NCBI GenBank assembly: GCA_028873925.1
Contig: JAPPNA010000124.1
Span: forward strand, 1 to 56,146
From: Bacteroidota bacterium
Lineage (GTDB): Bacteria > Bacteroidota > Rhodothermia > Rhodothermales > Bin80
Direction: 5' to 3'
DNA length: 56,146 bases
Part shown: piece by piece, positions 1-56,146 of the stretch
Numbering within the stretch: position 1 is the first letter of the stretch
Layout of the letters: every line of letters begins with the position of its first letter
The notes under the pieces: generated by a model
Told to the model about the DNA's origin: nothing
Database searches by the model: none
What the model saw: the letters and a program-made list of their open reading frames with translations, nothing else
Made by a program: the position numbers and the translations under genes

Positions 1-193
1 TGGTGGCGACCATCGGGGCGGAGGTCGCGTCAGGAGCTAAGTGCACCGCACCCGATTGATCCAAACCCGGAAAACCGGCACCTCCATCCTGAATGGCTTC
101 GGGGGGCTCTATGGACCTCGAATGGGCCCCAAAGGGGCTCGGGAGGGCCAGGCACACACAGATCCACGACAGTCCAAACAGAAACTTCGTCAT
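1..193 (-). CDS. N-terminus of an exported protein, cut by the window edge
   Basis: The minus strand reads open from an ATG at 193 to the window edge, about 64 codons without a stop. It begins with a clear signal peptide: Lys near the start (MTKFLFGL), a hydrophobic core with WICVCLALP, and a likely cleavage site near FGA-HS. The mature part seen is rich in Gly, Pro and Ala and matches no family I recognise. It lies about 150 bp downstream of the LRR/T9SS gene on the same strand, so it may belong to the same cell-surface set. No strong ribosome-binding site is visible, which is common in this group of bacteria. The reading frame and signal peptide are seen directly; the export role is inferred. 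Confidence 0.55.
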   Translation of the reverse strand, partial: MTKFLFGLSWICVCLALPSPFGAHSRSIEPPEAIQDGGAGFPGLDQSGAVHLAPDATSAPMVAT

Positions 194-342
194 GAAAGTC
201 CAACTAAACGTCAGGCAATGGCAGCTGTCCCCAAGCAGTGAATTCGGCGTAAGTCGATCAGACCACGCGACAATTCCTGCACGCACTACTCAGGAGTCCA
301 TGGACTCTTCGTCTTAACCATCGGACTTCCATACCCTGCTTA

Positions 343-1992
343 TCACTGGATACGCAAAAGTTGACCGAACTGTACCTCCGTGTGCTCCCGTGATGAAAAC
401 TGCACCCGGTACAAGTACAGCCCCGATGTCAGCGAGCTGCCGGTCAGCTCAATGCGCTGTCCTCTTCCTGCTGGCATATGAGTCGCCGGGACCGCCAATA
501 CATGCCTTCCTATCAGATCCATCACCTGTATCGTCACTACAGCCGGTGCCGGTAAATCGACCACCACCCGGGTAGTCTCGCGGAACGGATTCGGATAATT
601 ACCCTGTACTCTAAACGACTCCGTATCCACAGCCTCGTCATCACTTGACAACGATCCCATCACTTCTATGGAAAACGTCTGAGACACCTGGGATCCCGCG
701 TGGTCTGATACCGTATAGGTGTACCCCACCGGATCACTAATCGCCGTGGGGGTGCCGGTCAACAATCGGGAAGCCGGATCAAACAACAGCCCCGCCGGAG
801 GCGCAGGACCCAGTGCATAGGCATACGGTGCTGTTCCACCCATCGCCGCAGGAAAGGTAACAGGATCAATGGTTAGGTTGACCGTAAAGCTCTGGTCCGC
901 GATGCTGCTAACCAAATGCAACTCCTCGCTGCATGTAGCCCCCTTCACCACGCTAATGCCGCCCAGCCACGATTGAAACGCCGCATCCGACGGAGCACAG
1001 AGTGGTTGCCCTTCAAAACTCAGGTAGACCAGATTGCGCAGCTGCAGCAGCGAGCGGGGCAAACTGCCGGAAAGCTGATTGTTGTCCAAAACGAGCTGTT
1101 GCAGCGCCTCCAAATCGCCGATGGACTCAGGTACCTCGCCGGAGATGGCATTGTCGTTCAACCATAAGGTCTCCAGTTGCCCCAAAGTGCCCAATTCGTC
1201 GGGAATACCGCCCATTAGCCCGTTCCCGCTTATCACCAGGGACCGCAAAGCAGTCAGGCCACTCAGTGCGGTGGGAATCTCGCCGGAAAGCCCGTTATCG
1301 TGCAGCCACAGCGTTTCCAGCTCTTTGAGGCTGCCCAACTGGTCGGGAATTGGACCCGACACCGTGTTGTGGCTCATAAGCAGGGTCCGCAGCTGCAAGA
1401 GCTGACCCATTTCTTTCGGAATGCTGCCCTCAAGGACGTTACCATCTATCCAGAGCACTTGAAGATCCGCCAGATCTCCAATCTCCGGCGGTAGCATGCC
1501 CCGCAGGTTGTTGTTATCCAGCTGCAGCTCAATAATTCTGTCCATATGGACGGTAACACCGTGCCATGTGCCCAATTCCTCAAGGGTGGGACTGGCCATG
1601 GGATCCCAATTCGTACGATTATCCCAGGAATCGCCCCCGGTAGCATTATACAATGCGGCGAGCGCGGCATTGCGTAGGCGCAAACCGGCTCTCGCAGGGT
1701 CACGGCCTTGCGGCTGGCCGCGCCTAACCGCCAGCGGCGCTGCCGAACGCCAGGCGGCCACCGGAGCCCCATCCCTATCGCGTCGGATGGTGCCGTACGA
1801 ATGCACGACACTCTGATCGATCGCAGCACTCTGCGGCCCGGGATAGCCAACGACTTGCGTGTAACCATCTCCGAGAACCGCCCGGTCAACGACCCCGTGC
1901 GAACCATCGGCCATCTGCATGAAACTCGGGGGCTGTGCCACAACCAAACTGACGCATAAGGCGGCAGCCAATAACGTTGCGCGGATTGCCAT
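343..1992 (-). CDS. Secreted leucine-rich-repeat protein with T9SS sorting domain
   Basis: The protein is about 549 residues from the ATG at 1992; a TTG lies 30 bases further upstream, but the ATG starts directly at the signal peptide (MAIRATLLAAALCVSLVVAQ). Plant-type leucine-rich repeats of about 24 residues (LxxLxLxxNxLSGxIP) fill residues about 108-355, with cap motifs such as GDSWDNRTNW before them. A putative-Ig (He_PIG-like) domain follows at about 367-445, with YTYTVSDHAGS. The last 85 residues form a type A Por secretion sorting domain starting NYPNPF and ending GLYLYRV. The family is known to be exported by the Sec system, then by the type IX machinery, which removes or anchors the C-terminal domain. 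Its ligand cannot be read from the sequence. LRR surface proteins usually act in binding or adhesion. Confidence 0.9.
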   Translation of the reverse strand: MAIRATLLAAALCVSLVVAQPPSFMQMADGSHGVVDRAVLGDGYTQVVGYPGPQSAAIDQSVVHSYGTIRRDRDGAPVAAWRSAAPLAVRRGQPQGRDPARAGLRLRNAALAALYNATGGDSWDNRTNWDPMASPTLEELGTWHGVTVHMDRIIELQLDNNNLRGMLPPEIGDLADLQVLWIDGNVLEGSIPKEMGQLLQLRTLLMSHNTVSGPIPDQLGSLKELETLWLHDNGLSGEIPTALSGLTALRSLVISGNGLMGGIPDELGTLGQLETLWLNDNAISGEVPESIGDLEALQQLVLDNNQLSGSLPRSLLQLRNLVYLSFEGQPLCAPSDAAFQSWLGGISVVKGATCSEELHLVSSIADQSFTVNLTIDPVTFPAAMGGTAPYAYALGPAPPAGLLFDPASRLLTGTPTAISDPVGYTYTVSDHAGSQVSQTFSIEVMGSLSSDDEAVDTESFRVQGNYPNPFRETTRVVVDLPAPAVVTIQVMDLIGRHVLAVPATHMPAGRGQRIELTGSSLTSGLYLYRVQFSSREHTEVQFGQLLRIQ

Positions 1993-2195
1993 AATAACCC
2001 AAGACTCATTGCCCTGCCCCAATATACAAATCTGCCACGATTCAAGCTGCGATATGGCCCTTCCTTACTCTGGCGGGTAACGTCAGCTGCGGATGCTTAG
2101 CGCTTAGGAGAGCAAAGGCACCCGGCCTATCTGGTCGCAGCCTAAGCCGGATCACCTCACCTCTTTCTGCCTGCGCTGATGTGCGTCGGGCGCAG

Positions 2196-3005
2196 TTACC
2201 ACCCGAGTTCATTCAGCAAGGCATCCCGAAGTCGCGCAAAGTGCTCGGGGGCCGGAGGCATCGCCGTGCCGGCAATGGCGCTGACGCGGACCATCCCTAT
2301 GCTAGCATTGGTCAAAAAGCCACAGTCACCGGACAGAAGCGCTTCAAGCGGGAAGTTGCCACACTCGACTTCAAAGCCAAGCTTTCGACCGACACGCAAT
2401 ATTAACTTCCTGGTTACGCCCGGCAGTAATGGACACTCCGTTGATGGCGTGAAAAGGCGAGGGCCTTTCATCCAAAAGACATTTTGGCACGAGGTTTCAA
2501 CGACAGCACCGAGAGAGTCCAAAAAGAGAGCCTCGTCAGCCCCTCGGGCAAGCGCCTCTCTCCTGGCCACAATGTTTCCCAGGTAATTCAGCGTCTTATG
2601 AGCATACAAACGACTCTGCACGGGCCGTCTATCGCTGCAGACCCACAGCGCAATGGCCTCGGGCGGTGGCATGCGCCTACTGGCCGATACGAGAAGAGAG
2701 CCGGTGCGCGGACGCGAATAATAGACCGGGCTGCCGCCCGAAAGGAGGCACACCTTCATTTTCAAATCGCCGCCTCCCGCGTGTGCGGCGGCTTCCGTAA
2801 TTCGTTGCTTCACCACGGTATTGGCTGGCGGCGGGATGCCTAGAAACTCCGCTCCCCTACGCATTCTTTCCAGATGCAGGAATAGGTGTACAGGTGGGCC
2901 TCCCTTCCATCGGAAGGATTCAAAGACACCCTCTCCATACGCGAGCGAGCGGAGCACCGGTGCGTCTTCAAGCCTCGCTCCGTCAAGAAAACAGAATTCT
3001 TTCAT
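2196..3005 (-). CDS. pabC: Aminodeoxychorismate lyase-like class IV aminotransferase
   Basis: This 269-residue protein is a fold-type IV PLP enzyme. In PabC the reaction splits 4-amino-4-deoxychorismate into 4-aminobenzoate and pyruvate for folate synthesis. The expected PLP lysine is K137 in AHKTLNYLGN, followed by ARREAL and the conserved E170 in VVETSCQNVFW. The N-terminal LAYGEGVFESFR is the family's usual opening. The ATG at 3005 follows the pabB stop by 3 bp, so the two genes are almost certainly co-transcribed and translationally coupled. A D-amino-acid or branched-chain aminotransferase would look similar, but the pabB neighbour decides for PabC. No pabA glutaminase gene lies in the window. 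Confidence 0.88.
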   Translation of the reverse strand: MKEFCFLDGARLEDAPVLRSLAYGEGVFESFRWKGGPPVHLFLHLERMRRGAEFLGIPPPANTVVKQRITEAAAHAGGGDLKMKVCLLSGGSPVYYSRPRTGSLLVSASRRMPPPEAIALWVCSDRRPVQSRLYAHKTLNYLGNIVARREALARGADEALFLDSLGAVVETSCQNVFWMKGPRLFTPSTECPLLPGVTRKLILRVGRKLGFEVECGNFPLEALLSGDCGFLTNASIGMVRVSAIAGTAMPPAPEHFARLRDALLNELGW

Positions 3006-3008
3006 GGC

Positions 3009-4220
3009 CTACAGACCCGCGGGCGAGGTTACGGACGTAAGCGCGGTGGCCTTGAGCTCTGTTTCGGCGTATTCCGCAGCCGCATCGGAATCCCACACTA
3101 TACCACTTCCGAAAAAGAAATCCGCCCCCGCAGGACGATTTACTCCTGTCCGGATCGCGACACTCATGGTGAAGTCCCCGCTCGGGTGAAAAAGGCCGAT
3201 GGCCCCACAGTACGGGCCTCTTCGGTGGGGCTCCAGGCGGTCTATAAGCTGCACGGCTGTCCTTTTCGGTGCCCCCGTAACGGATCCCGGGGGGAAGGTC
3301 CTGCCGATTATTTCAGAAAGTCCAATCCCGGAATGGAGCCGCCCCCTCACTTCGGATTCCATCTGGTAGAGGGTGCTGTAGCGCCTGACGACGAATAGCT
3401 CCGGTGTCGTAACGGTGTCGCATATTCTCCCGAGATCATTTCTCATAAGGTCTACAATCATTACGTTTTCGGCGCGCTCTTTGGGGCTGTGCCGGAGTAC
3501 TTCGGCAAGCTCAGCATCAATTTGGGGATCCGGATCCGTCCGGATCGTTCCCTTGATGGGTCTTGTCGTTATGCCATTGCCCCTACGTCTGAGAAAAAGC
3601 TCCATTGAACCGCTCACAACCTCAAATCCCTTACAGCGGATCAGAGCAGCATAGGGAACCGGCTGGACACGGTAGAAATCCGCAAACCACAAGCGGGCAT
3701 CTCCCAGCGTACCGAAGCGAATTCTGCGGGAGAGGTTAACCTGATAGACGTTCCCCTCAGCAATTTGCCGCTTGATTTCCGCCACCTTCCAGATAAACTC
3801 TTCTTTCGTGATGTTCGGCTGCGGATCTTGCCTGGGTGTATGCAGCCTGGGCGGTAAAGCCGCCAGTGCCTCCTGGCAGGGGATAAGGCGCAACCCGCTG
3901 CTGCCGTAGAAATGGAACAGTGCTATGGGAAGCCCCGCCTTGGGCGCATCCTTTTTCGCCCCAAAGTCCAAATGCCGGAAGTAATCAAAGCTGAGATAAC
4001 CAAGCGCAGTATACCCTTCGGCGGTCCGATCTTCAATAAAGCGGAATGGATCTTCAGCGCAGCGCCCCCTCCAGGATCCTGAGTGCACCCTGCATGAGCT
4101 GCCCGAAACGCTAAGCGTCAGCTCAGGATCTCCAAAAATTCCTGCCATCGGAACATCTTCGGCATCAAACCAGCCACCGCCTGCATCCAATAGGAGTGAT
4201 CCGGGCACTAAGGCAGGCAT
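3009..4220 (-). CDS. pabB: Aminodeoxychorismate synthase component I
   Basis: This 403-residue protein belongs to the chorismate-binding (anthranilate synthase I / PabB / isochorismate synthase) family. It should convert chorismate to aminodeoxychorismate using ammonia from a PabA partner. Family motifs are all present: PIKGTIR (221-227), the ENVMIVDLMRNDLGR block (251-265), FPPGSVTGAPK (309-319) and YCGAIG (337-342). It is shorter at the N-terminus than E. coli PabB, which is common in the bacterial PabB group coupled to pabC. The PIKGT sequence, where a lysine lies at the residue that forms the covalent intermediate in PabB, favours PabB over TrpE. pabC follows directly. The start is an ATG at 4220. 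Confidence 0.88.
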   Translation of the reverse strand: MPALVPGSLLLDAGGGWFDAEDVPMAGIFGDPELTLSVSGSSCRVHSGSWRGRCAEDPFRFIEDRTAEGYTALGYLSFDYFRHLDFGAKKDAPKAGLPIALFHFYGSSGLRLIPCQEALAALPPRLHTPRQDPQPNITKEEFIWKVAEIKRQIAEGNVYQVNLSRRIRFGTLGDARLWFADFYRVQPVPYAALIRCKGFEVVSGSMELFLRRRGNGITTRPIKGTIRTDPDPQIDAELAEVLRHSPKERAENVMIVDLMRNDLGRICDTVTTPELFVVRRYSTLYQMESEVRGRLHSGIGLSEIIGRTFPPGSVTGAPKRTAVQLIDRLEPHRRGPYCGAIGLFHPSGDFTMSVAIRTGVNRPAGADFFFGSGIVWDSDAAAEYAETELKATALTSVTSPAGL

Positions 4221-4737
4221 CCGCTCACCCTGTTACCGGTCGACTCCAGACCCGAATGTCCACTGCTGTTGCGCAGATGCACGGTGGTGGTCTCCGTTCC
4301 GGCATGACACATCGGTGCTCCTTCCCAAATACAGGGCGCAGATCAGCGCGTCGGCATGTCCAAATCCGGTCATCCTTCAATTCCTGTCACCAATTTACGG
4401 CACGCGCCCCCGGGGACTGCCTTACTCCACCGGTGGCATGCAATCATCTGAACCGGCGGCCCTCCGCGGCCGATACGGAGATCCTAACCTTGATCCCAGC
4501 CGATCAGTCCGGCATGGCAACCGGTTCCCGTGTCAGAGCGGCCAATACCGACTCCTCTTGTCGGATGTCGGTGTGCTGCCAGCAAAATAATGATACCTGC
4601 GCTGAAAGCGTGCTCGTTGTATCCCCCTGAGGCTCCTACCGCTGTGGGGGCCCCCAGCCAGTCATCGGCCCCGTTTCTCCACGCTAAGCTCGTTATGCTG
4701 GCATTATGGGGATATTGCCGACTTCAAAGCCGTCGAT
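4221..4737. other. Intergenic stretch with no recognisable gene
   Basis: About 500 bp between the pabB start and the rloB stop. Open frames here are short and of random composition, with frequent Arg, Ser and Cys. I see no signal peptide, conserved motif, tRNA or convincing terminator. It probably holds the pabBC promoter near its left end, but I could not pick out boxes. Confidence 0.5.
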
Positions 4738-5340
4738 TCACCATGTGGAGTCGGCCACAAGTTTCTCAGCCAGCCGGTACACCGTGGTGATTCCGGGCTT
4801 TTTCGGCCAATCTTCGGCCCTGTGCACATCCAGGGCCTTGGCCCGGCTAATGGCCTGACGGATTTGATCCTGGGTACAATCCATCCTATCGACAGATTTG
4901 TCATAATGTGGAATGTGCCTCTTTAGCCGATGCATACAATCGCGCGCAGAGTTGATTCCGTAGCCATCTTCAAAATGGAGCAGCAACCAGTATTCAAAGC
5001 TCGGATTGCTTAGTGCAAGTCCGTATTGCTGCTCTGATTGGATCCAACTGCTGAGGCGATCAAGTTCACTGGGGGACCATTGGTCTCGGTCCACTACCAT
5101 CCACGCTTCGTCGTTGGGTGACAGCGGGTTATCGTCAACATTCCGACGCAATTTTCTGAGTAGTCTTTCGGGCGACTTGCCCGCAACCGGCAAGCACTTG
5201 ACGGATACCGCACTATCCGATTCACTAAACCGGCGGAAATAACGCGGTTCGGCGTTCCTACCTTCACATGCGAGGACAAATAATCGCTTTGCCCGCCGGG
5301 TTATCAGGGGTCTGCGGTGAGATCTTCGGCGTTGAGGCAT
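4738..5340 (-). CDS. rloB: RloB/AbiLii-family protein of a two-gene defence system
   Basis: This 200-residue protein carries the three sequence blocks of the RloB family. They are an acidic N-terminal motif CEGRNAEPRYF (25-35), DEAWMVVDRDQW (77-88) with paired aspartates, and SNPSFEYWLLLHFE (111-124). The first two blocks resemble the Glu and DxD positions of a TOPRIM nuclease fold, so it is likely the effector. RloB is known beside type I restriction loci and, with an AAA ATPase, as the AbiL abortive-infection pair. Its ATG overlaps the stop of the ATPase gene as TGATG at 5338-5342, so the two products are probably made in fixed ratio. Family assignment is by motif; nuclease activity is inferred. 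Confidence 0.85.
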   Translation of the reverse strand: MPQRRRSHRRPLITRRAKRLFVLACEGRNAEPRYFRRFSESDSAVSVKCLPVAGKSPERLLRKLRRNVDDNPLSPNDEAWMVVDRDQWSPSELDRLSSWIQSEQQYGLALSNPSFEYWLLLHFEDGYGINSARDCMHRLKRHIPHYDKSVDRMDCTQDQIRQAISRAKALDVHRAEDWPKKPGITTVYRLAEKLVADSTW

Positions 5341-6659
5341 CAGGAGGCCGCGACTGCAGAACCAACGCGTAACGAAGAGTAGTCAATGTTCGGAACGCCG
5401 CCCAGTTTTCCATTAAGGTAATTCCGGCGCAAATCCGTGTCTACCCGCAAATCCTCAAAATCGCCAAATGAATAGAGCCGGGTCGCGCCTCCGGGAAGCC
5501 TTTCGGTAACCCACATTTCGTCCCGTCTCAGCAGCAGCTGATCCATCATCTGCACATCATGGGTAGTGAAAATCAGCTGGATGCGGGAATGCTCATCGCA
5601 GTCTGCCAGGAGTACCTCAACCAATGAGCGGGAAAGCGACGGGTGCAGGCTGCTCTCCAATTCGTCAATCACGCACACAGCTCTAGAATCATGATCTGCC
5701 AGCTCAATGAAAAACGGCAGCAATTCAATCAAGCACCGGGACCCATTCGATTCCATGGCTATATCAAAACGGGTAGATTCTCCATCCGCGATCCCATGCA
5801 CGGCTTCCAGCCTGGCTGCCTGAAGCCTGCCATCCCGCCGCAATACGGAGAAGAGCTGGCCGTTGGAACCCGCCAGCGTGACCAGATACCCATCCTTGAG
5901 AGCATTGATCAACCGGTCCCTTTCGCCTTCAGGCATGGGGATTGCTTCCAGCGGAATCTCCTGGCTCTCCAACCGCTCTATTCCCGTATCAAAACGCCGC
6001 AGTATTTCGTTGATGCGCCGACGCAGACGATCATCGTGCGGAAAACTGTCGGCCCGCCGGGTGTGGGGGCCGCCCATTCGGAGACTATCACGAAACCAGT
6101 CACTTACGGGGCGAAAATGCTCCACCTTTTGCGCCACGGAATTCGTCAGGAACAGCTCATTGTCCCGGGTCCCTCTAAAGGCAAAATGCAGAAACGGATC
6201 ACGCTCCAGTCTGGGCATAAAGATAATCTTGCCTGCCCGCCTGTCAAACAGCGTCCATTCAGATGTAGTGGTGATCTTGACGAGTTTCTCACTGACTACT
6301 TCGTCGGCGGTAACAGCAAAACTGTACTCAAAGACCGTTTCGTCAATCAGCAGCTCAAATGAGAAGCGCGTCGGCTGCCGAACAGACTCAGCATCCAGCA
6401 GAAAAGGCTGTACCGGGATACGTTCTTCCGGGCGTGTCCCGCGCACAACTAAATCCCGCGCGAAAGCCAGCGCGGCCAGCAGATTGGTCTTCCCTGAGGC
6501 GTTGCCGCCGTACAGTACAGCAACCGGCAGCACGCGCATCTTGTACTTACGGACACGCGCCAAATGGTCTGAGTGCTGACGTTCCGCCCCCGCCAGCATG
6601 GAGAAGGTGGCCTTCTCCCGATAGGACATCCAGTTTTGTACGGAAAATCGCAGGATCAT
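5340..6659 (-). CDS. rloA: RloA/AbiLi-type AAA ATPase, partner of RloB
   Basis: This is an ABC/SMC-like AAA ATPase of the family found with RloB. From the ATG at 6659 it is 439 residues; a TTG four codons upstream is possible, but MILRFSVQNW is the usual family start. Walker A is GGNASGKT near residues 51-58, and Walker B is AVCVIDELESSLHP, followed by the H-loop LIFTTHDVQMMD. The middle region is charged and variable. In related pairs (AbiL, PARIS, OLD-like systems) the ATPase senses infection and releases or activates the TOPRIM-like partner; this role is inferred here. The gene is transcribed away from the Tat aminotransferase gene, and its stop overlaps the rloB start. Confidence 0.85.
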   Translation of the reverse strand: MILRFSVQNWMSYREKATFSMLAGAERQHSDHLARVRKYKMRVLPVAVLYGGNASGKTNLLAALAFARDLVVRGTRPEERIPVQPFLLDAESVRQPTRFSFELLIDETVFEYSFAVTADEVVSEKLVKITTTSEWTLFDRRAGKIIFMPRLERDPFLHFAFRGTRDNELFLTNSVAQKVEHFRPVSDWFRDSLRMGGPHTRRADSFPHDDRLRRRINEILRRFDTGIERLESQEIPLEAIPMPEGERDRLINALKDGYLVTLAGSNGQLFSVLRRDGRLQAARLEAVHGIADGESTRFDIAMESNGSRCLIELLPFFIELADHDSRAVCVIDELESSLHPSLSRSLVEVLLADCDEHSRIQLIFTTHDVQMMDQLLLRRDEMWVTERLPGGATRLYSFGDFEDLRVDTDLRRNYLNGKLGGVPNIDYSSLRVGSAVAAS

Positions 6660-6705
6660 TCTGGCACTCAAAAGGTGGTTTTTCTCCTATCACGGCAACA
6701 AATGC

Positions 6706-6718
6706 GTATATTTTATAC
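6706..6718 (-). promoter_or_regulatory. AT-rich palindrome, possible -10 region for rloAB
   Basis: GTATATTTTATAC is a short perfect-armed palindrome (GTATA, TTT, TATAC) in otherwise GC-rich DNA. On the minus strand it reads TATAAAAT about 50 bases before the rloA ATG, a reasonable -10 position. No clear -35 is seen. It lies between two divergent genes and could also be an operator. Confidence 0.25.
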
Positions 6719-6893
6719 AAACGCACCACCTAAAGTTCCCCAAAATGGCCTTGAGGCCTGTGATTTTGCCGGGCCATCACACTAAGGTACCTCATCGGGT
6801 GCTGCCGCACGAGTCCAATCCGGCCAGCTCCACATTGGGCTGATACATTCCTTTGCAGTGCTTACTTTGCTGTCAGATCAAACCTCTGTTTCC

Positions 6894-7994
6894 ATGCAGC
6901 TATCCCGAAGACATTGGATACGCCTGAGTGCCGCCGGGCTGGCCCTGCCGCTGGTCCCCAGGTCCGCCTTTGCATCGCCTGCGGATCCCATCCGACTGCA
7001 CAGTAACGAGAACCCCTACGCACCCTCATTGGCGGCGCGGGAAGCCGTGCGGACCGCGCTCAATGAAGCCAATCTCTACCCCAGCCGGAGTTACGAAACG
7101 CTGGAGGCCATGATTGCGAAGAAAGAACAGCTCACACCGGAGCATGTAGTGTTGGGCGCCGGCTCAACAGAGGTTTTGCGGATGGCTGCAATGGCCTACG
7201 GGCTCGCCGGAGGCGAGGTCCTTACAGCCTACCCCACCTACGAAGGCCTGGAAACATACGCCAACACGATTGATGCACATGTACACCGCGTCCCGCTGAC
7301 CGACACCCTCCAGATGGACCTCCCGGCCATGGATCAACGCACCACGCAGGGGATCCAACTGATCTTCGTGTGCAATCCCAACAATCCCACCGGCACCATC
7401 TGCCACAAGGATGAACTGAAGTCCTTCTGCGAAGAAGTATCCCGCCGGTGCGTGGTGCTGGTTGATGAGGCCTACTACGAACTCGTGGACGATCCTGCCT
7501 ATGCATCGGCCAAGTCGCTGGTCGCGGAAGGACGGAATGTTGTCGTGTCCCGCACATTCTCCAAAGTTTTCGGGCTGGCGGGCCTGCGCGTAGGGTACGC
7601 ACTCGCACGCCCGGACATTGCCGCGCGCCTGCGCAAGTACCGCACGGGGAACGGCATTAACATACTGGGGATTCGTGCCGCGGCAGCCTCATACAAAGAT
7701 GCCGCGTTCGTTGAGCAGAGTCGGCAGCAGATTGCCGCCAGCCGTCGCGAAATCACTGAGAAACTGCGCACATGGGGGCATCACTGCCCGGATTCGCACA
7801 CGAACTTTGTGTTTTTTCATCTGGGGCGCCGGATTGAACCGTTTCAGCAGGCCATGGCAAAACGGGGCGTACTCGTGGGGCGACCCTTCCCGCCGTATCT
7901 GGACTGGTGCCGACTCAGCATCGGGACACCTGATGAAATGGCCCGCTTTGAGTCCGAGTACAAGTTCGTTACGAGCGATCCCCCGGCGCATTGA
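6894..7994 (+). CDS. Tat-exported HisC-like aminotransferase
   Basis: This is a fold-type I PLP aminotransferase of the histidinol-phosphate aminotransferase group, 366 residues from the ATG at 6894. An in-frame GTG at 6858 would only add 12 residues before the signal. The N-terminus MQLSRRHWIRLSAAGLALP has the twin arginines and hydrophobic stretch of a Tat signal, ending near AFASPADP. Catalytic features are intact: LHSNENPYAPS for substrate binding, NPNNPTGT, VLVDEAYYE, the PLP lysine in SRTFSKVFGLAGLRVGY (K224 from this start), and a C-terminal RLSIGTPDEM. A Tat signal fits a cofactor-loaded enzyme exported folded. Its substrate is unknown, and no his genes are nearby. Its stop overlaps the next gene's ATG. 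Confidence 0.82.
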   Translation: MQLSRRHWIRLSAAGLALPLVPRSAFASPADPIRLHSNENPYAPSLAAREAVRTALNEANLYPSRSYETLEAMIAKKEQLTPEHVVLGAGSTEVLRMAAMAYGLAGGEVLTAYPTYEGLETYANTIDAHVHRVPLTDTLQMDLPAMDQRTTQGIQLIFVCNPNNPTGTICHKDELKSFCEEVSRRCVVLVDEAYYELVDDPAYASAKSLVAEGRNVVVSRTFSKVFGLAGLRVGYALARPDIAARLRKYRTGNGINILGIRAAAASYKDAAFVEQSRQQIAASRREITEKLRTWGHHCPDSHTNFVFFHLGRRIEPFQQAMAKRGVLVGRPFPPYLDWCRLSIGTPDEMARFESEYKFVTSDPPAH

Positions 7995-8743
7995 TGCAGA
8001 GAGCATGGGTGTTCGGTGCCGTATACTGCTGCTGGGCCCTGCCGCTGCTCCCGTATGGAGCTTGGGCGCAGGATGCCGGGTTTCAATTCGTACGGATCTG
8101 GTATGAGAGCCATCCCGGCATGCGCGGCAGTGCCTGGGCCACCGATTACCCGACAGCGGAGCTCAATCTCCACGAGGCCATTGACCGGACCACCGGACTG
8201 GCCCTTGAACTGGCTCCGATCGTGCTGCCGCTAACGGATGAACGGATATTCGATTATGCAGTCCTGTATCTGACGGAGCCGGGATACTGGAGGACCAATG
8301 AGGCGGAAGTTAAGAGCCTGCGCCGGTATCTGGATCGCGGCGGCTTTCTGATCATTGATGACTTCCACGACTACGGTCGCGGCCATGTCGGTCCCCAGTG
8401 GAACAACATGTATGACAACATCAAGCGGGTGCTGCCGGATCGTGAGCCGTTCGAGCTCACCGCCGACCATCCCATATGGTCCATCTACTATGACATCGAC
8501 CCGGATGCGGCCATTTCAACCAAGAACGGCGGAGGGCGGTGGTGGGGCGGCATGCGCTTCGCCCCGGACGACGATATCTACTACGGTATCGCTGACGACA
8601 ATGGACACCTGATGGTCGTTATCTGCTACAATCAGGATATCGGTGATGGCTGGGAATGGCCGGGAGGGCGCAACTTGGGCTCGGCCTCCACAGTTAGTTT
8701 CCAGATGGCCATCAACTTTATCTACTACGCCCTCACCCACTGA
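7994..8743 (+). CDS. Exported DUF4159 protein
   Basis: This 249-residue protein has an N-terminal signal peptide (RAWVFGAVYCCWALPLLP, cleavage likely after AWA). The rest is a DUF4159 domain: FVRIWYESHPGMRG near the start, YAVLYLTEPGYW, then FLIIDDFHDYG and a Trp-rich WEWPGGR near the end. The domain is thought to have a glutamine-amidotransferase-like Rossmann fold, but no catalytic triad is evident and no reaction is known. The ATG at 7994 overlaps the aminotransferase TGA (TGATG), so the two are translationally coupled and probably both extracytoplasmic. The gene ends 3 bp from the convergent DUF4399 gene. Confidence 0.78.
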   Translation: MQRAWVFGAVYCCWALPLLPYGAWAQDAGFQFVRIWYESHPGMRGSAWATDYPTAELNLHEAIDRTTGLALELAPIVLPLTDERIFDYAVLYLTEPGYWRTNEAEVKSLRRYLDRGGFLIIDDFHDYGRGHVGPQWNNMYDNIKRVLPDREPFELTADHPIWSIYYDIDPDAAISTKNGGGRWWGGMRFAPDDDIYYGIADDNGHLMVVICYNQDIGDGWEWPGGRNLGSASTVSFQMAINFIYYALTH

Positions 8744-8746
8744 TGC

Positions 8747-9199
8747 CTATTCCACAGTAATGGAGATGGGCTCACTGATAACCGGGGGGTTATGCGGGAT
8801 GTGGAGCATGTCCCCGAGGACCAGTTGCAGCGTATAGGTGCCCGCATCCAGATTGAGCATGGTTTCGGTCTGACCCTTACCAAAATGCAGATGGACCGAA
8901 TCCGAAGGCACCGGTTCGTCCAGCAGAGGAAGGGGATCCACATTCACCAGCAGATGGTGATGCCCCGTGTCCGGGAAATCCCCCCCGGCAGGAGCCACCC
9001 CCATGCCGGAGAGTCCGAAGATCACCCTTACTTGCCCTGCGGGCAGCACCGCACCATCGGCGGGCTCAATAAAGTATACAGCCGCCCCCTCGGGTGAGGG
9101 GGTAAGACCGCGCTCAACCGGCTCGGCGGGCGGCTCAGGCACAGGTGCGGTCTGGCAGGAGACTATGACCAGCAGGATAGCAATCCAAGAGAATCTCAT
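8747..9199 (-). CDS. DUF4399 lipoprotein
   Basis: This 150-residue protein starts MRFSWIAILLVIVSCQ, a short lipoprotein signal with Cys15 as the lipidation site. A Pro/Glu-rich linker follows. The conserved core contains VYFIEPADGAVL, HHHLLVNVDPLPL and HLHFGKGQTETML, which are hallmarks of DUF4399, and ends with a beta-strand-like SEPISITVE. The clustered histidines suggest metal binding, but this is not established for the family. It converges with the DUF4159 gene and is divergent from tsaE. Confidence 0.78.
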   Translation of the reverse strand: MRFSWIAILLVIVSCQTAPVPEPPAEPVERGLTPSPEGAAVYFIEPADGAVLPAGQVRVIFGLSGMGVAPAGGDFPDTGHHHLLVNVDPLPLLDEPVPSDSVHLHFGKGQTETMLNLDAGTYTLQLVLGDMLHIPHNPPVISEPISITVE

Positions 9200-9302
9200 G
9201 AGTTGAGCTTAAGCGAGGTTGCCCCAAAGATACGAAAGCCACCGGCGCGTGCGTAGCAACAGGCCGCGGCACCAGGCGTTAACCGCCTGCAAGGACATCC
9301 CT

Positions 9303-9801
9303 ATGGCCCATCGCGCTCCGTACTTATTCGCCGCACCAGACGCACGCACTGGGAAAATGGATTGGTGCCCGACTACCCGACCAGGCCATTGTCGGACTGG
9401 ACGGACCCCTTGGGGCGGGCAAGACCTGCCTTGCCAAAGGACTGGCCGAAGGATTAGGGCTGGCCGATCCCATTCAAGTCATCAGCCCGGCCTATAATCT
9501 CGTATTGGAGTACGACTTGGGCCGCCGGTTGCTGGTACATGTAGACTTTTACCGCCTGCGGACACTCTCTGCTGCGGATACCCAGATGTTTACTGATCTA
9601 CTTGAGCGACCGGACTGCGTAGTACTGGTGGAATGGGCCAACAAGTTTCTGGCGGATCTGGCCGACGGGTATCTGTCCATTTCCATGGATCGGCTCACTG
9701 AACCGGATGCGCGGCTCATCACGGTCCAAACCATTGGCGAAGCGCAGGCCTATATGCACCTGATCCACAACTTGGAGACCCATGCTCCAGCTCCTGATTG
9801 A
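9303..9801 (+). CDS. tsaE: t6A tRNA modification ATPase TsaE, frame disrupted in codon 3
   Basis: TsaE is the P-loop ATPase that works with TsaB and TsaD to make N6-threonylcarbamoyladenosine on tRNAs reading ANN codons. Walker A is GPLGAGKT, followed by the family SPAYNLVLEYD and HVDFYRL motifs and VEWANK. The best start is the ATG at 9303, 7 nt after AAGGA (9291-9295). It is one base out of frame with the rest, which opens only after a stop at 9280-9282 and has no ATG, GTG or TTG before the conserved TYSPHQTHALG. Removing one C from CCC at 9307-9309 gives MAIALRTYSPHQ, a normal TsaE start. A sequencing error or true frameshift is therefore likely. The 3' end overlaps tsaB by 20 bp. Confidence 0.82.
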
Positions 9802-10444
9802 CACATCCGGGCCGTACACCATGGCAGCGGTGGCCGATGAAGGTAAGCTGCTGGGTGAATGCACGGTCCAGGGCCGCCCAGCGGCCCGAGTCCATGAACT
9901 GATCCGCCTGCTGCTGATGGCCGTAAAAACGCCGATTGAGGCCATTGACCTTATTGCCGTTACTGTTGGACCCGGATCCTGGACCGGACTCAATATCGGC
10001 GTTACCGCCGCCAAAGTACTGGCACAGGTGCGGAAATGTCCAGTCGTAACGGTATCGGCCCTGGACGCACTGGTTGCTGTGCACCACTGGGACCGAGGCC
10101 AAACTTGGGCCATTTGCAAAGCCGGTCGCGGAAAGGCCAACTACAGTCTGTATGCTCGCGGGCCTGCCCTGCCCGGTCTTGAATCCGGCATCACCGAATT
10201 TGGTGCGCTGCGGGATCGGCTGCTACAGGACGTAGACCCAATGGTGTTGGAATACGGACAAACCTTTAGGCCCGACCTGTCTAGGCTGCCCGCGGTAAAC
10301 TATGCCTGCCGTGAACGCCTGCCTGTTGAGGGAATGATCCTCGCCGCCCGTGCCGCTGCACCGCTGCATCTGGAAGAGGTGCTGGCCCTGACTCCCGATT
10401 ATCTGCAGCCTGCACTGGCAGAGCAGGATGCGCAAACTGTTTGA
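9782..10444 (+). CDS. tsaB: t6A modification protein TsaB
   Basis: This 220-residue protein is an ASKHA-fold paralogue of TsaD that scaffolds the TsaBDE complex. It opens with MLQLLIDTSGPYTMAAV and has the signature VTVGPGSWTGLNIGVTAAK, the TsaB form of GPGSFTGxR. The C-terminal half is weakly conserved, as is usual. The start ATG at 9782 lies inside the tsaE 3' end, and tsaD begins 3 bp after its stop, so the three genes form one tight operon. Confidence 0.88.
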   Translation: MLQLLIDTSGPYTMAAVADEGKLLGECTVQGRPAARVHELIRLLLMAVKTPIEAIDLIAVTVGPGSWTGLNIGVTAAKVLAQVRKCPVVTVSALDALVAVHHWDRGQTWAICKAGRGKANYSLYARGPALPGLESGITEFGALRDRLLQDVDPMVLEYGQTFRPDLSRLPAVNYACRERLPVEGMILAARAAAPLHLEEVLALTPDYLQPALAEQDAQTV

Positions 10445-10447
10445 ACC

Positions 10448-11482
10448 GTGCTGATTCTGGGCATAGACACTTCCTGCGACGACACCAGCGCCGGTGTTGT
10501 AGACAGCGGACACACCGTTCGGTCCAATGTGATCGCCTCCCAGTACGCTGCGCATGCCCGGTTTGGTGGTATTGTACCCATGATTGCCGCACGCGAACAC
10601 ACGCAGAGGATTTCCTACATCATCCAATCCGCGCTTGATGATGCGCAGATAGGGTTTGGTGATCTGGATGCGGTGGCCGTTGCACATCATCAGGGTCTGC
10701 TGCTATCGCTGGTAGTAGGCGTATCAGCGGCCAAGTCCGTCGCACTGGCGTGCGATATACCGTTGATTGGGATGCACCATCTGGAAGGCCACATCTACTC
10801 CAACCTTATGGGTCGTCAGCACGAATTACCTTTCCCGTTTTTGTGTCTGACTGTGGCGGGCGGACATACGCTGCTGCTTAAGGTTACCGCGCACAGCCGA
10901 TACGAACTGCTGGGCTTTACACGGGATGATGCCGCCGGCGAAGTATTTGACAAACTGGCGCGTACGCTTGGGCTTGGCTTTCCTGGAGGGCCTGCGGTAG
11001 AAAAGCTGGCCGCCGAGGGCAATCCCCAAGCATATGAGTTTCCCCGCCCACTTATCAACCAGCCCAACTTTGAGTTCAGCTTCAGCGGGCTCAAGACAGC
11101 TGTAATTCAGGCGGTTGAGCGGGATCCGCAGGCCAATGCGGCGGATGTATGCGCGAGTTTTCAGCAGGCTGTCATTGACCTGCTGGTGACCAAAACCATC
11201 CGGGTGGCCAAAGCTCACGGACTCACCCGCATTGCGCTGGCCGGCGGCGTTGCCCTAAACGGCCCGCTCCGCGTTGCCCTGCAACGGGAGTGTGAAGCCC
11301 TCAACTACCGGATGTTTGTTCCGCCCCGCGACCTTTGTATGGATAACGGTGCGATGATGGCCGGTGCCGGGTACTTCCTCTACCGACTCCGCGGCGGTGA
11401 TCCGCTTACGATTGAGGCCCGCGCCAACGCTCCCCTGGGACAACTCGGCATTCGATACCGGCCCGAAAGCAAATACAACTAA
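10448..11482 (+). CDS. tsaD: t6A threonylcarbamoyltransferase TsaD
   Basis: This 344-residue protein starts with GTG at 10448. It transfers the threonylcarbamoyl group from threonylcarbamoyl-AMP to A37 of tRNA. Conserved parts include GIDTSCDDTSAGVVD, GGIVPMIAAREH, the metal-binding HHLEGHIYS, EVFDKLARTLGLGFPGG, FSFSGLKTAV and DNGAMMAGAGYF. One block is odd: where the family has TxGPGLxGxLLVG this protein has AHHQGLLLSLVVG, so the GPG turn is lost. TsaB keeps its own GPGSWTG. A decayed copy of this gene's last 235 bp lies at 15674-15907. Confidence 0.92.
   Translation: MLILGIDTSCDDTSAGVVDSGHTVRSNVIASQYAAHARFGGIVPMIAAREHTQRISYIIQSALDDAQIGFGDLDAVAVAHHQGLLLSLVVGVSAAKSVALACDIPLIGMHHLEGHIYSNLMGRQHELPFPFLCLTVAGGHTLLLKVTAHSRYELLGFTRDDAAGEVFDKLARTLGLGFPGGPAVEKLAAEGNPQAYEFPRPLINQPNFEFSFSGLKTAVIQAVERDPQANAADVCASFQQAVIDLLVTKTIRVAKAHGLTRIALAGGVALNGPLRVALQRECEALNYRMFVPPRDLCMDNGAMMAGAGYFLYRLRGGDPLTIEARANAPLGQLGIRYRPESKYN
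11243..11480 (+). repeat. tsaD 3' end, intact member of a duplicated pair
   Basis: The last about 238 bp of tsaD recur, with scattered substitutions and small indels, at 15674-15907 on the same strand. This copy is in frame and functional-looking. The direct repeat encloses about 4.2 kb of insertion-sequence and gene debris. Confidence 0.9.
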
Positions 11483-11606
11483 AAGCCCAAGCTTGCGCCA
11501 GTCAGCACCTTGTCCCAAGTGTATCTACTTAGTGCGAGAGATGGCTACATTAGTGCTTGCCCGACAAATAGATGCTGGACCGGATAGGGGGGTGCATTCA
11601 GGGTGA

Positions 11607-13201
11607 TTTTGGCCGGTCTCGCTTACTCTGACTGGGATTTACGCCAGTTTGCCCCTTATAGCTCTCGCGGGCTGTTTTCGCGAGTCTTGATTTAATCTCG
11701 CTGAATTCGCCGGATTTGGGACCGACTCCGGGTGCTAAGCCGTATTTCAGGCGCAGCATTTGAGCCATTATGCGCGAGACATTCGCTTCACCATTTGAGT
11801 TCGGGCAGGTTCCGATTGCGAGCGTCAAGTGCAAGCACCGCGATGACAGTCCGGCGGTGCTGGCGGCCCTGTACACGGACGAAGAAGTACGCCCAAAGAT
11901 TTCCAAGATCCTCAAGGAGCGCGTGCGCCCGCAGGAGGATCACGACCGGGGTCGTCCGGGCATGGACCTGTGGCGCGTTATTGTCCTGAGCGTACTCAAG
12001 CAGACCCTTGATTGTAATTTTGACCGCCTGCAGCTATCTGAAATTGCGCCATAAACTCGGCCATGCGGATGTCTGTGGTCGTGCCGTGTATGAGCCGCAA
12101 ACGATCATGGACAATCTGAGTTGGCGATGTGCTGCTGAGCGAGGTCATTGTGCGGTGCGGGCACAACCTGCTAAATGATCGATTCGCTGGAAGGCGGGGT
12201 GGACTCGGCGGTCACCAAGACGAATGTGCACTTCCTCACGGATGTGAATCTGCTCTGAGATTCAATGCGCGGCCTGCTGCTTGAATTGCCCAAGGCGTGT
12301 ATGGAGCATGAGGTCAAGAGCGGGCGCAAGAGTAAGTTCTGGAGCCCCAAGGAAAGGGCAGTTTTCCAGAGTATGAATACCTCCCACAAGTGGCGCAATA
12401 TGGCTAAGGTGGAGGCGTATTTCGCCGTGTGTCGCCAGCTCGTTGCGCGGGACCAGGGTCACCCTTGCTGAGCTGAAGGCGCTGGAGGCCTCCACCGATA
12501 AGATTGAGAAGTACTTGGCCGATGCCCGTGCGTCAAATTGATCATGTGTAGCGCCAACTGATCAGGAAAGAGGTCATTCCGCATGAGGAGATGTATTTTT
12601 GATCCATGCGCCGCGCACGCGGGCAAGGCGGAGCTGGGGCTGCCGGTGAGCTACCATCAACATCAGTTTATTCTGCACCACCGGATCCTGCATGAGGGGG
12701 TGGACTCGGACATGATTGTCCCCTTTGTGTAGGAGGCTCAGCGTCGTTATCCCACCTTGGACTCCACCAGCACCGACCGCGGCTACTGGTCGCAACGCAA
12801 TCGGGCGAAGGTGAACGCGCTGCCGAAGAAAGGGGAGCAAGTCAAAGGCGGGCCAGGAGCGGGAATCGGCCCCGGAGTTTGTGGAAGCGCGTCGGCAGCA
12901 TCCGGCGATTGAGTCGGCGATCAACAATCTGAACCACCACGGGCTGGAACGCATACGGACCCACGGCGTGGAGAGCTTTGTTCGTACGGTAGCCCTTGGG
13001 GTGGTGGCGGCGAACGTCCATCGGCTCAAACAGGTTGTCAAGGCACGGCAGAAGCGGTACGAGGCGTGGCACCTGGCACGCCAAAAGGCGGCGTAAAGCC
13101 GCCCGCGGGCACCCGGATGGGCGACAAAATGAGTGAAATGGTCAGATGTGCGTCCAATCGGCCCATTTTGGATTGACGATTCAGGCCGAGACTGGCCCAA
13201 A
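11607..13201 (+). mobile_element. Decayed ISNCY-type insertion sequence
   Basis: The element is defined by its transposase relic (11770-13096) and by candidate terminal inverted repeats. TTTTGGCCGGTCTCG at 11607-11621 matches the complement of 13187-13201 at 13 of 15 positions. The resulting length of about 1.6 kb suits this family. The right end is repeated 198 bp further on, so a second copy of the repeat lies at 13385-13399. The inverted repeats are my inference and no target duplication was identified. Confidence 0.55.
11770..13096 (+). pseudogene. ISNCY-family transposase relic
   Basis: Translating across frames recovers a whole DDE transposase of the ISNCY type. The N-terminus has SPFEFGQVPIASVKCK, then GRPGMDLWRVIVLSVLKQTL and DCNFDRL. 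A middle block reads VTKTNVHFLTDVNLL with an internal stop. Another stretch has SYHQHQFILHHRILHEG and then STDRGYWSQRNRAKV, which carries a candidate catalytic Asp. The end has HPAIESAINNLNHHGLERI with the conserved Glu. At least five frame changes or stops separate these blocks, for example TGA at 12256-12258, so the gene cannot make an active enzyme. Block order and spacing are those of the family. Confidence 0.8.
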
Positions 13202-13437
13202 CCGGAAGCTCAGCGAGAACAGAGGCCGAATCCCTCCAAGGCACGGCAGAAGCGGTACGAGGCGTGGCACCTGGCACGCCAAAAGGCGGCGTAAAGCCGC
13301 CCGCGGGCACCCGGATGGGCGACAAAATGAGTGAAATGGTCAGATGTGCGTCCAATCGGCCCATTTTGGATTGACGATTCAGGCCGAGACTGGCCCAAAC
13401 CGGAAGCTCAGCGAGAACAGAGGCCGAATCCCTCCAA
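13040..13437. repeat. 198-bp perfect tandem duplication
   Basis: Two copies lie head to tail at about 13040-13237 and 13238-13435, and I saw no differences between them. The unit spans the last codons of the transposase relic (KARQKRYEAWHLARQKAA) and the candidate right inverted repeat of the element. The lack of divergence, against a heavily decayed transposase, says the duplication is recent. Confidence 0.9.
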
Positions 13438-14014
13438 CGACCAAGTCCATCTTCCTCCCCCACCCCTGCTACACAAATCAGTGTCTAACCGTGTCTCACG
13501 TCTCATGGGTACACAGGGGAGCGACGACGAACAGTGGCCTAATGGGAACATTGGCAGCCCGGTAGTCGTACGTCACGATTTCATTCCTCCAACTGATGCG
13601 ACTCCGTAAGCATGCTTACGCGGCCCTCTTGTTCGCCATCCCATTCCTGGTGGGGATAGGGGGAGGGAGGACCTTCTTTATCTACCCCCGCAACCATTAT
13701 GGCCCGAGTAGCACCCCTGCGGTTAACTACCCTATGCTGGGGCAGGAGATTCCATCAGCCAACCTCATCACACCCCGAAACAAGGGAACCCATACCAGAG
13801 CGTCAATGCTGGACTCGTTCATTGCTATCCTTTGATGTACACCAACAGACCCAGCCCAGCATGACGTTGCGCGGGTCCAGACGGGGTATAGAATCTCGCA
13901 GAGCAGCACCTTAAACGCGTAGGTTAGCATCGGGCGCGATCCGAGCGGGGCTACGGCCGCAGATTCTCGTACTCAAGGGAGGTCGTACCCGATTTGCTTC
14001 AATGCTGGATACGC
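13438..14014. other. Intergenic stretch; one short signal-peptide-like frame
   Basis: No conserved gene is seen. A plus-strand frame at 13596-13835 begins MRLRKHAYAALLFAIPFLVG, which looks like a signal peptide, but the following 50 residues are not protein-like and no ribosome-binding site is evident. It may be the severed start of a lost exported protein. Confidence 0.35.
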
Positions 14015-14395
14015 TCAAAGAGTCAGCAACTCCCGCAGGATCAGCACCAGTAGGGTAATCCCGCTCGTTGAGACGATCCCAAAAAACCACATGATCATCC
14101 CAAACCGCTTGTTGACCGATTCACGCAGACCCGCAATCTCCTTGCTGACCGATTCGCGCAGACCCGCAATCTCCTTGCTAAGCGCGTCAATGCGGGAATC
14201 TACGGCTTCAAACCGGGAATCTACGGCACTAAAGCGAGCGTCAAAGACCCTTTCCAGAGCTTCAAGCCGGGAATCCACGGCTTCAAAGCGAGCCTGCATA
14301 ATCTCGCGGAGAGACCGGATGTAGGACTCAATGGCAACCAAGCGCTCCGCGAACCGGCGCTCTCGGTCTTCGGTGATGGTAGCAGTGTCAGGCAT
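14015..14395 (-). CDS. Small hendecad coiled-coil protein with C-terminal membrane anchor
   Basis: This 126-residue protein has a long helical region of repeats, then one membrane segment near the C-terminus (MIMWFFGIVSTSGITLLVLIL). The coiled coil is visibly built from repeated units: EAVDSR occurs three times in a heptad-like series. KEIAGLRESV occurs twice as an 11-residue unit from a 33-bp tandem DNA repeat at 14114-14179. Such proteins resemble DUF1640 or phage-holin-accessory-like coiled coils, but I cannot assign a family. A similar architecture (charged start, coiled coil, terminal membrane helix) is seen at 54387-54701. The ATG at 14395 lies in a duplicated 81-bp segment. Confidence 0.65.
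   Translation of the reverse strand: MPDTATITEDRERRFAERLVAIESYIRSLREIMQARFEAVDSRLEALERVFDARFSAVDSRFEAVDSRIDALSKEIAGLRESVSKEIAGLRESVNKRFGMIMWFFGIVSTSGITLLVLILRELLTL
14114..14179. repeat. 33-bp tandem repeat coding an 11-residue unit
   Basis: Two copies, 14114-14146 and 14147-14179, differ at about one base. Each encodes 11 residues on the minus strand, the hendecad step of a coiled coil, so the duplication is in frame and lengthens the helix. Confidence 0.85.
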
Positions 14396-14512
14396 CTGAG
14401 TTTATACGAAAGGGTTGCCGGGCGGTTCCAAGAACCGGCGCTCTCGGTCTTCGGTGATGGTGGTAGTGTCAGGCATCCGGGTTTGGACGAACTGGTTGCC
14501 GGGCGGTTCCAC
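14351..14512. repeat. 81-bp imperfect tandem duplication of a gene start
   Basis: Copies at 14351-14431 and 14432-14512 both hold the first codons (MPDTATITEDRERRF on the minus strand) and the leader of the coiled-coil gene. They differ at several bases. The outer copy runs into noncoding DNA, so only the inner one serves the gene. Confidence 0.85.
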
Positions 14513-14767
14513 AGCACCAGATTATTGAGCGGTTCAGATTTAGGGCTTAGCTGAGCTGGTGCATTTCTGGATCGTACCGTACTCTGTTCTCCCCAAGATC
14601 CGTTTGACTCTATGGCATTTATCTTACCATGCAAGGCTTGCACATAACGTAGCCCTACTCATGGCATTAGGAAGTTCCGCCAAGCTCTTGCCACTCACAT
14701 GACCATCCAGATTAGTTTAAGCTATAACTCCATGGCCAGCCTTGTCTGCCGGTGGCGTATCGGGCAG

Positions 14768-15160
14768 TTACCTCAACCCCAACATGCATCCGCCCTACTC
14801 GACCATCAGGGATGCGACAAAAGCTAGGGTCGGCAAATAGAGCCACATCACCGCTGGCCACTACTATGGTCCGGTTTCGCGCCGAGCAATGGCCAATGTG
14901 CTCATGCACTGGAGCGCAAAGAAAAGACGAGCAGGCTCATGGCGACTAGCGGCGTGAAAATCGGGTGCCACTCCGCCTTTAACGCATCCCGCAAGGCCAC
15001 AGAATCTCCACCATCGCCATCGCTGTAGATGATGCCCATCGGGGACATGATAACCTCACGGGCCGCAAATGCCGTAACCAGATCCGCAGATATCTTCCAG
15101 CCGAATCCCAAAGGCCGCCTGACCGGCTCAAGCAGATGCCTGAATCGGCCGATCAGCCTG
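14768..15160 (-). pseudogene. feoB: feoB 3'-end relic (ferrous iron transporter)
   Basis: The minus strand encodes a recognisable C-terminal part of FeoB, the GTP-dependent Fe(II) transporter. The first block is LLEPVRRPLGFGWKISADL, then AFAAREVIMSPMGIIYS and FTPLVAMSLLVF. After a one-base shift the reading continues ALQCMSTLAIARRETG, two stops, then WPAVMWLYLPTLAFVASLMV, a further stop, and GGCMLGL before the natural TAA at 14768. The GTPase domain and first half of the channel are absent, so this is a dead fragment. No feoA or other iron gene is nearby. Confidence 0.85.
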
Positions 15161-15256
15161 TTTCTGATCTGATATGATTGTGCGCCTGTTTTGGTGCAGC
15201 TGCACGGTGATGAATGCGAACTATAACTGAGCGCACCATCGAATCTGTGGCTCACA

Positions 15257-15559
15257 TCAATAATTGGGGTGCTTTAGCAGCCTGATCTCGCGAATCTGTC
15301 CGTTTTGGAGGGGCGCGCGCAGATTCCTCAAATGCCAGTGCGCCAAGCGCGCCAGAGCTCCTAATTCTGTGCTCCGCACCGTACGATCTGGTCTTAAAGC
15401 CCTATGGTTAGCCGCATTGAGCAGCATGTGCTCGTCATTGACTTGCAGCAGTTCCAGCCGATACCGCAGCAAGTGCGGACCCCTAAAGTAGCTGACGAAC
15501 ACAGTATCACTACGCAGCAGCGACCCACGGATCAAGGCTGGGGCAACATTTTCGTCCAC
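15257..15559 (-). CDS. Unrecognised 100-residue frame, possibly a gene fragment
   Basis: An open frame of 100 codons starting MDENVAPALIRGSLLRSD lies just upstream of the feoB relic. Its composition is fairly protein-like (HLLRYRLELLQVNDEHMLL, GQIREIRLLKHPNY), with no membrane segment or known motif. It does not look like FeoB. Given the setting between relics it may be a fragment of another gene. Function unknown. Confidence 0.3.
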   Translation of the reverse strand: MDENVAPALIRGSLLRSDTVFVSYFRGPHLLRYRLELLQVNDEHMLLNAANHRALRPDRTVRSTELGALARLAHWHLRNLRAPLQNGQIREIRLLKHPNY

Positions 15560-15673
15560 TCGCCCATCTTTGACTTGTCAATGATGGGTTAAATCTCGGA
15601 AGTGGTCTACGAAATACCTGGCTCCTCCCAAGGTCCTTCCCTATTAACCGATTGAATCTGGAACACCGCCCCG

Positions 15674-15907
15674 GGCGGCGTTGCCCTAAACGGCCCGCTC
15701 CGTGCTGCCCTGCAACGGGAGCGTGCAGCCCTCAACTCGAATGTTTGTTCCGCCCGCGACCTTTGTGATAGATAACGGTGCGATGATGGCCGGTGCCGAG
15801 TACTTCCCCTACCAACTCCGCGGCGGTGATCCGCTTACGATTGAGGTCCGCGCCATCGCTCCCCTGGGACAACTCGCCATTCAGTATCGGCCCGAAAGCA
15901 AATATAA
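15674..15907 (+). pseudogene. Decayed second copy of the tsaD 3' end
   Basis: This segment matches 11243-11480 in tsaD, including GGVALNGPLR, DNGAMMAGA and the final RPESKY codons. It carries indels, for example two bases lost near 15739 and one in CCGCCCGCG, that break the frame. It lacks any upstream tsaD sequence. It ends 8 bp from the xylB stop. Confidence 0.9.
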
Positions 15908-15914
15908 GCAAGGC

Positions 15915-17405
15915 TCAGCTGCGGAGGGCGAAAAACGGCTTCAACTGCCGGTACAGGGCAGTGAATGCCTCGTAGGGATCCGCATACTGATCCGCCTCAG
16001 GTCCTGGGTGAGTGATCTCCTGCGGTGACACGATAGCATGGCAGGCGGATTCCACCGACTCCCAGCAGCTGGATCCGACACCAGCCAGGATAGCCGCCCC
16101 CATGGCCGCCCCCTCAGGCACTTCTACCATCACCAGTTCAGTGCGCAGCACATCCGCGATGATCTGCCTCCACAAACCACTCCGAGCGCCTCCTCCTGAT
16201 ATCCGCACTTCATGTGGCGGCGGCAGGCCCGCCTGCTGCAGCAGCCCGAAATTATCCCGCAACCCAAAAGCTACACCCTCCAGTACGGCCCGTGTCAGAT
16301 GTCCCCGGCTATGTCTGGGAGTAAAGCCCACAAAGGCACCTTGGGCCAACGGGTCCGCATGGGGTGTACGCTCACCGGTCAGATACGGCAGGAACAAGAG
16401 CCCGTCTGATCCGGCTTCAATGCCGCCCACCTCGTTCAGCAGCGCGTCAAACGACCTGTCGAAAGCGATGGTATCGCGGTACCACTGCAAACTGCCCGCC
16501 GCGCTTAGCATTACCCCCATCATATGCCATACTCCGGGCAGCGCATGCGGAAATGCATGTGCACTTCCGTTGGGATCGCAGTAGGGGGCCGCACATGGAG
16601 CAAAGACCACCCCGGAGGTGCCCAGCGTGATTGTCCACAGGTCCGGCATAATAGCACCCGTGCCGACTGCCTGGGCGGCTTGATCGCCTGCTCCCGCCGC
16701 AACGGGGGTCCCGATGTTGAGACCCGTAGCCGTGGCAGCCTTTCTTGACAGGGTGCCGGTGATTTGGGGGCCTTCGTAGGTATCTGGAAGCCACGCCTTA
16801 GGTATATCAAGAGCTTCAAGAATTGTCTCATCCCAGTCACGCGCCTTTAGGCCCAGCAGCAGCGTGCCGCCAGCCCCTGCCTTATCGGTGGCATATTCGC
16901 CTGTGAGGCGATACCTGATATAGTCTTTGGGCAGCAGGACCTGACGCGTCGCTGCAAATATATTGGGCTCATGATCTCTAACCCAGAGCAGCTTCGGTGC
17001 CGTAAAGCCCGTGAATGCATCATTGCCGGTAAGGGATACCAGCCGATCCAGCCCCAGCGTGCTGCGAATATGCTCACACTGACGGGTAGAGCGGCCATCA
17101 TTCCACAGCATCGCTGGCCTCAGCACTTCACCAGCAGCGTCCAGCAAGACCAGGCCATGCATCTGGCCGGTCAGCCCTACAGCTTTGACCGAATCCGGGG
17201 CCAGATTCTGCTCAGCAAGGAGCCTGCGAATACTGTGGCATGTGGCATCCCACCACTGCGCGGGGTCCTGCTCACTCCACAGCGGTGCCGGACTGGATAT
17301 GTGGTGCGGCGAGGAGGCCAGTCCGATGATGTCGCCCTGCAGGCTGACCGCCAGAACTTTGGAGGCGGTCGTTGAGACATCCACTCCGATAACACATCCT
17401 GCCAT
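15915..17405 (-). CDS. xylB: Xylulokinase
   Basis: This FGGY-family sugar kinase is 496 residues from the ATG at 17405; a TTG four codons upstream is also possible. It should phosphorylate D-xylulose to xylulose 5-phosphate for the pentose phosphate pathway. N-terminal ATP-fold motif GVDVSTTASKVLAV, the substrate loop TGQMHGLVLLD, LWNDGRS, the catalytic GAGDQAAQAVG (Asp base) and C-terminal GGGARSGLWRQIIADV with PEGAAMGAAI are all present. The TGQMHG motif is typical of xylulokinase rather than glycerol kinase. No xylose isomerase or sugar transporter lies in the window. The tsaD relic sits immediately downstream. Confidence 0.9.
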   Translation of the reverse strand: MAGCVIGVDVSTTASKVLAVSLQGDIIGLASSPHHISSPAPLWSEQDPAQWWDATCHSIRRLLAEQNLAPDSVKAVGLTGQMHGLVLLDAAGEVLRPAMLWNDGRSTRQCEHIRSTLGLDRLVSLTGNDAFTGFTAPKLLWVRDHEPNIFAATRQVLLPKDYIRYRLTGEYATDKAGAGGTLLLGLKARDWDETILEALDIPKAWLPDTYEGPQITGTLSRKAATATGLNIGTPVAAGAGDQAAQAVGTGAIMPDLWTITLGTSGVVFAPCAAPYCDPNGSAHAFPHALPGVWHMMGVMLSAAGSLQWYRDTIAFDRSFDALLNEVGGIEAGSDGLLFLPYLTGERTPHADPLAQGAFVGFTPRHSRGHLTRAVLEGVAFGLRDNFGLLQQAGLPPPHEVRISGGGARSGLWRQIIADVLRTELVMVEVPEGAAMGAAILAGVGSSCWESVESACHAIVSPQEITHPGPEADQYADPYEAFTALYRQLKPFFALRS

Positions 17406-17481
17406 GGCCGCACCCAATCGTATATTGTTAGGTTGTATTTGAACCCAAGAGCCGAGAATTCTGCAAAGCCCAAACTATGGA

Positions 17482-18939
17482 TTGCGCCACAAAGTCGGGC
17501 TTTTCCTGGGTCCGGTCTGGCTGGCCGCTGTCCTGATCCTGCCTGCACCCAACAGCCTGCCCCAGGACGGGTGGCTGACCGCGGGGATTGCCCTGCTGAT
17601 GGCTACCTGGTGGATTACTGAAGCGATCCCGATCCCGGCCACCTCCTTGCTGCCGCTCGTCTTTTTTCCACTGTTTGGCATCGGCTTGATGAGAGATACG
17701 GCCGCGCCTTATGCCAATCCGCTAATTTTCTTGTTCATGGGCGGTTTCCTAATCGCGCTCGCCATGGTTCGGTGGGACCTTCACAAACGAATTGCGCTCA
17801 AGATCGTGGCGTGGGTCGGTACCGGGCCGCGGGCACTCATTGCCGGATTCATGATGGCTACGGCCTTCCTCAGCATGTGGGTCAGCAACACGGCCACCAC
17901 ACTGATGATGCTGCCGGTGGGGCTGTCGGTGATTGCAGTGGTGGATGATGCCGGGTCCGCAGAGCCGTTTCGGTCCCGCTTTGCACTGGCGCTGCTGCTG
18001 GGCATTGCGTTCAGTGCTAATATCGGCGGAATGGGCACCTTGATCGGCACACCCCCCAATGCCTTTATTGCAGCCTATTTTGAAAGCGAATTCAGCTTTG
18101 CACTTACCTTTCTTGACTGGATGGTGGTTGGGGTGCCCATCGTAGTGGTGGGAATACCGCTAACGCTGGGCGTACTGACTTACTGGATGTTTCCGTTCCG
18201 GCATGGCGATGTCATTGGCAGTCAGGCCGTGATTGATCGTGAAATCGCTTTGCTGGGCCCTTTCAGCCGCGGCGAAATCGCCGTATCCGTAGTCTTTGTC
18301 GTAACGGCGCTGCTATGGATTACAAGGCCGCTTCTGGATCCCTATCTGCCCGGACTCACCGATGCCGGGATCGCGATGGCAGGCGGGCTGGTACTGTTTC
18401 TGATTCCGATTGATTTTAGGCGTGGGGTGTTTGTGCAAAACTGGAAGACCGCGCGCCAGCTACCTTGGGGGGCGCTGATACTCATTGGTGGCGGCCTTAG
18501 CCTGGCCAGCATGGTTACTCGCTCCGGGCTGGCGGACTGGATCGGAGCTTCGCTGGAATTCGTAGACACCCTGCCGGTGATCGTGATTATTCTGGTTGTG
18601 ACCGGCCTGATTGTGTATCTGACCGAGTTGACCAGCAATACGGCCACAACCGCCACATTTGTACCTGTACTTGCGGCTCTGGCCCTAGGCATCGGCCAGA
18701 ATCCGTTGTTGTTTGCGATCCCGGCCGCATTGGCCGCCAGCTGCGCCTTTATGCTGCCCGTAGCTACGCCGCCGAATGCCATCGTATACGGCAGTGGCCG
18801 CGTATCTGTCCCGCAAATGGCCCGATCTGGATCCGTACTCAATCCGTTATTCCTGCTTCTGGTAACGGCTGCTGGCTATGTGCTCATTTTGTGGGCGTTT
18901 GATGTCCAGTTGGATGCCATACCGGAGTGGGCCCGATGA
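17482..18939 (+). CDS. SLC13/DASS-family sodium:anion symporter
   Basis: This 485-residue inner-membrane protein has about 11-12 hydrophobic helices. It carries the two SNT motifs of the divalent-anion:Na+ symporter family: WVSNTATTLMMLP in the first half and LTSNTATTATFVP in the second. The opening helix leads into WWITEAIPIPATSLLP, also a family mark. Substrates in this family are C4-dicarboxylates, citrate or sulfate; the sequence does not decide between them. The start is a TTG at 17482 because no ATG or GTG lies in frame after the stop at 17440. It is divergent from xylB. Confidence 0.85.
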   Translation: MRHKVGLFLGPVWLAAVLILPAPNSLPQDGWLTAGIALLMATWWITEAIPIPATSLLPLVFFPLFGIGLMRDTAAPYANPLIFLFMGGFLIALAMVRWDLHKRIALKIVAWVGTGPRALIAGFMMATAFLSMWVSNTATTLMMLPVGLSVIAVVDDAGSAEPFRSRFALALLLGIAFSANIGGMGTLIGTPPNAFIAAYFESEFSFALTFLDWMVVGVPIVVVGIPLTLGVLTYWMFPFRHGDVIGSQAVIDREIALLGPFSRGEIAVSVVFVVTALLWITRPLLDPYLPGLTDAGIAMAGGLVLFLIPIDFRRGVFVQNWKTARQLPWGALILIGGGLSLASMVTRSGLADWIGASLEFVDTLPVIVIILVVTGLIVYLTELTSNTATTATFVPVLAALALGIGQNPLLFAIPAALAASCAFMLPVATPPNAIVYGSGRVSVPQMARSGSVLNPLFLLLVTAAGYVLILWAFDVQLDAIPEWAR

Positions 18940-19222
18940 ACGGCTGATTCGGGTCCTGTAGCATAGCCGGGGCTTATTCAGGTACAGTCAGAGTTGCTCG
19001 GGCAGATGAAGATCTTGCAATAGGTCCAGATGTCCAACCCGTCCCGGGAGTCACGGGCCTGAGACAGATGGGCATCGCGGCTGCAGACCGGTCTGGATGC
19101 ATCAGCAAAGCGTGTTACCCGGATCCGGGCGAAGAGAAAGAGCGGCCCACAGCGTTAGTCAAAGGTGGGCGCGCCTCAGGAGCAACCCGCGATTGGGGCT
19201 GCCATGAGATTCCGTATCAATG

Positions 19223-19296
<74 letters not shown>

Positions 19297-19338
19297 AGTA
19301 GCACAGGGTCTTATAGTTACACTACCGGACTTGGTTCC

Positions 19339-20382
19339 GTGCCTTACCATGCGGACATCATAGTTGCGGGTGCCGGTATTGCCGGGGTCTGCGCAGCACT
19401 GCGGCTGTCGGAAGACCACCGTGTCCTCCTGATTGATGGCGCGCCGCAGAGCGCGAGTAGGGTTGCAGCCGGGCTGATCAACCCTTATGCCGGAACGCGC
19501 GCCAGACCCGTTTGGCATGCGCAGGAAGCGCAGGGTGACTTTGAGTGGATGCTCGATCGCGCGGGATGCGCAGAGAGCTTTGTGCAATCCGGGATTCTGC
19601 GTCCGGCAGCTACCCGCAGCCAAGCTGCACACTACCGATCCTCCACGAAAATTTTTCCCGACCGCTGCTGCTGGCTTTCCTCCGAAGCAGCGAATGAGCA
19701 GTGGCCGGATGTAACGGCCCGTCATGGCATGCTGATCACTTCCGGCGGTTGGGTCCATGTGCAGCGTTTCCTGAGCGCAGCGCTGCAACAACTGCAGTCT
19801 GCCGACTGTCACATATTGCGCCACATTTCCATAACGTCTTGGGGCGAATCACATGATGGCGCTTACGTAATACTTGATTCGGATGAGCGACTCCTGGCTC
19901 AACACCTTGTGCTAGCATTGGGATTTGGGTACAGGAGTTTTCCCCGACTGCGTCAGCTAAACCTTCACCCTGTTAAGGGACAGGTCATTCAGACTGCGCC
20001 TGTGGAGGGGCTTCAACTCCGCCAACCCGTATGTGGACAGGGCTATTTGTTGCCTGGCGAACATGGGTATACGCTGGGGACGACCTATGAACGCGGATTC
20101 ACCCACAGCCTGCCCACTACAGCCGCTACGCGGGCGATACTGGAGCTTACAGCCCGAATGGTTCCATCAATTGCTACGAGCCAGGTGACTCACGAAGTTG
20201 CCGGTGTTCGCGTAGGCGTGCCGGGAACCCGGCTTCCCATGGTCGGGCCTCTTGGTGCCGGAATCTGGGTCTTCACGGGGCTGGGATCCAAGGGCCTCCT
20301 GTATGCGCCGCACATTGCGCGCAACCTGCCCCAGTATCTTGCGGATCCGTCCCGTATTCCGCCGGAAGTCCGCGTTCACTGA
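19339..20382 (+). CDS. FAD-dependent oxidoreductase, DAO family
   Basis: This 347-residue flavoprotein has the Rossmann dinucleotide motif DIIVAGAGIAGVCAALRLSE at its start and a C-terminal FAD-contact block with VFTGLGSKGLLYAPHIA. The fold is that of glycine/D-amino acid oxidases (ThiO, DadA, MnmC C-domain). The middle has HPVKGQVIQT and a YLLPGEHGYTLGTTYE strand pattern. GTG at 19339 is chosen because the longer frame starts inside the tRNA gene. The substrate is unknown. There is no MnmC methyltransferase domain and no thi gene beside it. fbaB follows 105 bp later. Confidence 0.75.
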   Translation: MPYHADIIVAGAGIAGVCAALRLSEDHRVLLIDGAPQSASRVAAGLINPYAGTRARPVWHAQEAQGDFEWMLDRAGCAESFVQSGILRPAATRSQAAHYRSSTKIFPDRCCWLSSEAANEQWPDVTARHGMLITSGGWVHVQRFLSAALQQLQSADCHILRHISITSWGESHDGAYVILDSDERLLAQHLVLALGFGYRSFPRLRQLNLHPVKGQVIQTAPVEGLQLRQPVCGQGYLLPGEHGYTLGTTYERGFTHSLPTTAATRAILELTARMVPSIATSQVTHEVAGVRVGVPGTRLPMVGPLGAGIWVFTGLGSKGLLYAPHIARNLPQYLADPSRIPPEVRVH

Positions 20383-20487
20383 AATCTGCGCCAAAAATTC
20401 AACAATTCTAATCTCTTGAGTTACCCAATGGCATCCGCAGGTGCCGTAAATTTGGGGCAGTTTTGACATTGGACCTGACTGAGAATC

Positions 20488-21567
20488 ATGATTACCACCG
20501 CATTAGGCGACACCGCCGCCATATTGGGTGATTCGGCCGAGCAGCTGCTCAGCCATACAAGCCGCACCATTCCCCGTGAAAATCTTTATCTGCCGGGCCC
20601 CAGATTTGTTGACGATGTTTGGGGAGGCTCGGACCGCTCGCCCCGGGTATTGCGCTCACTTCAGACGCTCTTCAATCAAGGGCGGCTCGCGGGCACCGGC
20701 TATGTCTCCATTCTACCCGTTGACCAGGGCATAGAGCACTCCGCCGGCGCATCCTTTGCCAAGAATCCGGCCTATTTTGACCCGGAAAACATTGTTCGTC
20801 TGGCGATTGAAGGCGGCTGCAATGCAGTCGCCTCCACCTATGGTGTGCTGGGGGCCATCTCACGCAAGTATGCGCACAAAATCCCCTTCGTATTGAAGCT
20901 CAACCACAACGAGCTGCTGTCATATCCCAATTCGTACGACCAGATCATGTTTTCCAGCGTAGAGAATGCCTGGGACATGGGGTGCATAGGGGTTGGCGCG
21001 ACGATATATTTCGGTTCTGCTGAATCCAACCGGCAACTGCAGGAGGTCTCTGAGGCTTTCGCGCAGGCACACGAGCTCGGCATGCTGACCATTCTTTGGT
21101 GCTACGTCCGCAACTCCGCTTTTCAGGTTAACGGTGTCAATCACCAGGCATCCGCCGATGTGACCGGCCAGGCCAACCATCTGGGGGTCACCATTGAAGC
21201 CGACATCATCAAACAGAAACTGCCGACCTCTAATGGCGGCTACGCGGCGTTGAATTACGGCGGGTCTAGCTACGGAAAGTTTGACGATCGCATTTACACC
21301 GAACTGGCCTCGGACCACCCGATTGACCTGACGCGGTATCAGATAGCCAACTGCTACATGGGGCGCTGCGGCCTCATCAATTCCGGTGGCGCATCCGGTG
21401 CCAACGACCTTCTGCAGGCGGTGACCACGGCCGTAGTTAACAAGCGTGCCGGGGGCATGGGGCTGATTTCGGGTCGCAAGGCCTTCCAGAAGCCCATGGA
21501 TGATGGCATTGAACTGTTGAACGCGATTCAGAACGTCTACCTGGACTCCTCCGTCACAGTGGCCTGA
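20488..21567 (+). CDS. fbaB: Class I fructose-bisphosphate aldolase
   Basis: This 359-residue enzyme closely follows E. coli FbaB in sequence throughout. It cleaves fructose 1,6-bisphosphate to dihydroxyacetone phosphate and glyceraldehyde 3-phosphate in glycolysis and runs in reverse in gluconeogenesis. Key blocks are [69 protein letters not shown] with the Schiff-base lysine region, [15 protein letters not shown] and [20 protein letters not shown] small insertion (GGSSYGK) marks this lineage. No regulatory site is evident upstream. Confidence 0.95.
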
Positions 21568-21991
21568 GGCAATCCTGCGTCCGATGTGGGGATCAGATGC
21601 CGGATCGGGTTGCCCATGGGCGGTGCGTAAATTCCAGTACACGGCTCCAGCGCCTTTCGCTCAATTGAGCACCTGAATGGAGCGGACGAATTCATTGACC
21701 GATTAAGAGGTTGACCCAAGGGCTGGGGCGAATCACCGCCCTATCAGGTTCCGGGTGAGCTTTGCACTTGTGTTTGAGGGATTTCTCCTGAACCCATCGG
21801 ACAGCCGCCAAGTCGAGCGCCTATTGGGGTCTAGCGATTGCTTGCGTTTGATGCTTGGACGAAATGCTTGGCTTCGCCTGCGCACGCGGTATTGGGCGCG
21901 ATTGCGAGAACTATACAGAGCCTTTATCGCTGGTTCGGATTCCCGCCCACCGTGGCCCCAGATTCAGGTTCTATCCATTAGCTGAACCGAA
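21568..21991. other. Intergenic stretch without a supported gene
   Basis: About 420 bp after fbaB. A 76-codon frame at 21755-21985 (start MSFALVFEGFLLNPSD) has no motif or homologue I know and is probably chance. The stretch presumably includes the former promoter of the broken beta-propeller gene. Confidence 0.4.
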
Positions 21992-23175
21992 GTGATGCAT
22001 CAGAGATTATTCCGTGCACCGTTCGCAATGGGTCTCGGGCTCGTGATTCTATGCCTAGCACCCAACCCGGCGGCTATCGGACAGGCTCAGGAGTCGTCAT
22101 TTACCATCCGCGAGCAACTGATCATTGGGGATGACGAAGACGCGCCAGCGGAATACCTCTTGTACTACCCTGAATCCGTCAGGACTGATTCTGAGGGCAA
22201 CATCTATGTCCATGATGCCCTAAGCGCGAGTGTGCGGGTGTTTGATGCCAATGGGGAATTCGTGACAACGATCGGCCGCAGAGGTGAGGGGCCCGGCGAA
22301 ATGCAGGAAATCGTCAGCATGCATGTGGATGGAGGCGATAGGCTGATAGTTGTAGACCGTATCAGTAGGCGGCTTACGATTTTCACGAACATGGGTAAGG
22401 ACTTCTCTGTGGAGAGTACTATTGATAAAGGGTTCATCACGTCCAATCCATTACTGTCCCTTGATGGCACTTTTTAGCCCGGTGAGGTCCGAAGGATCGC
22501 CAATCCCGAAGGCGGGCCCCGCCTTTTGGACGACAGGTTTCTCCACTTACATGATGGGGAATTGTACAGAATGGAGACCTTTGGCGGACATTTACGATGT
22601 GACCAGTCCATTCTTAAAAGCGTACTGCGATGGGCCCGGCGTGATTCATGTGGCCACTAACGGGATGGACACCATTGTCATGGCTCCCAAAACGTACGAT
22701 GGCTACGTTTTGTGCTACGTACGGTCTCACGAAGGATGGGTCACGGATAAACTCAAGGGGCGGCCCATTGCCGATAGGTCCTTTATGAGCGTGACACGGG
22801 AAGAGATTGATTCCAATGAGAATGTCGGCGAGGGGCCATAATGATTTCGGATCCCACCGGAAAATACAGTGCCCGGATTTTCAGTCGGAGTCGCGGGATC
22901 GGCATCCTGAGTACCGGCCAGATCTTGCGTTACGTCGCTCGGACCCCGCTCAAAGAGGCCTTTGAACCGTTCGCGGAGCTCAACGGGCAGGATGGCAGCC
23001 TGCAGGCGTATGGCAAACTGTTATTTGATGACCCCGAGCTAAACGGGAGTGACCAAGTCATGAAATTCGTCGCCTTACAGTGGATTGATGCCGCTGATCG
23101 CCTCTGCATCGCAAGCCGGAACCTTGATGGCTTTTTGTGCTCAGTGTCGCCGAGCTTGAACTCACCCCGCTGTAA
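21992..23175 (+). pseudogene. Broken exported six-bladed beta-propeller (NHL-like) gene
   Basis: The first part encodes a signal peptide (LGLVILCLAPNPAAIGQA) and propeller blades with SEGNIYVHDALSASVRVFD, FVTTIGRRGEGPGEM and DRISRRLTIF. This is the pattern of the 6-bladed propeller proteins common in Bacteroidota. A TAG at 22475 interrupts it. The same frame then continues with RFLHLHDGELYRMETFGG. Reading shifts to another frame (GVIHVATNGMDTIVMAP), then back (RYVARTPLKEAFEPF), and a last shift gives AELELTPL and the natural TAA at 23173. One nonsense change and at least three shifts make it a pseudogene. Its former role is unknown. Confidence 0.7.
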
Positions 23176-23882
23176 GCCACCCATGCGCAGGCAGGTCACA
23201 GGGCTTTACGCCCGTCACGGTAGCACCCTTGCGCGAGAGGTTCTCAATGCGCCCGGTGAATCGGCTCAATTTGCCCGCCAGTCTGGGCCGCGAAGTGTTC
23301 AAAGGCGGAAACCCGACTTGTTGGCCTCCCGGTGCGGCATATTCCCTCTCCGACCGGTCCTATGTTCCTCTTCATCAGCTGGAATCGGCAACTCTCCGAA
23401 ACCTTAACCGGGATAGATTCTTTGCATGGCCCTGATCGGGCAACCAGGATGTGATAGGCGGATCGCTACGGACGCTTCAAGGTTGATCTGCTCCTCCGAG
23501 TTCAGTGTGCTAATGCTTTCCACGCCGCCTGCAGCAGATGCCCCCGCGCATGCAAATCACCGAACTCCGTATGCGCCTGACGGACCATGGCACTCTGGCC
23601 CTGAAACCGGGGTTCGCTGAGCAATTCAAACACCCGGAGCAATGACACCGTAGTCGGCATCGGGAGCTGGGCCTCCGCTCCGGCAAACTGATCGGCAGGA
23701 TCTACAACGTTGGGTCACACTTATCGCCACATGGCACGGCAGGCCGGCCTCCGCCGTGCACATCAGGTTCGTGTTGCCGCTGGGCGGCTTGTGAAACGCG
23801 GCATCCTGGATCAGCGACTCTTGCTCATTCAAGCAATTGAGGGTATTTTGCGGCTGGCCGGATAGATAATTAGGCCTTTCTC
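23176..23882. other. Debris before the restriction gene, with one short open frame
   Basis: No full gene is supported. One frame, 23731-23865 on the plus strand, reads MARQAGLRRAHQVRVAAGRL and continues to LLLIQAIEGILRLAG, 44 residues of protein-like composition. It ends 17 bp before the restriction gene's ATG. It could be a tiny leader gene or the tail of a lost one. I do not recognise it. Confidence 0.35.
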
Positions 23883-24284
23883 ATGGATTGGTACGCCGAC
23901 ACGCTCTTGGAATTGGAGAAAAAGGACAATCCGTCCGAGGCCGAAGTGCGTGCCCACCTGATTAATCCGGTACTCAGGGATGTTCTAGGGTTCGGCATTG
24001 GCGAAATCGATATGGAGCCTTTCGCCGGGTTGCAACCCGATTATGTGTGCACGCGGTCCGGGTCGTCTTCCGCAGATGTGATTGTAGAGGCCAAGAGACT
24101 GCGGACGGACCTGCTCAGGCGGACTTCGCAAAGCTTCTCCTCCTGCCCGGCCGGTCAGATCCGACGATACCTGAATGATTACCCTGCTGCTGATGAAGGT
24201 ACATGGGGGGGTAGTTACAAACGGATCCAAGTGGATCATCCTCCAGCGAAGAGAGGGACGCGTGCCGCCCACGGCCATTGGTGA
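23883..24284 (+). CDS. Type IIG restriction enzyme, N-terminal nuclease part (frame broken)
   Basis: The first 110 residues hold a PD-(D/E)XK-like endonuclease core: NPVLRDVLGFG, the acidic QPDYVC, and VIVEAKRLRTD with the ExK pair. The frame fails at a run of seven G at 24205-24211. With six G the reading goes GTWGVVTNGSKWIILQRRE, the expected continuation in this family, which is open in the frame seen from 24175. As written, the product ends 24 codons later in out-of-frame sequence. It is therefore the 5' part of one gene ending at 27199. It could be phase variation, true decay or a sequence error. Confidence 0.75.
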   Translation: MDWYADTLLELEKKDNPSEAEVRAHLINPVLRDVLGFGIGEIDMEPFAGLQPDYVCTRSGSSSADVIVEAKRLRTDLLRRTSQSFSSCPAGQIRRYLNDYPAADEGTWGGSYKRIQVDHPPAKRGTRAAHGHW

Positions 24285-27199
24285 ACCCGTGGAGGCCCGC
24301 TCGCTTGACCGGGTCAGTAAACTGCTTTCTCCGGTGCGTGAGCGCGGCAGATTTGGAGGCGAAAGCCAAGCAGATTTCACGGCTGATTGGCTTTCAGTCG
24401 CTGCTAAATGTGCGGATTCTTCCCAATTTGTGCAAGAAATTGCACCGGAGGCCGAAAAAATCGGGGGGCATTGCTACGTTTGCGCAAATGGGCCAATGTC
24501 CTCCTCAACCCGGCGAGTTGTACCCTGAGCCAGTTCACTTGGCGTGCCTGGCGCTCAACTACCCGGATGGACACCTTTCGCCGCAGGACATCGCTGAGGA
24601 GCTTCTGAGGCTGCCCACGCAGGGGCGTGTAGCCGGGGTAGCGTACACGGCAGGTAGCTCTGAGGACGAACGTTACGTCCGCGCCTTCCTGCGGGAAGAC
24701 AGCAAATTGTATTCCACGGCCCTGGTTGATGCCCAGCTACCCGGATCTCGGGCAATACGACAGGCCCGAATTCTGGCACAGAACTATGCCGCACCCACCG
24801 TGACCCAAGCGATTGATGCCCTATCCGCCGAGGCATTACACCGGCGGTTTCATGAGGAAATCAGCACATGGTTCTTGCGCACGGCCCAACGCCGCAATGA
24901 ACTGCGGCATCTGGTTCGCGTGCTGTTCGTCTGGCTGCTGCAGGAGCGGGGCGTGATCCCTGATGATGCCCTTTGGCATCCTGGTATCAATTGGCACATT
25001 CTGCCGGAGGGCTACATCCACGAACACCTTCTGTGGCTGTTTGATAACGCATTGGCCACTCCCTATGAATCCCGGGGACTTGCCGGACCGCGCTGGCCGG
25101 AAGAGTTGCAGCAGACCGTACCCTTCCTGAATGGATCCATGTTTGCCGCACTCAATTCGGAAGATCAGCCCGAAATCCTGACAAACGCGCAGTACGTTGA
25201 TCTTGAACAGGGATTGTTTTCCATTTTGGGCCGCTACGACTGGACGTTAAGCGACCGTACCGGATTTGCCACGGAATCCGCAATAGATGCCTCCATGCTG
25301 GGCGAGCTGTTTGAACGGCTTGTACTGGTAACCGACGGACCCCGCATTGAGCCCGATGGTCATGTAAAGATGCCGGGCGGCACCTACTATACGCCGCAGG
25401 ATATCGCCGACGAGATGGTCACCGATGCGTTGTCAGGATGGACCGAGCGTAGAGTGGGAGAAAGTGCATCCCTGCACGAGCTGTTCCATCCCGCACCCCG
25501 ATCAACGGCGTGGAAGGACTTGCCCCCTGACCAACTCCGTGCTACGCTGAGCGCGCTTACGGACATCGCCATCCTGGATCCCTGTTGCGGAAGCGGCGCA
25601 TTTACGGTAGCTGTGCTCCAGAGCTTGTGGCGTGCCCGGAAGCGAATACACTCTGCACTAAACCCCGGTCAGGACTTGGCGGTGAGCACCGATTCCCTTG
25701 AAGCCATCATTGAGCACAACCTGTTCGCCTCGGATGTTCATCCGCTGGCTGTGCTCATCACGCGGCTGCGAATCTTCATCGCGCTTGTGGATATGCGGCG
25801 AGAGGGCGCAAAGCCACTGCCGAACTTGGATACACGGATCATCGCAGCCGACACCTTATGCATCAATGTAGGGGATAAGCTCTCCATTGGGCCTCCCGAA
25901 ATCAACGAGCTCATGGATGACTGGGGTGCAGTAAGGGAAGCGTGGACCACCGCCCACCGACCGGAGGACAAGAAAGAAACTCTGAAGCTGGATCAGGAGA
26001 CTCGATCCGCCATTCGCGAGAAGGCTGCAGGTTGGGTGCCGGAAAGCGAGCTTGAATGGCTTGACGTTAATCTGCTTTACCCGGCTGCTCCGCCCGCAAG
26101 CATTGATGCCAGATTGGTTTTCCCCAAACCGGATGGTTGGGACATAGTGATCGGCAATCCCCCCTATCAGAAGCCGGACGATGCCGACAAGAATCGCGGC
26201 CGACGGCTGGGCTATTTGGGAGCGCGAACCAATCTCTACCTGATGTTCATTGAGGCAGCGCTGGCAGTCACTCGGCCGGCGGGGTGCGTGACCCTGATTG
26301 TGCCGCACTCGCTCGTGTTTGGGCGTTCACCGAAGGCGTTTAGGCATGTTCGCAACCGAATTGAGCAGTGTTCTCATCGAGTGGATATTCGCACCTACGA
26401 CAACGGACCAAAGCCTGCCTTCCCGAAGTTGCCGTGGCTGAAGCCGGGATCGGGAAATACAAATAGCCAAAGAGTGACGATCGTCCGTGCAATGATCCTG
26501 GAGCACACACGGCAAACCGGCCGGTGCGGTATCTACAGCCGAGGGCTGCTGCGCATGAAGGCCGACTCGCGGCTGAGAATCCTTCGCAGTCGCTCTGAGC
26601 CACAACTTCAATCCAGGATATCCGGCCAGTGGTCTCAGGCACCCACATCCGAATTGGTGCGCCTATTGGAGTCTATCCGTGGTTCTCAGACTATGCCGCC
26701 AAGGGACTGCTTCGTGACCTTCCCACAATCGGCCAGGTACTTCATCACCTGCCTACCTGCGAACCGCTTGAGCAATCCCAGTCGCAAAGAATTTCCACTG
26801 GCGGATGATGAGTTCTACTGGCCGTGGATCGGGCTGTATAATTCTCATGTGTTCCATGCCTACTGGCTGATGACGGGTGACCATTTTCACGTCACATCTA
26901 TTGACATTCAAACCGTACGGGCACCCAGAGGCTGGGAGGACAAGGCGCTGCTGAGCGAAACAGCCGAGTTTGCGCAAGAGCTTACCAGCCCGGCCATGGT
27001 GCAAGAGTGCCGGAATGATTTCACTGGCCGCGATGGAAAGATATTCCCCAACTGTGATTTTCACAGTAATCTGGAAGCGGCAGCGCTGATTGAGGAACTG
27101 GATCGACTCCTGCTGCGCGCGTACGGACTGCCCCCTGAGCCGCTGCTGTCTCAAATGCAGACTATACGGACCGGGAGCGCCCATCAGTTGGCGAGGTAA
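24278..27199 (+). CDS. Type IIG restriction enzyme, methyltransferase and specificity part
   Basis: This 973-codon frame contains an N6-adenine DNA methyltransferase of the Eco57I type. The AdoMet site is LDPCCGSGAF (Asp near residue 434), and the catalytic NPPY is in IGNPPYQKP; helical spacer and C-terminal target-recognition segments follow, to 27199. Its first 60 residues are likely out of frame. The frame from 24175 reads well to QFVQEIAPEAEKIGG, then must lose one base near A6/G6 at about 24456-24470 to enter this frame at IATFAQMGQ. A single polypeptide of about 1100 residues cutting and methylating DNA is the family norm. The AAA+ gene lies 147 bp downstream. Confidence 0.85.
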   Translation: MVNPWRPARLTGSVNCFLRCVSAADLEAKAKQISRLIGFQSLLNVRILPNLCKKLHRRPKKSGGIATFAQMGQCPPQPGELYPEPVHLACLALNYPDGHLSPQDIAEELLRLPTQGRVAGVAYTAGSSEDERYVRAFLREDSKLYSTALVDAQLPGSRAIRQARILAQNYAAPTVTQAIDALSAEALHRRFHEEISTWFLRTAQRRNELRHLVRVLFVWLLQERGVIPDDALWHPGINWHILPEGYIHEHLLWLFDNALATPYESRGLAGPRWPEELQQTVPFLNGSMFAALNSEDQPEILTNAQYVDLEQGLFSILGRYDWTLSDRTGFATESAIDASMLGELFERLVLVTDGPRIEPDGHVKMPGGTYYTPQDIADEMVTDALSGWTERRVGESASLHELFHPAPRSTAWKDLPPDQLRATLSALTDIAILDPCCGSGAFTVAVLQSLWRARKRIHSALNPGQDLAVSTDSLEAIIEHNLFASDVHPLAVLITRLRIFIALVDMRREGAKPLPNLDTRIIAADTLCINVGDKLSIGPPEINELMDDWGAVREAWTTAHRPEDKKETLKLDQETRSAIREKAAGWVPESELEWLDVNLLYPAAPPASIDARLVFPKPDGWDIVIGNPPYQKPDDADKNRGRRLGYLGARTNLYLMFIEAALAVTRPAGCVTLIVPHSLVFGRSPKAFRHVRNRIEQCSHRVDIRTYDNGPKPAFPKLPWLKPGSGNTNSQRVTIVRAMILEHTRQTGRCGIYSRGLLRMKADSRLRILRSRSEPQLQSRISGQWSQAPTSELVRLLESIRGSQTMPPRDCFVTFPQSARYFITCLPANRLSNPSRKEFPLADDEFYWPWIGLYNSHVFHAYWLMTGDHFHVTSIDIQTVRAPRGWEDKALLSETAEFAQELTSPAMVQECRNDFTGRDGKIFPNCDFHSNLEAAALIEELDRLLLRAYGLPPEPLLSQMQTIRTGSAHQLAR

Positions 27200-27345
27200 G
27201 CCGCGAGCCCAACATTCGCGTACCGACCCGGGCCCTGTACCGCTTTGTCTCGGCAAGACCATCCCAACAGGCATGCATCCCCGGGTAGGTACGAACCAGT
27301 CAGCACAGCAGGCGTAAGTCTGCCCCCAAGCCATTAGCACCTACC

Positions 27346-29121
27346 ATGACCGCCAATGCCGGGGCATCTGATCAGGCCGCCGAATTCGCCAGACATACAT
27401 CCCCATATCCGGCCTGGGCCAGAGAACTGGCCCGCAAGTATTTCACCAAGACCCTTAATCAGTTCATCCTGCATGGCAATGTGCGCGATCTCGTGTACTG
27501 GGCCAAGTCCGATACCGAAGTGGCATATGTGGATCTGATCCGCTTCCTGACTGAAGAAATGTTCGCTGCGCGGCATATCGTTGTCAAGATTGACCGTACC
27601 GCGGGCATCCAGTTCTCCACGCCGGAAGGTCAGAAGGATTTCAATCAGGCCATCACCGGATATGATACCCTCTACGGCACCGATTATGGTCGCAGCGCAC
27701 CCCGCAGTCTGTCCCAGATGCTCCGCATACTGGACAATTATTTCAGGCTCTGCCTGCAAAAGGGCAAACGCATTGCATGCATCATCGACTTTGCCGAAAC
27801 CGTTATCCCCATGGCCGAATCGTCCATGTACTCGATGGAGGACCGCAGCACGCTGGTCTGTCTCCAGCGCTGGGCGCATGACGAGCTCTTTCTGCAAAGT
27901 GATTTCACGATCTGCCTGATTGCCGAAAGCCTCAGCAATCTGAACCAGCAGCATGTCCAGAGCCCCTGGACTGCACCCATAGCCATTGACCATCCGGGGA
28001 TGGAAGAGCGGCTGGCGTTTGCCAAATGGTATGTGCGCGACCGGGAAACTACGTTCAAGGCGTTCTCAGACGTTACGCTGGAGAATTTCGCAGAGAATAC
28101 GCCTGGACTCGGCTTTACCCAACTCCGCACCATTCTGGCCGATGTGGTGGAAAACAACAACCGGCTCAACTATGAGCACCTCTCTGAGCTCAAGAAACAG
28201 CTGATTGAGGAATCCGCCGCCGGAATGCTGGAGTTCGTCGAATCCCGCCACACGCTTGATGATGTGGCGGGCCATCAGGAGGCTAAGGAGCATCTGCGGC
28301 AGGTCGCCCGAGCCTTGCGCAACAACAGCCGCGATGTGATCCCGATGGGGTATCTGATCAGTGGACCGGTCGGCACCGGCAAGACTTTCCTGATCACCTG
28401 TTTCTCCGGGGAAATCGGCATTCCCATGGTTAAACTCAAGAACTTCCGCTCCCAGTGGCAGGGGCAAACCGAAGGCAACCTTGAGCGCATTCTACGCTTG
28501 TTGGAGTCCATGCCGCCGGTTGCGGTCATGATTGATGAAGCCGATGCCGCGCTCGGCAATCGGGATGCCCAGGGTGACTCTGGAGTCTCCAAACGGATAT
28601 TCGGGCAGATCGCAACCTTCATGAGCGATCCGTCCCATCGGGGCCGAATAATATTCTTCCTGATCACCGCACGCCCGGACCTGATGCCCGTGGACCTGAA
28701 GCGACAGGGACGGGCGGAAGAACATCTGGCACTCTTCTATCCCACCACCCGGCAGGACCGGCTGGAATTGCTGCATGTTATGATGCGGCGCACCGGCATC
28801 AGTCTGCCGGATGAAGATGTTCCCGACGAATTGCTCAGCGGAGCCGTTACCTACAGTGGAGCAGACATGGAAGCTCTGCTGACTCGAGCCAAATTCAAAG
28901 CCGCCGCTGCAGATCCTCCAATGGACACCGTCACCGCAGCAGTTCTCCGAGAAGCAGTTGAAGACTTCATCCCCCCATCCTACGGGGATGAACAGGAGCT
29001 GCAGGCTCTGGTCGCGGTGCTGGAGAGCACCAGCCGCGAAGCTTTACCCGAATTGTACCGGACCATGAACCGGGCAGAAGTCAGCCGGCGTGCGACGGAA
29101 CTGAAAATTCGCATACCCTGA
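27346..29121 (+). CDS. Ycf46-like AAA+ ATPase with degenerate N-terminal domain
   Basis: This 591-residue protein has one active AAA+ module in its second half. Walker A is GPVGTGKT, the pore region has FRSQWQGQTEGNLERI, Walker B is AVMIDEADAALG, sensor 1 is FFLITARPD, and a lid contains YSGADMEALL. The first about 290 residues look like a second AAA-type domain without Walker A (QFILHGNVRDLV, then ACIIDFAETVIP), as in Ycf46-type proteins. Its cellular job is unknown; such ATPases remodel proteins or complexes. It follows the type IIG gene on the same strand, which may be chance or a functional link. It converges with the MscS gene. Confidence 0.78.
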   Translation: MTANAGASDQAAEFARHTSPYPAWARELARKYFTKTLNQFILHGNVRDLVYWAKSDTEVAYVDLIRFLTEEMFAARHIVVKIDRTAGIQFSTPEGQKDFNQAITGYDTLYGTDYGRSAPRSLSQMLRILDNYFRLCLQKGKRIACIIDFAETVIPMAESSMYSMEDRSTLVCLQRWAHDELFLQSDFTICLIAESLSNLNQQHVQSPWTAPIAIDHPGMEERLAFAKWYVRDRETTFKAFSDVTLENFAENTPGLGFTQLRTILADVVENNNRLNYEHLSELKKQLIEESAAGMLEFVESRHTLDDVAGHQEAKEHLRQVARALRNNSRDVIPMGYLISGPVGTGKTFLITCFSGEIGIPMVKLKNFRSQWQGQTEGNLERILRLLESMPPVAVMIDEADAALGNRDAQGDSGVSKRIFGQIATFMSDPSHRGRIIFFLITARPDLMPVDLKRQGRAEEHLALFYPTTRQDRLELLHVMMRRTGISLPDEDVPDELLSGAVTYSGADMEALLTRAKFKAAAADPPMDTVTAAVLREAVEDFIPPSYGDEQELQALVAVLESTSREALPELYRTMNRAEVSRRATELKIRIP

Positions 29122-29228
29122 TTTCGCGGATGGGGCCATGGTATCGCCGCCGGGGACACCGCAGGTGCACATAGCCATGCCTAACCTCAATCCGGCCATG
29201 TATATGCGCCCCATGGACGGGTCCCTGC

Positions 29229-30374
29229 TCATTGCGCCGCCCCATCCTGCTTGATGTACAGGTCCCGTTTGGGATAAGGAATCTCCACGCCAGCCTCGGT
29301 AAAGGCCAGAATGGCTTTCTCGGTGATTTCGTCCCCAATCCGACGCCGTTCCCTGGCTTCGGTTATCCACACCCGCAGCTCCAAGTTGACCTGGGAGGGT
29401 CCGTAGCTCCGGACGATGACGACCGGGGCAGGATCCAGCTTCACTCCCTGTACCTGCTGAGCCACCTTGAGAACAAGGTGCTTGCCTATCTCAATGCCCT
29501 TATCCGTGCAGGAGAATGGTATTCTGAGTCGAATGTCACCCCCCGACATCGTGTAATTGATTATGTCCCGCTGCATGATCTCGTTGTTCGGCACCACGAT
29601 GACCAGATTGTCGGGATTCCTGATCTTGGTTGCCCGCAGGCCGATGTCAATAACATCACCCCAGGATCCGGTCTCTCTGGGCGCACTCCACAGTTCGATC
29701 CTGTCGCCGACCTTGAAGGGCCGGTCAATGACAAGCAGCACACCGGCGATCAAATTGGATAAGGTGTCCTTAGCGGCCAACGACAGCGCCAAACCGACCA
29801 CGCCGGCTCCAGCTAGTAACGGAGCAATCTCAAGTCCCAAGTGTGTCAGGGCGAGGAGGATACCAAGGGCCACCACGGCCAGACGTGCGAATCGATTAAC
29901 CATGGGGAGCACAGTTTCATCCAAGGCCGTCCTGGAATCCGGGTCCGCCCTTGATCCGAGACTACGAACCATGTGCCCGACTAACCCACTTACCGGGACA
30001 AAGACGATGCCGATCCAGATGCCCCAGATCCAGTCACTCGGCTGTTTGTCGAAGGGAACCCAGCCCGCCTCGGCGGTCTCTGTTCCCAGGATGCCGATCC
30101 AGGTATCTGCCAGCCTCCACGCGGCCCATGCTACGACCGTGATTCTGAACATCTTACGGATAGCCCGAAGCAGGGCATCATCGAGGTCTGTGGTGGTCTT
30201 GGTGGCCACTCTTCGCCTCAGCCAGCGCAGAATCCAGCCGCCCGGCAAATACGCCACCAGGGCGATAGCTGCAATACCGATGGTCGGCAACCAGCGAGTA
30301 GAGGCATAAGCGATGATCAGGTCCCACCACTCAGCCAGAACCTCAAATTGAAATTCACCGCCTAGAAATTCCAT
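29229..30374 (-). CDS. MscS-family mechanosensitive channel
   Basis: This 381-residue inner-membrane protein has four or so hydrophobic helices. The pore-lining segment is the Gly/Ala-rich APLLAGAGVVGLALSLAAKD, followed by the MscS beta domain with LLVIDRPFKVGDRIEL. The cytosolic domain continues with RATKIRNPDNLVIVVPN and ends before a short charged tail. Channels of this type open under membrane tension to release solutes on osmotic downshock. The ATG at 30374 gives the usual N-terminal helices. It is monocistronic and convergent with the AAA+ gene. Confidence 0.88.
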   Translation of the reverse strand: MEFLGGEFQFEVLAEWWDLIIAYASTRWLPTIGIAAIALVAYLPGGWILRWLRRRVATKTTTDLDDALLRAIRKMFRITVVAWAAWRLADTWIGILGTETAEAGWVPFDKQPSDWIWGIWIGIVFVPVSGLVGHMVRSLGSRADPDSRTALDETVLPMVNRFARLAVVALGILLALTHLGLEIAPLLAGAGVVGLALSLAAKDTLSNLIAGVLLVIDRPFKVGDRIELWSAPRETGSWGDVIDIGLRATKIRNPDNLVIVVPNNEIMQRDIINYTMSGGDIRLRIPFSCTDKGIEIGKHLVLKVAQQVQGVKLDPAPVVIVRSYGPSQVNLELRVWITEARERRRIGDEITEKAILAFTEAGVEIPYPKRDLYIKQDGAAQ

Positions 30375-31726
30375 TTACTGCCACAAACGGTCGTCTGAAA
30401 CTGACCCCGATTACTCAAATTGGTGATCGGGAGGCTCCTGTGATCCCCATACTGACGCGCCGGAGCAATTCGTGGAGTGGCCACACGCATCTAAAGATCC
30501 CCAAATGAATACGATCGGCCCACCTGATGCAACCTGTTGCGGCTCAAATGGACGGCACCACAAAGCGGGCCAATTGGGCTCCGGGTGTAATCAACAAGAT
30601 AGGTTCCCATTATTAGCATTGTTCTACAGGGCGAGAGTTGAGGATGTTTCTGTTCAATTCGCCCGCCGGGACTGGGGACAGCACACATCGGGATCCTTGG
30701 TCTCAAACGGTTCCGCCACCAGGATGGGCAATTTCATGCATACAGGTACTGGACATCTATCCATCTTCCCCGGTTCAGCCGCACATTCAACCAGCGTCTG
30801 ATTATCGGTCTGACCCGCGTAGATAGGTACAATGCAAGCCTTCTCCGATGTCTGGCCGGCCTGTGGCTGGCGGCGGACCCTACTGGATATTTACGGGATC
30901 TGGCAGGACTGCTGCAGGATGCCCCGTGCCCCACACGGCGGCATCCCAACAGGTCAGCTCTTTCCGGTCCTTGGATATAGAGGAGGCAGGCGACTCCTTT
31001 CACGCAATATGAACGGCGACATAGGGTGCGGTCCTGCCAAAGCAGCAGAACGGAATTGATATTCCTCTTGAGTGAGGCACGCCTTCTGATGGCAGCTACT
31101 GATGTGCACCGCCTTGTGAGGCCCAACGCGACGGTTCTGTGGTGGCGCTGGATCTGAAATGCGACACACGAGGATGCCACCCTCGCGAGCCATGCAGGCC
31201 CTAATAGCGCGCTACCATCACCGCGACTCTCCTGCATTTGATTCGGACAATCTCCGGTTGCCGCTGGCGGATCACTTCAGATTCTGTGACTTGGGGTGTC
31301 TCCCTCCCGCTGCTCAGATTCCGATTCGGCATTGAAGAGGCAGCGTACTTTCCAGGATGCGCCTTCCCATAAGCGCAGCAGACATGGGGCGGCGGGGCAA
31401 CCCAATTGCGGCTTGCAGATTCTATCCCAGCATCCATAGGAGTCTGCGCCGTGAAAATTGTGACACGTGTAAGGTGGGGAATGCAACGCAAGTTCTACCC
31501 ATGATTGGCTGCAAAGTGGGGCGCTATCCCTATTTTGTAACGATACATGGGCCATAATGCGGCTCATGTGGGCATCACGGCTCGCCAAATATTCCTGTGG
31601 TGCCGTCTCCTATTAATGGCGGAACGAGCAGGTTTTGATCATCACGATGCAGCTTGTCCCAACGACTGATTCAGTTCATGGTCTCAACAAATGGCCGCCA
31701 CAGTTTGATTTCATTACGCACATTCA
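30375..31726. other. 1.35 kb of apparently noncoding or decayed DNA
   Basis: Frames here are short and of odd composition, including a Cys/Arg-rich minus frame at 30734-31237 that I reject as chance. One plus-strand stretch around 30736-30980 reads RFSRTFNQRLIIGLTRVD and then AGLWLAADPTGYLRDLAGLL, which looks like a remnant of a real protein but matches nothing I know. No RNA gene is seen. Confidence 0.45.
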
Positions 31727-31741
31727 TTACCTTAAGGGTAA
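31727..31741. promoter_or_regulatory. Inverted repeat before higB, candidate operator
   Basis: TTACC, five bases, GGTAA, centred 23 nt before the GTG of higB. HigA-type antitoxins repress their own operon through short palindromes at this place. The match is by position and symmetry only. Confidence 0.4.
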
Positions 31742-31756
31742 CGATAATGTGGTTTC

Positions 31757-32092
31757 GTGACGATCAACTTTAGGACCCGGAAGCTGAAAAAACTGCTTGA
31801 CTCGGACAATGCACTCCAGCGGGGGTACGGTCAACAAGGGGCGAAGCGGGTCAAGGCACGCATGGCCCTATTGCTGGGAGCGGGATCACTGCACCAAGTA
31901 CCTAGGCAATCTCCCGAGAGATTGCACCAGCTCAAGGGACGACGTAAGGAAGAGTTCGCGGTCGATCTTGGCCCCAGGCTCCGCCTCACCTTCGTGCCGG
32001 ACCATGACCCTGTTCCGCGGTACCAAGATGGCGGCATCGATCTTAAGCGCGTAACAGCTATTACGATTCGGAACATTGAGGACTATCACTAA
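31757..32092 (+). CDS. higB: HigB-family toxin (RelE-like ribosome-dependent RNase)
   Basis: This 111-residue protein has the HigB/killer-protein fold signature. It opens INFRTRKLKKLLDS, has ALQRGYGQQGAKRVKARMALL, then RLHQLKGRRKEEFAVDLGPR for the core strands, and ends AITIRNIEDYH. The family cuts mRNA on the ribosome. The start is GTG at 31757. It is a little longer than the usual 90-100 residues, with an insertion DHDPVPRYQDGG. The toxin-first gene order is that of hig systems, and the antitoxin ATG follows 14 bp after the stop. Confidence 0.85.
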   Translation: MTINFRTRKLKKLLDSDNALQRGYGQQGAKRVKARMALLLGAGSLHQVPRQSPERLHQLKGRRKEEFAVDLGPRLRLTFVPDHDPVPRYQDGGIDLKRVTAITIRNIEDYH

Positions 32093-32106
32093 TCGAGGAT
32101 TACCCC

Positions 32107-33195
32107 ATGACTCAGCAGACTTATGCATACGAGCCGGATTATGCCGTACCCCCCGGCTTGGTGCTGGAGGAGCACCTCGAATCGAGGGGATTGTCGCAGG
32201 CGGAATTTGCCCGGCGGTGCGGGAGATCTCCCAAACTGATCAGTGAGATTATCGCGGGCAAGGCCAGGCTGGTGCCCGAGACTGCACTCCAGTTTGAGCG
32301 AGTACTGGGCGTGGATGCCAGCATATGGCTGAATATTGAGTCTACGTATCAAATCCACGCAAGGCGGGAGGCGGAGGCCAAAGCGGCTAAGGCACATCTT
32401 GATTGGGCAAAGCAATTTCCCATAAAGGAACTCGTGCGCCGAGAGATAATCACTCCGGCACAGGACACAGCTGATTACGTCCCTAGGCTCCTGGCATTCC
32501 TGGGAGTGGCTTCTGTTGAGACTTGGAACTCCAGAGTCGCAGCGGCCCAGGTACAGTATCGGCACTCGCCTAGTTTTGAGAGCGGGGAAGCGGTTCTGGC
32601 TGCCTGGCTGCGCTTGGGTGAACTGGAAGCAAAAAAACAACAGTGCGCTACCTTTAACATGCCTAAGACCCGGGAGGCACTGCGGCAAATCCGTACTCTA
32701 ACTCGGCAGACCACGGACTCGGCCATGGCTGCTGCGAAGGAGGCTCTGAATGCGGCGGGAATTGCGTTAGTCGTTGTTAAGCCGTTCTCTGGAATGTCGG
32801 TTAACGGAGCCACATGGTGGCTTTCACCCCAGAAAGCAGTCATTTTGCTCACATTGAGAGGCATGACCAACGACCATGTATGGTTCAGCCTTTTTCACGA
32901 AGCCGCTCATATCCTGCTGCACAGCAAGCGGTTGGTATTTGTTGAGTCGCGCAATGGCCCCGGTGATGAACTTGAACAGGAGGCGGATAAATGGGCAGCA
33001 AACACTCTTATCGGCCCCGCCGCCTGGAGCCGCTTCGTGAATGAGGACGACTTTACTGCACCCGCCGTAAAACGATTTGCCGATCGGCAGGGAATAGCTC
33101 CGTGCATTGTCGCCGGTCGACTCCAGCATGAGAAATTGGTGCCGTATAACCGATTGAACGGCTTGAAAGAGCGCCTTGAATGGACTCAGGCCTAA
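32107..33195 (+). CDS. higA: HigA-type antitoxin fused to an ImmA/IrrE metallopeptidase domain
   Basis: This 362-residue protein begins with a HigA-like XRE helix-turn-helix: PPGLVLEEHLESRGLSQAEF, then CGRSPKLISEIIAGK and ALQFERVLGVDASIWLNIES. A long helical middle leads to a COG2856 peptidase domain with zinc motif HEAAH at 264-268 and acidic residues in DELEQEADKWAAN for the third ligand. Such fusions are known, but most HigA proteins are only about 100 residues. The HTH should neutralise HigB and repress the operon. The peptidase may cleave itself or a regulator after stress, by analogy with ImmA; this is inference. Confidence 0.88.
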   Translation: MTQQTYAYEPDYAVPPGLVLEEHLESRGLSQAEFARRCGRSPKLISEIIAGKARLVPETALQFERVLGVDASIWLNIESTYQIHARREAEAKAAKAHLDWAKQFPIKELVRREIITPAQDTADYVPRLLAFLGVASVETWNSRVAAAQVQYRHSPSFESGEAVLAAWLRLGELEAKKQQCATFNMPKTREALRQIRTLTRQTTDSAMAAAKEALNAAGIALVVVKPFSGMSVNGATWWLSPQKAVILLTLRGMTNDHVWFSLFHEAAHILLHSKRLVFVESRNGPGDELEQEADKWAANTLIGPAAWSRFVNEDDFTAPAVKRFADRQGIAPCIVAGRLQHEKLVPYNRLNGLKERLEWTQA

Positions 33196-33816
33196 TTTCA
33201 TGTTAGCCACGAGAGTTCATTTTCAGCGCGCCGAAGGTGCAACGGTCAACACTTTGGTGAAACGGCAGTACATTCATGGGCGATAATGGCACCCATTACT
33301 GAAATTGATTTGAAGCGATCACGCATCGCAGGTATTGAGCCTGCTATATCCCGGAGTTTCAGGGCATAGTGCCCTGACAGGGCGACTCTCGGGCCCGATT
33401 TGCGGTCCTGCACTATTGAGAGCACATGGGACAATGTGGTGGGCCTTTTCAGCAGTTTCTGGGCCTCCCCATAATGCCCCGCTGCTGCGCCCTGGCAGTC
33501 TGTTGTACCTTGGGGTACTCGCCACCGCAATACCGAAACTCCGGTCCAGACATGGCCCTCCAGATCATGCGTCAGCATCCGACTGCATTGACTCATCGTC
33601 AATTGAAATGGCCGCAATTGCGGCCTTACAGGGGGCAGGAATCTGACTGACTACCGCATCCCAGATCTGTTGGCGGAATTCTGCTGGCGGGGGCTTCCAC
33701 CATGGTAAGGGATATACGGCGGGTGGACAATGGCTGATGGTTGGGCCGGTCACCCCCAGGCGGTATGCCACCGGACAATTGCGTAATTTCCAGCGGCTGA
33801 CAAACACGGATTCCTG
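33196..33816. other. Intergenic stretch with no supported gene
   Basis: About 620 bp between higA and the amidohydrolase operon. Frames on both strands are up to 123 codons but have no motif, signal or family likeness. It should contain the operon promoter near its right end; I saw no clear boxes. Confidence 0.45.
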
Positions 33817-35595
33817 ATGCGCCTATTCTTTGGGTTTCTGCTGCTTGCGGTGCTGCTACCGCAACAGGCCGCCGCGCAGGTTAACAGCGGGGATGAGGTG
33901 CCGGAGGTTACCCGAACGTTTGCACTGACCAACGCCCGTGTAGTGCAGGCTCCGGGACGGGTCATGGAGCAGGCTACCATCATCGTCCGCGACGGACTCA
34001 TCGCCGCAGTCGGACCTGATATTGAAGTGCCGTTTGATGCGGAGGAGATTCCCGCCGATTCCTTCGTGGTCTACGCGGGCTTTATTGATGGCCTGTCCCA
34101 CACCGGCATCCCTGAACCCCGCGAACAGCGCAATCGCGAGCGCCCGGATGATCCGGGGGATCCACCCAATGAAGAGGCGGGGATTCAGCCGGATCGGGAT
34201 GTGCACGGCCTGCTGGATCCGGAAGACAAACGGCTCGCTGCGCTACGCAATGCGGGCTTCACCACCGTCCATGTGGTGCCGCGCGGTCGCATGCTGCCGG
34301 GAACCGGTGCCATCATTCTGCTCGGCGGTGAAACCGCCAACGAAATGGTCTATCGCGCCCGAACTGCGATGTTCGCACAATTGAGCCCGGCACGACGCAT
34401 GTATCCGGGCACGGATATGGCAGTCATGGCTAAACTGCGGCAGCTGTTTACCGAAGCCAAACGGCGACAGCACCTTCAGAATCTCTATTCGGAAGATCCG
34501 GCCGGGCTTGAGCGTCCCCCGTTTGATCCGGTTCATAACTCCCTCCTGCCTGTATTGCGTGAGGAACTGCCGGTGTATTTCCATACGCAGAGCGCGCTGG
34601 ATTTGCACCGTGCACTGGAAGTGCAGTCAGAGCTGGGCTTCCCGGTGGTATTGACCGGGCTTAACCAGAGTTTTGACGCTGTTGACAAACTCCGGCAGGC
34701 CGGACATGCACTCATACTGACGCTGGATCTGCCGGTGATCCCAGGGACTTCCGAATCTTATGAAGAGACTCCAGCCGATTCCGTGGCGGCACCGCCGACG
34801 GATGCGCCGGAAAAACTGCCCGAAATCGCGGACCCCGGATATGACACTAACCTGCGTGTTCAATCCCAGGCTGACCTGGAGGCGGAAAAGGCCAATCTGG
34901 AAAAACGTCGCGAAATTGAGCACAGGAAATATCTGGCCAATGCGGCGGACCTCGCCTCCTCCGGACTGGCATTCGGCTTCTCCACATTAGGAGTCAAGCC
35001 CGCCGATCTTATGGGTAATGTACGCCTGATGATCGACAACGGCCTGTCCGAGGATGCCGCCTTAGCTGCCCTGACCACCACCGCAGCCGACATCCTGGGG
35101 GTCGCGGCCAGTATGGGTACGGTGGAGGTCGGCAAAATGGCCAACTTGGTCGTGGCAGATGGGCCTGTGTTTGAGGAAAAGTCCAAAATCAAATATGTAT
35201 TCGTAGATGGCAAACGTTTTGAGGTGGAACAGCCCGCACGATCCGGCCGCCAGGGGCGCGGGGATCAAGCCGACCTTTCACCCGCCGGACGATGGTCATT
35301 CACCGTGTCCAGCGAAGATGGCAATGTCGGAGGTACCATTACGATCGATGGATCCGCCACCAATTGGTCCGGCACCATTACCAACGACCTAACCGATGAG
35401 ACTGCGGATCTGACCAATATCCGGTTGGATGGCAGATCGCTGAGCTTTGAATTCAGCCTCCCCGAATTGGGCACCATCAGCGTGTCTGTCGTCGTCAGCG
35501 AAGACTCCTTTGATGGCGATGTTACCGTTGAAGGAATCGGTGCCATGCCCATAAGCGGCAGCCGTACATCCGGCCCTGAATCATACCACCCGTAA
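33817..35595 (+). CDS. Exported amidohydrolase-like protein lacking the HxH metal motif
   Basis: This 592-residue protein has a signal peptide (RLFFGFLLLAVLLPQQAAA) and an imidazolonepropionase-like amidohydrolase body, with the usual small N-terminal beta domain (TNARVVQAPGR, IIVRDGLIAAVGPDIEV). Where active members have DxHxH after strand 1, it has FIDGLSHTGIP, so the first metal histidine is missing. The C-terminal part of the barrel is clear: AADILGVAASMGTVEVGKMA. After it comes an extra beta-rich domain of about 115 residues (WSFTVSSEDGNVGGTITIDG). It is first of three paralogues in one operon. A structural or binding role, or a changed metal site, is possible. Confidence 0.82.
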   Translation: MRLFFGFLLLAVLLPQQAAAQVNSGDEVPEVTRTFALTNARVVQAPGRVMEQATIIVRDGLIAAVGPDIEVPFDAEEIPADSFVVYAGFIDGLSHTGIPEPREQRNRERPDDPGDPPNEEAGIQPDRDVHGLLDPEDKRLAALRNAGFTTVHVVPRGRMLPGTGAIILLGGETANEMVYRARTAMFAQLSPARRMYPGTDMAVMAKLRQLFTEAKRRQHLQNLYSEDPAGLERPPFDPVHNSLLPVLREELPVYFHTQSALDLHRALEVQSELGFPVVLTGLNQSFDAVDKLRQAGHALILTLDLPVIPGTSESYEETPADSVAAPPTDAPEKLPEIADPGYDTNLRVQSQADLEAEKANLEKRREIEHRKYLANAADLASSGLAFGFSTLGVKPADLMGNVRLMIDNGLSEDAALAALTTTAADILGVAASMGTVEVGKMANLVVADGPVFEEKSKIKYVFVDGKRFEVEQPARSGRQGRGDQADLSPAGRWSFTVSSEDGNVGGTITIDGSATNWSGTITNDLTDETADLTNIRLDGRSLSFEFSLPELGTISVSVVVSEDSFDGDVTVEGIGAMPISGSRTSGPESYHP

Positions 35596-35614
35596 TGATA
35601 GCCCGCCAATACTC

Positions 35615-36985
35615 ATGAAGAGACTTATTGCATTTCTTTGCCTTTACGCACTGATGGCTGGCAGCATGCGGGCGCAGACCCCTACCGGGGATGTGCTGGT
35701 ACGCAACGCAACCGTACTCACCGTGACGCAGGGGACCCTGGAGTCTACCGATATCCTGGTGCGTGATGGCATTATTGCTGCAGTGGGTGAGAATCTCAGT
35801 GCCCCTTCGGATGTGCCCGTCATTGAGGCTTCAGGCCACTATGTGATGCCCGGCATTATTGATGCGCACTCGCATATCGGCATCAGCAATGTCAACGAAA
35901 GCAGTGCACCGGTGACTGCGCAGGTCTCTGTCGGAGATGTGCTTAATCCGTACAGCATTTCGATTTACCGCGCACTGGCGGGCGGCGTGACCACCTCCCA
36001 TGTCATGCACGGCTCGGCCAATGTGATCGGCGGACAAAACGAAACCATCAAGCATCGCTGGGGCATCATTGATCCGGAGGAGCTGCGCATGGCGGGTGCG
36101 CCGCGCACCATTAAGTTCGCGCTTGGAGAAAACCCCACCCGGGTCCATGGACGGGGCACCGGCAAACGCCCTGCCTCCAGAATGGGGGTGGAGTATGTGC
36201 TGAGGGAAACGCTGACCAAGGCTCAGCGCTATCAGGAAGAATGGAACCGGTACGAACAGGAAGTGCGCACCAATCCCCGTGCGGTGTCCCCAGCCTATAA
36301 TGGCCAACTGGAGGTAATGAGCGATATCCTAAACGGCGATATTCTCATTAACTGTCACTCGTATCGTGCGGATGAAATCCTGATGCTCATGGATGTGCTG
36401 AAGGATTTCGGGATCCAACACATTACTTTCCAGCATGTCAACGAAGGCTTCAAGATTGCGCCGGAGCTGGCCGAATTCGGAGCGTACGCCTCCATATTCG
36501 CCGACTGGTGGGCCTATAAGTTTGAAGTCTACTATTCCACCGCCTACAACGCGGCGATCCTTACGCGCAATGGCGTTCTAACTTCAATCAATTCAGACTC
36601 CGGCGAACTGAACCGCCATCTGTACCATGAGGCCGCCAAATCCCAGAAATACGGCGGACTGTCGGATGATGAAGCGCTAGCGTTAATCACCATTAATCCG
36701 GCCCGCCAGTTGGGGATTGACGAGCGGGTGGGATCCATTGAGGTGGGCAAGGATGGCGATCTGGCCATCTTTGACCGCCATCCGCTGTCTGTCTATGCCG
36801 TAAACCGCCACACGATAGTAGATGGGATCCCCTACTTCAATGCCGACCGCGATGCGGACGATATGAGGCTGGCCGTAGACCCGGAGTCACGGATCGACAC
36901 GGTCATCCTGCATGACCATCACGATGACCACCTCTGCCTTCATGAAGGTGAGCTTGATCTTTACGATTTCCTGACCAACCACTAA
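35615..36985 (+). CDS. Exported amidohydrolase with intact metal site
   Basis: This 456-residue protein has a signal peptide (LIAFLCLYALMAGSMRA) and a complete amidohydrolase barrel. Metal ligands are visible: IIDAHSHIGI (83-90), INCHSYRADEIL, ITFQHVNEGF, and the late Asp in SINSDSGELNRH. The C-terminal INPARQLGIDERVGSIEVGK is the standard family close. It belongs with imidazolonepropionase-related periplasmic hydrolases; some act on cyclic dipeptides or acyl amino acids, but the substrate here is not readable. The gene starts 19 bp after the first paralogue and ends 1 bp before the third. Confidence 0.86.
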   Translation: MKRLIAFLCLYALMAGSMRAQTPTGDVLVRNATVLTVTQGTLESTDILVRDGIIAAVGENLSAPSDVPVIEASGHYVMPGIIDAHSHIGISNVNESSAPVTAQVSVGDVLNPYSISIYRALAGGVTTSHVMHGSANVIGGQNETIKHRWGIIDPEELRMAGAPRTIKFALGENPTRVHGRGTGKRPASRMGVEYVLRETLTKAQRYQEEWNRYEQEVRTNPRAVSPAYNGQLEVMSDILNGDILINCHSYRADEILMLMDVLKDFGIQHITFQHVNEGFKIAPELAEFGAYASIFADWWAYKFEVYYSTAYNAAILTRNGVLTSINSDSGELNRHLYHEAAKSQKYGGLSDDEALALITINPARQLGIDERVGSIEVGKDGDLAIFDRHPLSVYAVNRHTIVDGIPYFNADRDADDMRLAVDPESRIDTVILHDHHDDHLCLHEGELDLYDFLTNH

Positions 36986-36986
36986 G

Positions 36987-38297
36987 ATGCGTGGACTTCT
37001 GTCTCTGATTTTCGCAGCGTCTGCGCTGCTGTCCGTGCTGAATCACGAGTTCCAGGAGAACTTCACGGCGCTGACCAATGCCCGCGTGGTAACCATCACA
37101 CAAGGGGTCATCGAAAACGGTACGGTCCTCATGGAGGGAGACCGGATTGTAGCCATTGGGACTGATGTTGAGGTTCCGGCGGGTGCTCGAATTATTGACT
37201 GCACCGGCATGACCGTTTATCCGGGAATGATTGATTCCGGTACACAGATGGGGCTCGTTGAAGTCGGATCATTGAGTGAAACGCGTGACAACACGGAATT
37301 GGGCACGCTGTCGCCCCAGATGAAAGCCCTGACCGCGGTTAATCCCAATGGGGTTGCGATTCCGGTCACGCGTGTCAATGGGGTCACTACTGTCCTCACG
37401 GAGCCATCCGGCGGCATGCTGCCGGGGCAGGCTGCGCTGATAAACCTGCATGGGTATACGCCGAGTCAGATGTTTGCCGGATTTGAAGGAATCAGCATGC
37501 AGTTTCCGGCCACCGGACGAAGGGGGCGGTTTGATCAGCGTACCGATGAGCAGGTTCAGGAAGCCACCGAAAAAGCCCTCAAATTGCTCAATGATACTTG
37601 GAACAGTGCCGAACTGCACAGCCGAATTGACTCCACATATCAGGCTCGCCCTGAGTCAGGCCGCAAACCGGCCTACGTACCATCCATGGAAGCTCTGCGC
37701 CCTGTGGTTCGGGGCCAACAGGCCCTGGTCATAAGCGTCAATGCGGCCCGGGATATCCTGGCGGCCATTGAATGGGTCAAGGAACGCGGACTTCGGAATG
37801 TGATCTTTACCGGACTGTCTGAAGGCTGGCGAGTGGCCGACCAGATTGCGGAAGCCGGCATCCCGTGCCTGGTAGGTCCCGTACTGTCGGTGCCGACGCG
37901 GCCCAGCGACCGGTTTGACAAGGCCTACAGGAATGCGGCGCTCATGCACGCAGCCGGAGTGAAGATTGCTATCCGGTCCGGTGAGACAGCGAACGCCCGT
38001 AACCTACCTTACAACGCGGGCTTTGCGGTGGCCTATGGGCTGCCGTACGAAGAAGCGCTTCGCGCTGTTACCATTAATCCCGCCGAAATATTCGGGGTGG
38101 ATGACCGGCTGGGCTCTCTGGAGGCCGGAAAGGAAGCCACGCTGTTTATCGCGGATGGCGATCCGTTTGAGACCTCCACCACAATTCACCATGTGTTTAT
38201 CGGGGGTTATCAGATCTCAATGGAGAGTCGGCATACCCAACTGTACGAGGAATTCCTCAACCGATCGCCCGGCTTGGAAAACCGCGATGGTCCCTGA
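36987..38297 (+). CDS. Exported amidohydrolase-like protein lacking the HxH metal motif
   Basis: This 436-residue protein has a short hydrophobic N-terminus (LLSLIFAASALLSVL) that serves as a signal or anchor. The family fold is clear from TNARVVTITQGVIENGTVLM, DRIVAIGTDVEVPAG and the closing INPAEIFGVDDRLGSLEAGK. At the metal site it reads MIDSGTQMGLVE instead of DxHxH, and the usual later histidines are also missing. It is thus a likely pseudoenzyme or an enzyme with other chemistry. It starts 1 bp after the middle paralogue, so the two are translationally coupled and may form a hetero-oligomer. Confidence 0.82.
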   Translation: MRGLLSLIFAASALLSVLNHEFQENFTALTNARVVTITQGVIENGTVLMEGDRIVAIGTDVEVPAGARIIDCTGMTVYPGMIDSGTQMGLVEVGSLSETRDNTELGTLSPQMKALTAVNPNGVAIPVTRVNGVTTVLTEPSGGMLPGQAALINLHGYTPSQMFAGFEGISMQFPATGRRGRFDQRTDEQVQEATEKALKLLNDTWNSAELHSRIDSTYQARPESGRKPAYVPSMEALRPVVRGQQALVISVNAARDILAAIEWVKERGLRNVIFTGLSEGWRVADQIAEAGIPCLVGPVLSVPTRPSDRFDKAYRNAALMHAAGVKIAIRSGETANARNLPYNAGFAVAYGLPYEEALRAVTINPAEIFGVDDRLGSLEAGKEATLFIADGDPFETSTTIHHVFIGGYQISMESRHTQLYEEFLNRSPGLENRDGP

Positions 38298-38426
38298 GGT
38301 CCCGGCGTTTGTCAGGGACTTGCGTCCGGCTGACGCTGAAGCTGGGTTTCCAAGCTGCTGGGTCTGCAGATCGAATCGTCATGCGTGTGCATGGTTGCAA
38401 GGGCCATCCGCTAACGGGCAAGCCAC

Positions 38427-39899
38427 CTACCCGCTACTGCCCTCGTGCAAGTCCGCATCATTCGGCAACGGCACAATCGTAAAGCCGGTGAATCCGTATA
38501 TCGCGGAAATCACCGGATTGAAGTAGTTGAAGAACGCGTAGGGCAGGTACACCAGCGTCGGTACGCCGAGCGCACTCGCCATGAATGCGCCGCAGGTGTT
38601 CCACGGAATCAATGCACTCGTCAGCGTGCCGGAATCCTCCAGGGCCCGGGAGAGATTCTTCGGATGCAGTCCGCGCTTTTCAAATTCAGCGCGAAACATG
38701 CGGCCCGGCACCACAATCGCAATGTACTGGTCGCTGGCAATGATATTCATCCCGATCGCCGTACACAGCGTGGACACAATCAACCCACCCGTACTCTTCG
38801 CCATACTCAAAATGCGTCGGGCCAACTCGCCCAGCATTCCGGTCTTCTCCATGACCGCACCAAACATCATCGCCGAAACTATCAGCCAGATGGTGGGCAG
38901 CATACTGCCCATACCGCCGCGCGTCAACAACTCATCCAGACTCGCATTGCCCGTGCTGGAGACAAACTCTCCGAACATGGCCATCCAAAATCCCTTTATG
39001 AGCGCCAGAAACCGCGGCAGCTCGGTCTCGCCCACATAGGTCAGAACCACATCCTGCTGAAAAATGACCGCGAAAACTCCACCCAGCAGTGCGCCCATAA
39101 GCAGCGCCGGAAATGCCGGCATCTTCTTGTAGATCGCAAACAGCACTACGCCGACCGGAAGCAGCATATACCACGAAACATCAAATCCGCTCTCCAAGGC
39201 CGCCAGCATCGCGTCCAAGCCGGAGCTGCCCGCCTGCGGAGGACCGCTGATAATGCCCAGAATCGTAAACAGAATCAGCGCAACCGTAATGCTGGGTACG
39301 GTGGTCCACAGCATGTGTCGGATGTGTGTGAACAACTCCGTGCCCACCATGGCCGGGGCCAGATTGGTCGTGTCCGAAAGCGGCGAGAGCTTATCGCCAA
39401 AATAGGCTCCCGACACGATGGCCCCGCCAGCCATCCCCAGATTAAGTTCAAACGCGGCCGCAATACCGATCAGTGCAATACCAACAGTACTTACGGTCGT
39501 CCAGGAACTCCCGGTCGCCACCGCCACCAGTGCACAGATAATACAGCACGCTACAAAGAAAATACTCGGGTTCAGGATCTGCAGACCGTAGTAAATCATC
39601 GTGGGCACAATGCCCGCCATGATCCAGGTGCCGATCAGAGATCCGACCACCAGCAGAATGAAGATCGCGCCCATGGCCAGCGAAACACCATGGACCATAC
39701 CGTCCTGCAACGCCTTCCAAGTGAACCCGAGTCGCAGACCTACCAAGGCCGCCACTATCGCAGCCAGAATGAGCGCAATCTGGTTGGGTCCGTAGGATGA
39801 GTCGCTGCCGAAAAAGATCACCGATCCCGACAACAGGCCGACCAGGATCAGTACCGGAATTACGGACTGCCAGAACGTAGGGACCGCAGGCTTATCCAT
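38427..39899 (-). CDS. nhaC: Na+/H+ antiporter NhaC
   Basis: This protein of about 490 residues from the ATG at 39899 has some 11-12 membrane segments. It carries NhaC-type blocks such as ATGSSWTTVSTVGIALIGI, GAYFGDKLSPLSDTTNLAPA and a late IPWNTCGAFMASALGVPTL. It exchanges sodium for protons across the inner membrane, or in some members malate with sodium for lactate. It lies last in the minus-strand run, 40 bp after the AGCS symporter stop. The pairing suggests sodium taken in by the symporter is exported by NhaC, which is an inference. A TTG five codons earlier is a possible start. Confidence 0.9.
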   Translation of the reverse strand: MDKPAVPTFWQSVIPVLILVGLLSGSVIFFGSDSSYGPNQIALILAAIVAALVGLRLGFTWKALQDGMVHGVSLAMGAIFILLVVGSLIGTWIMAGIVPTMIYYGLQILNPSIFFVACCIICALVAVATGSSWTTVSTVGIALIGIAAAFELNLGMAGGAIVSGAYFGDKLSPLSDTTNLAPAMVGTELFTHIRHMLWTTVPSITVALILFTILGIISGPPQAGSSGLDAMLAALESGFDVSWYMLLPVGVVLFAIYKKMPAFPALLMGALLGGVFAVIFQQDVVLTYVGETELPRFLALIKGFWMAMFGEFVSSTGNASLDELLTRGGMGSMLPTIWLIVSAMMFGAVMEKTGMLGELARRILSMAKSTGGLIVSTLCTAIGMNIIASDQYIAIVVPGRMFRAEFEKRGLHPKNLSRALEDSGTLTSALIPWNTCGAFMASALGVPTLVYLPYAFFNYFNPVISAIYGFTGFTIVPLPNDADLHEGSSG

Positions 39900-39939
39900 G
39901 GGTTCGGATTTCAAATGGCAACGCAGGGGATCCCGCCGG

Positions 39940-41652
39940 TCATGTCTGCTCCTTCCTGGTTGCTGCGCGCTGTCGCACTTTGGTCAGATACTCGTCCCGC
40001 GTAATGCCGGGGCGGTACGCGTTGAAGTAATCATCCGTCAGCTTCTTGGCCACGCCCGACAACAACAGCAGTGCGATCACATTCGGAATCGTTACCAGCG
40101 ACAGTGCGGTGTCGCCAATATTCCAGATAACATTCAATGAGGTTACGGCACCGACAAAATGCATGACCACAAACAACAGCTTATACACGAGTATTGACTG
40201 CTTACCAAACAGATACATGGAACACCGATCCCCGTAATAGCTCCACGAAATCGCCGTTGAAATCCCGAACAGGAACACGCTGATGACCACAATCAGATTG
40301 CCGATACCGCCCAGTCCGCGTTTGAATCCGGCGGCTGTCAACGGTGCCCCGTTCTCAATGGCCGGGCCGTATAGGGTTCGCGTCGTGTCTCCGGCCTCGG
40401 ATACCGCCAGACCCTGTTCCGGATAGATGATGCCCGTAAACGGCTGCGTCTGCTCAGCGTCGGAATACAGTGCTTGCACCCGAACCTCGTGCCAGGCAAA
40501 CCAAACACCCGCCTCGCCGACAATCTGCTGCCCGCCATCAATCAGCAGCTCCGCCGGAGGCGATTCCACGGATTCATACCCCAGCTCAGTCTGCTCCACA
40601 TAGCTGTAATCGCCGCCATCCAGCGTTAGGGTTGAATCAATCGGCTCATTCCAGACTCCGGTAGACAGCAGCACCAACGCGGTAATCGTGCAGATCACGA
40701 TGGTGTCAATAAAGGGCTCCAGCAAAGCGACCGCACCTTCGGAAACCGGCTCCTCCGTCTTAGCGGCTGAGTGGGCGATGGGGGCAGATCCCTGACCCGC
40801 CTCATTTGAAAACAGTCCCCGCCGTACACCCCACAGGAGCGTCTGAATAAAGACCCCAATCCCTACGCCCGCAACGCCTGCCGTAGGATTGAACGCCTCC
40901 ACAAAAATGCTCGCAAAAGCGGGAATCACCTGGTCGTAAAACATGACCAGAATCACCAGACCTCCGATGACATAGGTCACCCCCATGGCCGGGGCCAGAA
41001 TACTGGTTACACTGCCGATCCTGCGGATGCCGCCGAGAATGACCAGTCCGACGACGCAGGCCGTAATGCCACCGGTAATCCAAACGGGAATGGCGAATTC
41101 CGCGTTCATCAGATCCGCCACCGTGTTGGCCTGAATCGCGTTGCCGGTCAGAAAAGAGACCAATACCATGGCCGCCGCCACAAAAATGGCCAGCGGCTTG
41201 AACTTCAACCCCAACCCCTTCTCGATATAATACATGGGGCCACCGGATACCGTACCCTCCATATCACTACCCGACTTATCCACCACGCGAAACCGCTGCG
41301 CAAGCGTAACTTCGGTGAACTTGGTACACATCCCCAACAAGGCCGTAATCCACATCCAGAACACCGCTCCGGGTCCCCCCCAGTGAATCGCAAGCGCCAC
41401 GCCGGCAATATTGCCGATACCTACCGTGGCCGACAAGGCAGTCGTTAGCGCCTGAAAATGCGTCACATCTCCATCGTCGTCCGGGTCATCGTACTTGCCC
41501 ATGGCTACCAACACCCCATGGCCGAACTTGCGGAACTGCACAAAGCCCAGTCGTAGCGTCAGAAAAATGCCGGTTCCCAAGAGCAGAATCAGCAGCGGAT
41601 ACTGCAGGGCCCAGTCAACATAGCCCTGAATCTCAAGCACAAAATCCAACAT
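39940..41652 (-). CDS. AGCS-family sodium:amino acid (alanine/glycine) symporter
   Basis: This 570-residue protein has the AGCS signature LSATVGIGNIAGVALAIHWG and the conserved GGPMYYIEKGLG and RRGLFSNEAGQGSAPIAHSA. It takes up alanine or glycine with Na+. Between two membrane helices, at about residues 345-455, sits a hydrophilic insert of roughly 110 residues rich in Asp, Glu and Thr, longer than in E. coli-type AGCS proteins (about 450-490 residues in all). The insert should face outward, and similar ones occur in Bacteroidota relatives. The ATG at 41652 is followed by the normal first helix. Confidence 0.9.
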   Translation of the reverse strand: MLDFVLEIQGYVDWALQYPLLILLLGTGIFLTLRLGFVQFRKFGHGVLVAMGKYDDPDDDGDVTHFQALTTALSATVGIGNIAGVALAIHWGGPGAVFWMWITALLGMCTKFTEVTLAQRFRVVDKSGSDMEGTVSGGPMYYIEKGLGLKFKPLAIFVAAAMVLVSFLTGNAIQANTVADLMNAEFAIPVWITGGITACVVGLVILGGIRRIGSVTSILAPAMGVTYVIGGLVILVMFYDQVIPAFASIFVEAFNPTAGVAGVGIGVFIQTLLWGVRRGLFSNEAGQGSAPIAHSAAKTEEPVSEGAVALLEPFIDTIVICTITALVLLSTGVWNEPIDSTLTLDGGDYSYVEQTELGYESVESPPAELLIDGGQQIVGEAGVWFAWHEVRVQALYSDAEQTQPFTGIIYPEQGLAVSEAGDTTRTLYGPAIENGAPLTAAGFKRGLGGIGNLIVVISVFLFGISTAISWSYYGDRCSMYLFGKQSILVYKLLFVVMHFVGAVTSLNVIWNIGDTALSLVTIPNVIALLLLSGVAKKLTDDYFNAYRPGITRDEYLTKVRQRAATRKEQT

Positions 41653-41702
41653 TAGGTGTCCATTCAGTCAATCCCAAACAATTTAGGCCAGAATTGCGGA
41701 GC

Positions 41703-42752
41703 TTACAAACTGTTATCAGCGTACCGGCGCTGCCGCACCACATCCAGCGCAAGATACAGCGCCTGCCGCGTACTCTGCTCGTCCGCCCGATTCCGGCCGG
41801 CAATGTCAAACGCCGTTCCATGGTCACAGGAGGTGCGAACAATCGGCAGCCCGGCAGTAAAATTCACCCCTTCATTGAAGGCCAAAGTCTTGAACGGAAT
41901 CAGGCCCTGATCATGATACATGGCCAGAATGGCATCATACCCGCGAAAAGCACGGCTGCCGAAGAATCCGTCCGCCGGGAACGGTCCGAAGGCCATAATC
42001 CCACCCTTGCTACAATACCGGATGGCCGGAATAATGGCTCCCGATTCCTCCCGTCCCAGTACACCCCTTTCCCCCGCATGCGGATTAAGTCCCAGCACCG
42101 CGATCCTACCGCGCTCAATCCCGAAATCCTGCCGCAAACTCGCATCAATAGTGTTTACTCCCGCAACCACCGCATCTTTGGTCACGACCCGGGCCACTTC
42201 CGCCAGCGGGACATGCGCGGTGAGCAGGCCAACGCGGAGATCATCAGCCACCATCATCATGATGTGTGCCCCGGGCTCGGTGCGTTCAACCAGATAATCG
42301 GTGTGGCCAGCAAACCCGTAGCCGGCCAAAGAAATGGCTTTCTTTGAAATCGGACCTGTAACAATCGCATCCACCCTACCCTCCATCGCCAGACTTACCG
42401 CCACGCGAACCGCCTGAAAAGCCTGCTGTCCGGCTTCAGCGGTTTCCTTGCCGAAATCCACGCTGGCCCCCTTACCTGGGGCGGAATCGATGATCTTCAA
42501 TCGGGTCGGTGCCACTTCAAAGCTCGGATCGGTGACCGGCCAGATGTCCAGATTATCCAAGCCCAGTGCGTGGGCATGTGCACGGACAACAGCCGCCGAT
42601 CCGATCAGCACGGGATCTGCCAACTCACGAATTCGCGTGTCGGACAGGCATTTGAGGGCAACCTCCGGGCCAATCCCGTTGGGATCCCCAAGCGTAAACG
42701 CCACGATTGGTGGCGTACGCGGTGCCTCTGCGGGCTGAGTTTCTGAGGCCAT
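41703..42752 (-). CDS. pdxA: 4-hydroxythreonine-4-phosphate dehydrogenase
   Basis: This 349-residue enzyme oxidises 4-phosphohydroxy-L-threonine in the DXP-dependent route to pyridoxal 5'-phosphate. It opens FTLGDPNGIGPEVALK. The three metal-binding histidines appear in FAGHTDYLVERT, LNPHAGE and AMYHDQGLIP, followed by NFTAGLPIVRTSCDHGTAFD. The ATG at 42752 lies 9 bp from the pepA stop. Other pdx genes are not in the window. A PdxA2-like role in sugar-acid catabolism is less likely, given the genes around it. Confidence 0.93.
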   Translation of the reverse strand: MASETQPAEAPRTPPIVAFTLGDPNGIGPEVALKCLSDTRIRELADPVLIGSAAVVRAHAHALGLDNLDIWPVTDPSFEVAPTRLKIIDSAPGKGASVDFGKETAEAGQQAFQAVRVAVSLAMEGRVDAIVTGPISKKAISLAGYGFAGHTDYLVERTEPGAHIMMMVADDLRVGLLTAHVPLAEVARVVTKDAVVAGVNTIDASLRQDFGIERGRIAVLGLNPHAGERGVLGREESGAIIPAIRYCSKGGIMAFGPFPADGFFGSRAFRGYDAILAMYHDQGLIPFKTLAFNEGVNFTAGLPIVRTSCDHGTAFDIAGRNRADEQSTRQALYLALDVVRQRRYADNSL

Positions 42753-42761
42753 CAGCCAAGA

Positions 42762-44249
42762 TTAGCTGGCATACGCGTAGGTGCGCAAAAAGTCAACCAG
42801 TAGCCGCACGCCGAAACCCGTTCCTCCCTTGGGCCGATAAGGCGCGCCCTTCCGCAGGAAGGCGGGGCCCGCAATGTCCAAATGAATCCATGGATACGAC
42901 ACGAAGTGTTCCAAAAACTTCGCTGCCGTACTGGATCCGGCTTCCCTGTTGCCGATGTTCTTGATATCCGCTACCGAGCTCTTGAGCGATTCGCCGTAAT
43001 GGTTGTGCATGGGCATCGGATGCACCAGTTCGCCGGTTCGCTCGCTGGAGGTTGCCAGGGAGGGTAGGTGCCTCATGGCCTCCTGATCGTTTGAGGTCAT
43101 GACCGCCGCCACCCGACTGCCCAAAGCCACGACCTGGGCACCTGTCAATGTGGCCAGATCTATGACCAGCTCTGGACGATACATGCCCACATACGACAAG
43201 GCATCCGCCAGAATCAGGCGTCCCTCCGCGTCCGTATTGAGCACTTCAACGGTCTTGCCGGAATGCATGCGAAGTACATCCCCCGGCACATAGGCGTTTT
43301 GTCCCGGACGATTGTCCGTAGCCGGCACGACCCCGATGACGTACAGGGGCAGAGCAAGTCGGGCCAGGGCTTCCATGATCCCGATCACCGCAGCCGCTCC
43401 GGCCATGTCGGCTTTCATGTGGTCCATGGAGTTCTTGGTGGGCTTCAGGGACAGCCCACCGGTGTCAAATACCACCCCCTTACCTACAAGCCCGATCGGA
43501 CGCTTATTGGTCACACGCTCCGGGTGCCAGGTCATTTCAATGAAGGCCGGGGGCTCGATACTGCCGCGGTTGACCGCCAGCAGGCCGCCCATTTTTTCCT
43601 TTTCTATTTCCGACTTACCCCAGACAGCCACATCAAAGCCATGCTTTTTGCCGTGACGCTCGGCAAACCGCCCCAGCAACGTCGGCGTTTTGTCGTGGGG
43701 CGACATGTTGACCAGATCCCGCGCCGTGATAGCGGATTCCGCCACCACCCGCGCACGTTCAGCCCCCCGGCGCGCCAACTTGCCTCCCTTAGCCGCATGC
43801 AGCACCAGCCGTTCCGGGCGTTTGCGCCCCTTTGAGGAGCTACTCTTGTATTTGCGGAACTCATAGTTGGCCAGCAGAAAACCCTCCACTAGGGCCTGGG
43901 CGGTGGTATCGGGATCCTTGGATGCGCCCGGCACGCACATTGCAACGGTCTGTGCCTTCATGCGCGCGGCCAGTTTTGCCCCCGCTGCGGCCGCCCTACG
44001 CAGGGATCTTTCGCCCACCTGAGTGCCGAGTCCGACCAGCGCCACCCGCTTGGACCGACCCCCGGCCGGATAACTGTGCACGGTACTGCCCAGCTTTCCA
44101 TCAAAATCCGGCAGTGCCGCGGTTAACGCGTCCCCTATGTCACCGCCCACTTCGCGAACCCGCGCACCTGCCTCCCGCTTCTTGGCAGGAATGATGAGCA
44201 GATCCACATCCAGAAAATCCAGCGGAAGAGTTGAGACAGATACTTTCAT
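42762..44249 (-). CDS. pepA: Leucyl aminopeptidase, M17 family
   Basis: This 495-residue peptidase has the M17 catalytic C-terminal domain: VGKGVVFDTGGLSLKP, MDHMKADMAGAAAVIG and the hallmark NTDAEGRLILADAL, which supply the two-metal site and active lysine. The N-terminal half is the usual variable hexamer-forming domain. It removes N-terminal residues from peptides in the cytosol. Its ATG overlaps the nrnA stop by 4 bp (ATGA), so translation of the two is coupled. Confidence 0.94.
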   Translation of the reverse strand: MKVSVSTLPLDFLDVDLLIIPAKKREAGARVREVGGDIGDALTAALPDFDGKLGSTVHSYPAGGRSKRVALVGLGTQVGERSLRRAAAAGAKLAARMKAQTVAMCVPGASKDPDTTAQALVEGFLLANYEFRKYKSSSSKGRKRPERLVLHAAKGGKLARRGAERARVVAESAITARDLVNMSPHDKTPTLLGRFAERHGKKHGFDVAVWGKSEIEKEKMGGLLAVNRGSIEPPAFIEMTWHPERVTNKRPIGLVGKGVVFDTGGLSLKPTKNSMDHMKADMAGAAAVIGIMEALARLALPLYVIGVVPATDNRPGQNAYVPGDVLRMHSGKTVEVLNTDAEGRLILADALSYVGMYRPELVIDLATLTGAQVVALGSRVAAVMTSNDQEAMRHLPSLATSSERTGELVHPMPMHNHYGESLKSSVADIKNIGNREAGSSTAAKFLEHFVSYPWIHLDIAGPAFLRKGAPYRPKGGTGFGVRLLVDFLRTYAYAS

Positions 44250-45307
44250 TTTTGCAGACTGGTCAGTGCGGATAGGTAGGCTTCATCTTCGGCGGACAGG
44301 ATAAATCCCGATTCCGTGAACTCAGATTCCATATGCTTTGCGGCGAGGGCCAGCACGCGTCCGGTCACCTCGGCCAAGGGCATCCGGAAATACGCCCCGG
44401 CTGCGTTGGGATGGCCACCTCCCCCCAGCTCACGGGCCCATACATCAACGGCAAATTCTCCTTTGGACCGGAAGCTGACTTTAATGCCCCGCTTGGTTTC
44501 GGTAAACATCAGCGCCACCTGCACGCCATCGACAGCCATCGCCCACTCAATCATGCCTTCGGCATCATCATATCGCGTGTCGGTGTCCTTGAACATTCGC
44601 TGCAGCAGTTGCAGGTAAGCCAATTGACCGCCATGCAGCAGCGTGAAGGTATCCAATACTCTGGAAACCAGGCGTGGCCAGGTGGGGCTCCGGGATTGAT
44701 ATACATTCCGGTACACCTCATCGGCCGCCATACTGCCCCGACTGAGCAGATCTGCGGCAATCCGGTGCACCTCGGCGGTCACGGTCGAAAACCGGTATGA
44801 ACCGGTATCGGTGGTAAGTGCGGTATACAACGCAGTGGCGACATCCGCACGGATCAGATTCTCATCCAGCGTACCGATCAGTTCGTAGATGATCTGGCCG
44901 GTAGCCGCCGCTTGTTCATGAACGCAGCTTACATCAAACCAGGTTTCCGGCTCGGTGTGGTGGTCAATCAGCACCATCTTGGCCTGGCTGTTGGCCACCT
45001 GATTGGACATGCCCGGTCCAAGACGGTTCAGCGCGTTGGTATCAACGACCACGATGACCTGCGCGTTGGCCACCGCATAGATCTGCGCCGCCAAACCATC
45101 GAATTGCCGGATATCTTCAACCCCGGGCATCCAGTCCAAATCGGGCGGAACCGGGTCGGAATTCATCATCACCACCTGCTTCCCCAACTGCCGCAGCACC
45201 ATCCCCAACGCTAACTGGGACCCGATCGCGTCACCATCCGGCCGCATATGGGTGACAATCAGAAACCGATTATAACCGCGGAGAACCTCCAGAACATCAC
45301 GCAACAT
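44246..45307 (-). CDS. nrnA: NrnA-type DHH oligoribonuclease / pAp phosphatase
   Basis: This 353-residue protein has a DHH domain followed by DHHA1. Motifs: THMRPDGDAIGSQLALG near the start, VVVDTNALNRLG, VLIDHHTEPE (the DHH triad) and, in the C-terminal domain, GGGGHPNAAGAYF. NrnA proteins degrade 2- to 5-nt RNAs and dephosphorylate 3'-phosphoadenosine 5'-phosphate. The gene sits between murF and pepA in the long minus-strand run. Confidence 0.9.
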   Translation of the reverse strand: MLRDVLEVLRGYNRFLIVTHMRPDGDAIGSQLALGMVLRQLGKQVVMMNSDPVPPDLDWMPGVEDIRQFDGLAAQIYAVANAQVIVVVDTNALNRLGPGMSNQVANSQAKMVLIDHHTEPETWFDVSCVHEQAAATGQIIYELIGTLDENLIRADVATALYTALTTDTGSYRFSTVTAEVHRIAADLLSRGSMAADEVYRNVYQSRSPTWPRLVSRVLDTFTLLHGGQLAYLQLLQRMFKDTDTRYDDAEGMIEWAMAVDGVQVALMFTETKRGIKVSFRSKGEFAVDVWARELGGGGHPNAAGAYFRMPLAEVTGRVLALAAKHMESEFTESGFILSAEDEAYLSALTSLQK

Positions 45308-45369
45308 TTACTGCCCCAATAGCAAACACCATTCAACGCAAAAGCGCTGATACTGTTCGCGTGTACGAT

Positions 45370-46659
45370 TCAAATGGACAGCCAAGCCGGCGTATGGCGC
45401 GGCAGCACCGCCGCAGGGTCAATATTTTCTTCAAGCAGCACGCGGCTGATACGCTCCATACGGGACCCCTGAGATCCCTTGACCAATACTAAATCACCAA
45501 CTTGAGGCACATAGATTCTGTCCAGTAGCTGTACCACCTCTGCGGAGTCATCAAACATCTTCACGCGCTGCACATACGACCTGGGCAGGTCCGCCACCGC
45601 CGCCCGCCCGATAGAACCTACGACGAACACCCGGTCGCTGCGGCTTATCGCCAGCTTAATGAGCCGGCGGTGCTGCTGTACCGCTGTGGGGCCTAGCTCC
45701 AGCATGTCGCCCATAAACACGATACGACGACGCGCCGGCAGTCCGAAAAGCACCCGCAAGGCGGACTCCATCGCATCCGGGCTGGCATTGTAGGAGTCAT
45801 CCACGAGTACGGAGCCGCTGCGCCCGGGCAGTCGGCACAGCCGGCCTTTTTCCGGCTTGAGTGTTTTGAGGGCCCGGTTGATGGCCGCCGGCGAAATTCC
45901 GCAGGCCCGTCCGACGGCAAACGCGGCCATGGCTACATAGATCACATGCTCTCCCAGCAGCGGCAGCCTAACGGTAATGTCCGCCGGCGCGATGTCACAG
46001 CCGGACCCTTTGCCGTACGTTACGGTGCGCCCGGCACACCACTTGCTGAGCCGCCCCGACATGGGATCATCCGCATTAAGGCAGGCCAGTCCATCAGAGG
46101 TAAGGGCCCGCACAAGCTCACCTTTCGCCCGCTGTACGCCTTCCAGGCTGCCAAAGGTATCCAGATGAACGCCCCGGATATTAGTTACCACAGAAATGTC
46201 GGGACTGAAGTACTCGCACATGCCGGCAATGTCACCTTTGGCGGAGGCACCCATTTCAAGCACCAGTTTGGTATCTGGCCCGATGTCCCGGTTGACCAAG
46301 GTCATGGACAGGCCCAGCAGCGTGTTCAGATTGCCCTGCGAAGCGGTAACCGGAAAGCCAGCACCCAAGATGGCGGCAATAGCATTCTTGGTGGTGGTCT
46401 TGCCGACGGACCCCGTGACAGCCACCACCGTACAGTGCCGCACGCGTGCGCGGGCCATCTTCGCCAAATACAGGGTTGTGTCTTGAACCACCTGAAGCTT
46501 TCCGGCATCCACGCCGGCCACCTGACGTTCCACGATGGCCCCGGCTGCCCCCTTCTTCAACGCAGCAGCCACGAAGTCATGCCCATCAAAGCGTTCACCC
46601 GGAATAGCCACAAAGATGTCTCCCGCCTGCAGCGTCCGGGTATCGGTGGAATAGGCCAT
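45370..46659 (-). CDS. murF: UDP-MurNAc-tripeptide:D-Ala-D-Ala ligase
   Basis: This 429-residue ligase adds D-Ala-D-Ala to the UDP-MurNAc peptide. The P-loop is GSVGKTTTK (83-91), after the N-terminal substrate motif YSTDTRTLQAGDIFVAI. Later blocks include VLEMGASAKGDI, LVDDSYNASPDAMESAL and LVKGSQGSRMERI, specific for MurF. The N-terminus is about 20 residues shorter than usual, starting right at the STDTR motif; the ddl stop is only 6 bp upstream, so little room remains for an earlier start. ddl, which makes its dipeptide substrate, comes just before it. Confidence 0.93.
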   Translation of the reverse strand: MAYSTDTRTLQAGDIFVAIPGERFDGHDFVAAALKKGAAGAIVERQVAGVDAGKLQVVQDTTLYLAKMARARVRHCTVVAVTGSVGKTTTKNAIAAILGAGFPVTASQGNLNTLLGLSMTLVNRDIGPDTKLVLEMGASAKGDIAGMCEYFSPDISVVTNIRGVHLDTFGSLEGVQRAKGELVRALTSDGLACLNADDPMSGRLSKWCAGRTVTYGKGSGCDIAPADITVRLPLLGEHVIYVAMAAFAVGRACGISPAAINRALKTLKPEKGRLCRLPGRSGSVLVDDSYNASPDAMESALRVLFGLPARRRIVFMGDMLELGPTAVQQHRRLIKLAISRSDRVFVVGSIGRAAVADLPRSYVQRVKMFDDSAEVVQLLDRIYVPQVGDLVLVKGSQGSRMERISRVLLEENIDPAAVLPRHTPAWLSI

Positions 46660-46665
46660 ATTCGT

Positions 46666-47751
46666 TCAACGGGTGCGGTGCAGATTCCGCATGCGATCAT
46701 GCCGCGTGATCGCCTCGCTTAAAAGCTCATCGACCAACCTTGGGAAAGTGATGCCCGTATGGGCCCACAGGCGCGGGTACATGCTGACTGAAGTGAAGCC
46801 GGGGATGGTATTGATTTCGTTGACATAGATATTGCCGCCACTGGACAGGAAAAAATCCACACGAGCCATGGACTCGCAATTCAGGGCCTCACAGGTCCGG
46901 CGGGCCATGCTGCGGATCTGATCGGACTCCGCTTCGGACAGCTCGGCAGGTACAATCAGCTGCGTCCCGGATTCGTCCTCATACTTAGCCTCATATGAGT
47001 AGAATTCGTGGGAGGTAACGATTTCTCCACAAACGGAAACACGCACCGGAGCCGGTCCCAGCACCGCGCACTCAATCTCCCTACCGTCTATCCCTGACTC
47101 CACTACAACGGTTGAGTCAAACAGAAAAGCATGGTCCAGAGCCTCATCAAACTCCGACCTGCGGCGGACCTTGGAAATCCCGACTGAGGATCCCGTATTG
47201 GCCGGCTTGACAAACAGCGGGTGGCCAAGCGCCCGCACACAGCTGTCGTAATCCGGTCTCCGCACATCATTCTGCCGGGCTACCCGGAAGTCCACCACAG
47301 GTATATCAGCCTCGCGCAGCAGGCGCTTGGTGCACACCTTATCCATGCCCGCCGCCGAGGCCAGTACGCCGGCCCCCACACAGGGCATATCGTAGAGTGT
47401 CAGCAATCCCTGGATGGTCCCATCCTCCCCATTGGTCCCGTGCAGCACCGGAAACGCCACATCCACCCGCCGCCGCGGGGCCTCCTGCCCATCCAGCGGG
47501 ATAATCCGGCCGCCATGGGCCAAAACGATGCGGCCAAGAGAGATATGAGCCTCCGGGAATTGCGCCGTCCCGCGCGACCCCTCAAAGTATCCCGTCAGCT
47601 GCCAGGTGCCCTCCGCTTCAATGCACACCAATGTAAGGTCCCAAGGCTCCGACCGAAGGGCATCAAATATGCTGCGCGCTGACACCACGGACACGGCATG
47701 CTCAGCAGAACGGCCGCCGTAAATCAGCAGCACATGCGGCCTGGTGCCCAT
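46666..47751 (-). CDS. ddl: D-alanine--D-alanine ligase
   Basis: This 361-residue ATP-grasp enzyme joins two D-alanines for peptidoglycan. It opens VLLIYGGRSAEHAVSVVSA and has GTNGEDGTIQGLL, KPANTGSSVGISKV, SYEAKYEDESGTQLI and the metal and substrate block VNEINTIPGFTSVSMYPRLW. The tyrosine in the KY loop points to D-Ala rather than D-lactate specificity. The start ATG is 4 bp from the pyrC stop and murF follows in 6 bp. Confidence 0.93.
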   Translation of the reverse strand: MGTRPHVLLIYGGRSAEHAVSVVSARSIFDALRSEPWDLTLVCIEAEGTWQLTGYFEGSRGTAQFPEAHISLGRIVLAHGGRIIPLDGQEAPRRRVDVAFPVLHGTNGEDGTIQGLLTLYDMPCVGAGVLASAAGMDKVCTKRLLREADIPVVDFRVARQNDVRRPDYDSCVRALGHPLFVKPANTGSSVGISKVRRRSEFDEALDHAFLFDSTVVVESGIDGREIECAVLGPAPVRVSVCGEIVTSHEFYSYEAKYEDESGTQLIVPAELSEAESDQIRSMARRTCEALNCESMARVDFFLSSGGNIYVNEINTIPGFTSVSMYPRLWAHTGITFPRLVDELLSEAITRHDRMRNLHRTR

Positions 47752-47755
47752 GGAT

Positions 47756-49042
47756 TCACGAAGAATTTGATTTTACCAGCTGCCCGTGGTTATAGATGGC
47801 CCACACCCGGCCCGTCATTATACTGCCGATAAAGGGGGTGTTGCGGGCCTTTGAACAAATATTCTCTCGCGTAAAGGTCCATTCGGTAGTGGCATCAAAC
47901 ACGGTCAGATTGGCCGAGGCACCGACAGCCACTTCCGGGACAGGCAGTCCGAAAATCCGCCGCGGCGCGACGCACACCTTGCGCACCGCCTCTGCCACGG
48001 ACAATGTTCCGGGGCTGATCAGATGCGTTCCGGTCAGCCCCCAGGCGGTTTCCAGCCCGATAATCCCATAGGGGGCCGTACAGAATTCCACTTCCTTCTC
48101 AAATGGAGCATGGGGGGCATGATCAGTGCAGATCGCATCCAGCGTGCCATCTGAGAGGCCCGACTTGATCGCCGCCACATCTTCCGCCGAACGCAGGGGA
48201 GGATGCATCTTGGTGTCCGAAGAAAAACCGGACGATTCCACGGCCTCGTCGGTGAGCGCAAAATGGTGCGTGCAGGCCTCGGCAGTCACCCGGACTCCCC
48301 GGGCTTTCGCACCGCGAATCAGATCCGTGCTCAGCGCGGTTGATACGTGCGCCACATGGAGATGGGCTCCGGTCAATTCGGCGAGCATCAGATCACGAGC
48401 TACCATGCTCTCCTCGGACAAGGCCGGCACGGGCTTCAGGCCCAGCCGTGTGGACACAAGTCCTTCGTGCATATGGCCTTTCGGACCCATCGTCAGATCC
48501 TCCATGTGGTTGATGATCGGCCGTTGGCACATGCGGGCATACTCGAGGGCTCTACGCATCAGGCCGCTGCTCTGAACCGGTGAACCGTCGTCACTGAACG
48601 CTACGGCACCGCTGTCGGCCAGTTCCGCCATCTCCGTGAGATCGATGCCGGCTCGCCCGCGGGAGACGCATGCGATGGGATAAACATCCACCGGCAGATT
48701 CGCGGCACGCTCAATGATGGAGTGCACCACTTCCCGGGAGTCAATCGGAGGATCGGTATTGGGCATGCAGGCTACCGCAGTAAAGCCGCCGGCGGCCGCC
48801 GCGCGGCATCCGGTCTCAATGGTTTCCTTGTGCTCCTGCCCCGGTTCCCGCAAATGAACATGCATATCCATCCAGCCCGGTGAAATCAACCGATCCCGGG
48901 CATTCAGTACCGGCAGTGCGCCTCCGTCCAGGTTTGGGCCGATCTCTGCAATCGTTCCTCCGATGATGCGCAGATCTGCGCGCTGAAAGGTGCCGGCCAA
49001 AGGAGCCAAAACGGTACCACCCGCCACCAGCAAATCCAGCAT
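47756..49042 (-). CDS. pyrC: Dihydroorotase, class I
   Basis: This amidohydrolase is about 428 residues from the ATG at 49042; a longer frame upstream has no family likeness. It cyclises carbamoyl-aspartate to dihydroorotate for pyrimidine synthesis. The zinc site appears as MDMHVHLREPGQEHKE, with further ligands in INHMEDL and HVAHVSTALS, and the catalytic Asp in AICTDHAPHAPFEKE. These match the class I dihydroorotases rather than allantoinase. It is the first gene of the minus-strand run and is divergent from the response regulator. Confidence 0.9.
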   Translation of the reverse strand: MLDLLVAGGTVLAPLAGTFQRADLRIIGGTIAEIGPNLDGGALPVLNARDRLISPGWMDMHVHLREPGQEHKETIETGCRAAAAGGFTAVACMPNTDPPIDSREVVHSIIERAANLPVDVYPIACVSRGRAGIDLTEMAELADSGAVAFSDDGSPVQSSGLMRRALEYARMCQRPIINHMEDLTMGPKGHMHEGLVSTRLGLKPVPALSEESMVARDLMLAELTGAHLHVAHVSTALSTDLIRGAKARGVRVTAEACTHHFALTDEAVESSGFSSDTKMHPPLRSAEDVAAIKSGLSDGTLDAICTDHAPHAPFEKEVEFCTAPYGIIGLETAWGLTGTHLISPGTLSVAEAVRKVCVAPRRIFGLPVPEVAVGASANLTVFDATTEWTFTRENICSKARNTPFIGSIMTGRVWAIYNHGQLVKSNSS

Positions 49043-49190
49043 TACACGCACCTGTATTCCGATCCCAAATATACCGCATCCGGGCCGAATTAAAGGACCG
49101 GTCCCGTAATCGAACAATTCCTGCCGCGTCGGGTATCATTTGTCAGGAGCCTGTTCGCGCAGCCGTACTCAAAAAGTGAACCCGTAATTC

Positions 49191-49907
49191 ATGGATATCC
49201 GTAATCCGGAAGACATAACCATTCTGGTTGTCGATGACGAAGTCGATGTGGTGGAAGTACTCTCGTTTTTCCTGGAGAAGGAGGGATATACGGTCCTGAC
49301 GGCTTATGATGGACTGGAGGCCCTGGAGCAGGGCAAGTCCTGTCCGGATCTGATTCTGCTTGACATCATGATCCCCCTTTTGGACGGATTCGGTGTTTGT
49401 GCGGCCCTGCGGTCGCGGGCGGAGACCGAAAAGATCCCCATAATCTTTTTCAGCGCGAAGATTGAGGACAAAGATAGGGTGCACGGCCTGATGCTCGGTG
49501 GCGATGACTATCTGACCAAGCCTGTAGCTCCACAGGTGATAGTCGCCCATGTCAATGCGCTCTTGCGGCGCAACGGGCTTGCCAAGAGCAGCGTCATTGA
49601 GGCGGACGGGCTGCGCATCTTTGTGGACGAATTCCGCGCCGAACTCAATGGCGTGGATCTGGAGCTGACCCTGACCGAGTTCAATCTGCTCAAATTCCTG
49701 GTTGATCATCCGAGGAATACATTCAAGCGCCAGCAGCTGCTGGATATTATCTGGCGCGACTCCATGATGGTGACTGAGCGAACCGTGGATGCCCATGTCA
49801 AGAATCTGCGCGAAAAACTGGGCGACCCGTTCAAGCGACAGGTTGAAACCGTTCGCGGGGTAGGATACCGCTTCACTTATTCCGCCGATTCCACGGAGGA
49901 AGCGTAG
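49191..49907 (+). CDS. OmpR/PhoB-family response regulator
   Basis: This 238-residue protein has a receiver domain with acidic pocket DDE (15-17), phospho-acceptor D58 in ILLDIMIP, a Ser at the Thr position (FFSAK) and K110. A winged-helix DNA-binding domain follows, with LTLTEFNLLKFLVDHP and RTVDAHVKNLREKLGD leading to VRGVGYRF. It should be phosphorylated by the kinase encoded 46 bp downstream and bind direct repeats in target promoters. The signal and targets are unknown. Confidence 0.93.
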   Translation: MDIRNPEDITILVVDDEVDVVEVLSFFLEKEGYTVLTAYDGLEALEQGKSCPDLILLDIMIPLLDGFGVCAALRSRAETEKIPIIFFSAKIEDKDRVHGLMLGGDDYLTKPVAPQVIVAHVNALLRRNGLAKSSVIEADGLRIFVDEFRAELNGVDLELTLTEFNLLKFLVDHPRNTFKRQQLLDIIWRDSMMVTERTVDAHVKNLREKLGDPFKRQVETVRGVGYRFTYSADSTEEA

Positions 49908-49953
49908 CGCCATTATGCGGGCAGCAGCCCTGTAACCCGGTACGGCACAATCC

Positions 49954-51426
49954 ATGCGCTGGCCCATCTGGTTGTGGAAACCGGATCTGCCCAAACGGGC
50001 GACCACCCAGACTTGGATGATGCTGACGTTTGCCCTGTTTGTGGGTGCGGCTGTCTTTGCGGTCGGGTTGTATGTACTCTACAGTCTGGATTCGCGGATT
50101 CAGGCGGCGGCCCGTGACACGCACCTTGCGCATACCGAGCAGATCGCCATCATCGTTGAGTCCGCGATTGCGGAGCGGAACTGGACGGAGCTGGAGGCAT
50201 CCATGCATCATCTGCACGATGTGCACCACCTCCACGCATTCGTGGCGCACAGTGATTCACTGATCTGGACAGCTGACCCGCATGACAACGATCCGGCGCA
50301 CGAACTTTTGACACTTCCTGATTTGAAGTCAGCTACCCTGGAATCGCCCTTCTTTACCAACCGGCAACTGGAGGATGGCCGCTGGCAGAACGTTGGCGCG
50401 GTGGCCAGGGGCGAATATGTGATTGGACTAACCAGTCTGGAAAGCCCGCTGCAGCATCTGCTGCGTCGGATGCAGAGAAGCACCATGATCGGCCTTTCCC
50501 TCGCCCTGCTGATGGCACTGCTGGGCAGTTGGGTAGCCTCAGACCGTGTCACGCGCCCGCTGCGGACCATTGACCGCACAGCTAAGAACATCACGGCTGG
50601 CAATTTCAACACGGAAATCCGGGTCAGCACCCGGGCTGCCGAGATCCAGGATCTGGCTGCACACCTGAATCAGATGTCGGCCAATTATCGGCAGAAGATT
50701 GAGGAACTGGAGCAATTGGCCCGTGCGCAGAATGAATTCATCGGAAATGTTTCCCACGAAGTGCGCAATCCGATATTCTCCATCAGCGGTTATCTGGAGG
50801 CTCTCTCCACGGGGAGACTGTCCGCTGTACGCCGGCAGGAATTTGCCGCCAAAGGGCTGCGCAACCTCCAGCGGCTGGGCAACCTGTTCAACAACCTGAT
50901 TGAAATCGCGCGCCTCCAGTACCAGGAGGACATGGTGCATCGCACCCGATTCAGTCTCTCCAGCCTTCTTGGAGAGATTTGGGAGCCGCTGCAGGAGAAA
51001 GCTCGGGAAAAGTCGTTGCAACTGTCCCGGCAGATCGGCGATGTCTATGTGTACGCCGATCGGGACCGCATAAAGCAGGTGCTGGACAATCTGATTGAAA
51101 ACGCCATCGTGTACAGCGATCATGGTGCCATCCGCGTCCGCCACCGGACCCGGCAGGGCAAAGTGCAGGTTGAGGTGATTGACGATGGTCGCGGCATACC
51201 CGAAGAACATCTTGACCACATCTTTGAGCGGTTCTATCGGATCGAGCCAGCCCGCTCGCGGCAGAGCGGCGGAACCGGTCTCGGGCTCTCCATAGTGCAG
51301 CAGATATTACAGGCACATGGCGAGCGTATACAGGTGGAAAGCATCGTTGACCGTGGCAGCCGATTCTGGTTTGAATTGCCGCACCACGCTTCAGAACCCG
51401 CCGCCCAGCCGGAATCCGCCGCCTAA
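49954..51426 (+). CDS. Membrane sensor histidine kinase
   Basis: This 490-residue kinase has membrane helices at about 21-43 and 177-195 flanking a periplasmic sensor region of about 130 residues, which contains a His-rich MHHLHDVHHLHAF. A HAMP linker follows (196-248). The dimerisation/phospho-acceptor helix has H268 in NVSHEVRNPIF. The ATPase domain shows N box (LIENAIVYS), DGRGIP and GTGLGLSIV. The histidine cluster could suggest a metal or pH signal, but that is speculation. It is the partner of the response regulator just upstream. Confidence 0.93.
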   Translation: MRWPIWLWKPDLPKRATTQTWMMLTFALFVGAAVFAVGLYVLYSLDSRIQAAARDTHLAHTEQIAIIVESAIAERNWTELEASMHHLHDVHHLHAFVAHSDSLIWTADPHDNDPAHELLTLPDLKSATLESPFFTNRQLEDGRWQNVGAVARGEYVIGLTSLESPLQHLLRRMQRSTMIGLSLALLMALLGSWVASDRVTRPLRTIDRTAKNITAGNFNTEIRVSTRAAEIQDLAAHLNQMSANYRQKIEELEQLARAQNEFIGNVSHEVRNPIFSISGYLEALSTGRLSAVRRQEFAAKGLRNLQRLGNLFNNLIEIARLQYQEDMVHRTRFSLSSLLGEIWEPLQEKAREKSLQLSRQIGDVYVYADRDRIKQVLDNLIENAIVYSDHGAIRVRHRTRQGKVQVEVIDDGRGIPEEHLDHIFERFYRIEPARSRQSGGTGLGLSIVQQILQAHGERIQVESIVDRGSRFWFELPHHASEPAAQPESAA

Positions 51427-51530
51427 CACCATCGGGGCTTGGAACCGTAGTCCGATCCGGCGGGTTTGCTTTAATGGCTGGTCCGCGCACCGCGCCGACT
51501 CAGGGCTGGCCACGGACGATTTGAAGTTGG

Positions 51531-53675
51531 ATGGCCGACCTTCCGCTTAAGGATTCACAGACCGGACACAACCCCGCGCACGAGACAGATGCGAACGGCC
51601 ACAACGGTCATCCCCGACCTATGGCATCGCCAGGCCTGGCTGCGAGCGGTCTGGAAGTGATACCCGTAGGCCCCGAAGATTTCCAGGCATCCACGCTGCT
51701 GCGGGCCTATCGGACGATGGTCACCGCCCGGCGGCTTGACCGCAAAATGCTGACCCTGCTGAAGCAGGGCAAGGGATTTTTTCATATCGGCTGCAGCGGC
51801 CATGAGGCTGCGCAGGCGGCACTGGGGCTGTGGACGCGGCCGGATCGGGACTATTTCTGCCTCTACTATCGCGACCTTGTGGTGGCGCTGATGATGGGGC
51901 AGACCGTGCGCGAGACGCTGATTGATTTTATGGCTAAAGCTGATGGTCCCAATTCGGGCGGGCGTCAGATGCCTATGCACTACAGCCACCGCGACAAGAA
52001 CATGCTGGCGATGGCTTCCTCAGTCGCTTCGCAGTTTTTGCCCGCCTTAGGGCTGGGACTGGCCATTCAGCGTCGCAATAGCGATGCCTTGGTGCTTTGC
52101 TCCGCCGGCGACGGGGCCACCTCCCAGGGTGCGTTTCATGAGGCCCTCAACTGGTCCACGCGCTGCCGCGCTCCGATCCTTTATCTGATACAGGACAACA
52201 AGTATGCGATTTCCGTTCCGGTCTCTGAGCAGACCGCGGGGGGTACGCCCTACAAGCTCGCGGCCGGATATGAAGGGCTGGCCCGGATCCAGGTGGATGG
52301 CACGGACTTCTTCCAGGTATATGCCGCCGCGCGCGCGGCAACAGCGTACATCCGCAATGGTCAGGGACCTGTGTGTATGGTGGCTGAAGTCGTCCGGCTT
52401 CTGCCGCATTCTTCGTCTGACAATCACCTCAAGTACCGTTCCGAAGAGGAATTGGATCTGGACAGACAGGTAGATCCCATTATGCGGATGGAGGTGGCCC
52501 TGATTGAAGGCGGGATGCTATCGGAATCCAGCGTGGAGGCCATCCGTGATCAGGTGCACCGCGAGGTAGACGAGGCGGCCGTCTGGGCCGAGTCGCAGGT
52601 GGATCCGGGGGCCTCCAGTGCGACTACGCATGTCCTTTATGAAGGAGAGCTGGATCTGGACTATGAACGTGAAGACCCCGTCGGCGAGCCGGTCGTAATG
52701 GTGGATGCAATCAACCATGCGCTCCACGAGGAAATGGCACGCACTCCCTCCATTCTCGTGTACGGTGAAGATGTAGCCGGTCCGAAAGGCGGTGTCTTTA
52801 CGGCCACACGCGGATTGACGAAGGCCTATGGAGAGGACCGCTGCTTTAATTCTCCTTTGGCGGAGGCATCCATAGTGGGTACCGCGGTAGGTTTGAGCGC
52901 AATGGGATTCAAGCCGGTCATAGAGATTCAATTCGCCGACTACATCTGGCCAGCAATGCAACAGCTGCGCAATCAGGTCTCTTCTATGCGCTATCGCTCC
53001 AACAACCAGTGGAGCTGTCCGATGGTGATTCGGGTTCCGTGCGGCGGTTATATCCATGGTGGTATCTGCCATTCTCAGAATGTTGAGAGCGTTATGGCGC
53101 ACATGCCCGGCTTTCGGGTTGTGATGCCTGCAACAGCGGCGGATGCCAAAGGGCTGCTGAAGACATCGATCCGCTGTGAAGATCCGGTCATTTTCCTTGA
53201 ACATAAGGCCCTGTATCGTGCGGCCGGGGCCCGAACGCCGGAGCCGGGACCGGAATACCTGGTCCCGTTCGGGAAAGCCCGCCGAGTCCGTGAGGGCACA
53301 AACCTCACCGTAGTTACATACGGCTACATGGTGCATCAATGCGAGAGAGCCGCCCGGCTGCTGGCCCGGGAGGATGAGGTGTCCCTTGAGATCATTGATC
53401 TGCGCAGCATCATGCCGTTGGATACGGCATCCGTTCTGGACTCGGTGCGCAAGACCGGCCGAGTACTGATTGTCCATGAAGATCATGAGTTTATCGGATT
53501 CGGTGCCGAAATCAGTGCGCAAATCGCCGATCATGCCTTTGAATTCCTGGACGCGCCGGTCCGCCGCCTGGCCAGTGCACTATCCTACGTCCCGTTCGCC
53601 GACACACTTGAACGGACGGTGCTGCCCCAGATTGAAGATATTCTGGAGAGTGCACGGCAGGTCGTGCGGTGGTAG
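51531..53675 (+). CDS. Fused alpha/beta E1 subunit of a 2-oxoacid dehydrogenase
   Basis: This 714-residue protein joins both E1 chains. The alpha part (about 50-370) holds the thiamine diphosphate motif CSAGDGATSQGAFHEALNW with the distant N of QDNKYAISVP (193-226). The beta part (about 385-714) has ILVYGEDVAGPKGGVF, FADYIWPAMQQLRNQ, CGGYIHGGICHSQ and the final IGFGAEISAQIADH. It decarboxylates a branched-chain 2-oxoacid or pyruvate and passes the acyl group to E2. The branched-chain type is more likely from sequence style, but E2 and E3 genes are absent here. It starts 105 bp after the kinase gene. Confidence 0.9.
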   Translation: MADLPLKDSQTGHNPAHETDANGHNGHPRPMASPGLAASGLEVIPVGPEDFQASTLLRAYRTMVTARRLDRKMLTLLKQGKGFFHIGCSGHEAAQAALGLWTRPDRDYFCLYYRDLVVALMMGQTVRETLIDFMAKADGPNSGGRQMPMHYSHRDKNMLAMASSVASQFLPALGLGLAIQRRNSDALVLCSAGDGATSQGAFHEALNWSTRCRAPILYLIQDNKYAISVPVSEQTAGGTPYKLAAGYEGLARIQVDGTDFFQVYAAARAATAYIRNGQGPVCMVAEVVRLLPHSSSDNHLKYRSEEELDLDRQVDPIMRMEVALIEGGMLSESSVEAIRDQVHREVDEAAVWAESQVDPGASSATTHVLYEGELDLDYEREDPVGEPVVMVDAINHALHEEMARTPSILVYGEDVAGPKGGVFTATRGLTKAYGEDRCFNSPLAEASIVGTAVGLSAMGFKPVIEIQFADYIWPAMQQLRNQVSSMRYRSNNQWSCPMVIRVPCGGYIHGGICHSQNVESVMAHMPGFRVVMPATAADAKGLLKTSIRCEDPVIFLEHKALYRAAGARTPEPGPEYLVPFGKARRVREGTNLTVVTYGYMVHQCERAARLLAREDEVSLEIIDLRSIMPLDTASVLDSVRKTGRVLIVHEDHEFIGFGAEISAQIADHAFEFLDAPVRRLASALSYVPFADTLERTVLPQIEDILESARQVVRW

Positions 53676-54386
53676 TTCGCGCAGTTAGCAGGCAGTTGAC
53701 CTGCCGTTACCCCATATTGCGGCATAGGCGTACGCACACGGGATCTTGGTAAAGAGACCTGCTCAAGTGCTCAAGGGACGGGGGGCTGTTAGGGTCCGTG
53801 CACGAGCAAGCCGCAGAAACGGCAACTGCGGGCGTTTCTGCCCTTGATCGACAGTTTGGTCGGGTGAGTTTAGATTCAGCATCGGTTTATGCATGCCGCT
53901 ATCTGGTGTCTGATGGGGCCAGACCTGAATGCCTGGTGCTTTCAGCCGGAGGAAATGCAACTTTTCGGCCTACACCCGCTGTCGCAGCACACAATCCCGG
54001 ACACCGCGCGCCTTGCTGCTGGCCCGCATCCGACTCAGCTGCGCTTAGCACCGTTTGCCGTATGCAGGCGCATAGTGGAATTCATGCCCGCAGCTCAAGC
54101 ACCCTTAAGGCCGCACTTTGCGATCGGGGCTTATTCGAAATTATGTCCTGCTAGACCAGACTCCGCGCTGCGTCTCCGGGACTGGCGGGGCAGCACGGAG
54201 CTTCTTTGGTGACGTAACAGGGCTTAAGTGCGGCCGCTTGTGCCACGAGCAATGGCTTCTGCCGAACAAGGGGGGTCAGCGACAGAAGCCTGATTCAACA
54301 CTTTGAGCTGGCTGCAGCGGCCGGTGATTGGGGCCTGCACGCGACCGCATTGACGGATCACGACCCGGATTGATGCAGCCCGGCTG
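53676..54386. other. Intergenic stretch without a supported gene
   Basis: About 700 bp after the E1 gene. Frames reach 118 codons but have no family likeness. The only structured item I see is the stem-loop at 53813-53841. Confidence 0.45.
53813..53841. repeat. Inverted repeat (9-bp perfect stem, 11-nt loop)
   Basis: GCAGAAACG and CGTTTCTGC pair perfectly around an 11-nt loop, 138 bp after the E1 stop. There is no T run after it, so it is at best a weak terminator or an mRNA 3'-end hairpin. Confidence 0.35.
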
Positions 54387-54701
54387 TCAATTGAACGGCT
54401 GGGAGACCAGATAGCCAAACAGCGCCCCCAGAATTGCAATGATGACCGGAACACCGAGTCCAATCATCCACTTGATCATCCCCAACTGCTTGCCAACATC
54501 CGCGAACTGAGCAGTCGTAACACTCTTGACCTCATCAATCCGCGCATTCATAAGCTTCTCCTGAGCCTCAAATCGATCATCCATGCGCTTTTGCTGGTGC
54601 GACATGTCCGAGCGTAGGCCCCGGATTTCGGCCTCAATGGCAGCCAGACGGTCCGCTGTGCGATCAGTTCTGACTTCTGGGGGTGAGATGATTTCTGCCA
54701 T
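54387..54701 (-). CDS. Small coiled-coil protein with C-terminal membrane anchor
   Basis: From the ATG at 54701 this is 104 residues (MAEIISPPEVRTDRTADR). A longer frame upstream is not protein-like. It has a charged helical region (LAAIEAEIRGLRSDMSHQQK, then MDDRFEAQEKLMNARIDEVK) and a membrane segment with IIAILGALFGYLVS at the end. Architecture and style match the protein at 14015-14395, without the same tandem repeats. The family and role are unknown. It lies among insertion-sequence relics. Confidence 0.6.
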   Translation of the reverse strand: MAEIISPPEVRTDRTADRLAAIEAEIRGLRSDMSHQQKRMDDRFEAQEKLMNARIDEVKSVTTAQFADVGKQLGMIKWMIGLGVPVIIAILGALFGYLVSQPFN

Positions 54702-55207
54702 GCGGCATTGCCTTGTAATTTTGAAGGTCAGTTCCTGATGCGTAACCGGGGCAATACAGACTGAGTTCCATATTTCTGAAAAAGACAGCGGCCAATTGGA
54801 CAAATGCGGCCGCCCCGCCGGGAAAATCCGCCAACTTGCCGGGACCATCGGCCTCAAAAGCCACGGTAACAGCACCTGCAGGCGTTTCGGCACCCGATTG
54901 ATTCCTTAAGACGGGTGAATCCTGACACTTCACAATCGATTTGCGCAAGCCTTGAGTATTCAGGTCAGGGATCCCCACCGATTCAGATTGATACTCCGGA
55001 GCTGTAGCTCTGCGCTGTTCATTGCACTCTGGGAAGCGAGTGCCTGGCGGTTGTTTCAGGGTATTGATTGTACATCATGAATGACTCCCGCCGTGTTCCT
55101 GTGAGTCGGAATGGCCGGCCGCCGCTCCGGGGCACCGGATCCTCGGTAAACTGCATCCGCATGGAGGCACCGCTGAATTCCTGGCGGTAGCCTGACTTCC
55201 GGTGGTC
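54702..55207. other. Intergenic stretch without a supported gene
   Basis: About 500 bp between the coiled-coil gene and the ISNCY relic. No motif, RNA gene or terminator is recognised; minus-strand frames are open for up to 104 codons but are of random composition. Confidence 0.4.
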
Positions 55208-55500
55208 CGCACCAAATGCTCGGCCATTCCGACTGCATAAGCGACATGGAGTACCCGTTGCAGACGATCATGTACCCTCTGAGTCGGCAGGGTGCCGCTG
55301 GAGATCAACGCGGTCGTGCTGGGCACAAGCGGCTTACTCATTGATTCGCTGGAAGGTCGGATGAACTCGGCGATCATCTGGACGCTCGTGCACGAGCCAC
55401 GGAGGTGGATCTGCATTGGGGCGCAATGCCGCGCAAGCGGTCCGGGGCTTGCCATGAGGTTATGGGCTGACACCGGCATACGACTTGGAGGTTGAAGCGG
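55208..55500 (+). pseudogene. Second ISNCY transposase relic (middle part)
   Basis: This segment is alignable by eye to about 12051-12290 of the other relic. Shared marks are a CTCGGCCAT stretch, GCAGACGATCATG against GCAAACGATCATG, then GGGCACAA and GATTCGCTGGAAGG with a following ACTCGGCG. The translation reads LLIDSLEGRMNSAI and, after a shift, ATEVDLHWGAMPRK. It is more worn than the first copy and lacks both element ends. Confidence 0.6.
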
Positions 55501-55867
55501 CTCTCCAGCGGGTGCGCGTGTCCGGCCGTTGGCGCAATCCGGCTACTGTTGTTTGGCGACAAATAAAATTAGTGGCGGCGACTCTTGGAAACCGGGCGAC
55601 AACGGCCCCATCACCATGTGACACCCCATCCCGGAGAATTCATCACGGTGTCGCTCCAGGCTCCCGAGGCGGCATTGGGTCAACCCGGTGTAGGATTGCC
55701 GCAGCGAGCCGGAAACTTGGCCTATTTGAGGTTGCTAAGGAGGTGAATTGTGGTGTTTTGTAGCCGGAATCCACTGGCTTTCGGTGCCGAATGTAGTGTG
55801 TGTTCGTACCAATCCCGCGTTTTGCCACACGGGGGTCAATACAAGGCGGTGTCCCAGATTCAGTTGG
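55501..55867. other. Intergenic stretch without a supported gene
   Basis: Between two transposase relics. A 92-codon frame from 55485 has no recognised content. Probably decayed element sequence. Confidence 0.4.
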
Positions 55868-56146
55868 TTAAGGTGAGGGGCTTGGGGAGGCACCGGCATC
55901 GGTAAAGGGCTTCTTGGCACATTTCCGCAAGGTCTCCTGGAGACTTAGCAGATGCTCAGCGGCGGCGAGTCCCTTTAGTCGGGGGACCTCAACCTTGATC
56001 GCCATGGCCGTCCACCGATGCCGTTGGTCGGAATTGGTCCAGCGGTCTATGCGTCTGATTCTTTCGACGAACAGCCCATTGAAATTTTGATTGATATTGG
56101 TGGTCCGCAGGCTACGACGCAGTGGCTGAGCCACCTCCAGCCGGTG
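55868..56146 (-). pseudogene. C-terminal part of an IS256-type (Mutator) transposase, cut by the window edge
   Basis: The minus frame is open from the right edge to a TAA at 55868. It reads SLRTTNINQNFNGLFVERI, then RIDRWTNSDQRHRWTAMAI and a tail with AAEHLLSLQETL. The RTTN motif and the W-x-NS-x-QRHRW spacing are those of the transposase C-terminus in one IS256 branch. The catalytic domain would lie outside the window, so I cannot say whether the gene is whole; the missing Glu after RTTN-type motifs (usually IES) suggests decay. Confidence 0.6.

Follow-up and report, generated by a model that had tools for sequence, protein, structure and literature searches.

A repeated tsaD 3′ end beside xylB

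Why does the 3′ end of tsaD, whose product is an essential tRNA-modification enzyme, occur twice on the same strand, at the two borders of an island of mixed sequence? The window (the whole stretch of DNA analyzed, 56,146 nucleotides) is contig C16 of a draft genome, G000 (3.93 Mb in 185 contigs, 98.6% complete). The final 236 bp of tsaD (11243-11478) are repeated at 15674-15907 with 92% identity (E = 3.6e-90), in agreement with the original prediction that a decayed tsaD 3′ end of about 235 bp recurs on the same strand. That prediction attributed the repeat to an element that integrated at the 3′ end of tsaD and brought a replacement end, with ectopic recombination through an insertion sequence (IS) as the rival view. 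The features of the locus are as follows.

10448-11482, + strand: tsaD, an intact ORF whose protein is 64 to 76% identical to those of 15 family relatives
11243-11478, + strand: left tsaD tail, the functional copy, part of the intact tsaD
11479-11550, + strand: relic of a lipoprotein-like gene (some of its 3′ portion), lying upstream of the IS and fused directly to the tsaD end; 87% identical to positions 1385-1447 of contig C66 over 11488-11550
11551-13429, + strand: IS with a broken, DDE_Tnp_1_6-like transposase (Pfam PF13751), probably of the IS1182 group; its ends are shared by relics on other contigs
13039-13434, + strand: perfect 198-bp tandem duplication covering the IS 3′ end, from a repeat search
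13424-13519, + strand: 96-bp end fragment of a second repeated element (IS), matched at 83 to 84% identity by three other genomic sites that share a right end near 13519
about 13508-13832, + strand: continuation of the lipoprotein-like gene relic, its 3′ end plus the 5′ part of the next gene; 82% identical to positions 1047-1373 of contig C66
14015-14395, − strand: intact coiled-coil ORF (126 aa; hydrophobic segment at the C terminus) with only weak, coiled-coil-type matches
14346-14511, + strand: 81-bp tandem duplication (88 to 90%)
14722-15188, − strand: relic comprising the 3′ end of feoB and the next 46 bp downstream, 84% identical to the intact feoB (contig C138, 1436-3706)
15189-15673, no strand assigned: orphan sequence up to the right tsaD copy, with no match in its own genome or in the family relatives
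15674-15907, + strand: right tsaD tail, a decayed copy (92% identity, 3 indels, frameshifted) in the ancestral position beside xylB
15915-17417, − strand: ORF of an xylB-like sugar kinase, convergent with tsaD as in the gene order of relatives

The two tails differ by 16 substitutions and three short indels, which in the right copy are a 2-bp deletion, a 1-bp deletion, and a 1-bp insertion. The homology begins at 11243/15674, which is tsaD codon 266, and ends at 11478/15907, 4 bp short of the complete tsaD stop. The right copy carries no stop codon at the tsaD position and is a pseudogene fragment. In some relatives (L141 and L143), the tsaD stop is missing from its usual place and the reading frame seems to continue toward or into the 3′ end of xylB; the boundary of the tsaD tail thus appears to be evolutionarily loose.

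Gene order in relatives

The tsaD-xylB interval, proposed earlier as a check, was compared across 15 family relatives (Rhodothermales/Rhodothermaceae MAGs, which we take to be largely sponge-associated bins), all related at the family level and from outside the genus. The best xylB homologue is the convergent neighbor of tsaD in all 15 relatives; in 14 of them, the matched coding regions lie 8 to 37 bp apart, leaving an empty site at which an undivided tsaD stands next to xylB. In the window, 10 bp separate the right tsaD copy from the xylB coding sequence. Because the two genes abut in 14 of 15 relatives and the right copy lies this close to xylB, the right copy marks the old junction and 11479-15673 is an insertion between tsaD and xylB genes that originally stood tail to tail. 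The relatives settle the direction of the event: the left tail serves tsaD, and the right copy is a decaying remnant joined to xylB. The earlier reading of an insertion at the tsaD 3′ end, with the working end on the left and the old end on the far side, is upheld by the relatives; the integrating element that it invoked is not, since the searches described below yielded no integrase, carrier, or foreign tail.

The exception among the relatives is G008 (L142:2998-9554), in which a 6.5-kb insert at the tsaD-xylB junction holds one 1,843-aa leucine-rich-repeat gene (LRR/Big_2, with a weak M66-peptidase-like match). A second tsaD tail was not found in this insert. We considered whether it was the same island and rejected the idea on the strength of its gene content and the missing tail; the G008 insertion is independent of the island at 11479-15673. 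Given G008, the tsaD-xylB junction tolerates insertion without tail duplication.

Composition of the island

By sequence comparison, the island (11479-15673) is a mosaic of gene relics, IS remains, one intact ORF, and orphan sequence. The IS, coiled-coil gene, and feoB relic originally noted between the tails are all present, with the feoB relic now narrowed to the gene's 3′ end and adjoining 46 bp; the lipoprotein-gene relic, the 96-bp fragment of a second IS, and the 198-bp duplication had been missed. The IS transposase matches PF13751 weakly (E = 0.011). Relics on other contigs share an IS start at 11549-11551 and an end at 13231 (equivalent to 13429 in the second repeat). The 198-bp duplication, perfect within an otherwise strongly decayed IS, is either very recent or an assembly artifact; the tandem duplications of the island measure 198, 81, and 33 bp. 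Another decayed relic related to this IS lies near the right end of the window, at 55258-55630 (73% identity at 55260-55414).

The pieces at 11488-11550 and 13521-13832 match neighboring segments of contig C66 (1447-1385 and 1373-1047) that lie 11 bp apart there. On C66, these segments make up the 3′ part of a lipoprotein-like gene that is intact and encodes 358 aa, together with the start of the next gene. The gene family (L178:1285-2361; no Pfam match) counts roughly a dozen homologues or relics across the genome, several of them broken or truncated. A search of the genome itself found no resident source for 13833-14721 or 15189-15673. Family relatives gave only short matches to pieces of the island, at 65 to 80% identity. 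Copying of the island from elsewhere in the window (xylB or the region beyond it) was discarded, as no match was found. Specific collecting of gene 3′ ends (feoB, tsaD, and the lipoprotein-like gene) was also dropped: three cases are too few, and one of them includes the start of the next gene.

Divergence from the resident genes was compared for two of the pieces. At nonsynonymous sites, the tsaD tail has diverged by 6.2% and the feoB relic by 8.8% (P = 0.39); at synonymous sites, the values are 8.3% and 20.8% (P = 0.048). The island pieces may share one age, or the one from feoB may be somewhat older; because synonymous divergence is higher in the feoB relic, a single event is not established.

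Tail divergence and the search for a mobile carrier

Had an element brought a functional end, the two tails would differ mainly at synonymous sites, both having been constrained before insertion. Among the 16 tail substitutions, 5 are synonymous and 11 nonsynonymous; the synonymous fraction of 0.31 equals the neutral expectation of 0.31 (P = 1.0), and therefore no constraint is visible in the tail differences. Comparison with the closest relative (G001) polarizes 13 of the 16 changes, assigning 9 to the right copy and 4 to the left; the other 3 are unclear. At position 11385, the right copy keeps the base of 13 of the 15 relatives, which fits its being the older copy, still in place. The tail-minus-front difference in the identity of the left tail to relatives is −10.3, within the relatives' own range of −6.0 to −13.2; the left tail does not stand out as foreign against the remainder of tsaD. 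From this pattern, the tail differences seem to reflect the decay of a nonfunctional duplicate of the resident tail rather than the arrival of a foreign replacement end. The neutral ratio, the changes lying mostly on the displaced copy, and the ordinary left tail all speak against the replacement end envisaged originally: a separately evolved, element-borne tsaD end is unsupported, and a same-species donor is possible.

No integrase was found in the island or the window, as had already been stated, and profile searches of contig C16 for PF00589 and PF00239 gave no match. Across the whole genome, we found one Xer-like tyrosine recombinase (C111) and one resolvase-type gene (C58), both on other contigs. 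The 3.9-Mb genome, rich in IS relics, has this single tyrosine-recombinase match, compared with 2 to 11 in the family relatives, among the matches listed. As for an integrase beside tsaD in relatives, another check proposed earlier, nothing lies between tsaD and xylB in 14 of 15, and the relatives' recombinase matches are those listed. No tsaD tail was confirmed on the viral contigs searched, the island had no match in the phage and plasmid DNA searched, and no report of tsaD as an attachment site came up in the literature searched. With neither an integrase nor a viral, phage, or plasmid carrier detected, the proposal of an element integrating at the tsaD 3′ end is not supported.

Origin of the island

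We consider it marginally probable that a recombinational insertion re-copied the tsaD tail and was followed by IS hits and decay. Mixed debris would have entered the tsaD-xylB junction through recombination or the repair of a break, with no dedicated integrase involved. Either a molecule that carried a tsaD tail would have been inserted by a single crossover, or template switching would have copied the resident tail a second time and then rejoined xylB. The remainder would then have decayed, with the IS and the second element entering the lipoprotein-gene relic. We propose that the left edge coincides with the tsaD stop codon because the sequence is under selection only as far as the end of the gene. 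In favor of such an insertion, the island holds broken pieces of the resident genes feoB and the C66 lipoprotein-like gene. Against it, 13833-14721 and 15189-15673 have no resident source, so that the island was not purely copied from its own genome; a left edge at the stop codon would fit a 3′-end-targeting integrase, too; and the comparison covers family-level relatives alone, none of them an intermediate or an empty close relative. That a single break-repair event at this convergent gene junction strung together resident 3′-end pieces (lipoprotein-like gene, feoB, and tsaD) through template switches, copying the tsaD tail anew on its way to xylB, is distinctly unlikely. The feoB and C66 pieces have resident templates, two stretches have no source, and the junctions are decayed. 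A 5-base microhomology (AGCAA) seen by eye at the left junction is too short and decayed to count.

It is rather unlikely that a local tandem duplication of the tsaD tail, which may have included some of xylB, was the first step and that debris and IS then entered stepwise while unselected parts were deleted. The tandem duplications within the island itself would suit such a history, as would the local direct duplications common in the sampled contigs, though many of these are repeat genes, and selection would keep the left boundary at the stop codon; but several steps are required, and no xylB-derived relic follows the left copy, where homology ends at 11478. Somewhat less likely still is entry of a site-specific element (prophage or integrative element) into the tsaD 3′ end with a replacement tail, followed by loss of its integrase and most of its genes, as for e14 at icd. 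The direct repeat of the tsaD 3′ end at both borders (92%), the left boundary at the stop codon, and a geometry and size like those of e14 with its 163-bp icd′ end on the far side (PMC6379469) are what such an element would leave. However, the genome's sole tyrosine recombinase and its resolvase lie outside the island and window, the tail and island searches of viral, phage, and plasmid sequence came back empty, the left tail shows no sign of separate evolution, the DNA on the element side of the left edge is internal to a resident-type gene, and nothing separates tsaD from xylB in 14 of 15 family relatives. Ectopic recombination between IS copies, which would have joined the island and the second tail, is highly improbable despite the many IS relics in the genome. 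The IS is nested in the lipoprotein-gene relic, the flanking pieces of which adjoin each other in C66, and the duplication edges (11478 and 15674) coincide with the island borders, outside the IS (11551-13429). Alignment of the two tails, a check suggested at the outset, thus put the break points at the island edges and not in the IS. Neither of the observations that were to count against the original prediction was made, namely, a break point inside the IS or relatives with the same island and no second tail.

Because of the neutral decay, the lone Xer-like recombinase, and the mosaic content, ordinary recombination is favored as the mechanism, and the island resembles a commonplace insertion scar undergoing decay. 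A gene end repeated at both island borders is insufficient to infer a site-specific element.

Comparison with known systems

Debris of IS-rich pseudogenes is familiar from symbiont genomes. Like such debris, the island combines defunct, nested IS elements with fragments of broken genes at an intergenic site; it differs in having the tsaD tail duplicated at its flanks.

By geometry, the closest analogue is prophage e14 at icd of Escherichia coli, which leaves a 163-bp icd′ duplicate on its far side (PMC6379469). In both cases, a working 3′ end lies on one side and a duplicated end (236 bp here) on the other, on the same strand. Whereas e14 is recognizable as a prophage and has recombination of its own, the island yielded neither a recombinase nor any element gene, and its far copy differs by neutral decay.

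Break-repair insertions with templated pieces and flanking duplication, of the MMBIR/FoSTeS type, have been modeled for human copy-number variation (PMC2621351). The island shares with them a chain of fragments from unrelated resident genes and a flank that was copied again, whereas two of its pieces lack a resident source and its junctions are too decayed to prove microhomology. If the single template-switching event considered above were true, this would be a multi-template insertion of the kind modeled for human copy-number variation, in an uncultured bacterium. Otherwise of local interest, the locus is a worked example of insertion at the tail-to-tail junction of tsaD and its neighbor.

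Follow-up and report, generated by a model that had tools for sequence, protein, structure and literature searches.

A catalytic amidohydrolase and two pseudoenzyme siblings as probable subunits of one exported complex in Bacteroidota

The window analyzed here is the whole 56,146-nucleotide stretch of contig JAPPNA010000124.1, from a Bacteroidota bacterium of the order Rhodothermales. It carries three consecutive genes for amidohydrolase-fold proteins, called P1, P2 and P3 below (Table 1), and it raises the question of what two relatives lacking the metal motif do on either side of an apparently intact enzyme. A sequence-only reading of the window described three exported proteins of the same fold encoded 19 and 1 bp apart, and this description agrees with the open reading frames, Pfam scores, PDB matches and N termini. 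Between the end of P1 (35595) and the start of P2 (35615) lie 19 bp, and between the end of P2 (36985) and the start of P3 (36987) lies 1 bp. The Amidohydro_1 (PF01979) scores of P1, P2 and P3 are 38.7, 67.6 and 51.3 bits, respectively, all above the gathering cut-off of 25. The top PDB relative of all three is 3ooq, an amidohydrolase of Thermotoga maritima. P2 matches it by sequence (E 9.1e-59), and the AF2 models of P1 (mean pLDDT 87.1) and P3 (mean pLDDT 82.5) both match it with a TM of about 0.85 by target length. All three proteins in the window start with hydrophobic, export-like N termini. Among relatives, a hydropathy rule, used in place of a trained signal-peptide predictor, finds such N termini in 112 of 116 P1, 122 of 124 P2 and 115 of 115 P3 proteins. 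The four low-scoring P1 rows lack part of the N terminus; one low-scoring P2 row (L155) lies within a fused frame, and the second (L165) just scores low.

Table 1. Coordinates in the window of the three genes, the P1 beta domain and the metal-site positions.
Feature	Coordinates	Strand	Description	Evidence
P1	33817..35595	+	592 aa; predicted amidohydrolase-fold pseudoenzyme, exported	ORF, Amidohydro_1, AF2 model, metal positions
P2	35615..36985	+	456 aa; predicted catalytic amidohydrolase, exported	ORF, Amidohydro_1, 3ooq match, ligand set
P3	36987..38297	+	436 aa; predicted amidohydrolase-fold pseudoenzyme, exported	ORF, Amidohydro_1, AF2 model, metal positions
P1 C-terminal beta domain	35284..35571	+	residues ~490-585	nine strands predicted between 491 and 585 (AF2 model)
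P1 DGLSH	34087..34101	+	degenerate HxH, residues 91-95	first His missing in 46/46 P1 rows of the order
P2 DAHSH	35861..35875	+	HxH metal motif, H85 and H87	invariant across P2 rows
P2 K167	36113..36115	+		K167 and E172 present in 126/126 P2 rows (order rows and 80 named loci)
P2 H248	36356..36358	+	metal ligand	invariant across P2 rows
P2 H274	36434..36436	+	metal ligand	Gly in 46/46 P1 and 43/44 P3 rows of the order
P2 D328	36596..36598	+	metal-site Asp	invariant across P2 rows
P3 DSGTQ	37233..37247	+	degenerate HxH, residues 83-87	first His is Gly in 44/44 P3 rows of the order

The extra C-terminal beta domain ascribed to P1 is real, as judged from its predicted strands, and has no match in Pfam. 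It is also dispensable: several short P1 orthologues of only ~465-505 aa do without it. The C terminus of P2 (36911-36982) is a His/Asp-rich tail with a Cys (HDHHDDHLCLHEGE). The family consensus has a recurring His and Cys there, and the tail may bind metal.

The metal site of a catalytic amidohydrolase consists of HxH, a strand-4 Lys, His, His and Asp. This set is found in P2 and is missing from P1 and P3. The motifs DGLSH (P1), DAHSH (P2) and DSGTQ (P3) stand in the sequence as the first reading gave them. In an alignment over the order (46 P1, 46 P2 and 44 P3 rows from 45 trio loci and the window, with L047-L050 and L080-L090 left out of the ligand table), P2 has H85, H87, H248, H274 and D328 in every row and K146 in 45 of 46. 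K167 is likely the strand-4 metal-bridging lysine, presumably carboxylated as in related prolidases. The widest ligand table combined the order rows with 80 named loci (the best 80 of 590 confirmed matches) and 20 further regions, two partial domains of the N-interrupted region L171 being kept among its rows. Six positions were scored: H85, H87, K167, H248, H274 and D328. They are complete in 139 of 140 P2 rows, and the remaining row is cut by N. P1 retains zero to three of the six over 134 rows (three in two rows only), and P3 zero to two over 135 rows. In the window these positions read LHQHGL in P1 and GQQSGG in P3, versus HHKHHD in P2.

If P1 or P3, or both, were enzymes in their own right, they would have to work through another site or a rearranged metal center. 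P3 does have conserved patches (EGWRV and N-R-N), and the second His of HxH is kept in 37 of the 46 P1 rows of the order. We nevertheless consider this very unlikely, since no replacement ligand set is conserved over the 134 P1 or the 135 P3 rows. The loss of the metal site from both outer proteins, claimed at first from the motifs, is borne out by this alignment, and the assignment of P1 and P3 as pseudoenzymes is well supported at the sequence level. The Pfam-level label "amidohydrolase" suits all three proteins and masks the loss of the metal site in two of them.

Trio genes are inherited together, in a nearly all-or-none fashion. Of 59 genomes related to that of the window, 45 carry the complete trio and 10 carry no part of it; by the matches listed, P1, P2 and P3 have 47, 46 and 45 strong matches, respectively. 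Two genomes have a partial set, one without P3 (G034) and one without P2 and P3 (G020), and in both the contig ends beside the gene that is present. A third (G049) has a divergent P1-P2 fusion with P3 (L047), and in a fourth (G030) a P2-like and a P3-like gene form a divergent pair without a neighboring P1 (L048). The trio was first thought to be unusual. It proved to be widespread: in a sample of the phylum, P2 was detected in 108 of 198 genomes with E 2e-140 or better, and one further genome (G064) has a partly masked P2. P1-profile and P3-profile matches are present in all 108 genomes. The P1 E-value alone cannot separate P1 from P3 cross-matches; therefore a sample of regions was read directly. 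Twenty regions were fetched and 19 counted, L171 being left out because of a long N stretch. Thirteen of the 19 have a P1-P2 frame, with P3 adjoining in seven; the other six were chosen for an unlinked P3, and P3 was confirmed in all six.

Of the 80 named loci, 74 have a detected P1 and 78 a detected P3. Four of the six loci without P1 (L104, L138, L145 and L151) are at contig ends, and in the other two (L144 and L170) the homologue present scores nearer to P3. Both loci without P3 (L114 and L117) are at contig ends. Every gap in the 80 loci is thus at a contig end or occupied by a divergent homologue. These records are labeled Bacteroidota, Balneolota, Acidobacteriota, Planctomycetota, Gemmatimonadota, Ignavibacteria and, once, Actinomycetota; single phylum labels may be wrong because the non-Bacteroidota records are metagenome assemblies. 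Frequent loss of the outer genes, which would have counted against a functional trio, was not seen among the relatives: P1 and P3 are almost never lost while P2 stays, the exception being the pair without P1 in G030. Joint inheritance of the three genes is well supported by these comparisons. The gene arrangement is not due to chance, since genomes throughout the order, and in other phyla too, show the same gene order and ligand pattern. With each gene taken to begin at its first possible start codon, the median gaps in 65 three-gene loci are 3 and 11 bp. Promoter and terminator scans gave counts no greater than in shuffled sequences.

P3 is also kept where it is not adjacent. In 12 genomes of the phylum sample, all with a long P2 frame, P3 is on another contig or far off, and another contig of a draft assembly does not by itself prove distance. 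In six of the 12 (L173-L184), other genes surround both the P1-P2 fusion and P3. Strict co-translation is therefore not needed.

A quick tree was built from 28 hand-picked loci per role and the paralogous pairs, and was midpoint-rooted for drawing. P1, P2 and P3 form one separate, old clade each (SH-aLRT 98-100). Like subgroups recur in the three clades (for example L162 with L168, L150 with L164, and L158 with L163 and L166), which is consistent with inheritance as a unit. 3ooq, which shows the P2 ligand pattern in the alignment, adjoins P2 in the tree. The paralogous pair, which several genomes of the order carry at another locus (L049, L050 and L080-L090), forms two more clades; its first member has an intact metal set and its second is degenerate. 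An active-plus-dead pairing therefore arose, or was kept, more than once.

Pairwise dN/dS values within one genus, taken only where dS was unsaturated, are 0.065-0.14 for P1, 0.03-0.14 for P2 and 0.04-0.14 for P3, a sign of purifying selection on both predicted dead members. Divergence is faster in P1 than in P2. The loss of catalytic residues might suggest that P1 and P3 are decaying paralogues on their way out of these genomes. Such decay was dropped as an explanation, being contradicted by the selection and distribution data and hardly credible with dN/dS of about 0.04-0.14, with P1 and P3 orthologues across the order that are 34-80% identical to the window proteins, and with both genes retained in records of several phyla.

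Natural fusions bear on whether the proteins associate. P2 lies inside a frame of ~980-1165 aa in 57 of the 108 phylum-sample genomes, and in all 13 unmasked frames read in detail (991-1142 aa) P1 is fused to P2. Among the loci, P1-P2 fusions are found in L047 and L162, and in L155, where the frame begins at the edge of a contig; P2-P3 fusions are found in L150, L152, L156, L168 and L170. L164 encodes P1-P2-P3 in a single 1385-aa frame. The fused P1-P2 label requires at least three changes on the P2 tree (a change being a fusion or a split), and P2-P3 fusions fall in four separate places on the same tree, by eye. Each of the eight fused proteins examined begins with an export-like segment and shows no further one where its domains join; all domains therefore reach the same compartment. 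Fusion in every adjacent combination is strong indirect evidence, read from the gene sequences, for physical association of P1, P2 and P3, and a complex is the most economical account of it. P1 and P3 might instead be neofunctionalized binding or sensory proteins, exported and serving P2's pathway with no complex, so that clustering would reflect co-regulation. The 12 genomes with unlinked P3 and the faster divergence of P1 would suit such a role; the fusions, the three-in-one protein included, are hard to explain without proximity of the partners, and we judge this alternative unlikely.

We consider it quite probable that P1, P2 and P3 are subunits of a single exported metallo-amidohydrolase, a hetero-oligomer in which one kind of subunit is catalytic and two are pseudoenzymes. 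P2, with the sole metal site (HxH, Lys, His, His and Asp), would carry out hydrolysis in the periplasm. P1 and P3 would share its fold ancestry, have lost the metal site and be retained as dedicated partners, taking the place of identical neighbors in the oligomer. They may keep P2 stable and help to form or gate the pocket for its substrate. From the patterns above we infer that the proteins physically assemble, at a ratio close to 1:1:1, and that the dead subunits have this role. With somewhat less confidence, we favor an ancient and effectively obligate exported complex in which P2 sits between two pseudoenzyme siblings that form part of the substrate chamber, present in records of several phyla and occasionally made as a single three-barrel protein. 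If this is correct, it would be, to our knowledge, the first amidohydrolase with two distinct dead subunits. No description of the trio was found in searches of an open-access library without most subscription journals.

Known systems resemble the trio in part. 3ooq differs from it in being a single gene product in its entry, the title of which states no function, and we know of no partner for it. Partners are not required by the fold, because 3ooq was crystallized from one gene product. The COG1228-type prolidases, the L-Lys/L-Arg carboxypeptidases (for example Cc2672, 3mtw) and the ochratoxin amidohydrolases (for example ADH3, 8ihs) have the same fold as the trio and share the overall ligand scheme of P2. 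By the entry titles, their substrates are peptides or N-acyl-amino acids. Unlike the trio, they have a single active subunit type as far as we know. Pseudo-dihydroorotase and ATCase, in contrast to the trio, belong to a cytosolic pathway. In the Pseudomonas aeruginosa ATCase complex, as reported in PMC7053772, an inactive amidohydrolase-fold pseudo-dihydroorotase is needed for the activity of its partner enzyme. It differs from the trio in that the partner is an unrelated transcarbamoylase and in that there is one pseudoenzyme instead of two (PMC7053772). M16B peptidases and the mitochondrial processing peptidase combine an active and a homologous metal-less subunit, encoded by separate genes or in one chain (PMC12731061). 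The trio has the same arrangement, with inactive homologues of the catalytic subunit encoded alongside it or fused to it. The M16B fold is unrelated and has two halves, not three (PMC12731061), and we do not claim membership for the trio. Separate, two-way fused and three-way fused versions exist in nature, and the role of a pseudoenzyme partner is directly testable with them. If the three proteins do form one complex, single-gene functional screens would miss the activity of a family whose P2 is this widespread (108 of 198 genomes).

The substrate is the weakest step of the proposed explanation. Neighbors of the trio differ between phyla; those in the window's order, judged by eye and not by family search, resemble housekeeping genes. 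Twelve Cyclobacteriaceae-type loci (L097, L106, L111, L112, L119, L121, L125, L127, L128, L130, L136 and L142) encode an SH3-domain NlpC/P60 protein after the trio, in the same orientation and with gaps of 15-223 bp, and in 10 of them the next gene encodes an M28 peptidase. Five loci belonging to a different family have a gamma-glutamyltranspeptidase after the trio, and in L176 the unlinked P3 is followed by genes for S9 and M1 peptidases. These peptidase neighbors are lineage-restricted. The linkage of exported peptidases to the trio in some lineages suggests peptides as substrate; we propose with low confidence that P2 acts on peptides or amino-acid amides, perhaps on cell-wall-derived peptides. 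Two specific identities for P2 were dropped on NCBIfam scores. The Xaa-Pro dipeptidase model NF051886 (cut-off 500 bits) gave 41.7, 44.5 and 57.2 bits for P1, P2 and P3, and the imidazolonepropionase model TIGR01224 (cut-off 298.15 bits) gave 32.7, 46.1 and 47.0 bits.

Other genes in the window include a leucine-rich-repeat protein (343-2022) with a weak, below-cut-off match to a secretion-system C-terminal sorting domain. A helix-turn-helix and IrrE-like (Peptidase_M78) protein is encoded directly upstream of the trio (32107-33195), and further upstream there is an Eco57I-like methylase followed by an AAA ATPase (24278-29121). In the order, a gene of ATPase-like appearance is often found upstream of the trio (32 loci).
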